A DNA stretch of 49,589 bases from an uncultured Gammaproteobacteria bacterium (GTDB lineage: Bacteria > Pseudomonadota > Gammaproteobacteria > JAADHQ01): contig CAMYJD010000027.1 in assembly GCA_947258655.1 (NCBI GenBank), positions 1 through 49,589 of the forward strand. Direction: 5' to 3'. The notes beneath the pieces were generated by a model, which saw nothing but the letters and a program-made list of their open reading frames with translations, did no database searches and was not told the origin of the DNA. How positions within the stretch are numbered: the first letter of the stretch is position 1; every line of letters starts with the position of its first letter. The translations under genes were made by a program, and so were the position numbers. Positions 1-49,589 of this stretch are shown here, one piece after another.

Positions 1-1104
1 GCATAGCAAGCCACCCTTGGGATTGCCTTCGCGGCTCTTGATCTGGTGATGCAAATCATCCGAGATAAACAGATATTTCTTGGTATGCAGCTTGGGCTGT
101 TTCTTGCCCTGCTCATTGAACGGGCTGCCATACGGGAATTCCATCAAGCCCTGATAGGTCACACCGATGCGCTTACCGCGATTATGACAGGAATTACAGG
201 ACTCTACCGGAATACCGCTGTATGTGGTTGTTGGTGTCTTGACCTTGGCTTCACGTGTGGCCTGGATGCTGTGCACGAGCATATGACCCTGCTTGTTCTT
301 GTCGATAGTCGGGTCCCCACCCTCATAATAGCCGTCATTACTATAAGGGATGTGACAGGATGAGCAGCCCATGCCGCGGTAATCACCGCGTTTCTCGCGC
401 CCGCGCACACCGACATGACAGCGCTGACATTGCTGACGTTGATAGGTCATGCCAGCCAGCTTGGGATCCTTTTCGATTTCCTCTACCGTCGGTTGTGGCA
501 CCATTTTCAGTTCTTTCGGGAACTGCTTCGGATGCGCCTTGATCATGGCTACCATGTAATCCTTGTATTCCTTGGTACCGATGTCTGGAACGGCACCATT
601 GGTATCTTTCACATCATAATTACCCCACGGCACATTGTGATCAAAGACTTCCTTGATGCCCCAGGTATGCAGGTTACCCTGGATCTTGCCGGCCTCGGTA
701 TTCATCAGGGATTTTTCCAGACGTTCCGAATAACCCTTGTGACATCCAGCCTGACCACAGGTGAACTGATTGATCCACAGGCTGCCCGGATCACGATAAA
801 ACTCCTGCGGCCCCTTGGCGGCCTTGAGGCTCTTGGGACTGCCCTTGTGCGCCGCTTTTGCAGTGTTGGCCTTTGGATCACCGCCGTGACAGACGACACA
901 GCCATTCGCATCACCGTGCGCACTGCCAACGCCCTTGATTTGTAGCATCATCGCACTGGATTCTTCGCGAATCGGTTCGAGGCCTTGATGACAGGCCAGA
1001 CAGCCCTTTTCGGCCGCCAGTTTTTTCGAAACGGATTCCATTTTTGCCATTGCTGTAGAGGATACAGCCAGCATCACAACCGCGAACAGAGTGGTTATTC
1101 TCAT
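1..1104 (-). CDS. Secreted multihaem c-type cytochrome, 5' part (runs off the window)
   Basis: The reading frame is open from ATG at 1104 to position 1, giving 368 codons with no stop, so the C-terminus lies outside. A Shine-Dalgarno AGGGGA precedes the ATG. The first ~21 residues are a signal peptide ending in STAMA, so the product acts outside the cytoplasm. Six haem-binding motifs are visible: CLACH, CVVCH, an unusual CGQAGCH (CX4CH), CQRCH, CSSCH and CNSCH; the last visible residue is a Cys that may open a seventh. Many other His residues could serve as distal ligands. Multihaem cytochromes of this kind shuttle electrons or reduce N or S oxyanions, but I cannot assign a substrate. Octahaem reductases are one possibility. 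It lies about 1 kb from soeABC on the other strand. A perfect FNR-type box upstream suggests induction at low oxygen. Confidence 0.9.
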   Translation of the reverse strand, partial: MRITTLFAVVMLAVSSTAMAKMESVSKKLAAEKGCLACHQGLEPIREESSAMMLQIKGVGSAHGDANGCVVCHGGDPKANTAKAAHKGSPKSLKAAKGPQEFYRDPGSLWINQFTCGQAGCHKGYSERLEKSLMNTEAGKIQGNLHTWGIKEVFDHNVPWGNYDVKDTNGAVPDIGTKEYKDYMVAMIKAHPKQFPKELKMVPQPTVEEIEKDPKLAGMTYQRQQCQRCHVGVRGREKRGDYRGMGCSSCHIPYSNDGYYEGGDPTIDKNKQGHMLVHSIQATREAKVKTPTTTYSGIPVESCNSCHNRGKRIGVTYQGLMEFPYGSPFNEQGKKQPKLHTKKYLFISDDLHHQIKSREGNPKGGLLC

Positions 1105-1217
1105 TGTTAGTCCCCTTGGTATTTGTCCTGCAGATGCATCCACCTATCAGGGTTTAGCGAGTACTTCGGGTATTTGGTATAGTGTGTAACTTAATCACAT
1201 TTAATTGATCAAGAATA

Positions 1218-1231
1218 TTGATCCAGATCAA
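1218..1231 (-). promoter_or_regulatory. FNR/ANR-type binding site upstream of the multihaem cytochrome
   Basis: TTGATCCAGATCAA is an exact TTGAT-N4-ATCAA palindrome, the consensus for FNR/ANR. Its centre is about 120 nt upstream of the cytochrome ATG. A second partial palindrome, TTGATCAA, lies at 1205-1212. The site faces the cytochrome gene; no intact gene is close on the other side. I see only a weak -10-like GATTAA at about 1191-1196 (minus strand), at roughly class II spacing. Confidence 0.6.
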
Positions 1232-1380
1232 TAATATTCAGAAATTATTGCTTTTTGTCACGCGTTGGATCGGAAGCGATAAATATAATATAGATGGACG
1301 GGAGGATAAAGCAATAAACTCGGCCTGATCAGACCCGGTTTTTTTATATCCAAAAGTGATAAAAACACATTTAAACTATG

Positions 1381-1700
1381 TTATTCAGCGCCTTCCGGCG
1401 GGTCGTGCCCATGATACTTGGCGATATTTTCTTTATGTGTTGCTGAATCATTTCCTTACGCTCCTCGTAACGTTTTTCGCCGCACCTTCCTTGAGCATGA
1501 TCGAACGTTCACCGAACAACGCCTGTTTCAGGAAACACATGCAGAACTTGTCCAACACCTTATCGTCATCATAGCTGCCTTTACGCAAGTTTCTTCAATG
1601 TCAAACATGACGGTAGAACCATCGCTCTGTGCGAACAGATGGAATGCATCCAGGTTATACGACATCGAGAACAGCTGTCGGTACGTACGAATGCAGGCAT
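1381..1700 (-). pseudogene. Decayed gene of unknown function, four frameshifts
   Basis: On the minus strand from ATG at 1700 to TAA at 1383-1381 a coherent protein can be read only by changing frame four times, near 1678, 1585, 1480 and 1436. The successive segments include MSYNLDAFHLFAQSDG, then KGSYDDDKVLDKF, then EKRYEERKEMIQQH, then ENIAKYHGHDPPEGAE and stop. Each junction is repaired by adding one base, which points to single-base losses. The repaired product would be about 105 residues, charged, without signal peptide. I do not recognise the family. No single frame gives a product, so I call it a pseudogene rather than a gene. Confidence 0.55.
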
Positions 1701-2113
1701 TTCGTTTTCACCTAACGTCTGGCGAGGTTTTATAATCCCTCTGTGTTTAACAGTCGCTCATGCGTACTGGTCAGATGTCCCTAATATCTTATACTTTAAT
1801 ATATTTTGCCCTGAGCCTATAAGATCCGGCTCTGGATTGTATCGCCCAGGGGCGTAGATAGCCCCCGGCAACCACAGACTTTTTGCTCGAATCACAGGCG
1901 CTTACTTGCTCTGGGGCGCTAACCATATATATTTATATAGAACGCAGTATAGTTTTATCTTTGCGGCACATAAATCTACCGTATTGAATAAATGTTAATT
2001 TTCAATAATCGCAAGTTGTTGTTTTTATTTCATAAATAATATTTTTTATTTTCAATCGGTAATATATTAGAATATGCTTATTTTATGGTATTCTTAATTT
2101 TGTTTATTGGTAT
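1701..2113. other. AT-rich spacer before soeA
   Basis: No convincing coding frame is visible. The stretch from about 1920 is very AT-rich. It must hold the soe promoter if soeA is transcribed from its own start, but I could not pick a clear -35/-10 pair. Confidence 0.4.
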
Positions 2114-2150
2114 GTCAGCATACTTCACTGTACAGTATGCTGACTTTTTT
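2114..2150 (+). terminator. Strong hairpin with T-run just upstream of soeA
   Basis: A perfect 11-bp stem (GTCAGCATACT at 2114-2124 with AGTATGCTGAC at 2134-2144, 9-nt loop) is followed by six T. This is the form of an intrinsic terminator, yet it ends only 17 nt before the soeA ATG. It either shields soeA from upstream transcription or acts as a leader attenuator. A TATAAT at 2158-2163 follows, but has no correctly spaced -35. Confidence 0.6.
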
Positions 2151-2167
2151 ACTAGGTTATAATATTC

Positions 2168-5071
2168 ATGAGCACACCCAAGCCGATACATGACCCGATC
2201 AAACAGCCCGACAGCGAGCGTATCGAGGTCAAAAACACCACCTGTTATATGTGCGCATGCCGCTGCGGTATTCGCGTAACCCTGCGCGATGGCGAAGTTC
2301 GCTACATCCAGGGTAATCCTGACCACCCCCTGAACAAGGGCATCATCTGCGCCAAGGGCTCTTCCGGCATCATGAAGCAGTATTCGCCGGCACGACTGAC
2401 CAAGCCCCTGCGTCGCAAAGCGGGCGCCGATCGTGGTGATAATGAATTCGAGGAAATCAGCTGGGATGAAGCCTTCTCGATCATGGAAGAGCGCATGGTC
2501 AAGCTGCGCAAGACCGATCCGAAGAAATTCGCAATGTTTACCGGCCGCGACCAGATGCAGGCCATGACCGGTCTGTTTGCCAAACAGTATGGCACACCAA
2601 ACTATGCCGCCCACGGCGGTTTCTGCTCGGTCAATATGGCCGCCGGTATGATCTACACAATCGGTGGATCATTCTGGGAGTTCGGCGGTCCGGACCTGGA
2701 ACGCTCCAAACTGTTCGTCATGATCGGCACCGCTGAGGACCATCACTCCAATCCACTGAAGATGGAGCTATCCAAGTTCAAGCGCCAGGGTGGCAAGTTT
2801 ATTTCGATCAACCCGGTGCGTACCGGTTACTCGGCCATTGCCGACGAATGGATCCCTATCAAGCCCGGCACCGATGCTGCACTGTTGATGGCCCTGAACC
2901 ATGAAATCATCAAGACCGGACTGTATGACCGTGATTTCCTGGTCGAATACAGTAACTCGGCCGAACTGATCAACATGGATGAAAACAGCACCGAATACGG
3001 CATGTTTGTCCGTGCCGAGGTGCCTGAAGAAGAAGGTTGCTTTGACCCGCAAAACAAGCTGTGGTGGGACCGTGCAACCGATCAGGCCATCGTCGCCAGA
3101 CGGGATATTGATCATGACCCGTACCTGCTCGGTGAATATGCACTGAAAGATGGCACACCGGTCAAGACGGCATTCCAGATGTTGCACGAGCGTCTGGAAG
3201 AATACACCCCGGAATGGGCCGAGAACATTACCGGCATCCCGGCCAGCACGATTCGTCGCCTGGCCCATGAAATGGGTATCACCGCACGAGATGAAAAAAT
3301 CGAATTGCCAATCGCCTGGACCGATGTCTGGGGCCGTGAGCACAATACCGTCACCGGCAACCCGGTCTCGTTCCATGCGATGCGTGGCCTGGCCGCACAT
3401 TCAAACGGCTTTCATACCATCCGCGCACTGTCTATATTAATGAGTCTGCTCGGTACCATCGACCGCCCCGGCGGCTTCCGTCACAAGGCACCATTCCCGC
3501 GTCCGATCCCACCGTGTGCCAAGACACCGAAGGGACCGGAAGATGTTAAACCGGAAACGCCGTTGAATGGTATGCCATTGGGCTGGCCGGCCGACCCCGA
3601 CGACCTGTTTGTCGATGACAAGGGTGAGCCGGTACGCCTGGACAAGGCATTCTCGTGGGAATTTCCGCTGTCCGTCCACGGCATGATGCACAATGCGATC
3701 ACCAATGCCTGGCGTGGCGACCCGTACCCGATCGACACGCTGTTGATTTTCATGGCCAACATGGCCTGGAACTCGACCATGAACACCGAACAGGTGCGCA
3801 ACATGCTCAACGACAAGGATGAAAACGGTGAATATAAGATCCCATACCTGATTGTCTGCGATGCGTTCCAGTCGGAAATGGTGGCGTATGCGGATCTGGT
3901 CCTGCCAGATACGACCTATCTTGAGCGTCACGACGTCATGTCGATGCTCGACCGTCCGATCTCCGAATACGATGGCCCGGTGGACTCTGTGCGCGTGCCG
4001 GTACTGCCACCGACGGGCGAGTGCAAGCCGTTCCAGGAAGTATTGCTGGAGCTGGGTACACGCTTGAAGCTGCCGGCTTTCATCAAGGAAGATGGCACAC
4101 GCAAGTTCCGTAATTACCCGGACTTTGTCGTCAATTTTGAAACTGAACCGGGCTCCGGCATCGGCTTCCTGTCCGGTTGGCGCGGCAAAGGCGGTGAAAA
4201 ATTCATGAAGGGCGAACCGAATCCGAACCAGTGGGAAATGTACGAAAAGAACAATTGCGTGTTTCATTACGAACTACCGCGATCGTTCCAGTACATGCGC
4301 AACTGGAACAAGGGTTACCTGGAATGGGCGCAGGAACATCGCCTGACGCGTTATGCTGAACCGATCAATATCCATATCTATTCAGAAGTGCTACAGAAGT
4401 TCCGCATGGCCGCACAAGGCAAGACCGACGGCAAACAGCCACCGGATCACTTACGCAAACGCGTCGAGACCTATTTCGATCCGTTACCGTTCTATTATGA
4501 GCCGCTCGAAGCGCAGCTCAGCGACAAACACAAGTACCCGCTCAATGCGATCACCCAGCGACCGATGGCCATGTACCATTCATGGGACTCCCAGAATGCC
4601 TGGTTACGTCAGATTCACACCTATAACTATTTATATGTGAACCCGGTCACTGCCAATGCTCAGGGGATCGACGACGGCGAATGGCTGTGGGTCGAATCCC
4701 AATGGGGCAAGGTGCGCTGTATATGCCGTTATTCCGAAGCACTGGAACCCGGCACAGTATGGACCTGGAACGCAATAGGCAAGGCTAGTGGTGCCTGGGG
4801 ACTGGAAGCGAATGCGAATGAATCCAAGCAGGGCTTCCTGCTCAATCACGTGATTTCGGAAGAATTGCCTGCTCACGACGCCGGCGAGCATGTCTCCAAC
4901 TCTGACCCGGTTACCGGCCAGGCCGGCTGGTATGACGTGCGCGTACGTATCTACAAGGTCGGCGCGCATGAGAAGCATGTCACGTCACCACAGTTTGATG
5001 CGGTCAATCCGGTACCCGGACAGCCACAGCGTAAGTCATGGCTGGGCTGGTTTGCCGGGGGTAAAAAGTAG
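2168..5071 (+). CDS. soeA: Sulfite-oxidising enzyme SoeA, molybdopterin catalytic subunit
   Basis: This 967-residue protein belongs to the DMSO reductase family of molybdopterin oxidoreductases. The N-terminus has no Tat signal and carries a [4Fe-4S] motif, C26-x2-C29-x3-C33-x27-C61, followed by the molybdopterin oxidoreductase domain; a molybdopterin-dinucleotide-binding domain occupies the last ~170 residues. Absence of a signal peptide, the length, and the following four-cluster ferredoxin and NrfD/DmsC-like membrane subunit fit SoeABC, which oxidises sulfite to sulfate in the cytoplasm and reduces quinone. Related polysulfide/thiosulfate reductases are the alternative; those catalytic subunits are exported, which argues against them. 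The ribosome site is weak (AGG 12 nt upstream). The TAG stop is part of the first 7-nt unit of a palindromic repeat. Confidence 0.87.
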   Translation: MSTPKPIHDPIKQPDSERIEVKNTTCYMCACRCGIRVTLRDGEVRYIQGNPDHPLNKGIICAKGSSGIMKQYSPARLTKPLRRKAGADRGDNEFEEISWDEAFSIMEERMVKLRKTDPKKFAMFTGRDQMQAMTGLFAKQYGTPNYAAHGGFCSVNMAAGMIYTIGGSFWEFGGPDLERSKLFVMIGTAEDHHSNPLKMELSKFKRQGGKFISINPVRTGYSAIADEWIPIKPGTDAALLMALNHEIIKTGLYDRDFLVEYSNSAELINMDENSTEYGMFVRAEVPEEEGCFDPQNKLWWDRATDQAIVARRDIDHDPYLLGEYALKDGTPVKTAFQMLHERLEEYTPEWAENITGIPASTIRRLAHEMGITARDEKIELPIAWTDVWGREHNTVTGNPVSFHAMRGLAAHSNGFHTIRALSILMSLLGTIDRPGGFRHKAPFPRPIPPCAKTPKGPEDVKPETPLNGMPLGWPADPDDLFVDDKGEPVRLDKAFSWEFPLSVHGMMHNAITNAWRGDPYPIDTLLIFMANMAWNSTMNTEQVRNMLNDKDENGEYKIPYLIVCDAFQSEMVAYADLVLPDTTYLERHDVMSMLDRPISEYDGPVDSVRVPVLPPTGECKPFQEVLLELGTRLKLPAFIKEDGTRKFRNYPDFVVNFETEPGSGIGFLSGWRGKGGEKFMKGEPNPNQWEMYEKNNCVFHYELPRSFQYMRNWNKGYLEWAQEHRLTRYAEPINIHIYSEVLQKFRMAAQGKTDGKQPPDHLRKRVETYFDPLPFYYEPLEAQLSDKHKYPLNAITQRPMAMYHSWDSQNAWLRQIHTYNYLYVNPVTANAQGIDDGEWLWVESQWGKVRCICRYSEALEPGTVWTWNAIGKASGAWGLEANANESKQGFLLNHVISEELPAHDAGEHVSNSDPVTGQAGWYDVRVRIYKVGAHEKHVTSPQFDAVNPVPGQPQRKSWLGWFAGGKK

Positions 5072-5138
5072 CGAGTAGCGAGTGGCTAGTAGCGAGGAAA
5101 AAGAAAAACCTCGCTACTCGCCACTAGCCACTAGCCAC
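5068..5138. repeat. Heptamer-arm palindrome 1 (between soeA and soeB)
   Basis: The left arm (5068-5097) is four 7-nt units of consensus GTRGCKA followed by GG. The right arm (5109-5138) is CC followed by four complementary units, so the pair can fold with an 11-nt A-rich loop. The arms pair with several mismatches because units vary at positions 3 and 6. The soeA stop codon TAG (5069-5071) lies inside the first unit. The same architecture recurs at 5919-6070, 25348-25429 and, as a lone arm, at 47559-47588. Confidence 0.8.
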
Positions 5139-5178
5139 TTCTTTATAGCGCTAAGAAAGTTAAATTGAGTATTAAAAT

Positions 5179-5910
5179 ATGACCCAACTAGCATTAGTAA
5201 TAGATCTAAACGTCTGCGTAGGCTGCCATGCCTGCGTGACCAGCTGCAAACAATGGAACACATCCGGACCAGCCGGTTCGATGAGTGACGACAATCCATA
5301 TGGCAAGGACCCGACCGGTACCTTTTTCAATCGTGTACAGTCATTCGAGATTGGTGACTACCCCAATACCGAACTGGTGCATTTCCCGAAAAGCTGCCTG
5401 CATTGCGAAGAACCGCCATGTGTACCGGTGTGCCCGACCGGCGCCAGTTACAAACGCGAAGAGGATGGTATTGTACTGGTCGATTACGACAAGTGTATCG
5501 GCTGCAAGTATTGCTCATGGGCATGCCCATATGGCGCACGCGAACTGGATGAGCATCAGAAGGTCATGAAGAAATGTACCTTATGCGTTGACCGCATCTA
5601 TGACGAATCATTGCCGGAACCAGAGCGCAAGCCTGCCTGCGTACTGGCATGCCCGACCAATGCCCGCCTGTTTGGTGACGTGCATGAATCAGAATCTGAG
5701 GTCTCGGTCACGATCCGTGAATCGGGTGGCTATCAACTGATGCCCGAGTGGGGCACCAAACCGGCGAACCACTATCTGCCGCGACGCAAGACCAAGATCA
5801 AGATCCATGAGGATGAGCTGATCCGTGCAGACAATCCGCTGAAGAAGGAAGGTCTGAAACCGAAGACGGTTGTTGATGAGGCCACCCTGGATGATGTTAC
5901 CAGTTGGTAA
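5179..5910 (+). CDS. soeB: Sulfite-oxidising enzyme SoeB, four-cluster iron-sulfur subunit
   Basis: This 243-residue protein is the electron-transfer subunit that links the molybdenum site to the membrane subunit. Four cysteine groups are visible: C13-x2-C16-x2-C19-x3-C23 near the N-terminus, CLHC...CVPVCP, CIGCKYCSWACP and CTLC...CVLACP, the usual four [4Fe-4S] arrangement of DmsB/PsrB/SoeB proteins. No signal peptide is present, in keeping with a cytoplasmic complex. It follows soeA after 107 nt filled by a palindromic repeat. No good Shine-Dalgarno precedes the ATG. Its last codons and stop lie within a perfect 13-bp inverted repeat. Confidence 0.88.
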   Translation: MTQLALVIDLNVCVGCHACVTSCKQWNTSGPAGSMSDDNPYGKDPTGTFFNRVQSFEIGDYPNTELVHFPKSCLHCEEPPCVPVCPTGASYKREEDGIVLVDYDKCIGCKYCSWACPYGARELDEHQKVMKKCTLCVDRIYDESLPEPERKPACVLACPTNARLFGDVHESESEVSVTIRESGGYQLMPEWGTKPANHYLPRRKTKIKIHEDELIRADNPLKKEGLKPKTVVDEATLDDVTSW

Positions 5911-5917
5911 CATCATC
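5890..5917. repeat. Perfect inverted repeat across the soeB stop codon
   Basis: GATGATGTTACCA, a 2-nt centre GT, then TGGTAACATCATC: 13 perfectly paired bases that include the final codons and the TAA stop of soeB. It directly abuts heptamer palindrome 2. No T-run follows, so it is not a classical terminator; it could stabilise or process the soe mRNA. Confidence 0.75.
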
Positions 5918-5918
5918 A

Positions 5919-6070
5919 GTAGCGAGTGGCGAGTAGCGAGTTGCTAGGAAAAGCTTATGCCACTACACATTTTTAATTTAGTTGTATCCGTTTGCGTAAA
6001 AGCAATCGGAAATATTTGCAAAAGCGAGCAAGCCGGTCTTCCTAGCTACCAGCTACTCGCAACTAGCTAC
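5919..6070. repeat. Heptamer-arm palindrome 2 (between soeB and soeC)
   Basis: The left arm (5919-5948) and right arm (6041-6070) each hold four 7-nt units related to GTNGCKA plus a terminal GG (CC on the right). A 92-nt AT-rich centre without a visible gene separates them. The soeC ribosome site GGAG (6072-6075) starts right after the right arm, so folding could affect soeC translation. Confidence 0.8.
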
Positions 6071-6081
6071 TGGAGTTAACC

Positions 6082-7059
6082 ATGCATCCCGCATTTTCAG
6101 TTATATTTCTGACCACACTTATCGGCACAGGACAGGGCCTGTTTCTGGCCCTGTTTACGGCACAAAGCTATGCTGCCGTAGACTTCGTTACTATCCAGAA
6201 CCCAGGCCAGTTCTATGCATATGGCAGCGTTATAGCCTTGCTGCTACTGATAGTCGGCCTGTTTTCATCGTTCTTCCATCTGGGTCATCCGGAACGCGCA
6301 TGGCGTTCGATTGCGCGCTGGCGCACCTCCTGGTTATCACGTGAGGTTATCGCCCTGCCCGCCTTTATGTTTTTTGTTTTCATCTATGGCGTTATGCATT
6401 TTTTCGGCTGGGATCCGACCATTATCACGACTGAACAACCGCTGCAGGGCCAGATGTCACTGTATGTAGGTATCATCGGCACGGTACTGTGTTTTGCACT
6501 GTTTGTCTGTACCGCGATGATCTATGCCTGCCTGAAGTTCCTGCAGGAATGGCACAGTCCATTGACGGTTGTTAACTACATCTTGCTCGGCACCGCCTCG
6601 GGTTTCACGCTGGCCACGGCCTACTCCGCAGTGATGGCGCCTGAACTGGTTACACTGTTTGGCACCTGGGCTACGATCATTACATTGACCGCGCTAGTCA
6701 GCCGCTCGGCCTCACTGATTCGCAATGCGCGCATCAAACACAAATCCACGTTACAAACCGCGATTGGTGTACGTCACAGCAATATCGAACAGAAGGCCAT
6801 GGGCCTGATGGGTGGATCATTCAATACGCGCGAATTTTTCCATGGAGCAAAAATGGGCATATTCCGATCGATAAAATGGATTTTCCTGGTGCTGGTGTTC
6901 CTGGTACCCGTGGTTCTGCTTGCCACCGGTATGCGTAATTCAAGCATTGACGTACTCTTTACTGCATTTGCTATCCAGTATATCGGCCTATTGGCCGAAC
7001 GCTGGTTCTTCTTTGCCCAGGCCAACCACCCGCAAAATCTGTATTACCAGACTGTATAG
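6082..7059 (+). CDS. soeC: Sulfite-oxidising enzyme SoeC, membrane anchor (DmsC-like)
   Basis: This 325-residue hydrophobic protein begins MHPAFSVIFLTTLIGTGQG and shows about eight membrane segments, as in the DmsC/NrfD-type anchors that hold the cytoplasmic or periplasmic subunits and exchange electrons with quinone. It is the third gene of the soe operon, with a clear GGAG ribosome site 6-9 nt upstream. The gap to soeB is 171 nt, unusually long for an operon, and is filled by a palindrome and a repeat pair. The order A-B-C matches soeABC of sulfur oxidisers. Confidence 0.87.
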   Translation: MHPAFSVIFLTTLIGTGQGLFLALFTAQSYAAVDFVTIQNPGQFYAYGSVIALLLLIVGLFSSFFHLGHPERAWRSIARWRTSWLSREVIALPAFMFFVFIYGVMHFFGWDPTIITTEQPLQGQMSLYVGIIGTVLCFALFVCTAMIYACLKFLQEWHSPLTVVNYILLGTASGFTLATAYSAVMAPELVTLFGTWATIITLTALVSRSASLIRNARIKHKSTLQTAIGVRHSNIEQKAMGLMGGSFNTREFFHGAKMGIFRSIKWIFLVLVFLVPVVLLATGMRNSSIDVLFTAFAIQYIGLLAERWFFFAQANHPQNLYYQTV

Positions 7060-7576
7060 GCGTACTTTACGTCTACAGGTAGTATATCGCTTTGGAACAG
7101 CAGCAGTCATATTGACTGCTGCAATCCATGGCTTGTGTATTGCGCTCATTGCTGCTGTAAACAAATCCATAACCGGCCACCTCACACCCGGAATATCTTA
7201 TGTACAAACAACAGCTTAACTAATCCGGCAACAAAATACTCATTTCAGGCATCATTACCCACAAAATAATAAAACATATAGAAACAAATGTTCACATTCG
7301 CAGCGTTGTAGTACAGACACTCCGCTATTACCATATAATATACACATACATTATCGATATGCTTGCACAAAGGAAAGGAGTAGGCTGAGCAGGCTTATAT
7401 TGTTACTGTCTGCTGATTGATAACCCCACGGCCTTAATATTGAATATAAATCCAGGTGCGAAATTCATGCATGCAATAGCGATAAACAGCATAGATACTC
7501 ACTGCAATAGCGGGCAATGCCTTTCCCACGTCACCACGTATTTGATCATGAGCACTAACCAGGGACGCATCAGGCC
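7060..7576. other. Non-coding gap after soeC
   Basis: A perfect 10-bp hairpin with a 3-nt loop (7100-7109 with 7113-7122, core GCAGCAGTCA) lacks a T-run. A TATAAT stands at 7334-7339 without a well-spaced -35 and may belong to a promoter for the kinase pair. No gene is supported here. Confidence 0.4.
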
Positions 7577-9028
7577 ATGAACCATCAAGTATCATCACCA
7601 TTACGCGTGCTGTTTATTGAAGACAGCGAGGACGATGTGCTGCTCGAGGTCGCGGAACTCGAAAAAGCCGGTTTCCACTTGAGCTACATGTGCGTTGATA
7701 ACCAGACCACGCTGGAGGACGCGCTTGAAAAAGAGTGGGATATCATTTTATCTGACTACAATATGCCTAAATTCAGTGGTACTGAGGCACTACATGCCAT
7801 TCGAAAACTGTCACCGGATGTCCCTGTCATACTGATTTCAGGGGTAATTTCTGAAATCGATGCTGTTGAGATAATGAAGGCCGGCGCACAGGACTATGTC
7901 AATAAGAGGCATATGGCACGCCTGACCCCGGTGGTGGAGCGCGAGTTGAAAGAAGCCAGGATACGCAAACAACATGATCAGGCGCGAAAGCACCTGGTAG
8001 AGAGCGAGCGTCAATATCGTATGCTGGTGGAATATTCACCGGATATTATTTATCGTTTTTCCAATATCCATGGCGGCGTTTATTATTCACCACGCGTTAC
8101 GGAAGTTCTTGGTTACTCACCCGAGATGCTCAAAAACAACAACATGCTCTGGCATGACAGCATTCATAGTGATGACCTGCCCAGGGTTGATGCCGCTATT
8201 AAACAGTTCTGCAATGGTGGAAGATATGACCTGGAATATCGCATCAGGGGAGCCAATGGCGACTGGCTGTGGCTCCATGATCGCTGCTTTGCTATACACA
8301 GGACAGGAGATGAAGTTTTATCTGATGGACTCGCCACTGATATAACCGAGCGCAAGGAGGCGGAACAACGCACCCTCAATGCATTACATGAAAAAGAGGC
8401 CCTGCTGCGCGAATTACATCACCGCGTCATGAACAACATGCAGATCATCTCCAGCATGCTGAGCCTGCAAAGCCGGTATTTACATACTAACGATGCTCAG
8501 CAGATTCTGTCCGATAGCCGCCAACGCATTCGTGCCATGGCGTTGGTCCATGAGCGCATGTACACGACTGCCAACCCGTCAAAAATAAATTTCATCGAGT
8601 ACATGCGCTATCTCGCCGAGCACCTGGCACGCCTGCACCATAGCCTCCACGCACCGCTGGATATCCGCATCAGTGGCGACAAACTCGAGTTTTCGGTCGA
8701 CCAGGCACTTCCCTGCGCCCTTATAGTGAATGAATTAATTACCAACTCGATTAAACATGCCTACCCGAACAGACAAGAAAATAACCTGATTGAACTGACG
8801 ATCGACAATATAGACGATAATACCAACCGCATAATCGTCCGCGACCATGGCATAGGAATACCTGCAGCGGCAATTAATGCTGAGCCGGAAACAATGGGCA
8901 TGCTGATCATACACGCCCTGGCCAAACAGATCGATGGCTCCGTCACATTTGAAATCGATGACGGTACCGTCGCCATATTGCAGTTTCCACACCAGGATAC
9001 TATATTAACTGAGCGTTTACCCGGGTAA
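7577..9028 (+). CDS. Sensor histidine kinase: receiver - PAS - HisKA_2 - ATPase
   Basis: The 483-residue protein begins with a receiver domain (acidic pair E15/D16, phospho-acceptor D60 in LSDYNMP), followed by a PAS domain at about residues 145-260. A HisKA_2-type dimerisation and phospho-acceptor region with the motif ELHHRVMNNMQI follows, and then a HATPase domain with an N-box NELITNSIKHA and a G-box DHGIGIP. No membrane segment is visible, so it is a cytoplasmic sensor. The next kinase gene starts 6 nt after its stop, so the two are almost certainly co-translated. There is no DNA-binding domain in either. The input signal is unknown; the location between soe and sat suggests, but does not show, a link to sulfur metabolism. 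Confidence 0.85.
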   Translation: MNHQVSSPLRVLFIEDSEDDVLLEVAELEKAGFHLSYMCVDNQTTLEDALEKEWDIILSDYNMPKFSGTEALHAIRKLSPDVPVILISGVISEIDAVEIMKAGAQDYVNKRHMARLTPVVERELKEARIRKQHDQARKHLVESERQYRMLVEYSPDIIYRFSNIHGGVYYSPRVTEVLGYSPEMLKNNNMLWHDSIHSDDLPRVDAAIKQFCNGGRYDLEYRIRGANGDWLWLHDRCFAIHRTGDEVLSDGLATDITERKEAEQRTLNALHEKEALLRELHHRVMNNMQIISSMLSLQSRYLHTNDAQQILSDSRQRIRAMALVHERMYTTANPSKINFIEYMRYLAEHLARLHHSLHAPLDIRISGDKLEFSVDQALPCALIVNELITNSIKHAYPNRQENNLIELTIDNIDDNTNRIIVRDHGIGIPAAAINAEPETMGMLIIHALAKQIDGSVTFEIDDGTVAILQFPHQDTILTERLPG

Positions 9029-9034
9029 TACTTT

Positions 9035-10630
9035 ATGAATAACAGCGCACAGATACTGATTGTCGAAGACGAGGCCCTGGTGGCAGAGGACATCAAGGCC
9101 CATGTACAGGAAATGGGTCATGCTGTCAGTAACATCGTATCCAATGGCGAAGATGCCCTGACATTACTGCAGGGTAGTCAGCCTGACCTGGTACTAATGG
9201 ATATTGTACTCACTGGCGATGTGGATGGCATTGATGTAGCAGAGGTCATCAAGAAAAAATATCATATTCCGGTTATATTTCTGACCGCGTACACCGACAG
9301 GGAGAAGGTTGAACGTGCAACAAAAACCGTTCCCTATGGTTACCTGGTTAAACCTTTTGATGAACGTGAACTGAACACCACCATCAATGTCGCGCTCTAC
9401 AAGTCCAGACTCGACAGGAAGTTACGTGAAAACAAACGCTGGGCGTATGCCGTGCTCAATTCGGTTGAGGATGGCGTCATCACCACTGACAGTCACGGTC
9501 GAATTCACTTTATGAATCCGCGGGCACAGTTTTTGTGCGGCGACGGTATTGATGCATCAGCTCAACAAAAGCTTAGCGATGTCATCAGGTTTCAGGACCC
9601 TGATCAACAGGCAGAATTTGAACGTTCCATCACATTATTACTGGACCAGGGAAACCAGGACAGTTTCCATATCAACGGACTATTACAAACAACGGGCTCT
9701 GCACCCTTGCCGATTGAGGCCAATTTCACCCGCATCGACTCCGAGGAATCCAGTATTGACGGCATTATATTTTCATTCCGTGACATTAGCGTTCAATACG
9801 AGGCACGCCAGAAACTGGAGCACCATAATGAAGAACTTGAGCGTCTCGTTAATGAACGCACCGAATCCTTACGCAAGAACAAGGATGACCTGGAGGAAGC
9901 ACGGGATCTGGCTGTAGCTGCCAGCAAGGCAAAGAGTGAATTCATCACTACCATGTCACATGAACTCAGGACTCCGCTGAACCCGATCCTCGGATTCACA
10001 CAATTACTCCTCGATAGCCGCAATCTTGATGAAGAACAAATCCGCTTTATCAGGGAGATAGAACATGGAGCAACAGTATTACTTGAACATTTTAACGATA
10101 TCCTCATATTAACTGAAGGCAACAAACAGGGCCCAACTGACAAACAGGCATTCAATCTCAGCGGCTTATTAAACGACATTGGCCAAAATTATGCCGAGCG
10201 CGCGCGCCAGAAGGGACTGGATTTTAAACTTGAATTACCTGCCGATCTGCCAGCCATGCTGGAAGGTGATGTTGTCAGCATTAAACGCATTCTGGATAAA
10301 TTACTGAACAACGCCTTGAAATTTACCGAAGCCGGCCACCTTGGCTTGAAGCTGGAAACCGGAATTGACAAGCAGAGTGGCCGCACAAGCCTGTTGTTTA
10401 TAGTTTCAGATACTGGCATCGGTATTACACAGGAACAGCAAGTTTCCATATTTGACCTCTTCACCCAGATAGACTCGTCTATGAGCCGAGCGTACAATGG
10501 CACCGGACTCGGCCTGTCAGTAAGTAAATTACTTGTTGAAAGAATGGGAGGCAGGATCGGCGTTGACAGCAAACCCGCAAAGGGCTCCAGTTTCTGGTTT
10601 GAGTTAAACCTGCATCAAGTAGATATCTGA
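9035..10630 (+). CDS. Hybrid sensor kinase: receiver - PAS - HisKA - ATPase
   Basis: The 531-residue protein opens with a receiver domain (E11/D12, phospho-acceptor D56 in LVLMDIV; conserved K in YLVKPFDE). A PAS region follows at about 130-250, then a short coiled coil rich in Glu and Arg, a classical HisKA with SHELRTPLNPILGF, and a HATPase domain with NNALKFTE, DTGIGI and GTGLGLSVSKLL. It has no membrane segment. Its receiver may accept phosphate from the preceding HisKA_2 kinase, making a two-protein relay; this is inference from adjacency. An output protein is not encoded beside it. Confidence 0.85.
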   Translation: MNNSAQILIVEDEALVAEDIKAHVQEMGHAVSNIVSNGEDALTLLQGSQPDLVLMDIVLTGDVDGIDVAEVIKKKYHIPVIFLTAYTDREKVERATKTVPYGYLVKPFDERELNTTINVALYKSRLDRKLRENKRWAYAVLNSVEDGVITTDSHGRIHFMNPRAQFLCGDGIDASAQQKLSDVIRFQDPDQQAEFERSITLLLDQGNQDSFHINGLLQTTGSAPLPIEANFTRIDSEESSIDGIIFSFRDISVQYEARQKLEHHNEELERLVNERTESLRKNKDDLEEARDLAVAASKAKSEFITTMSHELRTPLNPILGFTQLLLDSRNLDEEQIRFIREIEHGATVLLEHFNDILILTEGNKQGPTDKQAFNLSGLLNDIGQNYAERARQKGLDFKLELPADLPAMLEGDVVSIKRILDKLLNNALKFTEAGHLGLKLETGIDKQSGRTSLLFIVSDTGIGITQEQQVSIFDLFTQIDSSMSRAYNGTGLGLSVSKLLVERMGGRIGVDSKPAKGSSFWFELNLHQVDI

Positions 10631-11313
10631 CCTGACATCATAGAATCTTTAACCAGTCGCTATACAGAACATAAAATAAGCTGCTCAGACCCTACCCTAA
10701 TCACCTACCACTGGCACCGATACGCCCTCTCGTGATTCAACGCTCTGCTGACCAGGCCATGTCGCTACGACAGTCGTTGCATGGAGAGGTTAAGGTTGGA
10801 TAATTCTGATGTGATGCAACGATACTGCCCCTTCGCATGAGTCGTATTGATGCGAGCTAATAATTGTTCAGAAATTATGCAATCACCTATCCATGTGCAT
10901 GGAATTGCGTTTAGGCAATATCACGCTGCAATGAATAGCAGATACCGAGATGCTTGCCTGTCAACATTGGCATAATTAAATAGATATAATAAAAACATGA
11001 CCTTAGCGCATATTTTTATATGTTACTGATGGTTAATATTATTATCCTACCCAACGTTCCTATTCGTCGTATTTATAAAGGCATTATTAATCTCATGGCA
11101 AAATGTGGTTTATCCTGCACCACTCGCTGCCCATCCTCTGCTATAGTGCGCACACAATCAGCGGGCTATAATCCGGCGTACCCAGTGCTAGAACAATTAA
11201 GACCATATCATCTGTCGGTCCCTGGCTCTGCTTTGCTGCCCTGGCGCAAATGACGATAGTTGATGACTGGCCTGCAGAAAAATTAAATTGATATCATCAA
11301 AGAGGATAGACAC
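10631..11313. other. Non-coding gap before sat
   Basis: About 680 nt without a supported gene. A TATAAT at 11167-11172 could be a -10 for sat but no good -35 stands 17 nt upstream. TTGATATCATCAA at 11288-11300 is a short palindrome just before the sat ribosome site (AGAGGA). Its 3-nt spacer does not match the FNR consensus. Confidence 0.4.
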
Positions 11314-12498
11314 ATGATCAAGCCTATTGGATCAGACGAACTGATGCCGTTATTTGTCTATGATACAGACGAACACGCTGCATTGAGCAAAGAAGCCGAA
11401 GCACTGCCTTCGATCATAATCAGTTCCGCCGCAGCGGGTAATGCCGTCATGATGGGAGGTGGCTATTTTACCCCCCTCAGTGGATACATGAATGTTGCCG
11501 ATGCAGTCAGTGTCGCCGAAACCATGAAGACGACTGCGGGTCAGTTCTTCCCGGTTCCGGTATTGAATCTGGTCGAAAACGCGGATGGCATCGCAGCGGG
11601 AACACGCATTGCGCTACGCGATCCCAATGTCGATGGCAACCCGGTCATTGCCGTGCAGGACGTCGAGGCCGTAGAAACAGTTTCTGCCGAACAAATGGCG
11701 CTAATGACTGACAAGGTCTACCGCACTGATGACAAAGAACATCCTGGTGTCAACGCCTTCAATTCGGCCGGCAACATCGCCATTTCCGGACCGATCAAGG
11801 TTCTGAACTTCAGCTATTTCAACACGGAATTTCCGGATACCTTCCGTACCGCCGTCGAGATACGCAACGAGATCCAGGAGCATGGCTGGAAAAAGGTTGT
11901 CGCCTTCCAGACTCGCAATCCAATGCACCTGGCACACGAGGAGCTGTGTCACATAGCCATGGACCGCCTGGGTTGTGATGGCCTGGTCATTCATATGTTG
12001 CTCGGCAAGCTCAAGCCTGGTGATATCCCCGCGCCGGTACGTGATGCCGCGATCCGCAAGATGGTTGAACTGTACTTCCCACCCAATAGCGCGATGGTGA
12101 CCGGTTACGGTTTCGATATGTTATACGCGGGCCCACGCGAAGCCGTATTACATGCCTACTTCCGCCAGAACATGGGTGCCACACATTTCATCATCGGTCG
12201 TGACCACGCCGGGGTCGGTGATTACTATGGCGCCTTCGACGCCCAGACCATTTTCGATGATGAAGTACCTGCAGGCGCCATGGATATCGAGATCTTCAAA
12301 GCCGACCATACCGCATGGTCGAAGAAGCTGAACAAGGTCGTGATGATGCGTGAAGCACCTGACCACCAGAAAGAAGACTTTGTCTTGCTGTCCGGAACCA
12401 AGGTCAGGGAAATGCTCGGCAATGGTATCGCACCACCTAAGGAATTCTCACGCCCTGAAGTGGCGCAGATCCTGATTGATTATTACCAGAGCCTGTAA
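11314..12498 (+). CDS. sat: Sulfate adenylyltransferase (ATP sulfurylase)
   Basis: This 394-residue enzyme is of the single-subunit ATP sulfurylase type used by dissimilatory sulfur bacteria, not CysDN. In sulfur oxidisers it runs toward ATP: APS plus pyrophosphate give ATP and sulfate. The signature QTRNPMHLAHEE (Q199 to H208 carry the QxRN and H-x2-H elements) and GRDHAG from residue 295 are intact. The start is supported by AGAGGA 8 nt upstream. It stands alone between a kinase operon and a strong terminator. AprAB is not in the window, so the source of APS is not shown. Confidence 0.95.
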   Translation: MIKPIGSDELMPLFVYDTDEHAALSKEAEALPSIIISSAAAGNAVMMGGGYFTPLSGYMNVADAVSVAETMKTTAGQFFPVPVLNLVENADGIAAGTRIALRDPNVDGNPVIAVQDVEAVETVSAEQMALMTDKVYRTDDKEHPGVNAFNSAGNIAISGPIKVLNFSYFNTEFPDTFRTAVEIRNEIQEHGWKKVVAFQTRNPMHLAHEELCHIAMDRLGCDGLVIHMLLGKLKPGDIPAPVRDAAIRKMVELYFPPNSAMVTGYGFDMLYAGPREAVLHAYFRQNMGATHFIIGRDHAGVGDYYGAFDAQTIFDDEVPAGAMDIEIFKADHTAWSKKLNKVVMMREAPDHQKEDFVLLSGTKVREMLGNGIAPPKEFSRPEVAQILIDYYQSL

Positions 12499-12520
12499 AA
12501 CTCAAGCACTATCCTAAAAC

Positions 12521-12552
12521 AAACCCTCCATATGGAGGGTTTGTTTTTTTTA
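12521..12552 (+). terminator. Intrinsic terminator after sat
   Basis: A perfect palindrome, AAACCCTCCAT with its complement (12521-12542), is followed by a T-rich tract. It lies between the convergent sat and cheV genes and is a weaker terminator for the minus strand. Confidence 0.9.
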
Positions 12553-12569
12553 TTTGTCCAAAACTGCCT

Positions 12570-13535
12570 CTATCCGTCTTCATTTTCTGCCGTTTTTTTA
12601 AGAAAAGGCGTCAATGTCTTTGCCAGCTCTATGGCATTGAACTTCGGGCAATAGGCATCGGCACCCACAGAACGACCAAGATTCATATTGGCATCCGCGG
12701 ACAGGGATGAATGCATGATGACCGGTATGCCCTTGAAGCGACTGTCTGTTTTGATCTTGCGTGTCAGGACATAGCCGTCCATGCCCGGCATCTCGATATC
12801 GGTTAGTATCAGCGAGACCAGCTCATGCACAGGCACATTGGTTTGCTCGGCGCGTGTCGCCAGCTCATCCAGCTTTTCCCAGGCCTCGACACCGTTTTTC
12901 GCTAACAGCGAGTTTACTCCCATCGCTTTCAGGGCACCCTCGATCTGTTTACGCGCAACCGACGAATCATCGGCAAACAGCACGGTCGACTTGACACCGA
13001 CCTCCTCGATATCAGCGTACACATCTTCATCGTTGCCCAGTGACGCGGTTTCCGCCAGTACCTTTTCTACATCCAGCAGCATGACGATACGGTCGTCCTT
13101 TAATTCGGATACTGCAGTTACCAGACCACCGTGACGGTGAGCCATCATCGGTGGTGGCACCCTGATATCATTCCATTCCATACGTAGAATCTGTTCGACC
13201 GAGTTGACCAGGAAACCCTGGATGGCACGGTTATATTCAGTCACAATCAGGATTTGCGGCTCATCATTGACTTCGAGATCACAGAAATGGCCCAGATCGA
13301 TAACCGGGATCATCGTCCCACGCAAACACACCATACCCTGCACACCGGGCGGCATATCCGGCGCACGTGTGATTTCGGGAAGATTCATGACCTCTCTGAC
13401 CTTGAAGACATTGATACCAAAGACTTCATCGCGTCCAGTCTCATTGTTTTTCCCCAGACTAAACAACAAGATTTCCAGTCGATTGGCGCCCGCTAACTGG
13501 GTTCGCTCATCAACTGATTGCATAAAATTAGACAT
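12570..13535 (-). CDS. cheV: Chemotaxis coupling protein CheV (CheW-receiver)
   Basis: The 321-residue product has a CheW domain at about residues 15-165 (FGINVFKVREVMNLPEITR and the typical PVIDL strand) and a receiver domain at about 185-315 with VLFADDSSVAR and phospho-acceptor in LILTDIEMPGMDG. CheV couples chemoreceptors to the kinase CheA and can adapt by phosphorylation. No other chemotaxis gene is present nearby, so its partners lie elsewhere. It converges on sat across a shared terminator. Confidence 0.92.
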   Translation of the reverse strand: MSNFMQSVDERTQLAGANRLEILLFSLGKNNETGRDEVFGINVFKVREVMNLPEITRAPDMPPGVQGMVCLRGTMIPVIDLGHFCDLEVNDEPQILIVTEYNRAIQGFLVNSVEQILRMEWNDIRVPPPMMAHRHGGLVTAVSELKDDRIVMLLDVEKVLAETASLGNDEDVYADIEEVGVKSTVLFADDSSVARKQIEGALKAMGVNSLLAKNGVEAWEKLDELATRAEQTNVPVHELVSLILTDIEMPGMDGYVLTRKIKTDSRFKGIPVIMHSSLSADANMNLGRSVGADAYCPKFNAIELAKTLTPFLKKTAENEDG

Positions 13536-13853
13536 TTTTTCCCGTCCTCGTCTCGCATTTTTCTCTGATATAGCTGTTATTTCGTCTGATTACGTGAGGA
13601 CTTGAGGAAAAATATTCCATTAAAAATAAATGGATTAATGTAGAAGAGGTAACTACGCGTGTTAAATGACATAACCAAACACTGTCACTTAATCGATTGC
13701 CGGCAGCTTTCAACAACGGTTAGACCGTGTCGTTTTAACTCGGTAAATTTCTGGTCTGTCACTCAACGCGACACAGCCGGGGGTGGCCTTGAGTGTCAAC
13801 ATGAGACAATCTTCTTATAGTGATTTTCTGGATGACTGTGTTCTGGTCCCTAC
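13536..13853. other. Spacer between cheV and adk
   Basis: This holds the cheV leader and the 3' flank of adk. I see no gene, no clear terminator for adk and no recognisable promoter. Confidence 0.35.
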
Positions 13854-15065
13854 TTATTTCTTTTTAACTACCGTTTTTTTTAGCAGGCGTTTTTTTCCTG
13901 GCCACTGATTTCTTGCTAACAGTCTTTTTCTTTGCAGCTGTCTTTTTAGCGGGCGCCTTCTTCCTGGCCACTGATTTCTTGCTAACAGTCTTTTTCTTTG
14001 CAGCTGTCTTTTTAGCGGGCGCCTTCTTCCTGGCCACTGATTTCTTGCTGGCCGTCTTTTTCTTGGCAGCTGTCTTTTTAGCAGGCGCCTTTTTCCTGGC
14101 CACTGATTTCTTGCTGCCTTTTTCCTGGCCACTGATTTCTTGCTGACAGTCTTTTTCTTTGCAGCTGTCTTTTTAGCAGGCGCCTTTTTCCTGGCCACTG
14201 ATTTCTTGCTGACGGTTTTTTTCTTTGCAGCTGTCTTTTTAGCAGGCGCCTTCTTCGTCGCCGTTTTAGTCACGGCTTTTTTCGTTGTTTCCTTTTTATC
14301 TTCCGCTTCGGGCCTGGTCTTTGCCGGTTGTTCTTCCGTTTGGGCCTCCTGCGCCTTGTTCAAAATCATTTGCTCCAGGGCTTCTACCGTCGGCATGGCT
14401 ATCTCTTCAGCATTATCTTCAATATCATCAAGCAGATGTGAAACAGCCGCAAAAATATCCTCTACCTCACCGATTCCCTGTACAACACGCAGTTTGCCCT
14501 GTTCCTTGTAAAAATCGATAACCGGTGTGATCTGCATTTGATACAGGCGATAGCGATTACTGATGATCTCTTCGTTCTCATCAGCCCGTTGACGGAGGTT
14601 ACCGCCGCATTCATCACACTGACCATCCATTTTTGGCGGTTCAGTAAAAATATTATGTATATGGCCGCATGAACCACAGGTGCGTCTACCGGTAATGCGC
14701 TGCATCAATGCATCAAAATCTGTTTCCAGCAGCACTGCCATGTGTAACGGTCTGCCCATCAGTTGCAACAGCTGATCGAGCGTCTGTGCCTGGGTGATAT
14801 TTTCGGGATAACCATCGAGGATGAAGCCTTTGCTCGCATCATGACGTGACAACCTTTCACGAAGGATATTGACCAATAACTCATCCGGAACCACATTGCC
14901 TTGTCCCTGGATAGCCCTGGCCTGCAATCCCAGCGGTGTGCCTTCCGCGATCGCGTCACGTAGCAACTCCCCTGCAGCTATCTGCGGGATTGCATATTTT
15001 TCTTCTACCTGACGGGCCTGGGTACTCTTACCGGACCCGGGAGCGCCGAACAGAACCACCCTCAT
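13854..15065 (-). CDS. adk: Adenylate kinase with a polycationic repeat tail that switches frame
   Basis: The first ~215 residues are a complete long-form adenylate kinase (2 ADP = ATP + AMP): P-loop GAPGSGKST, DGYPENITQAQ, and a LID with a four-cysteine zinc site (CGSCG...CDECG). A further ~190 residues follow: an acidic linker, then histone-H1-like 22-residue repeats of the type KKAPAKKTAAKKK. The repeats are 66 bp long, but one is cut to 29 bp at 14102-14130, so the frame changes inside the array. The frame then reads RNQWPGRR/LLKRQ-type repeats, still very basic, to a stop at 13854. Without the shift, translation would end at 13864 in KKTPAKKNGS. The catalytic core is unaffected. The tail may bind nucleic acid or polyphosphate; that is a guess. 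Confidence 0.88.
   Translation of the reverse strand: MRVVLFGAPGSGKSTQARQVEEKYAIPQIAAGELLRDAIAEGTPLGLQARAIQGQGNVVPDELLVNILRERLSRHDASKGFILDGYPENITQAQTLDQLLQLMGRPLHMAVLLETDFDALMQRITGRRTCGSCGHIHNIFTEPPKMDGQCDECGGNLRQRADENEEIISNRYRLYQMQITPVIDFYKEQGKLRVVQGIGEVEDIFAAVSHLLDDIEDNAEEIAMPTVEALEQMILNKAQEAQTEEQPAKTRPEAEDKKETTKKAVTKTATKKAPAKKTAAKKKTVSKKSVARKKAPAKKTAAKKKTVSKKSVARKKAARNQWPGKRRLLKRQLPRKRRPARNQWPGRRRPLKRQLQRKRLLARNQWPGRRRPLKRQLQRKRLLARNQWPGKKRLLKKTVVKKK
13904..14262. repeat. 66-bp tandem repeat in adk, with one 29-bp remnant unit
   Basis: The marker ACTGATTTCTTGCT starts at 13904, 13970, 14036, 14102, 14131 and 14197: spacings of 66, 66, 66, 29 and 66. A 37-bp loss in one unit is not a multiple of three and causes the frame switch in the Adk tail. 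Confidence 0.9.
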
Positions 15066-15323
15066 GCATACATCCTCATCATATTGTTTTTATTGGTCTT
15101 TTTATGCTTAAGCGCCTACCCTCATATAAGCCCACTGATCGTAACGACGGAAATCGGGCCATTTACAGAGCAAACCAGCATTTTTTATAACTGATATCAT
15201 CCTGACGTCGCTTAAGCTACTATTATATGCGTTGCGAAGTCAATGAAATCCATGCAATTTCCATTAAGATGCGCTATTCTTCTGCCCTCGAAAAAATTCA
15301 GCGACGTTAAATCGGAATAGAAT

Positions 15324-15598
15324 ATGGGCCAAATACCGGATATCAATGACAACGAGTTAGGGATCACCGAGACGAAGCTGATGCAATGCTATGCCAAAAA
15401 GAAAGACAGCCAGATCATTGATACCGATATCCGCCTAGATTCTTCCAACCATGAATTGACTGAATGCCCGGCGCAGTACTGCCAGGACAATGACTGTCAT
15501 TTCATTGTCGTCAACACGGCCTGGCCCAATGCGTCGCGCCTATCCTGCAGATCCAGGTCGATCATGAATGTGCTTCACAGGGATCCATGGAAAACTGA
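15324..15598 (+). pseudogene. Small conserved-type protein gene with internal deletion and frameshift
   Basis: A frame opens with MGQIPDINDNELGITETKL and runs through an acidic, cysteine-containing region (HELTECPAQYCQDND). At about 15515-15525 the coding sense moves to another frame, which reads LAQCVAPILQIQVDHECA and ends at TGA 15596-15598. In the first frame the sequence runs on only as low-complexity out-of-frame residues to 15629. The start and the end resemble, from memory, a widespread small gammaproteobacterial hypothetical protein with a longer middle. I therefore read it as a gene that lost an internal segment. Function unknown. Confidence 0.5.
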
Positions 15599-15691
15599 TA
15601 ATAATGCAGCGCACGAATTTACAAACTAAACAACATCTATTCACTACATAATAATTAAATCAATCATATCCAGCTAAAGAGAGGAAAATAT

Positions 15692-16960
15692 ATGGCCAAG
15701 AAGAATGCCTTTTATGCCCAATCAGGCGGTGTCACCGCAGTCATCAACGCCTCAGCTTGCGGGGTCATTGAAACCGCGCGCAAGCACAAGGACAAGATCG
15801 GCAAGGTCTATGCCGGCCGCAATGGAATCATAGGTGCATTAACCGAAGACCTGATCGATACCAGCAGGGAATCTGCCAGGGATATCGCTGCACTGCGTCA
15901 TACGCCATCCGGCGCATTCGGCTCATGCCGCTACAAGCTTAAAAGCCTGGAAGAAAACCGCCGTGAATACGAGCGCCTGATCGAGGTCTTTGATGCCCAC
16001 AATATCGGCTACTTCTTTTACAATGGCGGCGGTGACTCTGCCGACACCTGCCTCAAGGTCTCGCAACTGGCCAAGAGCATGGGCGCACCCATCCAGGCCA
16101 TTCATGTGCCGAAGACCGTGGATAATGACCTGCCGATCACAGACAACTGCCCGGGCTTCGGCTCGGTCGCCAAATATATCGCCATTTCCACCCGCGAAGC
16201 GAGCTTTGATGTCGCCTCGATGGCGAAAACCTCTACCAAGGTGTTCGTTCTCGAAGTCATGGGACGTCACGCGGGCTGGATTGCCGCCGCCGGCGGCATG
16301 GCATCGAGTGAAGATTGCGAAATCCCGGTTGTCATCCTATTCCCTGAAGTGAACTTCAATCAGGGCAAGTTCCTGAAAGCAGTCAAGGACAAGGTCAACA
16401 AATTCGGCTATTGCTCGGTTGTCGTCTCCGAAGGTGTGCATGACCGCAAAGGCAATTTCCTCGCCGACCAGGGCCTCAAGGACGCCTTTGGACATGCCCA
16501 ACTGGGTGGTGTCGCTCCAGTCATCGCCAATATGATCCGCAACAAACTGGGCTACAAATACCACTGGGCCGTAGCCGACTATCTGCAACGTGCAGCCCGT
16601 CATATCGCCTCGAAATCCGATGTCGATCAGGCCTACGCGATGGGCAAGGCCGCCGTTGAACTGGCACTGAAAGGTGAAAACTCGGTTATGCCGACAGTTG
16701 TACGTAAATCCAACAAGCCTTACCGCTGGACCATAGGCAAGGCCAAACTGTCACGCGTTGCCAATGTCGAAAAAATGATGCCGAAGAGCTTTATTACCAA
16801 GGACGGCTTTGGCATCACCAAGAAATGCCGCGACTATCTGGCGCCGTTAATGCAGGGTGAGGATTACCCTCCCTATGGTAAAGACGGTATGCCGAAATAC
16901 GTGCAACTGAAGAAGATTGCCGTGAAAAAGAAAACTGACAGGGAGTTCAAGATTAAGTAA
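15692..16960 (+). CDS. pfp: Pyrophosphate-dependent 6-phosphofructokinase
   Basis: This 422-residue enzyme interconverts fructose 6-phosphate and fructose 1,6-bisphosphate using pyrophosphate instead of ATP. Visible signatures are GGGDSADT at about residues 112-119, where the aspartate marks the PPi-using type, and PKTVDNDLPIT in the catalytic loop. In autotrophs and methylotrophs related enzymes also act on sedoheptulose phosphates and can generate PPi in the Calvin cycle direction. A GAGAGGA ribosome site precedes the ATG. A strong terminator and a short ORF separate it from hppA, a pairing known from other gammaproteobacteria. Confidence 0.93.
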   Translation: MAKKNAFYAQSGGVTAVINASACGVIETARKHKDKIGKVYAGRNGIIGALTEDLIDTSRESARDIAALRHTPSGAFGSCRYKLKSLEENRREYERLIEVFDAHNIGYFFYNGGGDSADTCLKVSQLAKSMGAPIQAIHVPKTVDNDLPITDNCPGFGSVAKYIAISTREASFDVASMAKTSTKVFVLEVMGRHAGWIAAAGGMASSEDCEIPVVILFPEVNFNQGKFLKAVKDKVNKFGYCSVVVSEGVHDRKGNFLADQGLKDAFGHAQLGGVAPVIANMIRNKLGYKYHWAVADYLQRAARHIASKSDVDQAYAMGKAAVELALKGENSVMPTVVRKSNKPYRWTIGKAKLSRVANVEKMMPKSFITKDGFGITKKCRDYLAPLMQGEDYPPYGKDGMPKYVQLKKIAVKKKTDREFKIK

Positions 16961-16984
16961 GTGTTTCAATGACTTACTGGAATC

Positions 16985-17010
16985 AGAAGGGGGCTCACGC
17001 CCCCTTTTCT
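16985..17010 (+). terminator. Intrinsic terminator after pfp
   Basis: AGAAGGGGGC, loop TCAC, GCCCCCTTTTCT: ten paired bases with a short T-run. It separates pfp transcription from hppA. Confidence 0.85.
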
Positions 17011-17089
17011 GTGGCGCTCAAAAAGTCTGTTAATATATAGATAAACGAATTCTCGTGTAATATTTATTGATATTGGACGACAATGAAAC

Positions 17090-17278
17090 ATGATTCCGGA
17101 AAAAGCCAATGAATTGCTCGCCGCACAGGCACTATTGGGCGGCTATAACCGTAATAGCGCCAAACCTAAACTTGCAGATGTTCAGCGTGAACATGAGCAG
17201 GATACAATGGAAAGCCTCATCAACGCCCTGGAACTGGAAAGAATCTTCGGTTTCAAACCCGGAACAGTATTAAGTTAA
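17090..17278 (+). CDS. Small protein of 62 residues between pfp and hppA
   Basis: MIPEKANELLAAQALLGGYN begins an acidic, helix-prone product without signal peptide or membrane segment. It includes HEQDTMESLINALELERIFG and ends in GTVLS. A strong terminator starts at its stop codon, which supports it as a real gene. The ribosome site is poor (GGAC about 14 nt upstream), and a competing ATG at 17083 opens only a nine-codon frame. Function unknown; a regulatory or adaptor role with its neighbours would be a guess. Confidence 0.5.
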   Translation: MIPEKANELLAAQALLGGYNRNSAKPKLADVQREHEQDTMESLINALELERIFGFKPGTVLS

Positions 17279-17310
17279 AAAGCCTCGATTTAACATCAGA
17301 GGCTTTTTTT
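17277..17310 (+). terminator. Intrinsic terminator after the 62-residue ORF
   Basis: AAAAGCCTC pairs with GAGGCTTTT around a 12-nt loop and is followed by a T-run. Confidence 0.85.
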
Positions 17311-17426
17311 GTGTCTGTGTAAAGCAGGCGATATCAAGGCTGGCACTGACAGTACTACCCGCACTCGCGGTGAATAAAATGAGCGCTATAACTAAATAGA
17401 TAAATAATAACGAGGAGGGAGCGGTT

Positions 17427-19475
17427 ATGTTTTTAGGTCTGAACGGACTTACCATTGCGATTATTTGCGCTTTTCTGGCGTTGCTATATGGCATCGTGTC
17501 GATAAAATGGATCCTTGCCAAGCCGATGGGCAATAAACGCATGCAGGAAATCGCTGCAGCCGTGCAGGAAGGCGCCACGGCTTACCTGAATCGCCAGTAC
17601 ACCGCGATCGGCATCGTCGGCGTTGTGATCGCTATTGCCCTGTTTGGTTTCCTTGATAAATACACCGCCATCGGATTCGTTGTCGGTGCAGTACTGTCCG
17701 GCCTGACCGGTTATATCGGTATGAATATCTCGGTACGCGCCAACTCACGCACGGCCGAGGCCGCCCATGATGGCCTCAATGCAGCCATGCAGATCGCTTT
17801 CCGCGGCGGCGCGATCACCGGTATGCTGGTTGTAGGACTGGCCTTGCTGGGCGTTGCCGGCTTTTATTACATCCTCCTGGCAATGGGTGTAGAAGATCCG
17901 ATTCACCCGCTCGTAGGCCTGGCCTTTGGTGGTTCACTGATTTCAATTTTTGCCCGACTCGGTGGTGGCATCTTCACCAAGGGGGCAGATGTGGGTGCGG
18001 ACATCGTCGGCAAGGTCGAGGCCGGCATACCCGAAGATGACCCGCGCAACCCCGCCGTAATCGCCGATAACGTCGGCGATAATGTTGGCGACTGCGCCGG
18101 TATGGCCGCCGACCTGTTTGAAACCTATGCTGTGACCGTGGTCGCAACGATGCTGCTGGGCACACTGTTACTGAGCGACATCGCTACCCAGGCAGCCATT
18201 TATCCGCTGGTACTCGGTGGTGTGTCGATTATTGCATCGATAATCGGTACCTTTTTCGTCAAGGCGCGCGAAGGTGGCAAGATCATGAATGCCCTGTATC
18301 GGGGCCTGATCGTGGCCGGACTACTGGCGGCAGTGGCATTCTATTTTGTCACCCAGTCCGTCATGGGCAGCAACATTGTCCTTGATGGTCAGACCCTGTC
18401 GACGATGAACCTGTTCTACTGCGCACTCATCGGACTCGGACTGACAGCGGCCATGGTTATTATTACCGAGTTTTATACGGCCACCGAATTTGGTCCGGTC
18501 AAACGCATTGCCGCTGCATCAACCACTGGTGATGGCACCAACGTCATCGCCGGTCTGGGCATTTCGATGAAATCCACGGCCGCACCTGTACTGGTCATCT
18601 GTGCCTCTATCTGGGGGGCCTATGATCTGGCTGGTCTGTATGGTATCGCGATTGCGGCAACATCGATGTTGTCAATGACCGGTATCATCGTGGCGCTGGA
18701 TGCCTATGGCCCGATCACCGACAATGCCGGCGGTATTGCCGAAATGGCCGAACTGGATGAGAAGATCCGTAATATCACCGACCCCCTGGATGCGGTAGGT
18801 AATACCACCAAGGCGGTAACCAAGGGTTATGCGATTGGCTCCGCCGGCCTGGCGGCGCTGGTACTGTTTGCCGACTATACCCATGCCCTTGAAGGCATGC
18901 AAAAAGCCGGTGATCCCGCACTGAATTTCTCCCTTGATAACCATATGGTCATTATCGGCCTGTTTATCGGTGGCCTGGTACCGTATCTGTTTGGGGCAAT
19001 GGCTATGGAAGCCGTCGGCCGTGCCGCTGGCGGCATCGTCAACGAGGTACGTCGTCAGTTCAAGGAAATGCCCGGCATCATGGACCATAGCCAGAAACCG
19101 GACTACTCCAAGGCCGTCGATATGTTGACCATTGCTGCGATCAAGGAAATGATCTTGCCATCGCTGCTACCGGTACTGGTACCGATTCTGGTCGGCGTAC
19201 TGCTCGGCAAGGAGGCACTTGGTGGACTGCTGATTGGTACGATTGTGACCGGTCTGTTCGTCGCCATCTCGATGACCACCGGTGGCGGCGCCTGGGACAA
19301 CGCCAAAAAGTACATCGAGGACGGCCATCACGGCGGCAAGGGTTCCGATGCGCACAAGGCCGCGATCACCGGAGATACGGTTGGCGACCCCTATAAGGAT
19401 ACTGCAGGGCCAGCAGTTAACCCATTGATTAAAATAATAAATATTGTCGCTCTGTTGATCGTGCCATTGATTTAG
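17427..19475 (+). CDS. hppA: Membrane proton-pumping pyrophosphatase, K+-independent type
   Basis: The 682-residue protein is a V-type pyrophosphatase with about 16 membrane segments. It hydrolyses PPi to pump H+ or, in reverse, makes PPi from the proton gradient. The catalytic signature [18 protein letters not shown] and [17 protein letters not shown] are intact, as is the C-terminal [16 protein letters not shown]. The motif [10 protein letters not shown] carries Lys462; Lys here (Ala in K+-dependent enzymes) is the established mark of the K+-independent H+-pumping class. A strong GGAGGGAG ribosome site precedes the ATG. It lies downstream of pfp and upstream of soluble ppa. Confidence 0.95.
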
Positions 19476-19538
19476 CCGGGTCGTGAAAATTGTCGCGGGC
19501 AGGCAAGAAATGCTCGCGGCGGTTTCTTTAACATCCAG

Positions 19539-19567
19539 AGGCCGCTATAATGCGGCCTTTGCGTTTT
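19539..19567 (+). terminator. Intrinsic terminator between hppA and ppa
   Basis: AGGCCGC and GCGGCCT pair around the loop TATAAT; TTGCG and six T follow. The TATAAT here is best read as a hairpin loop, not a promoter. Confidence 0.7.
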
Positions 19568-19585
19568 TTCAGTGGGTAGCCAATC

Positions 19586-20134
19586 ATGAATCTGGATAGA
19601 GTCACATCGGGTAGCGATGTACCAAACGAAATCAATGTCATCATCGAGATACCCTCGCATAGTGATCCGGTCAAATATGAAGTAGACAAGGAAACCGGCG
19701 CCATGTATGTCGATCGCTTCATGACCACGGCGATGCACTACCCTTGCAATTACGGCTACGTACCGAACACGTTGTCGAAAGACGGCGACCCGGTCGACGT
19801 GCTGGTGCTGACACCGGTACCGCTGATCAGCGGCTCAGTGGTAGCCTGTCGCCCGGTTGGTGTTCTGAAAATGACAGACGAATCGGGTGATGATGCCAAG
19901 ATACTGGCAGTACCGATCGACAAACTGTGCAAGGCCTACCGCAATGTTCAGGATTTTCGTGACGTGTCACCAGTGATGCTGGATCAGGTCGCACATTTTT
20001 TTGAGCACTACAAAGACCTGGACGAAGGCAAGTGGGTGCGTGTGGAAGGCTGGGCTGGCGTGGACGAAGCCAAACAGGAAATCCTGGACAGCCAGGAAAT
20101 GTACCAGAACGCACCGGAAAAACCGAATTTCTGA
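19586..20134 (+). CDS. ppa: Soluble inorganic pyrophosphatase (family I)
   Basis: The 182-residue enzyme hydrolyses cytoplasmic PPi without energy capture. Family I features are visible: [29 protein letters not shown], and [12 protein letters not shown] with the metal-binding aspartates, then [11 protein letters not shown]. Its role beside hppA and pfp is notable because it would waste the PPi those enzymes use; it may be controlled or used only in some conditions. No strong ribosome site is seen. Confidence 0.95.
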
Positions 20135-20209
20135 TGCCATGAAGGTTGGTATTGTTGCGGACAACCACGAGAACCTTTATTTCCAGCCAATCAGTACGGT
20201 GACAACATT

Positions 20210-20749
20210 ATGATGATTTGCATACTCTCCGACAGTCACGACAATCTGCGCCTGCTCGAGGCCGCGATTGCCGACAGCAAGCGCCGCGGCGCGGAGGCCG
20301 TCGTACATTGTGGTGATGTAGTCGCCCCGAGTACCTTGAAGGTCACCAGGCGCTATGAACTGCCCGTACATGTCATTCACGGCAACAATACCGGTGACCA
20401 GTTCACGCTGCACCGTATGGCAGAAAAATCCGGTGGTCAATTGTCCTATTACGGCCAGGATGCAGGGATAGAATTAGGGGGACGCAAAATCTTTATTGTC
20501 CATTACCCACATTATGCCGAGGCCATGGCCACGACTGGCGAATGGGACATGGTCTGCTGCGGCCATGACCACTTGATCCGGGTCGAATGGCTCGACAATA
20601 TCAAGGGCGGTAAAACCGTTCTGGTCAACCCGGGCACCGTCGCCGGTATCGGCGCGCCGGCCACCTATATCATGGGCGACCTGGATAAAATGGAATTCGA
20701 GGCCATTGAACTGGATATGGCTGATATATTAACTGCAGGGGAAAGGTAA
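20210..20749 (+). CDS. Metallophosphoesterase, YfcE/MJ0936 type
   Basis: The 179-residue protein has the calcineurin-like metal-binding set of the small phosphodiesterases: SDSHDN near the start, HCGDVV, HGNNTG, and CGHDH with a later NPGT. It is cytoplasmic. Members hydrolyse phosphodiesters in vitro; the physiological substrate is usually unknown. The start could be either of two adjacent ATG codons (20210 or 20213). The stop codon TAA lies inside the first units of a palindromic repeat. Confidence 0.88.
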   Translation: MMICILSDSHDNLRLLEAAIADSKRRGAEAVVHCGDVVAPSTLKVTRRYELPVHVIHGNNTGDQFTLHRMAEKSGGQLSYYGQDAGIELGGRKIFIVHYPHYAEAMATTGEWDMVCCGHDHLIRVEWLDNIKGGKTVLVNPGTVAGIGAPATYIMGDLDKMEFEAIELDMADILTAGER

Positions 20750-20853
20750 AAGGGTAAAGATACAAGGGAATGCCGCTCGGCCAGGGCCGACCACTGTTGA
20801 TATATGAGGCAGGCATTAGCCCACTCTACCCCTTTACCCTTTTATCTTTTCTC
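20738..20853. repeat. Heptamer-arm palindrome, second sequence type
   Basis: The left arm (20738-20768) is four 7-nt units of the kind GGGTAAA/GGTAAAA followed by GGG. The right arm (20826-20853) is four complementary 7-nt units. The unit sequence differs from the soe/moa copies, but the plan (four heptamers per arm, facing arms) is the same. The left arm overlaps the phosphoesterase stop and the right arm ends 5 nt before the stop of yjbQ. Confidence 0.7.
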
Positions 20854-20858
20854 TGCCT

Positions 20859-21281
20859 TTAATCCGCTACCGTGATACTGATAGAGCGTCGATGCCCGTG
20901 GGTACGATGCTCCCACAGGTAAATACCCTGCCATGTGCCGAGATCACAACGGCCGTGCTGGACCGGAATCGTTAGCCCTGTGCTGGTCAATATCGTTCTA
21001 ATATGCGCAGGCATATCATCTGGCCCTTCATCGATATGCTCGAACAGCGGATCACCATCGGGTACCAGCCGCGCCATAAAGCGGTCAAGATCTGCTCGTA
21101 CTGTAGGATCTGCATTTTCACACAACATCAACGATGCACTGGTGTGATGCACGAACACATGACAAAGGCCCTGCTCCACATTGCTTTGTGCTACCACCTG
21201 CTGTACTTCACGGGTGGCATCGTAGCTTCCGCGACCACGCGTGTTTATATTTATTTTTTGCTGATACATAAAACCTGTCAA
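20859..21281 (-). CDS. yjbQ: YjbQ-family protein (UPF0047)
   Basis: The 140-residue product has the conserved YjbQ core: VFVHHTSASLMLCENADPTV, then PDGDPLFEH...DDMPAHIRT, and C-terminal GRCDLGTWQGIYLWEHR. Members show weak thiamine-phosphate-synthase-like activity. The true start may be the second Met (about 21269, MYQQK), since family members start near there. It is encoded toward the phosphoesterase gene across a palindromic repeat. thiC is elsewhere in the window. Confidence 0.9.
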   Translation of the reverse strand: MTGFMYQQKININTRGRGSYDATREVQQVVAQSNVEQGLCHVFVHHTSASLMLCENADPTVRADLDRFMARLVPDGDPLFEHIDEGPDDMPAHIRTILTSTGLTIPVQHGRCDLGTWQGIYLWEHRTHGHRRSISITVAD

Positions 21282-21373
21282 TTCATAATCGTCTGGTCAG
21301 AAATGTTAGCCGATATGCATAACAAATCAAAATTTCATCCTGACTATAAATGTTGCAGATGATCAAAACCCGG

Positions 21374-23029
21374 TTATATCGGACAACTAATATCCCCCAG
21401 TCTACGCGTCAATAACATGTTCTCGCGGTAGTCAATCGGAACAACAACCAGGCTCGGACCTGACTCATTACACGCCTTTTCCAGACTCGCGTGCAGCTCG
21501 CGGCTATTACTGACATAGTGCCCATGCCAGCCAAATGCGCTAGCCAGTTGCAGCCAATCCGGATTATCAAAAGACAAATCGGTATGATGGCCAAATTCAT
21601 TGGTCTGCTTCCACGCAATCAGGCCATAACTTTTGTCCTCCCAGACCATAACGACGATATTCGACTGCAGGCGTTTCGCTGTTTCCATTTCCTGCACATT
21701 CATCATGAAACCGGCATCACCGCAGATAGCCATGATACGACGATCAGGGAAAACCAGACTGGCACCGATCGCACCGGGCAAGGCAAAACCCATCGAACAG
21801 AAACCGTTCGGGATCAGGCAGGTATTGGGTTCATGACACTGGTAATGCCTGGCCACCCACATCTTGTGTGCGCCGACATCCGACAGCAGGATGTCTTCGG
21901 GCCCCATGACCGAACGCACATCCCACAGAACCTTTTGCGGTTTAATCAGGCCTTCGGCATCATCATGATTGTGCAGTTCCAGCTCGGCCGTCATATCCCG
22001 CCGCGTGGCGGCCTGCTGGGCCAGGTCATAGTCAGGCACACCCTTATCGTCGAAGCGTTCATTCAACATCCACAGCGTGTGGGCAAGATCACCAACGACC
22101 TCGACTTCAGGATGATAGTGCTCGTCTATTTCCGCAGGTAAAAAGTCTGCATGGACAATATTCTTGTCCTTGGCCCTGTTCCACAGATAGGGATGATATT
22201 CGACCATATCATAGCCAAGGGTAATGACGAGGTCAGCCGCGTCCAGCGCACAGGCCACGACATCCTTGGATTGCAGTCCGATCGTATACAGACAGTAATC
22301 AGCATCCATATCCACGCAACCCTTCGCCATAAACGTGCTGATGACACCAATGCCGGTTTTCTCACACAGGATACGTAGCTGCTTGCTGGCACGCTTTCGT
22401 ATACAGCCATTGCCGGCAATAATGATCGGGCGCCTGGCATTCCTGATTTTATTGAAGGCCTGGCCGACTATCTTGTCATCGGCGACCGGTCTGCGGAAAC
22501 GGATCGGATGCATCGGCTCGGCATCGGTGCGCTGTTTGGCGATGTCCTCGGGCAACTCCAGATGACAGGCACCCGGTTTTTCCGTGCGCGCCAGACGTAC
22601 CGCCTTACGTATCATTTCCGGAATATTATTCGGATGTATCACTGATTGCGCCCATTTTGTCACCGGCTCAAACATCGATACCACATCCATGACCTGGTGC
22701 GATTCCTTGTGCAGGCGGGTAGATGCCCCCTGTCCGGTTATGACCAGCATCGGCGAGCGATCCATATTTGAGTCTGCTACACCGGTGATCAGATTGGTCG
22801 CACCCGGGCCCAGCGTTCCCAGGCAACAGGCGGGATTGCCTGTCAGGCGTCCATAGACCTCGGCCATGAACGCTGCGCCCTGCTCGTGTCGGGTCAGGAT
22901 AAAACGAATCTTGTCCGATTTATCCAGTGACATCATAAAATCGGCATTTTCCTCACCAGGTACGCCGAAGATATATTCAATGCCTTCCTTTTCCAGACAG
23001 CGTACGAACAAATCTGAGGCTTTAATCAT
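21374..23029 (-). CDS. Thiamine-diphosphate enzyme, acetolactate synthase-like
   Basis: The 551-residue protein has the three-domain plan of acetolactate synthases: N-terminal pyrimidine-binding part with FGVPGEEN and RHEQGAAFMAE, a middle domain, and a C-terminal TPP-binding motif starting CGDAGFMMNVQE. There is no small regulatory subunit gene next to it, so it may be a catabolic (AlsS-like) form or another TPP decarboxylase/carboligase. Family is certain, exact reaction is not. It is divergent from the thioredoxin gene. Confidence 0.85.
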   Translation of the reverse strand: MIKASDLFVRCLEKEGIEYIFGVPGEENADFMMSLDKSDKIRFILTRHEQGAAFMAEVYGRLTGNPACCLGTLGPGATNLITGVADSNMDRSPMLVITGQGASTRLHKESHQVMDVVSMFEPVTKWAQSVIHPNNIPEMIRKAVRLARTEKPGACHLELPEDIAKQRTDAEPMHPIRFRRPVADDKIVGQAFNKIRNARRPIIIAGNGCIRKRASKQLRILCEKTGIGVISTFMAKGCVDMDADYCLYTIGLQSKDVVACALDAADLVITLGYDMVEYHPYLWNRAKDKNIVHADFLPAEIDEHYHPEVEVVGDLAHTLWMLNERFDDKGVPDYDLAQQAATRRDMTAELELHNHDDAEGLIKPQKVLWDVRSVMGPEDILLSDVGAHKMWVARHYQCHEPNTCLIPNGFCSMGFALPGAIGASLVFPDRRIMAICGDAGFMMNVQEMETAKRLQSNIVVMVWEDKSYGLIAWKQTNEFGHHTDLSFDNPDWLQLASAFGWHGHYVSNSRELHASLEKACNESGPSLVVVPIDYRENMLLTRRLGDISCPI

Positions 23030-23245
23030 CTATGGGTCCTTGTGTATTTATAGTTATCATAAATGTCGACGACTTGTGACAATACTTTGGCAAAACCTGT
23101 TCTTTTTTTATAATATTAGCGGGGATTGCTGTTTCAGCCAGTTTATTTGAGCGGTTGTCACGCGCCCAACAGCCCCATTTCATCGATATATTATTGTCTG
23201 CGGCACAGGCCCCGCAACGACAGATAACGGGACCATATATTTATA

Positions 23246-23593
23246 ATGAAAGATGTAGTTAAAGATATTTATGACGTTTCCTTACATGATTTCGACAAAC
23301 GCGTGATCGAAGCATCTGCACACAGACCGATTCTGGTCGATTTCTGGGCTGACTGGTGTTCACCATGCATTGTCATTGCACCGATTCTGACGCAAATTAT
23401 CGAGGATTTTGGCGGACAGGTCGCCCTGGCAAAACTGGAAGTGGATGAAGGAGATAATATGAAAATTGCGGGACGCTATCAGACCCGTGGATTCCCGACC
23501 GTTATTCTGGTCAGGAATGGCGAGGAAATGGACCGCTTTACCGGCGCCAAACCCAGGCATTTTATCCGTGAGTTTGTCGAGAGACACCTGTAA
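23246..23593 (+). CDS. Thioredoxin-family protein with WCSPC active site
   Basis: The 115-residue cytoplasmic protein has a thioredoxin fold with WADWCSPCIVIAP and the cis-proline in TRGFPTVILV. The active site is CSPC rather than the usual CGPC, which should change its redox potential and partners. There is no signal peptide. It could reduce disulfides or serve as a general reductant; no dedicated partner is adjacent. Confidence 0.88.
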   Translation: MKDVVKDIYDVSLHDFDKRVIEASAHRPILVDFWADWCSPCIVIAPILTQIIEDFGGQVALAKLEVDEGDNMKIAGRYQTRGFPTVILVRNGEEMDRFTGAKPRHFIREFVERHL

Positions 23594-23668
23594 CACATAA
23601 CCCACGGTCCCAGGTAAACATTACCTCTGCCTATACGCCTTCCCGAGAACGGGCAGGAAACTCGTCAA

Positions 23669-23989
23669 TCAAACCACGATTTCTGTATTCAGTGGTTCGC
23701 CGTGTATATCGATATTGACCGATTTGACGCCGGGAATCCTGCTGACGATATATCCGGCCATGAGTTGGGCCAACGTCCTGTTTTCGGTATCGATCGCGGT
23801 CAGCATCTTGTCTGCCGCAATCTGCGCACGCATCATTGCATCCGGATTCTCGACATAGGTAGGCCCGATTTTCCAGCCCTTGTCCATATCGCTATCCATT
23901 TTGTTGAAGAAATCATCGGCGTCGCTCAATATCGCTTCGGGTACCTCGATCTTGATGGCCTGACCGTCAACAAATACATCTAATATCAT
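23669..23989 (-). CDS. Conserved-type hypothetical protein, 106 residues
   Basis: I place the start at ATG 23989 (MILDVFVDGQAIKIEVPEAI), which has GGAGAC upstream; the longer frame up to 24112 overlaps moaC and is less likely. The product is acidic and without signal or membrane segment. It contains FFNKMDSDMDKGWKIGPTYV and ends in NTEIVV. I do not recognise a named family. It is the downstream neighbour of moaC on the same strand. Confidence 0.7.
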   Translation of the reverse strand: MILDVFVDGQAIKIEVPEAILSDADDFFNKMDSDMDKGWKIGPTYVENPDAMMRAQIAADKMLTAIDTENRTLAQLMAGYIVSRIPGVKSVNIDIHGEPLNTEIVV

Positions 23990-24083
23990 AATACGTCTCC
24001 GAACTAACAGAACAGGGATTTTAACAGAAATGAAGCCGGTTTGCGTGACATAGCCTCTAGATTTCCCGACCCAGACAAGGGTA

Positions 24084-24557
24084 TTAGCGGCTCCAGTCCC
24101 CTGATTTGCCACCGGATTTCTTCAGCAGGCGTACATCGCTGATCTCCATACCGCGGTCGATGGCCTTGCACATGTCATAGATGGTCAGCAATGCTATCTG
24201 GGTCGCCGTCAGTGCCTCCATCTCGACACCGGTCTGCGCACGGGTCTCGACCGTCGTCACACAATGCACGGCATGCCGATCCTCGTCAGCCTGCAACTCG
24301 ATCTCGACATGCGTAAGCGCCAGGGGATGACACAGAGGTATCAGGTCTGCGGTCTTTTTTGCAGCCATAATGCCGGCGATGCGGGCAATACCTAATACAT
24401 CACCTTTTTTATGTGTTCCCTGCAGAATGCGCTCGAGGGTCTGCGCCTGCATGGATATACGCCCTTCGACCACCGCTTGTCGAAGTGTTGTCGCCTTGTC
24501 GCCGACATCGACCATATGGGCTTCGCCGGACTGATTGAAATGGGTCAGTTCTGCCAT
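24084..24557 (-). CDS. moaC: Cyclic pyranopterin monophosphate synthase
   Basis: This 157-residue enzyme makes cyclic pyranopterin monophosphate, the first stable molybdopterin precursor. Key family segments are [28 protein letters not shown] and [16 protein letters not shown] with the catalytic Lys region near MCKAIDRGM. The gene is divergent from moaDE across 120 nt. It supports SoeA and any other molybdoenzyme. Confidence 0.95.
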
Positions 24558-24677
24558 GATTTTCAGGGCTTTTCTACAGCCTTTGTCTTGATTAAGGTAT
24601 AATGGATACTAAGCCAGTTACTGCGGTGACGCAAACTGGATATATCAATATATTTTCCAGTCATTTCCAGGATTATC

Positions 24678-24911
24678 ATGAGTATCACAGTGCTTTATTT
24701 CGCATCATTAAGGGAACAAATGGGCAGGGCCGACGATCACATCGAGGCCGGCACAGCCACTACCGTCAGTGAAGTCTGGTCCAGGATCAGTGAGGGCGTG
24801 GAAATGCCTGCCAATATCCTATGTTCCATCAACAAGGAATACGTCGATGCCGGACACAGTGTCAAGGACGGTGATGAAGTCGCATTCTTCCCGCCGGTAA
24901 CGGGAGGCTGA
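24678..24911 (+). CDS. moaD: Molybdopterin synthase small subunit
   Basis: The 77-residue ubiquitin-like protein ends in VTGG, the C-terminal Gly-Gly that becomes the thiocarboxylate sulfur donor. Its stop is immediately followed by the moaE ATG, so the two are translationally coupled. Confidence 0.95.
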   Translation: MSITVLYFASLREQMGRADDHIEAGTATTVSEVWSRISEGVEMPANILCSINKEYVDAGHSVKDGDEVAFFPPVTGG

Positions 24912-25343
24912 ATGATCCAGCTCCGTGAAAGTCGCTTCGATCCGTGGCTGGAGTTACAGGCCTACCAGGACAGCCTTGCAATAAAGGGAAAATATGGCGC
25001 CACGGCTGTGTTTGTCGGCAGTATGCGCGATTTTAATGAAGGCGACGAGGTCAGGGCCATGACCCTCGAACATTATCCTGGCATGACAGAACAGTACCTG
25101 GACAAGATCGTGCACGAGGCCGTACAGAAATGGCCACTACTTGACAGCCTGGTCATACACCGGGTCGGCGATATCCTCCCCGACGACAGCATTGTACTGG
25201 TCGCGGTCTGGTGCGCACATCGCGCCAGCGCCTTTGACGCCAGCCGCTATATTATGGAAGAACTGAAATCGAATGCCCCGTTCTGGAAAAAGGAGACCCT
25301 TACAGAAGGCACGCGCTGGGTGGAGAAAAACACCCCCAGTTAA
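24912..25343 (+). CDS. moaE: Molybdopterin synthase large subunit
   Basis: The 143-residue subunit converts cyclic pyranopterin monophosphate to molybdopterin with MoaD. Family motifs seen are GATAVFVGSMRD, LEHYPGMTE, IHRVGDILPDDSIVLVAV, and the C-terminal KSNAPFWKKE with catalytic lysines. It follows moaD with no gap and is followed by heptamer palindrome 3. Confidence 0.95.
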   Translation: MIQLRESRFDPWLELQAYQDSLAIKGKYGATAVFVGSMRDFNEGDEVRAMTLEHYPGMTEQYLDKIVHEAVQKWPLLDSLVIHRVGDILPDDSIVLVAVWCAHRASAFDASRYIMEELKSNAPFWKKETLTEGTRWVEKNTPS

Positions 25344-25347
25344 ATCA

Positions 25348-25429
25348 GTAGCGAGTGGCTAGTTGCGAGGTTAAATACGTCCAAGCATTTTGCGATTTTT
25401 CTAGCCACTCGCTACTAGCCACTAGCTAC
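25348..25429. repeat. Heptamer-arm palindrome 3 (after moaE)
   Basis: The left arm (25348-25370) has three GTNGCKA-type units plus GG. The right arm (25401-25429) has C plus four complementary units. It sits 4 nt after the moaE stop, between two convergent genes, so here it could also act in transcription end formation. Confidence 0.8.
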
Positions 25430-25501
25430 TTATATTTGCGGTAAAAATTTTATGCTCATGAGCAATAATAACCATAAGCTCAACGAACAATCACAGCCAC
25501 A

Positions 25502-26365
25502 TCAAACTTCCGCAAATATATAAGAAACCCATGACTCCTGGTTTTCCACTTCGCTGACCTCGATATAGTCTCCACTGGCGACCAGGTAACCTTCATCGTC
25601 TTCATCGTCCCGGTATTCTTCCCAGTATACGTGCACCTTTGAAAAACCTGCCTCCAGCAATAGTTCATGCACTTCCGGGATCGTCCACAGACGCCAGTCA
25701 TACGTGAATGCAGGCTCCAGCCTCGAGCCATCCTTGAACTTGAAGTTAATATGACAGAGTATTTCATTGGTAACAGGATTATATTTTTCCTGCTCCCAGA
25801 TGAATGTAAACGGTTCGCCCTCGACCTTGCGTTTCTCCCTGGTGCTGGTTATCGCTTCAGTGCCACCAAAAATATCGAGCATCAGCACACCATCATCATT
25901 CAGGCCCTTGCGCACCGACTTGAAGTAGCGGCGTAACAGATCGCGGGTCTTGAAAACGTTGTAACTGAAATTTAATGCACAGGTGATATCCACCTTCGGC
26001 TTGTTCACCTTGAGCACATCGCCATTTACGAGTTCTACACGCGCAGCCACCTTTTTTCCTGCGGGCTCGACATTATGTTCGCGCCCCCAAGCCAATGTGT
26101 CTGCGCACAGATCGACACCCTGGGCTGTACGCGTGGGTGTATCCCGACACCAGGCAACGGACAATAACGCGGTACCGCAGAAGTCCTCGCGAAAACTGAG
26201 CGGTTCCCTACCACGAATGTCGCGGTACTTTTCCACCATCAGCCCAAGTTCAACATCGGTATCCTGAACTGACTTCTGATACAACTGATGACGATCTGCC
26301 TGACTTGCCATTAGTGGCTTTTTCTTTGCCTGTTTTTTCTTTTCCAGTCTGCTTTGCTTGCCCAT
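25502..26365 (-). CDS. Class I SAM-dependent methyltransferase
   Basis: The 287-residue protein begins with a very basic stretch (MGKQSRLEKKKQAKKK), then a Rossmann methyltransferase fold with EDFCGTALLSVAW, an acidic VDLCADTLAWG, and INGDVL-like VNGDVLKV. The late part has WEQEKYNP and an aromatic, acidic end. Substrate unknown. It is monocistronic and converges on moaE. Confidence 0.8.
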   Translation of the reverse strand: MGKQSRLEKKKQAKKKPLMASQADRHQLYQKSVQDTDVELGLMVEKYRDIRGREPLSFREDFCGTALLSVAWCRDTPTRTAQGVDLCADTLAWGREHNVEPAGKKVAARVELVNGDVLKVNKPKVDITCALNFSYNVFKTRDLLRRYFKSVRKGLNDDGVLMLDIFGGTEAITSTREKRKVEGEPFTFIWEQEKYNPVTNEILCHINFKFKDGSRLEPAFTYDWRLWTIPEVHELLLEAGFSKVHVYWEEYRDDEDDEGYLVASGDYIEVSEVENQESWVSYIFAEV

Positions 26366-26743
26366 AACCTGTCTTTACGTTTATTGCTTGCATGCACTGT
26401 AAGAGAAAACAGCAACAAGATCAAACAAGCCAGGTTGCATACAGCAAACATCATCACAACGCCGATACGGGTTGGATAATTTTACTGCAAGCGCAGGTCA
26501 ACAGACGCCGAAATCCTGCTTGGCTGCATTAATGAACCTCGTTGCTGCTGCTAGCAAGAGCGACCGTGCTCAATCATGCCGCACCAGCCTCGCAGTCACT
26601 CGCACAATTGAATAAACACCTAACTGACTGATTTATATGCGACTGTTGCCAGCGAACACTATCGATTAGAAATATTACGGAATTCGTCCTATAATTATAT
26701 TATATAGTTATTAACAGTAATACTATCCAATAGAGAGACGATT
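26366..26743. other. Spacer upstream of the 74-residue gene
   Basis: Divergent promoter region of about 380 nt. A run with TATAAT-like words at about 26690-26705 is seen. No gene or clear -35 could be supported. Confidence 0.35.
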
Positions 26744-26968
26744 ATGGAACTCGAACTGGTAGACAATGCCTCACTTGAAACAGACAAAGACCAGAAGATC
26801 ACGGAAAAGCCACCCTATAATGGACCGGAAAGAAGGGTTGCTCAACGCCGCGGCGGGCACGATCGTCGGGCATTGATTCGCTTTGAACTGGATAAAGCCG
26901 ATCGCCGTCAAAAGGAAGACCGCCGCTCAACAACCAATGTCTGGGACAAGGGCCATACACTTTTCTAA
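26744..26968 (+). CDS. Small Arg-rich protein, 74 residues
   Basis: MELELVDNASLETDKDQK is acidic; it is followed by a strongly basic part with repeated DRR/RR motifs (PERRVAQRRGGHDRRA, KADRRQKEDRR). No signal peptide or membrane segment is present. A ribosome site GAGAGAC and a strong terminator 20 nt after the stop support a real one-gene unit. Similar DRR-rich short segments are common in small bacterial proteins of unknown role; nucleic acid binding is possible but unproved. Confidence 0.65.
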   Translation: MELELVDNASLETDKDQKITEKPPYNGPERRVAQRRGGHDRRALIRFELDKADRRQKEDRRSTTNVWDKGHTLF

Positions 26969-26988
26969 ACTGCTCAACAGTATAATGA

Positions 26989-27020
26989 CAAAAGGGCCGT
27001 TTTATAGCGGCCCTTTTTTT
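26989..27020 (+). terminator. Intrinsic terminator after the 74-residue gene
   Basis: AAAGGGCCG pairs with CGGCCCTTT around a short loop and is followed by a run of eight T. Confidence 0.9.
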
Positions 27021-27085
27021 TCCATGTTTTCCGTGTTTTCCGTGCTGCAATGAACACGAGCATACGGATTCTTGAATGCCGCTCA

Positions 27086-28090
27086 CTACTTTGACTGCGT
27101 TGCGGAACTTATGCCCCAAAACGACATGTCCTTACCCAGGAACTCTTCATGCGGTATATAATGCGAGCCATCACAGGAAAAGTTCAGCCCGATCAGCCCA
27201 TTAAAAATATTCATACTCCCTGAGCGCAAATAGATACTTTCATCACCGAAACGCAACTTACGAAAACTTTCCAGAATCGGTTTTATCTCCTTGACCTTGA
27301 TGACGGCATTGTCCGGATAATCAACAATCGGGTAGGCAAAACAAATCTCCGGATCCATTAACTCATTGACATCGAGCAGGCGATAGCGAAATGGATCATT
27401 TCGCAACCAGATAATGGCCCGGCTACTGGAAAAATGAATCTGGGCATGGAATACGCCATGCACAGTCATCAACTCTTCAATAATAACCAGCGCATCATCC
27501 AGCTGCTCATCCAGACGGCTCTGCACCCTGGTCTGCAGGAAAACATTACCCCTGATAGCAGGATCACCCTTGATCTGCTTCCACTGCGGCGCCTCCTCAT
27601 ACAATATGCGCGTCAACGGAAGATCACGCAGGTCGAAGTCGGCACCGATAAAACCCACTACCTTGTCCTGTTTTCTGACAACCTGAATCGCTGTCACCGA
27701 CGGACGATAGGCGCGCAAACTCATATACGCGCCGGACAGGATAAAATTTTCGGCCGGCACAATATCCCTGATATATGGCCGCTGCGAACGATCACGGCCG
27801 AAATGCTCGGACAGCAGGCCCTGATGACTGGCGTTGTCACTGATCTGTTGGGCATCGCTGTCGAGGGCATACAAAAACTGGCAATAAGGCAAACTGTCCA
27901 GCCCTGACAACAAGGCCTGACCCAGCAATTCGCGGTCGGGCCAGACCTCGGCACATATATCCGCAATTTCCTGCAACGGGATTTTCATCATGTCAGACAG
28001 CACTTCGCGCTGCCGGGCTATACTGCCCTTCAGTCCTTCATAGACCTGCTGCGGTGTTTGTGTATCTTGTGCCTGGGTCACGATCGTCAC
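27086..28090 (-). CDS. Cytoplasmic PDC/Cache sensor-domain protein
   Basis: The 334-residue protein has no signal peptide or membrane segment. Residues about 20-175 resemble a PDC/Cache ligand-binding domain (RPYIRDIVPAENFILSGAY, then IQVVRKQDKVVGFIGADFD). The rest, with VFLQTRVQSRLDEQLDDALV and a repeat of FxxSSRAIIWLRNDPFRY, has no recognised output domain. Proteins of this type usually sense small ligands; the partner is unknown. It is a single gene, convergent with the 74-residue gene. Confidence 0.65.
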   Translation of the reverse strand: MTIVTQAQDTQTPQQVYEGLKGSIARQREVLSDMMKIPLQEIADICAEVWPDRELLGQALLSGLDSLPYCQFLYALDSDAQQISDNASHQGLLSEHFGRDRSQRPYIRDIVPAENFILSGAYMSLRAYRPSVTAIQVVRKQDKVVGFIGADFDLRDLPLTRILYEEAPQWKQIKGDPAIRGNVFLQTRVQSRLDEQLDDALVIIEELMTVHGVFHAQIHFSSSRAIIWLRNDPFRYRLLDVNELMDPEICFAYPIVDYPDNAVIKVKEIKPILESFRKLRFGDESIYLRSGSMNIFNGLIGLNFSCDGSHYIPHEEFLGKDMSFWGISSATQSK

Positions 28091-28204
28091 TGCTGCTTTA
28101 ACTGTAAACCTGTTTCAAGTTTACCATAAACAGACAGCATCAGGCTCACAGTTGTTACTTGATGAAACGAATCTATCAATTGAGAGGTGAACGGGGAAAA
28201 CCAT

Positions 28205-28317
28205 GCTGCCACGAAGGCACGAATAAAACCTGTATTTACTTTGCACTCCCCTCCTCCAGGGAGGGGTGATATAAAAACAACTAAGATGGTTTTGTTCGCG
28301 TCTTCGTGCCTGCGTGG
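28205..28317. repeat. Imperfect inverted repeat with 8-nt internal period and central hairpin
   Basis: The left arm (28205-28230) and the complement of the right arm (28288-28317) align over about 23 nt. Each shows near-repeats of CACGAAGG spaced by 8 nt. Between them lies a 7-bp hairpin (CCCCTCC with GGAGGGG at 28248-28266). It fills the gap between the convergently spaced PDC gene start and thiC end and contains no gene. Confidence 0.55.
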
Positions 28318-28364
28318 TAACAAACGACTTAATAGTGACTATTGCGTATCTCGCATTGACCTTG

Positions 28365-30263
<1,899 letters not shown>

Positions 30264-30328
30264 TTAATAGTGAGGATTAATGCAACCAGGGACGATTACT
30301 GGACAGCCATCAAGCAGATGACTGATTA

Positions 30329-30432
30329 GCTTCCCTACGCCGGTACTAACCGGATCAGGTGGATACCCTTGATAATACAAGGGATTGAGGGTATTTCTCA
30401 GCGCCATGACCACATGGAGCACCCCTAGCTGC
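30329..30432 (-). promoter_or_regulatory. TPP riboswitch in the thiC leader
   Basis: On the minus strand the conserved parts occur in order: AGGGGTGC, CTGAGA, and ACCTGATCCGGTTAGTACC then GGCGTAGGGA. These are the THI-box landmarks. It ends about 90 nt before the thiC ATG. Confidence 0.95.
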
Positions 30433-30579
30433 AGGAACTGACAACGTATATGAACTGTCTGACTATTGCAAGACCATTATCCCAGTTAATAATCGCATTA
30501 CTGTTTATATGTTGCCTGAGTGAGGTAAAATACTTAATCTTGGCAAGATATCCAATGACAAAGGTTTAGGACATTATTC

Positions 30580-31242
30580 ATGATGGAATTCAATATAGAC
30601 CAGGCCCGCTACAATATGATCGAGCAACAGATCCGTCCATGGGATGTCCTTGACCCCAGGGTACTGGAAGTCATTGCCGGCACACCACGCGAACGCTTCG
30701 TACCGAAGGAATACCAGAACCTGGCCTTTACCGATACCGAGATCCCGCTGGCGCATGAACAATCCATGCTTGAACCCAAACTGGAAGGACGCATTCTTCA
30801 GATCTTGCAGATAAAGCCAACAGACCGCATCCTCGAGATTGGTACCGGCAGTGGGTATCTGACTGCCTGCCTGGGCAAACTGGGCCACAGTGTTATCAGT
30901 GTCGATATTTTTCCCGAGTTCAGCCAGCAGGCACAACAACAGATTGCCGGCCTGGGCCTGGAAAACATCGAATTCAGGGTAGGTGATGCCGCAAGCGGCT
31001 GGAAACAGGACGGTGAATTTGACGTGATCGTTATCACCGGTTCATTACCGATAGCGCACAAGGCCTTTCAGGAATCTCTGACTATCGGTGGCAGGATGTT
31101 TGTCGTCATTGGTGACAAACTGTTGATGGAAGCGCAACGCATACTCAGGCTTAGCGAACATCAATGGTCAACCGAATCACTGTTCGAGACACACCTGCCT
31201 GCACTGATCAATGCCAAAAGACCACAGGCATTTGAATTTTAA
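30580..31242 (+). CDS. pcm: Protein-L-isoaspartate O-methyltransferase family
   Basis: The 220-residue protein has the Pcm core: NMIEQQIRPWDVLDP, GTPRERFVP, then LEIGTGSGYLTACLG for SAM binding. It would methylate isoaspartyl residues for protein repair. In this family group (adjacent to rhodanese and tolC) the protein is often shorter and of uncertain activity, so the exact role is inferred. The start is the first of two ATG codons at 30580. Confidence 0.85.
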   Translation: MMEFNIDQARYNMIEQQIRPWDVLDPRVLEVIAGTPRERFVPKEYQNLAFTDTEIPLAHEQSMLEPKLEGRILQILQIKPTDRILEIGTGSGYLTACLGKLGHSVISVDIFPEFSQQAQQQIAGLGLENIEFRVGDAASGWKQDGEFDVIVITGSLPIAHKAFQESLTIGGRMFVVIGDKLLMEAQRILRLSEHQWSTESLFETHLPALINAKRPQAFEF

Positions 31243-31258
31243 TCCGCGCAAACAACAT

Positions 31259-31579
31259 ATGCGAAATTTTACCCCCGCACAACTTCATGAGCGCCTGGCA
31301 CAGCAAGGGCAGCAGCCGCTGCTGCTGGACGTACGTGAGCCATGGGAATTCAATATCTGTGCAATTGATAATTCGCAACTGATACCGATGGGACAGATCG
31401 CCGCCAGCCTGGATGGCCTTGACCCGGAAAGGGAAACTGTCGTCATCTGCCATCACGGTATACGCAGTCGCAGTGTCGCCATGTTTATGGAACGGCACGG
31501 ATTTACCGATGTCATTAACCTTGCTGGCGGTGTTGAAGCCTGGTCACGCGAGGTTGATCTAGACATGCCTACTTACTGA
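31259..31579 (+). CDS. Single-domain rhodanese
   Basis: I prefer ATG 31259 (MRNFTPAQLHERL), which starts the domain and avoids overlap with pcm; an upstream ATG at 31211 would add 16 residues. The active loop is CHHGIRS with the catalytic Cys, in a 106-residue domain. It would transfer sulfane sulfur in the cytoplasm. It sits in the pcm-rhodanese-tolC order found in many gammaproteobacteria. Confidence 0.9.
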   Translation: MRNFTPAQLHERLAQQGQQPLLLDVREPWEFNICAIDNSQLIPMGQIAASLDGLDPERETVVICHHGIRSRSVAMFMERHGFTDVINLAGGVEAWSREVDLDMPTY

Positions 31580-31667
31580 ATCTGTAGTATATTTACACAC
31601 TGGAATTCAGTACCGAACCTGACAGAATGTCTGTCTAATCTATCGCTATCCGTGACAAGGAAAAATT

Positions 31668-32984
31668 ATGCCTAGAATATTATTCGTCGCTATACTGTCT
31701 ATGCTTGTAGCGAATACACAGGCGGGTGATGACCTGCTGACTATCTACAGGCACGTACTGGTCAGTGACCCCGAACTCAAGGCTGCCGAAGCCGGACATC
31801 GTGCCAACTTGCAGGGTAAGGACAAGGCACGAGCGTTGCTACTGCCCAACGCCGATCTTTCCGCAGATGCATCCAGGAACAGGCAGGACAGATCTCAATC
31901 GGGCAGTACAACCCTCGGCAGCAGTAATCCCAATTTTACTGACACTGGCTACAGACTCACTATTTCCCAGCCGGTTTTTCGCTATGGCACCCTGGTACAG
32001 AACAAACAGGCCGATATCAGTATCCAGCAATCGCAGACAGCACTGGCAGCAACACAACAGCAGATTATCCTCAAGGCCGCCGAGCGTTACTTTGATCTAC
32101 TCTCTGCACAGGCCGCACTGGAATTCGCGCAATCAGATAAAACCGCCATTGCCAAGCAACTGGAACAGGCCCAGAAACGCTTTGATGTCGGCCTGATTGC
32201 GATTACCGACGTGCATGAAGCCCAGGCCGCCTATGACCTGGCGACTGCTGCGGAGATCACGGCCGGAAATCAGCTGGCCAGTGCCGTCGAGGCCCTCACC
32301 GAAATCACCGGCACGACTCACACCAGCCTGGCCAAACTGACAACAGGATTGCCATTACACCGGCCGGACCCTGACAATATGGGGAACTGGACCGACATCG
32401 CCCTGCAACAGAATCTGCAACTGAAGGCGCTGATACTGAGCAGCAAGATCGCCAAAGAGGAAATTCGCCTGCAACGGGCCGGCCATTACCCAACCCTGGA
32501 CCTTGCAGCATCGCATGATTTTTCAGACAGGGGCGGTATTTTTGCCCGCGAGACCACGACCGACACCATTGCCCTGCAACTGAACGTGCCCCTATACAAA
32601 GGTGGCCTGACGACGGCAAGTGTAAAAGAGTCTGTACACTTGTACAGCCAGGCGCAACATAACCTGGACAAGGAACGACGCTCGGTACTACGCCAGACCC
32701 GCGATGCCTACCGCGGCGTTATCAATGGCATCGGCCAGGTCAAGGCGCTGAAGCAGGCGACCGTTTCCAATCGCAGTGCACTGGAAACGACCCAGGCCGG
32801 ATTCGAGGTTGGCACGCGCACAATCGTCGATGTGTTACTCGCGCAGCGCGGCCTGTTCGGCGCGCAGCGCGATTATGCTCAGTCGCGCCATCAGTATATC
32901 CTCAATATTCTGCGCCTGAAGCTGGCGGCCGGGACACTGTCGCCCGAAGACCTTGAATATTTCAATCAGTGGCTGGAGAAGTAG
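31668..32984 (+). CDS. tolC: TolC-family outer-membrane efflux protein
   Basis: The 438-residue protein has a signal peptide cleaved after about residue 19 (VANTQA). The two repeated halves of an outer-membrane factor follow, with long helical Gln/Ala-rich segments such as SQTALAATQQQIILKAAERYF and the characteristic GTRTIVDVLLAQR near the end. It makes the outer-membrane duct for type I secretion or RND efflux. Its last codons overlap the start of the hemerythrin gene. Confidence 0.93.
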   Translation: MPRILFVAILSMLVANTQAGDDLLTIYRHVLVSDPELKAAEAGHRANLQGKDKARALLLPNADLSADASRNRQDRSQSGSTTLGSSNPNFTDTGYRLTISQPVFRYGTLVQNKQADISIQQSQTALAATQQQIILKAAERYFDLLSAQAALEFAQSDKTAIAKQLEQAQKRFDVGLIAITDVHEAQAAYDLATAAEITAGNQLASAVEALTEITGTTHTSLAKLTTGLPLHRPDPDNMGNWTDIALQQNLQLKALILSSKIAKEEIRLQRAGHYPTLDLAASHDFSDRGGIFARETTTDTIALQLNVPLYKGGLTTASVKESVHLYSQAQHNLDKERRSVLRQTRDAYRGVINGIGQVKALKQATVSNRSALETTQAGFEVGTRTIVDVLLAQRGLFGAQRDYAQSRHQYILNILRLKLAAGTLSPEDLEYFNQWLEK

Positions 32985-33505
32985 GCATCTTACCTGGCCA
33001 GGAACCCGCCCCGGACTTTTGTAATCCACTGGGCCTGCTGAAGGCATGCCATCAGCGCATACTGGGATTTTGCGACTTACTCGAAAAAATGCTCGCGCAT
33101 ATCGACGAACATGGTATCGATGCCGAGGTTAAACAGTCAGCGCAGAAGTTGCATCGTTATTTCTCCACTGCCGCCGTATTGCATCATCTGGACGAAGAGC
33201 AGGATCTGTTTCCGCTATTAATCGCATCATCACTGAAACAGGCTACCATCATCCACAGACTGAAACAGGAGCATAGCGCTATTAACGAGGTCTGGAAAAA
33301 ACTGTCCCCGCTACTGGCACGCCCGACAACAATCGACGAGACTCCGGAGTTCAGGCAATGGGTAGCTGAATTTTGCAGCGCCTATCGACAGCATATCAAG
33401 ACAGAGGAAGAAGATTTTCTTTCCATTGCCCAACACATGCTCAGCAGTGAGCAGCTGCAACAGATCGGCAAGAACATGAAGGAAAGGCGGAAACATTTCG
33501 GCTGA
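32969..33505 (+). CDS. Hemerythrin-like HHE-domain protein
   Basis: The 178-residue protein carries conserved His/Glu helices of a hemerythrin fold: LLKACHQRILGF, HHLDEEQDLFPLL, LKQEHSAINEVW and HIKTEEEDFLSI. It should bind a di-iron centre and may sense or carry O2 or NO. It overlaps the 3' end of tolC by 16 nt. Function in this organism is not shown. Confidence 0.85.
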   Translation: MAGEVGILPGQEPAPDFCNPLGLLKACHQRILGFCDLLEKMLAHIDEHGIDAEVKQSAQKLHRYFSTAAVLHHLDEEQDLFPLLIASSLKQATIIHRLKQEHSAINEVWKKLSPLLARPTTIDETPEFRQWVAEFCSAYRQHIKTEEEDFLSIAQHMLSSEQLQQIGKNMKERRKHFG

Positions 33506-33588
33506 TATTCACAGATCAGTCGCCCCGGTTTTATTGCATCAATTGATTGGGCGAAACAAATCAAATAGCATTTCGCAACTCAAACAGA

Positions 33589-34992
33589 TCAACCACACCA
33601 ATCAAATAACTTCTGTTCCGTGATCATCTTGTAGACTTTATCCGGCACCATCGACTCCCATTCATGATGCCCTTTCTGCATATTGTGCAGGACCTCATGG
33701 GAAAAAATACGTAGATATTCCTCATTGACCGTATCAAGACCCTTAACATAATTATTCTCAAGCAGGTACAGATACAGGTGACGCAGATGCTCCTTGAGTT
33801 TAAGATCAAGGACGCCTTCTTTGTTGCCGCTGACCTGGTCAAGTGCTGGTGATACGTATAGGCGCAGGTCATGTTTGAACATCCGTCCGAATGATTCGAG
33901 TATACCGCCGGGGAGGTCGTCATAGTACTTTTCGTTAAAAATCTCGCGCAAGGAAGGCAGACCCATCGTGAAGGCCATCGGCCTTTTGGTGTAGCGGAAC
34001 AGGAACTGAGCGAGGCGGTAAAACTCACCGTAATTCGAGATCAACACGTTCTTGCCCAGTGCGCACAGAATATCGGCGCGGCACAGGAAATCGCTGACAT
34101 TGATCTCATCCCCGTCTGCTGACAGGTTATGCAGGGTCATCTCCGATAACTCGATCAGTTCATCGGCGGATACATCGGTATCCTCGATAAATGCCTTTTG
34201 TGCACAGTCCAGCAGGTTCAGGGTAAACTTGGTCGGTGGGCGAAAACGGCTGCGTTCCAGCAATACCGCCTTTTTATACAACGTATCGGAGATTTGTGCG
34301 ACATGGCCATCGGCGGTAAACATCGCCGCATTGGACAGCCCATGCTGGACCAGGCGTAGCGCCATCAGGCGATTGTCAACCTTGTTAAAGGCCGGCCCGC
34401 TAAACTCGATCATATCGATCTCGACCAGCTCGCTGTAGAGCTGGTCCATCAGCGAACGCAGCAGCTCCTCCGGCTCGGTATGCAAACGCATGGCACCATA
34501 GATCAGATTGACCCCGAGAACACCGAGGGTTTCATGGTCCTGCACATGCTGTTTGCCGTGCAGGCTGACATGGATATCGATGCGAGATGGTTCCTCCCCG
34601 GGTCGGCGTTGAAACAGGATTCCGAGCCAGCCATGTCCATCTGTCTTGTAGGTAAAACTGCGTGCGGCGACGGTATTGGCAAATGCAAAGAAGGTACTTT
34701 GCTCCCCGATACTGTCATCGAGACGCTCAAGTAACAGTCTATATTCCAGATCGAGCATATCCCTGAGGCGATCGCGACTGACATAGCGCTGGCACGGCCC
34801 ATAGATGGCATCACTGAATTTCATGCTGTAGGCCGACATCGCCTTGGCGATGGTTCCAGCCGCGCCGCCGACACGAAAAAACCAGCGCGCCGTCTCCTGT
34901 CCGGCGCCGATTTCGGCAATCGTACCGTAGGTGGCCTTATCCAGATTCAGCGCAAGTGCCTTCTGGTGCGGATCCTGTATTTCCCGTTGCAT
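33589..34992 (-). CDS. Conserved protein of unknown function, 467 residues
   Basis: No signal peptide or membrane segment. The N-terminus reads NLDKATYGTIAEIGAGQE and RWFFRVGGAAGTIAKAMSAY, a strongly conserved-looking start I recall from many bacteria as an uncharacterised family, often carrying unreliable names in databases. Later parts include GWLGILFQRRPGEEPSRIDI and, near the end, KGHHEWESMVPDKVYKMI. I do not assign a function. It is transcribed alone, divergent from the acyltransferase at 35128. Confidence 0.8.
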   Translation of the reverse strand: MQREIQDPHQKALALNLDKATYGTIAEIGAGQETARWFFRVGGAAGTIAKAMSAYSMKFSDAIYGPCQRYVSRDRLRDMLDLEYRLLLERLDDSIGEQSTFFAFANTVAARSFTYKTDGHGWLGILFQRRPGEEPSRIDIHVSLHGKQHVQDHETLGVLGVNLIYGAMRLHTEPEELLRSLMDQLYSELVEIDMIEFSGPAFNKVDNRLMALRLVQHGLSNAAMFTADGHVAQISDTLYKKAVLLERSRFRPPTKFTLNLLDCAQKAFIEDTDVSADELIELSEMTLHNLSADGDEINVSDFLCRADILCALGKNVLISNYGEFYRLAQFLFRYTKRPMAFTMGLPSLREIFNEKYYDDLPGGILESFGRMFKHDLRLYVSPALDQVSGNKEGVLDLKLKEHLRHLYLYLLENNYVKGLDTVNEEYLRIFSHEVLHNMQKGHHEWESMVPDKVYKMITEQKLFDWCG

Positions 34993-35127
34993 ATGTATCC
35001 CTTGATGAATTATTGTTTTACCTGTAGACAGTCTAGTCCATAATTGTACTGTGTTAACGAATTACACTAAAATCAACTAAATTTATCGACCCTGACGACC
35101 ATCCCTTGAATAGTACGAGCCAACGCC

Positions 35128-36003
35128 TTGACCAGCACTAAACTGTTAAACCTGCTTGCACGCATGCCATTGCCGTTGCTGCATCTGTGTGCTTATGCCA
35201 TCGGCTGGCTGCTGTGGCTGATTCCAAATAAAAAACGACGCATTACCTATATCAATCTGCGCCTGTGTCTGCCCGAACTGGGCAGTCTGCAACGCCATAA
35301 CATTGCCCGCCTCAGTCTGATCCATGAGGCACAGACCCTGTTCGAGATACCCGCTATTCTGAGCCTGTCACATGCACGCCTGCAAACCCTGGTGCGTGAG
35401 GTCGTCGGCCTCGAACATCTGCAGCAAGGCATGCAAAACGGGCGTGGCGTCATTCTTGCGATACCACACCTGGGCAACTGGGAGTTGATCGGCCTGTATG
35501 CATCCGCCCTGTACCCGATGACTAATCTGTATCGGCCGCAACATCGTTCACCTGCACTGGACGATTTTATCCGTAATGGCCGACAGCGCTTCAATGCCCG
35601 CCTCGTACCAACCGATACCAGCGGTGTGCGCGCATTGTACAAGGCACTGGATAATAATGAGCTGATCGCTATATTACCTGATCAGAATCCCGGCAAGGGA
35701 AGCGGAGTTTTCGCACCGTTTTTCGGTCATCAGGCCAATACGATGGTATTACTGTCACGCCTGGCACAACGCAATCACGCCACGGTTCTGTTCAGCTTTA
35801 CCGAGCGCCTGCGCTGGGGCAGAGGCTTTCGCATGCATTTTGTTCCAGCCGGCGACGCACTCTATGACACCGACAAACAACGTTCCGCGCATGCACTGAA
35901 CCAGGGTCTTGAGCAATGCATCCTGCAGGCCCCGACACAGTACTGGTGGAGCTATAAACGTTTCAAGATCCGTCCCGCAGGGGAAGACTCACCCTATCAA
36001 TAG
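35128..36003 (+). CDS. LpxL/HtrB-family lipid A acyltransferase (first copy)
   Basis: The 291-residue membrane-anchored protein has one N-terminal hydrophobic helix and the HX4E catalytic motif in IPHLGNWEL, plus the later DQNPGKGSGVFAPFFG. It adds a secondary acyl chain to lipid A. The start is probably TTG at 35128, because the frame above it closes with TGA at 35107 and contains no ATG; ATG at 35164 is the alternative. It meets waaA tail to tail with a 9-nt gap. Confidence 0.88.
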   Translation: MTSTKLLNLLARMPLPLLHLCAYAIGWLLWLIPNKKRRITYINLRLCLPELGSLQRHNIARLSLIHEAQTLFEIPAILSLSHARLQTLVREVVGLEHLQQGMQNGRGVILAIPHLGNWELIGLYASALYPMTNLYRPQHRSPALDDFIRNGRQRFNARLVPTDTSGVRALYKALDNNELIAILPDQNPGKGSGVFAPFFGHQANTMVLLSRLAQRNHATVLFSFTERLRWGRGFRMHFVPAGDALYDTDKQRSAHALNQGLEQCILQAPTQYWWSYKRFKIRPAGEDSPYQ

Positions 36004-36012
36004 CGCGATGGT

Positions 36013-37284
36013 TTATTTTTCAATGACCAGGGCATCGTCGATCAGCTGTTCAAGCCTGGCAAGGGCCCCACGGTTAGCCTCAACAAAGGCCCTGGCATTT
36101 TCACCCAGCAGATTGCGTTGATCGGGATCGAGTAATAACAGCTGCGCACTGTTGGCAAGCTGATCCACATTATTGACCTGCACAAGTCCGTTACATTCAC
36201 TTAAACGTGCGCTTATCTCCTCGAAGTTGCGCATATACGGACCGGTGATGGTCGCCACGCCGAGGGCCGCCGGTTCAAGCAGGTTATGCCCGCCAACGGG
36301 GACCAGGCTACCGCCGACAAAGGCCACGTCTGCTGCTGCATATAACAGCAACAACTCGCCCATCGTATCGCCGAGATAAACCTGGGTATCTTTGTCACAG
36401 AATTCACCGCTACTACGGCGTAGCAGATGCAGTTTCTTTTTAATGCAGGCAGCAGCAACCCGCTCAAAACGCTCCGGATGACGGGGAACCAGTATCAGCA
36501 ACAAATCATCCAGCGTTTCCTGCATTTGCAGATAGGCATCAAGAATCTGTTCGTCCTCACCTTCATGGGTGCTGGCGGCAATCCATACCGGCCGATGCTG
36601 TCCCAACTCGCGGCGTAATATCTCGGCACGCTTCAGCAAACTGTCTGGCAACTTCAGGTCGAACTTGATACTGCCCGTCACCTGCATCTGCGCATCAACG
36701 GCACCCAAGCCCAGGAAACGTCGTCCATCTGCCTGGGTCTGACAGGCGATGGTATCGATACATTGCAAGGTCGAGCGTGTTAGTGATAACAGCCTGCGGT
36801 AGCCCTGTGCAGATTTTTCAGACAGCCGTGCATTGGCAAGAATGACCGGCACCTGGCGCTGCCTGCAGGCATGGAACAGGTTGGGCCAGATCTCGGTCTC
36901 CATGATAATGGCGACATCGGGTCTGAAACAGGCGAGAAATCGTTGCACAGCTCCGGGCAGATCATAGGGTGCATAGACATGCAGTACCTTGTCGGCAAAT
37001 AACTCGCGCACCTGTTCGCTACCGGTTGCTGTCATTGTAGTGACCAGTACTGCATGTGTCGGGTATTTATCCAGCAGGTAATGCACCAGCGGCACTGCCG
37101 CCAGGGTTTCGCCGACCGATACCGAATGCAGCCAGATCACCGGCTTGTGCGGCTGCCTGTATGTATACCCGAAACGTTCCGGCAAACGCTGACGATAGGC
37201 GGGATTGCGCAAGCTACGCCATAGTAGACGTGCAGGTATTATCGGACTCAGACAATAAAGGATAAGACTGTACAGGAATCGCAT
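36013..37284 (-). CDS. waaA: 3-deoxy-D-manno-octulosonic acid (Kdo) transferase
   Basis: The 423-residue GT30 enzyme attaches Kdo to lipid IVA at the inner membrane. It has an N-terminal membrane helix (LYSLILYCLSPII) and family segments WLHSVSVGETLAAVPL and GGSLVPVGGHNLLEPAALG. It belongs to the lipid A cluster here, divergent from msbA. Confidence 0.95.
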   Translation of the reverse strand: MRFLYSLILYCLSPIIPARLLWRSLRNPAYRQRLPERFGYTYRQPHKPVIWLHSVSVGETLAAVPLVHYLLDKYPTHAVLVTTMTATGSEQVRELFADKVLHVYAPYDLPGAVQRFLACFRPDVAIIMETEIWPNLFHACRQRQVPVILANARLSEKSAQGYRRLLSLTRSTLQCIDTIACQTQADGRRFLGLGAVDAQMQVTGSIKFDLKLPDSLLKRAEILRRELGQHRPVWIAASTHEGEDEQILDAYLQMQETLDDLLLILVPRHPERFERVAAACIKKKLHLLRRSSGEFCDKDTQVYLGDTMGELLLLYAAADVAFVGGSLVPVGGHNLLEPAALGVATITGPYMRNFEEISARLSECNGLVQVNNVDQLANSAQLLLLDPDQRNLLGENARAFVEANRGALARLEQLIDDALVIEK

Positions 37285-37623
37285 GGTGTCAGACGGCTTC
37301 TTCTTGCCGCATCAGTCGGCCTATGTAGCGCTATTTGGATAGGGATTATTATCATTACAATCAATTAGTTAGACAGCAGTCGCGACGGCGCTGCGCAATT
37401 TTGACCAAGCATAGCACAAGCAACCCCGAATTACTCGGGATTGGATGAGCGCAGCGATTGTTGTGTTAAACAATGCAGGTCATTACAATAGCAATGGTTG
37501 CAGACAACAAAAGAATCCAGAACTTGCCCTTAAGCCTTTGTTTGTCGCCGCTCTGGAGCTATCTGCCCACCCGTCGTGACGGCAGCAGACACCGGGCCGC
37601 GTATCAAATAGACTTACACCACC
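37285..37623. other. Divergent promoter region between waaA and msbA
   Basis: About 340 nt that must serve both strands. An imperfect hairpin around CCCCGAATTACTCGGG (37424-37439) is visible. No gene or clear hexamer pair is supported. Confidence 0.35.
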
Positions 37624-39402
37624 ATGCCCACAGAAGAAACCAGCAGCACGACAAATAGCCATACCTACCGCATGAGCGGCAAGGAACTGTACCGGCGTCT
37701 GCTGACCTATGTAAAACCTTATCGCAAGATATTTATCGTCGGCATCATTGCAATGATCCTGCTGGCAGCCACCGAACCGATGCTGCCGGCCCTGCTCAAA
37801 TCCCTGCTCGACGGCAGTTTCGTAGAAAAAGACCCGCAAAGCATACGCCTGATGCCGGTGCTATTGATATTGTTATTTATCTTTCGCGGGCTGGTCGGCT
37901 TTGTCAGCAATGTTTCGATTCAGTGGATCGCCACACGTATTGTTATGGACATACGCTCCGATATGTTTGAGCGTATCGTCAGTCTGCCCAATCGCTATTA
38001 TGATAGCAATGCTACCGGCAATATCATTTCCAAATTGACCTATAACGTCAATCAGGTCACCAACGCCTGTACCAATTCGCTGGTTATCCTGATCAAGGAT
38101 AGCTTTACGATCCTTGGTCTGCTGGCGTGGATGTTCTACCTCGACTGGAAACTGTCATTGGTCTTTTTTATCATCCTGCCTGTGGCCGGTATTCTGGTCA
38201 AGATCGTTTCCAACCGTTTACGCAGGCTGAGTCGTTCGTTACAGGAAACGATTGGCGATCTTACCCATGTCATCGAAGAAAGTATAAACGGCAACAAGGT
38301 CATCAAGATTTTCGGCGGCCAGGACTATGAGAAAAAACGTTTCTATCAAACCAATAACCGGGTGCGCCGTTTCACACTGAAGTTTTTCACGACCTCCGCA
38401 TTCAACACGCCGTTGATGGAATTGATTGTCGCGATTGCACTCGCATTTATAATCTATATCGCTTCGCTCAGTTCGGTCCAGGGAACACTGACCGTCGGCG
38501 GCTTTATCTCGTTCTTCACCGCCATGGCGTTGCTGTTTTCTCCAACCAAAAGACTGACCCGGGTTAATGAGCAGATCCAGACCGCCATTGCTGCAGCAGA
38601 AAGCATCTTTAACCTGATTGACGAAACCCCCGAGCCGGACATGGGGAATACACACATCGAGCGTAGCAGCGGTCACATACAATTCCGGCATGTCAATTAT
38701 CGCTACGAAAATACCGAGCACCCTGCGTTGCAGGACATAAACCTGGATATAAAGACAGGAGAAACAGTCGCCCTGGTCGGGCAATCCGGCAGCGGCAAGA
38801 CGACGCTGGTCAATATGATCCCTCGCTTTTATCTGCCAGAATCGGGCGAGATACTGCTCGATGATATAAATATAAATGATATCGTGCTAGCCGATCTACG
38901 TGACAACCTGGCCCTGGTCAGCCAGGAAGTCATTCTATTCGATGACACGATCGCCAATAATATCGCCTATGGCACGATGCAGGAAAAATTCTCCGAAAGC
39001 GACATTATCGAGGCCGCCACGGCTGCGCATGCAATGGAATTCATCGAGTCCATGCCCGCAGGCCTGCAGACCCAGGTCGGCGAAAACGGTGTACGCCTGT
39101 CAGGCGGCCAGCGTCAACGCCTGGCGATCGCGCGCGCAATCCTCAAGGATGCGCCGGTACTGATTCTCGACGAGGCCACATCAGCACTGGATACACAGTC
39201 CGAGAAACACGTTCAGGAGGCCCTGGAATACCTGAAGCGTGGGCGCACAACGATCATCATTGCGCACCGTCTGTCGACGATAAAGAACGCCGACCGCATC
39301 ATTGTCCTCGACAAGGGCAAGGTGGCTGAAGTCGGCACGCATGAAAACCTGGTTGCCAAGGGCGGGATCTATAACAAGCTGCAGAAATTGCAGTCCTTCT
39401 AA
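37624..39402 (+). CDS. msbA: Lipid A export ABC transporter MsbA
   Basis: The 592-residue half-transporter has six N-terminal membrane segments and a C-terminal ATPase with Walker A GQSGSGKTT, signature LSGGQRQRLAIARA, Walker B VLILDEATSALD and a switch His in IIIAHRLST. It flips lipid A-core across the inner membrane. The next acyltransferase starts 20 nt later. Confidence 0.95.
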   Translation: MPTEETSSTTNSHTYRMSGKELYRRLLTYVKPYRKIFIVGIIAMILLAATEPMLPALLKSLLDGSFVEKDPQSIRLMPVLLILLFIFRGLVGFVSNVSIQWIATRIVMDIRSDMFERIVSLPNRYYDSNATGNIISKLTYNVNQVTNACTNSLVILIKDSFTILGLLAWMFYLDWKLSLVFFIILPVAGILVKIVSNRLRRLSRSLQETIGDLTHVIEESINGNKVIKIFGGQDYEKKRFYQTNNRVRRFTLKFFTTSAFNTPLMELIVAIALAFIIYIASLSSVQGTLTVGGFISFFTAMALLFSPTKRLTRVNEQIQTAIAAAESIFNLIDETPEPDMGNTHIERSSGHIQFRHVNYRYENTEHPALQDINLDIKTGETVALVGQSGSGKTTLVNMIPRFYLPESGEILLDDININDIVLADLRDNLALVSQEVILFDDTIANNIAYGTMQEKFSESDIIEAATAAHAMEFIESMPAGLQTQVGENGVRLSGGQRQRLAIARAILKDAPVLILDEATSALDTQSEKHVQEALEYLKRGRTTIIIAHRLSTIKNADRIIVLDKGKVAEVGTHENLVAKGGIYNKLQKLQSF

Positions 39403-39421
39403 TGGTATAAATGACGTCATT

Positions 39422-40348
39422 GTGAATGCAGACAAATCACCCGCACTTACATCATTCCTTGCACCGCGCTACTGGGGCATGTGGCTCGGGCTGGGATTCC
39501 TGCGCCTGATCGCGATACTACCCTACCCGTTACAATACCTGTGCGGCCATTGTTTCGGCCTTTTAATATGGCTGCTACCTCTGGCAAAGAAACGCATTAT
39601 CAGCATCAATCTCAAACAGTGTTTTCCTGACATCAGCTCTACACAACGCAAACGACTGTTGTTCAAAAACTGCCTGTCCATGGGCATGAGCCTGATCGAG
39701 ATCGCAATGAGTTGGTGGAGTAGTGATCGTGCACTGCGTAAACGTGTACAGATTGACGGACTGGACAATCTGGCGGACGCCCTGGAGCACGGTCACGGCG
39801 TCATCCTCCTCGGCGCCCATTTTACGACCCTGGAGATCGGCGGTCGCCTGTTACGCCAGCACGTACCGTTTTATGTCCTCCAGCGCGACCAGAAAAACCT
39901 GCTGTTCGATGCGATCATGACGCGTGCACGCATACGCAACTACCAGAAGGCCATACACCGCAACAACATCAAGGAGCTACTAAAAAGCCTGAAACATAAC
40001 ATGCCGGTCTGGTATGCACCGGACCAGCACTTCGGCGGTAGCAACAACGTTGTTGTGCAGTTTTTCAACACCCCGGCACCGTCCAACCCAGCCACGTCAA
40101 GAATTGCCAAAATAAGCAAGGCAAAGGTTGTTCCCTTTTTTCAGGAACGCCTTCCCGGCCTGCAAGGCTATCACCTGAAGTTGCTCCCTGCATTGAAGAA
40201 CTACCCGACTGAAGACATCGAACAGGACACCGCACTGATCAACCAGGAACTGGAAAGACTGATACGCATGCGCCCTGAACAATACCTGTGGGCACATCGG
40301 CGTTTCAAAGGCCAACCTGGAGAGCACAACACCATATACAACCAGTGA
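39422..40348 (+). CDS. LpxL/LpxM-family lipid A acyltransferase (second copy)
   Basis: I choose GTG 39422 as the start; the frame stays open into msbA, but the homologous sequence begins here. The 308-residue protein has an N-terminal hydrophobic helix (PLQYLCGHCFGLLIWLLPL), the HX4E motif in GAHFTTLEIGG, and APDQHFGGSNNVVVQFF, which fit a secondary lipid A acyltransferase. Its partner copy at 35128 presumably adds a different chain. It is co-directional with msbA and is followed at once by a transposable-looking element. Confidence 0.9.
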   Translation: MNADKSPALTSFLAPRYWGMWLGLGFLRLIAILPYPLQYLCGHCFGLLIWLLPLAKKRIISINLKQCFPDISSTQRKRLLFKNCLSMGMSLIEIAMSWWSSDRALRKRVQIDGLDNLADALEHGHGVILLGAHFTTLEIGGRLLRQHVPFYVLQRDQKNLLFDAIMTRARIRNYQKAIHRNNIKELLKSLKHNMPVWYAPDQHFGGSNNVVVQFFNTPAPSNPATSRIAKISKAKVVPFFQERLPGLQGYHLKLLPALKNYPTEDIEQDTALINQELERLIRMRPEQYLWAHRRFKGQPGEHNTIYNQ

Positions 40349-40353
40349 TTTTA

Positions 40354-40793
40354 AAAAGGGGTCGGTGACAAATGAGTCTCATTCTCAATTACAGCATCAA
40401 TATATTTCGTCTTCGTTCCTCAGCCACACCCACCTGACTACCCTGGTCTTATATTCAATTCCTGCGCGATTTTTTTGCCTGAATCGGCAGCTTCCCAATG
40501 GTAGCGCAAATGGTATGACCAAATAAGGTCCTGATGGTTGGTCATTAACACCTATATATACATTGGATATACTATAGCGTTCACAGGTATCACCGTGACA
40601 CTAAAGATAAAGCTGATGATCCTGCTCATCAGAAACAGGCCTGATGATTATTGCCTCTGCGGATGATACAGCATGACACACCGGCCATGTACATACGGGC
40701 TTTGCTGGCATCACAATTCCTTCTGTTGTTACACACTTGATCCATAGCCTCAAGATTACTGCAAATGATTATCATTTGTCACCGACCCCTTTT
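40354..40793. mobile_element. Candidate non-autonomous element with 22-bp terminal inverted repeats
   Basis: AAAAGGGGTCGGTGACAAAT(GA) at 40354-40375 is repeated exactly, inverted, at 40772-40793. The inner flanks each continue into a small ATGA/TCAT palindrome. The ~395-nt centre contains no plausible gene. The size and perfect ends fit a MITE or a REPIN-like pair mobilised in trans. No target duplication could be seen. The right end supplies the last 13 codons of the GT9 gene. Confidence 0.6.
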
Positions 40794-41706
40794 GTACTTC
40801 AGCCGCAAGCACTTCGTCGACAGTGATATCCGCTATGTTATCGCTATACAGGCAACTGAAGTTACGGCGCTGCATGTTGCGCATATATTTACGCCCGCTG
40901 CCGCCGAAAAATGCAACACCCGGAGTGCCCAGCAATGCTGCCATGTGGGTCGGACCGGAATCATTACCCACCACGAAAGCGGCACCGGCCAGCACACCGG
41001 CCAGACCGAAGAAATCAAGGAACGGCCCTGGTCCGGTCAGCATGGTGCCAGGCATTCCACGGCAGACTGCAAGATCATCCGGACCGGGCACCGTGACGAC
41101 ACGAAGTCCCTTGTCCAGCAGGGCATTGGCCAGTTCTGCATAATGTGGCCAGCACTTGTGCGCATGACGCGTCGAAGCACCTGGCAACAGAACGACATAG
41201 GGCCCGTCGACACCGGCATCCCGCAGGATCGTACTGACATCATCAATCATCCAGGAAAGATCCGGCTGCAGCGTGAAACGCACCGGCACATCGGCCGCCT
41301 GCAGCTGTGCACGATATCCCTCCTGCAGAGTATGCGGCTGCGGCGGCAATTCGAACGGGATTGTACTGCCAGGCGCACTGCCTGACCACGCACTGCGCGG
41401 CGCAAACAGACGACGATAAAATGCCGTACGCGATGACTTCTGCAGGTCATAGATGATATCGTAGCTGGAAAACTGCACCTCGCGCCAGAGCCAGAATAGC
41501 CTGTCAATGCGCCAGCGCGGTGACCTGGGGTCCACCAGTACATGCTGCACATAGGGATAACGCTGAAAGATCCTGCGATAGGCAGGCCCGGTCAGAACAG
41601 TGATATCGTCACCGTGGTGATGCTCGCAGATATCCCGTATGGCACCTTCGGCGATCAACAAATCCCCTAACGAGCCATGCTTAATGATCAGGATGCGCGG
41701 CTTCAT
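40756..41706 (-). CDS. Glycosyltransferase family 9 (heptosyltransferase-like)
   Basis: The 316-residue protein has the GT9 plan: N-terminal RILIIKHGSLGDLL, a middle LLPGAST motif, and the C-terminal donor-binding VVGNDSGPTHMAALLG. It would add a heptose or similar sugar to the lipopolysaccharide core in the cytoplasm. Its last 13 codons (VQKGSVTNDNHLQ) and the stop are derived from the inverted-repeat element, so the original C-terminus was lost. The start overlaps the stop of the DUF6165 gene (ATGA). Confidence 0.9.
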   Translation of the reverse strand: MKPRILIIKHGSLGDLLIAEGAIRDICEHHHGDDITVLTGPAYRRIFQRYPYVQHVLVDPRSPRWRIDRLFWLWREVQFSSYDIIYDLQKSSRTAFYRRLFAPRSAWSGSAPGSTIPFELPPQPHTLQEGYRAQLQAADVPVRFTLQPDLSWMIDDVSTILRDAGVDGPYVVLLPGASTRHAHKCWPHYAELANALLDKGLRVVTVPGPDDLAVCRGMPGTMLTGPGPFLDFFGLAGVLAGAAFVVGNDSGPTHMAALLGTPGVAFFGGSGRKYMRNMQRRNFSCLYSDNIADITVDEVLAAEVQKGSVTNDNHLQ

Positions 41707-42092
41707 CAGGAGTAGGACGAGTAGGATTTTTCCTCGATCAGCTCCGATCCCATGAGCATGTTGATCTCTTTTTTCAGTGCTGCGCGTTCGTCATTAGTGT
41801 AGTAGACAGCTCGTGCCAGACGAACAAACTCCTCGCCGAAACTACCCTCACGCTCACAATCACGAATATCATCCTCGATATCCCAGAGTTTTGCATTGGC
41901 TACCCGCAACGCATCGATCACCGAATCAAGGCCGGGTGGAAGAATGGCTGATTGCGTGACACTTTCCAGCTCGGAGAGCTCCTTGCGCACATTGTTCAGT
42001 TTGTCTGGGTCCGAAATGCGCTCCGACTTGATCTGGAGTATGGTGATCTTATCGAAAACCTCTCCCCAGGAAACCGGTACCATGATTGACAT
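41706..42092 (-). CDS. DUF6165-family protein
   Basis: The 128-residue acidic protein contains VSWGEVFDKITILQIKSERI, NAKLWDIEDDIRDCEREG and YYTNDERAALKKEINMLMGS, the landmarks of DUF6165 as I recall it. Such proteins are common in glycan loci but uncharacterised. Its stop overlaps the start of the GT9 gene, so they are co-expressed. Confidence 0.75.
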   Translation of the reverse strand: MSIMVPVSWGEVFDKITILQIKSERISDPDKLNNVRKELSELESVTQSAILPPGLDSVIDALRVANAKLWDIEDDIRDCEREGSFGEEFVRLARAVYYTNDERAALKKEINMLMGSELIEEKSYSSYS

Positions 42093-42119
42093 CTATAAAA
42101 CTCCTGCCCGGAACTGCAC

Positions 42120-42497
42120 TTACCGGCAGTCCGTGCATATACTTTGGTGCGGCCTGTCAGGACACTTTATGCCTAGGTACGAGACTATCAGACAGAATCG
42201 GGGCACCGGATGAATCAAAATATAAGAATAAACGCCCTTCTCCACATTAGTCAACCGATCATTCATGTATGGCGAAACGCCATACATGCTGCCATCATCA
42301 CGAAAACTCACCCCACTTAATTCCTCGCCATCGGATAATCCTTTGCCGGTACTGCGATTTTTCCAGCCTTCTTGGTCACCAGGCCAACCGATGCCCTCAG
42401 CTAAGCATCTCTCAAAATATAGTCACATTTCTGATAACATTGCCGCCGCTTTAGAAATTATTGATGTAATAGCTGATGACCTCACGGCGCTAAATTG
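42120..42497 (-). pseudogene. Possible decayed reading frame in the 42 kb gap
   Basis: A protein-like minus-strand frame reads SSAITSIISKAAAMLSEM, then an in-frame TGA (42425-42423), then RCLAEGIGWPGDQEGW and SFRDDGSMYGVSPYMNDRL, ending at TAA 42122. No start or family was recognised. It may be the remains of a gene of the glycan locus or chance. Confidence 0.25.
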
Positions 42498-42528
42498 AGT
42501 CAGGATGAATCCTTTTGCTCGAATGTCA

Positions 42529-42551
42529 ATAGGTATTTAATAAATACCTAT
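42529..42551. repeat. Perfect 11-bp palindrome
   Basis: ATAGGTATTTA, one A, then TAAATACCTAT. It sits in the AT-rich gap before the FkbM gene, outside any coding region. Confidence 0.6.
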
Positions 42552-42643
42552 CTCTTTATTACCATGTTAATAAATCAGCAACATTGCCACTCATTCTTTC
42601 CACAACAATGAACAATCTCATTTATTAATTATTCACTAAGTTT

Positions 42644-42756
42644 GCTGAGCCGCTCTCGCCCATCATTAGGCTCTTGGGCTTCGTGACCATAGTTGCAATT
42701 ATTAAATCATAATATAACGGCAATAAGACCACCCTGGCGAAACCTCGCATTGACTC
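42644..42756 (-). mobile_element. Relic of an IS110 3' end
   Basis: Two blocks are co-linear with the 3' end of the IS110 element at 48.4 kb. Block 1 (about 42719-42756) matches the last ~10 transposase codons with few changes (for instance ATAAGACC.CCTGGC...CTCGCA). Block 2 (42644-42665) matches the non-coding sequence just beyond its stop (CCGCTCTCG). They are separated by about 40 nt more than in the intact element. No transposase frame is left. Confidence 0.6.
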
Positions 42757-42842
42757 AAACTTTATAAATTAATCAGAGATTTCTTTAAGTTGCTATATAC
42801 ATAAGACACTAGACTTATGTTCGCCACTCAAGAATCAGTATC

Positions 42843-43574
42843 CTATGCCTTTATCAACTCCTTGTTCTGGAATACATAATCATAAAACTTCCCTACCATG
42901 ATTTCCCGATAACCCAATTGTTGCAACCGTTCCCGCAAAATACCTATATTTTCATTGGAGGACTCGATCAATAAAATACATGCATTGTTCTGCAAAAAAG
43001 TCTGCGCACCTTCTATCACACTAAGCTCATGACCCTCGACATCTATCTTGAAAAAGGCGGTTTTACCGGTATCTGTTTGCATGTCATCAAACCGTTTAAC
43101 CTCGATCTGACAACTTCCTTCCTGTGTCAGTCGACGTGTACCTCTACTGGTATCAGAAGACCTATCCAGGTATGCAGCACCACTGGTATCCGAAATAGCA
43201 TAACCATGAACAAAGACTTTGTCATTGAAGCGGTTCAAATACAGGTTTGCATGTAATTGACCCAGGTTTTGGTTATCAGGCTCAAATGCATGCACTTGAG
43301 TACGACTGGAATTTAATTGAACCAGTAAAGAATATAATCCAGCATGCGCGCCGATATCAAAGAAATAGTCAGGCTTCAGGTCTTTAATCATGCCTTGCAC
43401 AAAACTCAGCTGTTCGTGCTCATAAAGTTGCAGTGCGACTTTTTTGTCGATCGAGTGTCTCCAGTCAAATAACATATACATACCGTAAGATTTGCCGACC
43501 GAAAAGCCGCCATTTGTTAGCATGTAATATCGCTTCTTGAAACTGGCCAACAGTTTTTTTATAAACTTACTCAA
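42843..43574 (-). CDS. FkbM-family methyltransferase
   Basis: The 243-residue protein has a SAM-binding DIGAHAGLYSLL, acidic VHAFEPDNQNLGQL and the FkbM signature FFKIDVEGHELSVIEGA. It would O-methylate a sugar or other glycan group. No signal peptide. The surrounding genes are glycosyltransferases, so a surface polysaccharide is the likely substrate. It lies on its own transcript, downstream of the next glycosyltransferase with a 91-nt gap. Confidence 0.9.
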   Translation of the reverse strand: MSKFIKKLLASFKKRYYMLTNGGFSVGKSYGMYMLFDWRHSIDKKVALQLYEHEQLSFVQGMIKDLKPDYFFDIGAHAGLYSLLVQLNSSRTQVHAFEPDNQNLGQLHANLYLNRFNDKVFVHGYAISDTSGAAYLDRSSDTSRGTRRLTQEGSCQIEVKRFDDMQTDTGKTAFFKIDVEGHELSVIEGAQTFLQNNACILLIESSNENIGILRERLQQLGYREIMVGKFYDYVFQNKELIKA

Positions 43575-43665
43575 ACCATACCCTTTTTAAAGTCTGTAAT
43601 TTCATTGATGGTCTTTAAGACGTATAGCTAGGTTTAAATCAAGATATTCCTACCAATAATATTCA

Positions 43666-44724
43666 TCAAGCTCTGAATACCTCGGTTGGCCATACATAAT
43701 CATGCGTCCAGTCCTGCCCCGATGTCACTTCTATCATATATTGTGCGACGAGCCGTTCATTGCACTCACTATGTACAAAATCATAGCCATTCTGTGCAAC
43801 GCGCATCCTTTCTTCATCGTTTTCGGTGAAAAAACGGACCCTGTCAATAAACTCATCGACATTCTTAACCTCGACAATGCGATCATGCCCATACAATTCA
43901 CTAAGATTGTTAGCAGCGGAAGTAAACGTCAACATACCATTACCCATATACAGGCTGATTCTGTCTGATGAGTAGAGATATAATTCACTGCCCGGCCCGC
44001 CGGAAAGACCCTCGGGAGTACAACTGAAGTTCAGTCCTATTTTGGACCGGCAGATCGCCTTCCTGAATTCCGCACCCCATATTTTATTATCATTCCCGTA
44101 GAACTCGCAGTTCAGATTCGGGAAGTGATTTCTTATCGCGCCAGGCGCCAACATCCTCAAATCATCCGGAGCCACCCATTTGTTGATTGCGCCGGCAAAC
44201 ATAATATCTGTTGGCAAATCCCGCCGCAGATGGTTCTTACAAGCATCGACGCTTGGATCAACTGGATTGGGTATAAATGAAACACCGGCATTCTTACCTG
44301 CCATGTTAGTCAAACAGGCTCCACCGGTAGTCAGGAAGATATGATCCACATGGTCTCGTTTGGAATGAATGGCTGCGACATTACTATCTATATACAAAGC
44401 ATCGATATCATATAGAAGTATAATAATATGCGGCAGATGTCTCCTGATACTATCTATTGTTTCAGCATGAATCATGTCAGCGCCAGCCAACGCAAGCACC
44501 TCGGGTTCAAAATTCTGACACACTTGCAATAGTTTCCTGTTACAGGCTTTTTTACCCAGTTTTCGTGTACCCAGGATATTCGACGCACGCGCCACGTCAC
44601 GTTCGTTATACCAATACACATCGTGCCCGTTACGAATAAAACCGTTATTGATCTTGATCGGTAATCCGTAATTTCGCAGTCCTAAATATTTGTAATTCGT
44701 ATTGGCGACATGGACAATACGCAT
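43666..44724 (-). CDS. Glycosyltransferase (CgeB-like, GT-B)
   Basis: The 352-residue protein begins MRIVHVANTNYKYLG. It has a mid-protein FIPNPVDPSVD and a C-terminal part with SELYLYSSDRISLYMGNG and NDEERMRVAQNGYDFVHSE, which fit group 1-type/CgeB-like transferases. The sugar and acceptor are unknown. It is transcribed with the FkbM gene. Confidence 0.75.
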   Translation of the reverse strand: MRIVHVANTNYKYLGLRNYGLPIKINNGFIRNGHDVYWYNERDVARASNILGTRKLGKKACNRKLLQVCQNFEPEVLALAGADMIHAETIDSIRRHLPHIIILLYDIDALYIDSNVAAIHSKRDHVDHIFLTTGGACLTNMAGKNAGVSFIPNPVDPSVDACKNHLRRDLPTDIMFAGAINKWVAPDDLRMLAPGAIRNHFPNLNCEFYGNDNKIWGAEFRKAICRSKIGLNFSCTPEGLSGGPGSELYLYSSDRISLYMGNGMLTFTSAANNLSELYGHDRIVEVKNVDEFIDRVRFFTENDEERMRVAQNGYDFVHSECNERLVAQYMIEVTSGQDWTHDYVWPTEVFRA

Positions 44725-44984
44725 TATCGTCGCGCCTCGAAGATAGATCTGAAATATAGATATAACATATTGATACTATGAAGAAATTTAATTTTTCATG
44801 AGCCATCATACCTGAAAATACGCCTTCATACTACACAAAAGCCGACACGATCTTAGTCGAATGACAATTCTCTGCCAGATCGGAGTTGCATAAACCCATC
44901 CGTTCAATTTCTGTATAATCGCAGGCTACAGGTAATGGTAATGGACAGATTCTTTACACTTGACATGACGGGGCTGTATCGACC

Positions 44985-45284
44985 TTGAAACAAATCATCC
45001 ACATGAAATGGGGCCGGCTATATGGCCCGGACTATGTCAAAAAACTCTATGCCTCTGTACGAAAACAACTCAATGGCGGTATTCGTTTTGTTTGCTTGCG
45101 CGGTAATTCTGAAGGCATTGGGCCGGGGGTCGGATGCCTGGAATGCCCGACTATTGTCCTGCCTGAGCCCTATTGCAATACCGGTTGGCGTAAACTGACA
45201 CTGCGGGCGGATACTACCCGACACCATGGATCAGCGCTACCTCGGCTGCAGACGACCTGGACCTCACCGGGTGATAACCAATGA
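44985..45284 (+). pseudogene. Truncated glycosyltransferase gene
   Basis: The product would start MKQIIHMKWGRLYGPDYVKK (TTG at 44985 or ATG at 45003) and read ASVRKQLNGGIRFVCLRG, then GWRKLTL, which looks like the N-terminus of a larger glycosyltransferase type that I recall. After that the frame is out of register. A second frame nearby reads YYPTPWISATSAADD and stops at TGA 45272-45274, like the C-terminal end of the same type. So a large internal part seems to be deleted. The stop overlaps the start of the GT10 gene by four bases. Confidence 0.55.
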
Positions 45285-46342
45285 CAGAAACCACTGTAAA
45301 AAACAAATCCCTCATCCGGGTCAAGATTCTGAGCAAGGTTCCCGAGCAAGAGTGGCTCAGACAACTGCCCGACAGCAGACCTGCATGGGGTAACTGCCAA
45401 TTCATATTTGACCGCGATGCAACCGACTATGACTGGCTGATAGTCTACAATGACCTGCCATCCAGCGCCGGCGAACGTTTTTCCGACAGTGAAGAGCAAC
45501 TCGCCTGCCCACGCCAGCACAGCATACTGGTCACTACGGAGCCTTCTTCCATCAAATCCTATGGCAGGGGCTTCACTGCACAGTTCGGTTACATCCTGAC
45601 CAGCCAGGAGGCCTGGGCCTTGCCACATCCCGGACGCATCTATTCACAGGCTGCATTACACTGGTTCTATGGCCTGGGCACGCAACACAAAGTTGCCTTC
45701 AACACCATGCTCGCTGCGCGACCGCCACACAAAAGCAAAACAATCTCGACGGTGTGCTCGAGTAAGAAACAAAGACATACCTTGCACAACAAACGCTATC
45801 AGTTCACCCAAAACCTGAAACAGCTGCTGCCGGAACTGGAAATCTACGGGCATGGTGTGCGGGCCATGGATGACAAGGCCGAGTCTCTCGATGACTATCA
45901 ATACCATATCGCCATCGAAAACCATGTCGGCCTGCATCACTGGACTGAAAAACTGTCTGACGCGTTTCTCGGTTTTACCTTGCCGTTTTACTATGGCTGC
46001 CCGAATGCAGCCGATTATTTCCCCGAGGAAAGTTACATTCCGATCGACATCGATGACCTGCATGGCAGTTATGACATTATCAAGGAAACCATCGACAACA
46101 ATGAATATGAAAAAAGACTGCCTCATATCATCGAGGCACGCAGGCGTGTGCTCGAGCAATACAACATATTTGCCGTATTGACGCGCGAGATCAACCGGCT
46201 GCACGACCCAGATCTGGCCCGTGACGATCCTGCGGCTGTGATATTATCACGACGAGCCTTGCGTAAACGGCACCCATCGATCGGGCTAAAGGATGCATTC
46301 GAAAAGGTACGCAGCAGGATTATGACCCGATACAGGAGATAG
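45281..46342 (+). CDS. GT10 (fucosyltransferase-like) glycosyltransferase
   Basis: The 353-residue protein shows the GT10 C-terminal domain: AIENHVGLHHWTEKLSDAFL, then LPFYYGCPNAADYFPEESYI and IDDLHGSYDII, the donor-binding region of alpha-1,3-fucosyltransferases. The N-terminal half is less clear. The likely donor is GDP-fucose or a related sugar. The start is the ATG just inside the end of the preceding truncated gene. Confidence 0.8.
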   Translation: MTETTVKNKSLIRVKILSKVPEQEWLRQLPDSRPAWGNCQFIFDRDATDYDWLIVYNDLPSSAGERFSDSEEQLACPRQHSILVTTEPSSIKSYGRGFTAQFGYILTSQEAWALPHPGRIYSQAALHWFYGLGTQHKVAFNTMLAARPPHKSKTISTVCSSKKQRHTLHNKRYQFTQNLKQLLPELEIYGHGVRAMDDKAESLDDYQYHIAIENHVGLHHWTEKLSDAFLGFTLPFYYGCPNAADYFPEESYIPIDIDDLHGSYDIIKETIDNNEYEKRLPHIIEARRRVLEQYNIFAVLTREINRLHDPDLARDDPAAVILSRRALRKRHPSIGLKDAFEKVRSRIMTRYRR

Positions 46343-46443
46343 AATCAGACAGCTCATTGCTGCATACATCAGGCCTGATAATTCCGCAGTATTTCTCCAT
46401 TCCCGCGCCCAGGCTGAAAAAACAGGATAAACAGTAACGCCAC

Positions 46444-47535
46444 ATGACAGACGATAATAACAATACAAACGCTAAAACCATCCTGTGGTGGGGACGCTTC
46501 GACAAGGACTACTCGCGAAATCGCATCATACGCCAGCAGATGCGGCAACTCGGTTGTCGCATCATGGATTTTCATCCACGTATCAGTATGCTCGGAGACA
46601 TCGAGGCAAGACTCAGGGGCATGGCCAGGCCTGATTTCGTATGGGTACCGTGTTTCAGGCAACGCGATATAAATGCCGCGAGCCGCTGGTCCCGCTCCAG
46701 GGGTGTGCCGCTAGTCTTCGATCCATTGATTAGCGCCTGGGATAAACAGGTCTTTGAACGACATAAATTCACAGCCGAGAGCAAGGCCGCTGCAAGGCTC
46801 TTGCAACAGGAAAAAAAACAGTTTCACAAGGCCGATATACTGATCGCCGATACCCGGGAGCATGCAGGTTTTTTCTGCGACACATTCCATATCGACAGTG
46901 AACGTATTCATGTGGTCCCTGTTGGCGCGGAAGAGTCGCTGTTCACATCCGAACCGATACCGGCATCCAGAACCGGACCAATTGAGGTATTGTTTTACGG
47001 TAGCTTTATCAGCCTGCAGGGACCACAGGTCATCATTGACGCGGCACGCCTGTGTACTGACAGCTCCATTCAATGGCGCCTTTTGGGTAAGGGCCCATTA
47101 TTGGAATCATGTAAAGCAGCGGCACAGGACCTGGATAACTGTTCTTTTGAGGACTGGATTGATTATCTGGCCCTGCCACAACGCATACACAGTGCGGATA
47201 TACTTTTAGGTATATTCGGCGCGACCGATAAACCAGGCAGGGTCATCCCGAACAAGGTCTACCAGGCGCTGGCCTGCGCACGACCAGTGATCACGCGCTG
47301 TAGCACGGCATATCCTGACCCCATAACGGATGGGGAACAATCCGGTGTCTTTCAGGTGCCGACGGATAATCCGCAGGCATTGGCAGATGCCGTCATCCGG
47401 CTTGCCGACAGCCGCGAACAAATTATTGAAGCGGGATTGAATGCCAGAAATACCTATGACATTTATTTTTCCAATGCTCTGATCAAGGAAAAACTGCAGT
47501 CAGTATTGACGGCAACTAACACCCAGGCAGAATGA
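46444..47535 (+). CDS. Group 1 (GT4-like) glycosyltransferase
   Basis: The 363-residue protein has a GT-B fold with N-terminal ILWWGRFDKDYSRNR, a middle VLFYGSFISLQGPQVIIDA and a C-terminal IPNKVYQALACARPVITR of the donor-binding domain. It acts in glycan assembly at the cytoplasmic side. Located 101 nt after the GT10 gene, same strand. Confidence 0.85.
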   Translation: MTDDNNNTNAKTILWWGRFDKDYSRNRIIRQQMRQLGCRIMDFHPRISMLGDIEARLRGMARPDFVWVPCFRQRDINAASRWSRSRGVPLVFDPLISAWDKQVFERHKFTAESKAAARLLQQEKKQFHKADILIADTREHAGFFCDTFHIDSERIHVVPVGAEESLFTSEPIPASRTGPIEVLFYGSFISLQGPQVIIDAARLCTDSSIQWRLLGKGPLLESCKAAAQDLDNCSFEDWIDYLALPQRIHSADILLGIFGATDKPGRVIPNKVYQALACARPVITRCSTAYPDPITDGEQSGVFQVPTDNPQALADAVIRLADSREQIIEAGLNARNTYDIYFSNALIKEKLQSVLTATNTQAE

Positions 47536-47558
47536 AAAAGCAAATTATTTTCTTTTCA

Positions 47559-47588
47559 CCTCGCGACTCGCGACAAGCCACTCGCTAC
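47559..47588 (-). repeat. Single heptamer arm
   Basis: Read on the minus strand it holds four 7-nt units (GTAGCGA, GTGGCTT, GTCGCGA, GTCGCGA) and GG, the same plan as the soe and moa copies. No facing partner arm was found next to it. Confidence 0.75.
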
Positions 47589-47592
47589 TTTT

Positions 47593-48302
47593 CTACACCC
47601 GAACAATCCCGATACCAAAGCTGCATTGTTCCGGATCATCGATAAACTCTTCCGAGTGCACACCCTCTTATTTCAGGCGCTACCAGAAGCAATAGACCTG
47701 ATTGATGTCGAGCGGCTGGTTTTGGACAATATTATGAAAGGCGATAATACCTCCCGGTCGTAACAGGTGGTGGTAGTCACGATGTCGGCCTCGACACCTT
47801 GCTCGGTATGATCGCCATCGATGAACAACAGATCGACCTGCACACCATGTAATTCCTGCTTCACCTGCTGGCGGAAATCCGGGTCATGCGAATTGCCCGA
47901 GAGCAATACCACCTCATAGTCTGAATTTTTTGGCGGCAATGCGCGTAACAGTTCACTCTGAATACTCATGTCCTGCATGTCACAGGAGAGCACTTTTTCG
48001 CTCGCCAGGATGGACCAGATCAATAGCGTGCCGCCGCGTGCAGTACCGATTTATAGAATCGTCTTTGGCTGCAGTGCCTCAACGGCACGCACCAGCGCTG
48101 TAATCACCGAACGAATCTGCTAGGTCTTGATACGGAAATAGCCGTCACCGCCAAAGTTCATGGCCCAATCGATACGTTCATCCAGCGTACACGGAGCTGC
48201 ATGGTATTCGGCCAGACGCCTGAAGGCCGCACATCGGTTGAAAGGCAGCCTCAGGTTACGAATGAGCGATTGATGCGTGTAGTTTTTCCACTTCCTGGCC
48301 AA
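47593..48302 (-). pseudogene. Dead SAM methyltransferase gene (CmcI/rhamnosyl methyltransferase type)
   Basis: A methyltransferase can be read from about TTG 48302 (ARKWKNYTHQSLIRN) through GYFRIKT, the SAM site IGTARGGTLLIW and LLFIDGDHTEQGVEAD, to FHNIVQNQPLDIN and GFGIG-like SFGIGIVRV, ending at TAG 47595. Damage seen: in-frame TAG at 48122, TAA at 48053 (replacing the acidic residue before IGT), a frameshift near 47780, TAG at 47682 and TAA at 47670. It cannot make a full protein. Its head lies next to the IS110 element. Confidence 0.8.
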
Positions 48303-48450
48303 GATAATTCCTCGGACTAGCTGGCTACATGCCGAATCGGCAATGAATATACATGATACCATCTGTCGTTTCAGACCCTGTTCCGAACACAGCACAAGGA
48401 TACAGGATTTTTGAGATTGCTTCGCTGCACCGCTCTCGGCCATCCATGGC

Positions 48451-49395
48451 CTACGCGGCATAAGACCGTCCTGGCCAAAGCTCGCAATGAGCGTACGCTT
48501 GCCTCAGTAACTTATGAGCAATAGCGATACTGATCACTTTCGGCGGTTTACCCATCGCATTCATGCGCAGATAAAGTTCTCGACAGGCTGGATTGCAATT
48601 CCTGGCTGTCCAGCTACACATATAGAGCAACTGCCTCATTCTACCTTGCCCCATCTTGGCAATGCCACCCTTACCCTTGACAGACGTGCCTGAGCGGAAG
48701 GTCGTAGGACTCACGCCGATATAGGCGCACAGCGCCTTCACATCCTCGAAACGACAAAACCCATCGGTCACGATAATCAGCTCAATCGCCGTCTTCGAAC
48801 CTATCGAAGGGATCGTCTGTAAGCGCGCATACACATCAGCAAAAGACTTTTTTACCAACACCTCCAGATGATATTCACAATCCTTGATCTGCTTGTCCAG
48901 GTGACGTAGTTGTTGCTTCATTTGCTTTTTGACATAGGTACTGGACGTCGCCTGATGGGCATGGGCTTCCTGTCGGTTTTGCAGGCGTGTACGTTCTCTG
49001 ATCAGATCATCCAGCCAACCATGGGCTTGCTGTAGCTCTATTACTTCATCACGGGCGGGCGACCAGGGCGTCAATGCATGCTGATCCCCGTAAGCTTGTA
49101 TGAGCGCTGCATCCGCCTTGTCACTCTTGACCCGGCTCAGTTGCATCTGCGCAAAACGCTTGATAACCAGAGGGTTGACGACGCTGACATGCCGCCCTGA
49201 CTGATAGAGCATCAAGGCCAGGCGCGTATGATAAACCCCCGTGGACTCCATGACATAATGGGCCGTAGATGGCGTGTCTTTTAACAACGCACTAACCCCT
49301 TCTTCATTGTAGTCATAGATCTGATGATGGCTTTGCTCTTTGCTCTTCCAGGCCGCATCAAATGTTTGTTTACTGACATCTATTCCTATTATCAT
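48451..49395 (-). CDS. IS110-family transposase (DEDD recombinase)
   Basis: The start is ATG 49395 (MIIGIDVSKQTFDAAW), with an AGGAGG ribosome site upstream; a longer frame to 49473 is less likely. The 314-residue protein has the N-terminal RuvC-like DEDD residues D6, E50, D92 and D95 (IGIDVS, VMESTG, KSDKADA). The C-terminal Transposase_20 domain includes IPSIGSKTAIELI and the serine-containing SGTSVKGKGGIAKMG. No frameshift or internal stop, so it may be active. Confidence 0.95.
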   Translation of the reverse strand: MIIGIDVSKQTFDAAWKSKEQSHHQIYDYNEEGVSALLKDTPSTAHYVMESTGVYHTRLALMLYQSGRHVSVVNPLVIKRFAQMQLSRVKSDKADAALIQAYGDQHALTPWSPARDEVIELQQAHGWLDDLIRERTRLQNRQEAHAHQATSSTYVKKQMKQQLRHLDKQIKDCEYHLEVLVKKSFADVYARLQTIPSIGSKTAIELIIVTDGFCRFEDVKALCAYIGVSPTTFRSGTSVKGKGGIAKMGQGRMRQLLYMCSWTARNCNPACRELYLRMNAMGKPPKVISIAIAHKLLRQAYAHCELWPGRSYAA

Positions 49396-49570
49396 GTGGG
49401 TAAGCCTCCTGGTGTCATCGGTGTTGAGGTGCCTTACACTTTCATCAATCCTGAATACGGGGTCAGGCCCCAATGAACTGTCCGAAATCGGTAAGGACGG
49501 AGAAAGGCGACCCGCATTGCGAACAGTTTCTGTGAACTCATGACAGCGGCGGCCTCTGTCCTTTCTCCTG
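49396..49570 (-). ncRNA. Candidate IS110 bridge RNA region
   Basis: The non-coding end before the transposase is rich in hairpins on the minus strand. GGAGAAAGG (49568-49560) can pair over a distance with CCTTTCTCC (49507-49499), enclosing GACAG...CTGTC and ACAG..CTGT stems. Then come CCGATTTCGG and GGGGCCTGACCCC hairpins. Bridge RNAs of IS110 elements lie in this position. The exact ends and the guide loops are not determined here. Confidence 0.4.
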
Positions 49571-49589
49571 GCTCAGGGTAAATATCCTA

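Follow-up and report, generated by a model that had tools for sequence, protein, structure and literature searches.

Facing heptad arrays at gene ends in an uncultured gammaproteobacterium: a dispersed family of candidate gene-boundary sites

Between two converging genes in the window (the whole 49,589-nt stretch of DNA analysed here), two short arrays of degenerate 7-nt units face each other at 20738-20853, so that the site resembles a palindrome. The question raised by this locus is whether such an arrangement exceeds chance and, if so, how it arises and is kept. The sequence-only reading had counted four units in each arm, and this can be read out directly, with the right arm's innermost unit (GGGGTAG) being degenerate. 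The site is composed of the following features:

20210 to 20749, plus strand: left gene, YfcE-like metallophosphoesterase (PF12850, 1.1e-29)
20727 to 20737, plus strand: left outer boundary, TATTAACTGCA, matching the family boundary wTTAAAGGCA that precedes the first G of an arm
20738 to 20772, plus strand: left arm, read from the sequence as heptads GGGGAAA GGTAAAA GGGTAAA GATACAA, then a closing GGGAATG
20769 to 20817, no strand: inter-arm region holding a small hairpin (AATGCC 20769-20774 pairing with GGCATT 20812-20817; TCGGCC with GGCCGA around 20777-20790)
20826 to 20853, minus strand: right arm, read from the sequence from 20853 down to 20826 as GAGAAAA GATAAAA GGGTAAA GGGGTAG
20854 to 20864, minus strand: right outer boundary, ATTAAAGGCA on the minus strand, holding the stop TAA (20859-20861) of the UPF0047 gene
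20859 to 21281, minus strand: right gene, UPF0047/YjbQ-like (PF01894, 1.5e-40)

The left gene's stop TAA (20747-20749) falls within the second heptad, GGTAAAA, and the left arm therefore overlaps the gene end; on the other side, five bases separate the UPF0047 stop codon from the first right-arm heptad. Left-arm heptads 2-4 fit the degenerate unit GRKWMAA at every position, and heptad 1 fits it at 6/7. The stretches 20728-20759 and 20832-20863 are complementary at 84% over 32 nt, and single-strand folding of the site gives z = -4.8 relative to shuffles, with 0/200 shuffles folding as well. The period itself is less decisive. Over the best 21 comparisons, the left arm matches at 13/21 and the right arm at 15/21; arrays reaching 13/21 number 55 in 450 kb of the genome versus 63-82 in locally shuffled DNA, whereas those reaching 15/21 number 16 versus 0-4. 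Taken alone, the period of the left arm is thus at chance level and that of the right arm exceeds it. A search of the window against Rfam returned zero matches.

The site rises above chance because its unit is shared by a family dispersed through the source genome (G000). Searching for three consecutive AGRKWMA units with at most one mismatch, we found 42+59 genome places, versus 2+0 with a reversed control pattern; the possibility of a unique site with a single unit sequence, which the sequence-only reading had raised against its own proposal, is contradicted by these numbers and by the several units described below. We read 49 GRKWMAA arms from about 21-25 stretches of the source genome. They span 3-8 heptads (5 units in 21 arms, 4 units in 17, 3 units in 7), frequently end in GGGAA[TG]G, and are built most often from GATACAA, GATAAAA, GGGAAAA and GGGTAAA. 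Each starts with G directly behind a boundary near TTAAAGGCA, where 94% of arms have A at -1 and 86% have C at -2. The same pattern also matches three genomes of the genus and is nearly absent in 33 other genomes of the class. When 84,980 species genomes were scanned, Thioalkalivibrio denitrificans and T. sulfidiphilus showed the same kind of arm with the same boundary, and several further gammaproteobacterial genomes had related arms. Many of the matches outside Proteobacteria looked on inspection like ordinary GATAAAAGGG...CCCTTTTATC hairpins lacking heptads, and these were not counted. The window site is therefore real, yet it is convincing only as a member of this family.

Similarly organised arrays exist with other letters. 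The GTNGCKA unit occurs at 62+61 genome places versus 0+0 in the control, and an unbiased scan of 450 kb, which delimits our search for further units, revealed period 7 in excess over periods 8, 10, 11 and 13 and yielded a third, small family with the unit AAGTCKT. Representative arms are located as follows:

Window 5067-5139, 5918-6071, 25347-25430 and 47562-47589: GTNGCKA arms
L089 9394-9520 (G000:C3 about 109394-109520): AAGTCKT family, immediately after a TGA stop, with an inverted partner opposite
G000:C30:17476-17517: AAGTCKT family, starting directly behind a TGA stop

All three families show tandem heptads, a facing partner at at least some loci and arms at stop codons, in agreement with the earlier proposal of one plan realised with several unit sequences in one genome. 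The accompanying statement that the unit has nothing in common with GTNGCKA holds approximately, with the reservation that GRKWMAA and GTNGCKA can both be phased as AG-N5, perhaps by coincidence. Several window arms of the GTNGCKA family start no more than 7 nt from a stop codon; in the one at 5067, TAG within the heptad serves as the stop. The left arm of the AAGTCKT element at C3 contains a perfect (TTTGGTC)n run. Elsewhere in the window, tandem 66-bp repeats lie at 13877-14256 within a 403-aa reading frame on the minus strand (13854-15065).

Placement relative to genes is far from random. Arms start at a stop codon in 27/49 cases for GRKWMAA and 20/31 for GTNGCKA, compared with a fraction of about 0.09-0.19 for random positions, and the typical distance from stop to arm in the GRKWMAA set is 4-10 nt. 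Among neighbouring arm pairs less than 450 nt apart, 63 are facing and 5 back to back, with 25 of the 63 facing pairs stemming from loci that had been retrieved with a facing pattern. Since each arm reads away from its gene, convergent genes yield facing arms; where two genes follow one another in tandem, the second arm runs antisense to the downstream gene. We also considered whether the arms close all three reading frames with stops and rejected this candidate, as closure was found in 12% of GRKWMAA arms versus 13% of letter shuffles, and in 48% of GTNGCKA arms versus 56% expected from unit composition.

How these arms behave over evolutionary time was followed by a close comparison of three genomes of the genus. 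In the sister species (G003), the arm is present at 31/37 arms with a mappable outer flank, versus 2.8% for random stretches, and in the more distant G001 it is present at 9/22, versus 1.3%. A substitution-only model would leave 15-56% of arms at 65-80% identity. Between orthologous arms, the fixed positions (G1, A6 and A7) are 98% identical, a figure inflated because arms are recognised by pattern and those of G003 were found with that pattern too, a bias towards fixed positions; the variable positions are 61% identical, versus 51% for shuffled pairs. The flanking gene ends align where orthologous arms differ in their unit letters. Comparing related genomes for arm turnover, as had been suggested from the sequence alone, thus revealed variable bases that have turned over around fixed positions that were kept. 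In addition, lone arms of G000 have lone-arm counterparts next to the same genes in G003 (L032/L116, L042/L129, L049/L147, L050/L155), and because lone arms remain lone, it is the arm rather than the hairpin that looks like the conserved unit. Altogether, these comparisons indicate that the arms have mostly been inherited in place from an ancestor common with the sister species.

The window site illustrates both retention and loss. In G003 its right arm is present with other units (GGGGAAA GGTAAAA GATAAAA GGGGAAA GGGTGGA), the left arm is absent, and the yfcE- and yjbQ-like genes are separated by a 3-kb stretch with an 867-aa reading frame (L107 2466-5069, G003:C16); the pair is therefore not conserved at this site. 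In G001 neither arm is present. Many other sites likewise have no arm in G001, which shows that arms are dispensable.

Presence in one species and absence in another, together with many dispersed copies, is also what would be expected of old, decaying non-autonomous mobile elements (MITE- or REP-like) lodged at gene ends, whose heptads would be remnants of transposase-binding ends. REP/BIME elements, like the arms here, lie between genes at 3' ends as inverted pairs; they are characterised by a GTAG-type palindrome and a RAYT transposase and contain no heptads. The GRKWMAA arms carry no GTAG-type REP palindrome, and REP-like sequences are separate from them, nested within arms in G003. At six G003 loci (L112, L135, L137, L145, L149, L156), GRKWMAA arms surround two paired REP-like sequences (TGTGGGAGCGGCCCTTGGCCGCGA ...), and inside these, at most of the loci, GTNGCKA arms face each other. 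A single copy of the REP-like sequence was present in 450 kb of G000. This nesting and the presence of Y1_Tnp (PF01797) genes in 4/4 genomes fit a mobile origin, although we found no link between the Y1_Tnp genes and the arms. MITEs are recognised by terminal inverted repeats, a target site duplication and recent copies that are nearly identical. Against a mobile origin, no near-identical copies were seen in the examined loci, no target duplication was recognised and no transposase was found between such arms; clean empty sites or target duplications could not be read across the sister genomes, whose flanks are too diverged. Moreover, arms mostly stay in place while their unit sequences diverge, and two convergent genes often each have an arm flush with them, which is unexpected from one insertion. 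We regard a mobile origin as quite unlikely.

The template- or repeat-copying process that had been proposed to generate the arms found no support. The likeness of facing arms is 0.705, versus 0.685 between arms of different elements (p 0.08), and duplex energies computed with an arm's own partner and with a swapped partner hardly differ in G000 (-31.3 versus -31.1; -29.6 versus -28.5 in G003), so we rejected arm-to-arm copying. Tandem duplication as a recent source was rejected as well, given that adjacent heptads of one arm resemble each other less than position-matched shuffles do (0.457 versus 0.505). Facing arms no closer to each other than to arms of other elements, together with dissimilar neighbours, imply that the palindrome is not maintained by copying between arms and that the array is not fresh slippage.

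The same likeness values bear on another account, in which polymerase slippage or functionless drift of purine-rich, low-complexity DNA produces the arrays. Long homogeneous heptad or 14-mer runs do occur in the sister genomes, at G001:C60:39646-39729, G002:C52:23385-23489, and G001:C24 and C40, with units (AGATAAA)n at C60, (AGATTAA)n at C52 (23385-23482) and (AGATACAAGGGGAA)n, and these runs indicate that some arms expand by slippage. As a general explanation, slippage or drift is nevertheless very unlikely, since adjacent heptads are too dissimilar, the excess is confined to period 7 among the periods compared, arm retention far exceeds the substitution-only model, and orientation relative to genes is fixed.

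The duplex energies, in turn, bear on whether the arms act as RNA, forming 3'-end hairpins similar to those of REP/BIME in which the purine arm behind a stop pairs with the pyrimidine arm, and which would protect mRNA ends, aid termination or act on terminating ribosomes. Arm-pair duplexes near -31 kcal/mol, compared with -16 for letter-shuffled arms, the location of most arms just past stop codons, and the GC-rich inner hairpin enclosed by many arm pairs are all consistent with this account. However, an arm's own partner is no better than a foreign one in G000, lone arms are kept as lone arms, and at the window site no consensus intrinsic terminator (GC-rich stem, then T run) was found. Furthermore, with the second arm antisense between tandem genes, a double-stranded reading suits the two arms better than a reading as RNA. 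We therefore consider RNA hairpins possible but rather unlikely.

The layout itself has been published. Rehm et al. (2015) described heptamers GGGAATC in Xanthomonas campestris/citri and GGGGA(C/T)T in Nostoc, in arrays of mostly four units, with convergent opposite-strand pairs (70 in Xcc and 75 in Xac), lying on the coding strand behind stop codons, which they may overlap; the two Xanthomonas species carry them at the same genes, where length and sequence vary (PMC4692102). The GRKWMAA arms resemble them in being degenerate tandem 7-nt units in many dispersed copies and convergent pairs, in lying close behind stops on the coding strand, and in recurring between the same two genes of related species while their sequence varies. 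What is new here are the unit sequences, whereas the layout was known from Xanthomonas and Nostoc; the arm-against-arm tests and the conservation of lone arms come from the present analysis and go beyond that report (PMC4692102). Rehm et al. could assign no role to the heptamers and tentatively considered G-quadruplexes (PMC4692102). Identical anatomy would recommend the same explanation here, but four GGG tracts with loops of 1-11 occur in 0/49 GRKWMAA arms of G000, 0/40 of G003 and 0/21 of Thioalkalivibrio, and in 0/31 GTNGCKA arms. With 0/141 arms carrying four closely spaced GGG tracts, a quadruplex cannot explain the plan in these two families; as judged from their sequences, this reading is largely refuted and its probability is minimal. 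The arms thus differ from the Rehm heptamers in their unit letters, in having no quadruplex-capable arms and in comprising several unit families within one genome.

Two further systems share parts of the plan. In Geobacter metallireducens, putative global regulator binding sites of classes 1-3 are built from units of 7 or 8 nt in tandem (five heptanucleotides, MTYCTGA, in class 3), occur mostly as opposite-strand pairs with variable spacing and are proposed to bind a regulator (PMC2700814). As here, several paired repeat families coexist in one genome, with different unit sequences; the main text and captions of that report do not mention a position at stop codons (PMC2700814). In marine Beggiatoaceae, TAACTGA repeats, two to six per set, mostly precede start codons by a few nucleotides, with only one inverted set (MacGregor 2015, PMC4679880). 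These are likewise multicopy intergenic heptamers of gammaproteobacteria; unlike the facing arms, they are direct repeats with a single unit sequence.

The family, the position and orientation of its arms, the retention of fixed positions and the turnover of variable ones are direct observations. To account for them, we tentatively favour vertically inherited gene-boundary sites whose heptads would most likely be bound in register by a putative protein. Each arm would then be a separate sequence of ~30-35 bp, with G1, A6 and A7 recurring every 7 bp and positions 2-5 drawn from a narrow alphabet, placed flush with a gene end and reading outward into intergenic space; two converging genes would each bring an arm, hence the "palindrome". 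The protein, with several subunits side by side, would bind the double-stranded heptads in register, and the bound arms would mark or insulate transcription-unit boundaries. Both the protein binding and this boundary role are what we infer from the arrangement of the arms.

If this holds more widely, facing heptad arrays may be a general class of bacterial gene-boundary sites, in which co-resident "dialects" (GRKWMAA, GTNGCKA and AAGTCKT) would each have their own oligomeric partner protein, with period and orientation as the conserved code and unit letters as the address; we consider this generalisation speculative and improbable as it stands. Several families in one genome share one plan, one strand rule and placement at gene ends with units that are not quadruplex-capable, which shows that facing heptamers do not have the quadruplex as their common cause and shifts attention to the 7-bp register.
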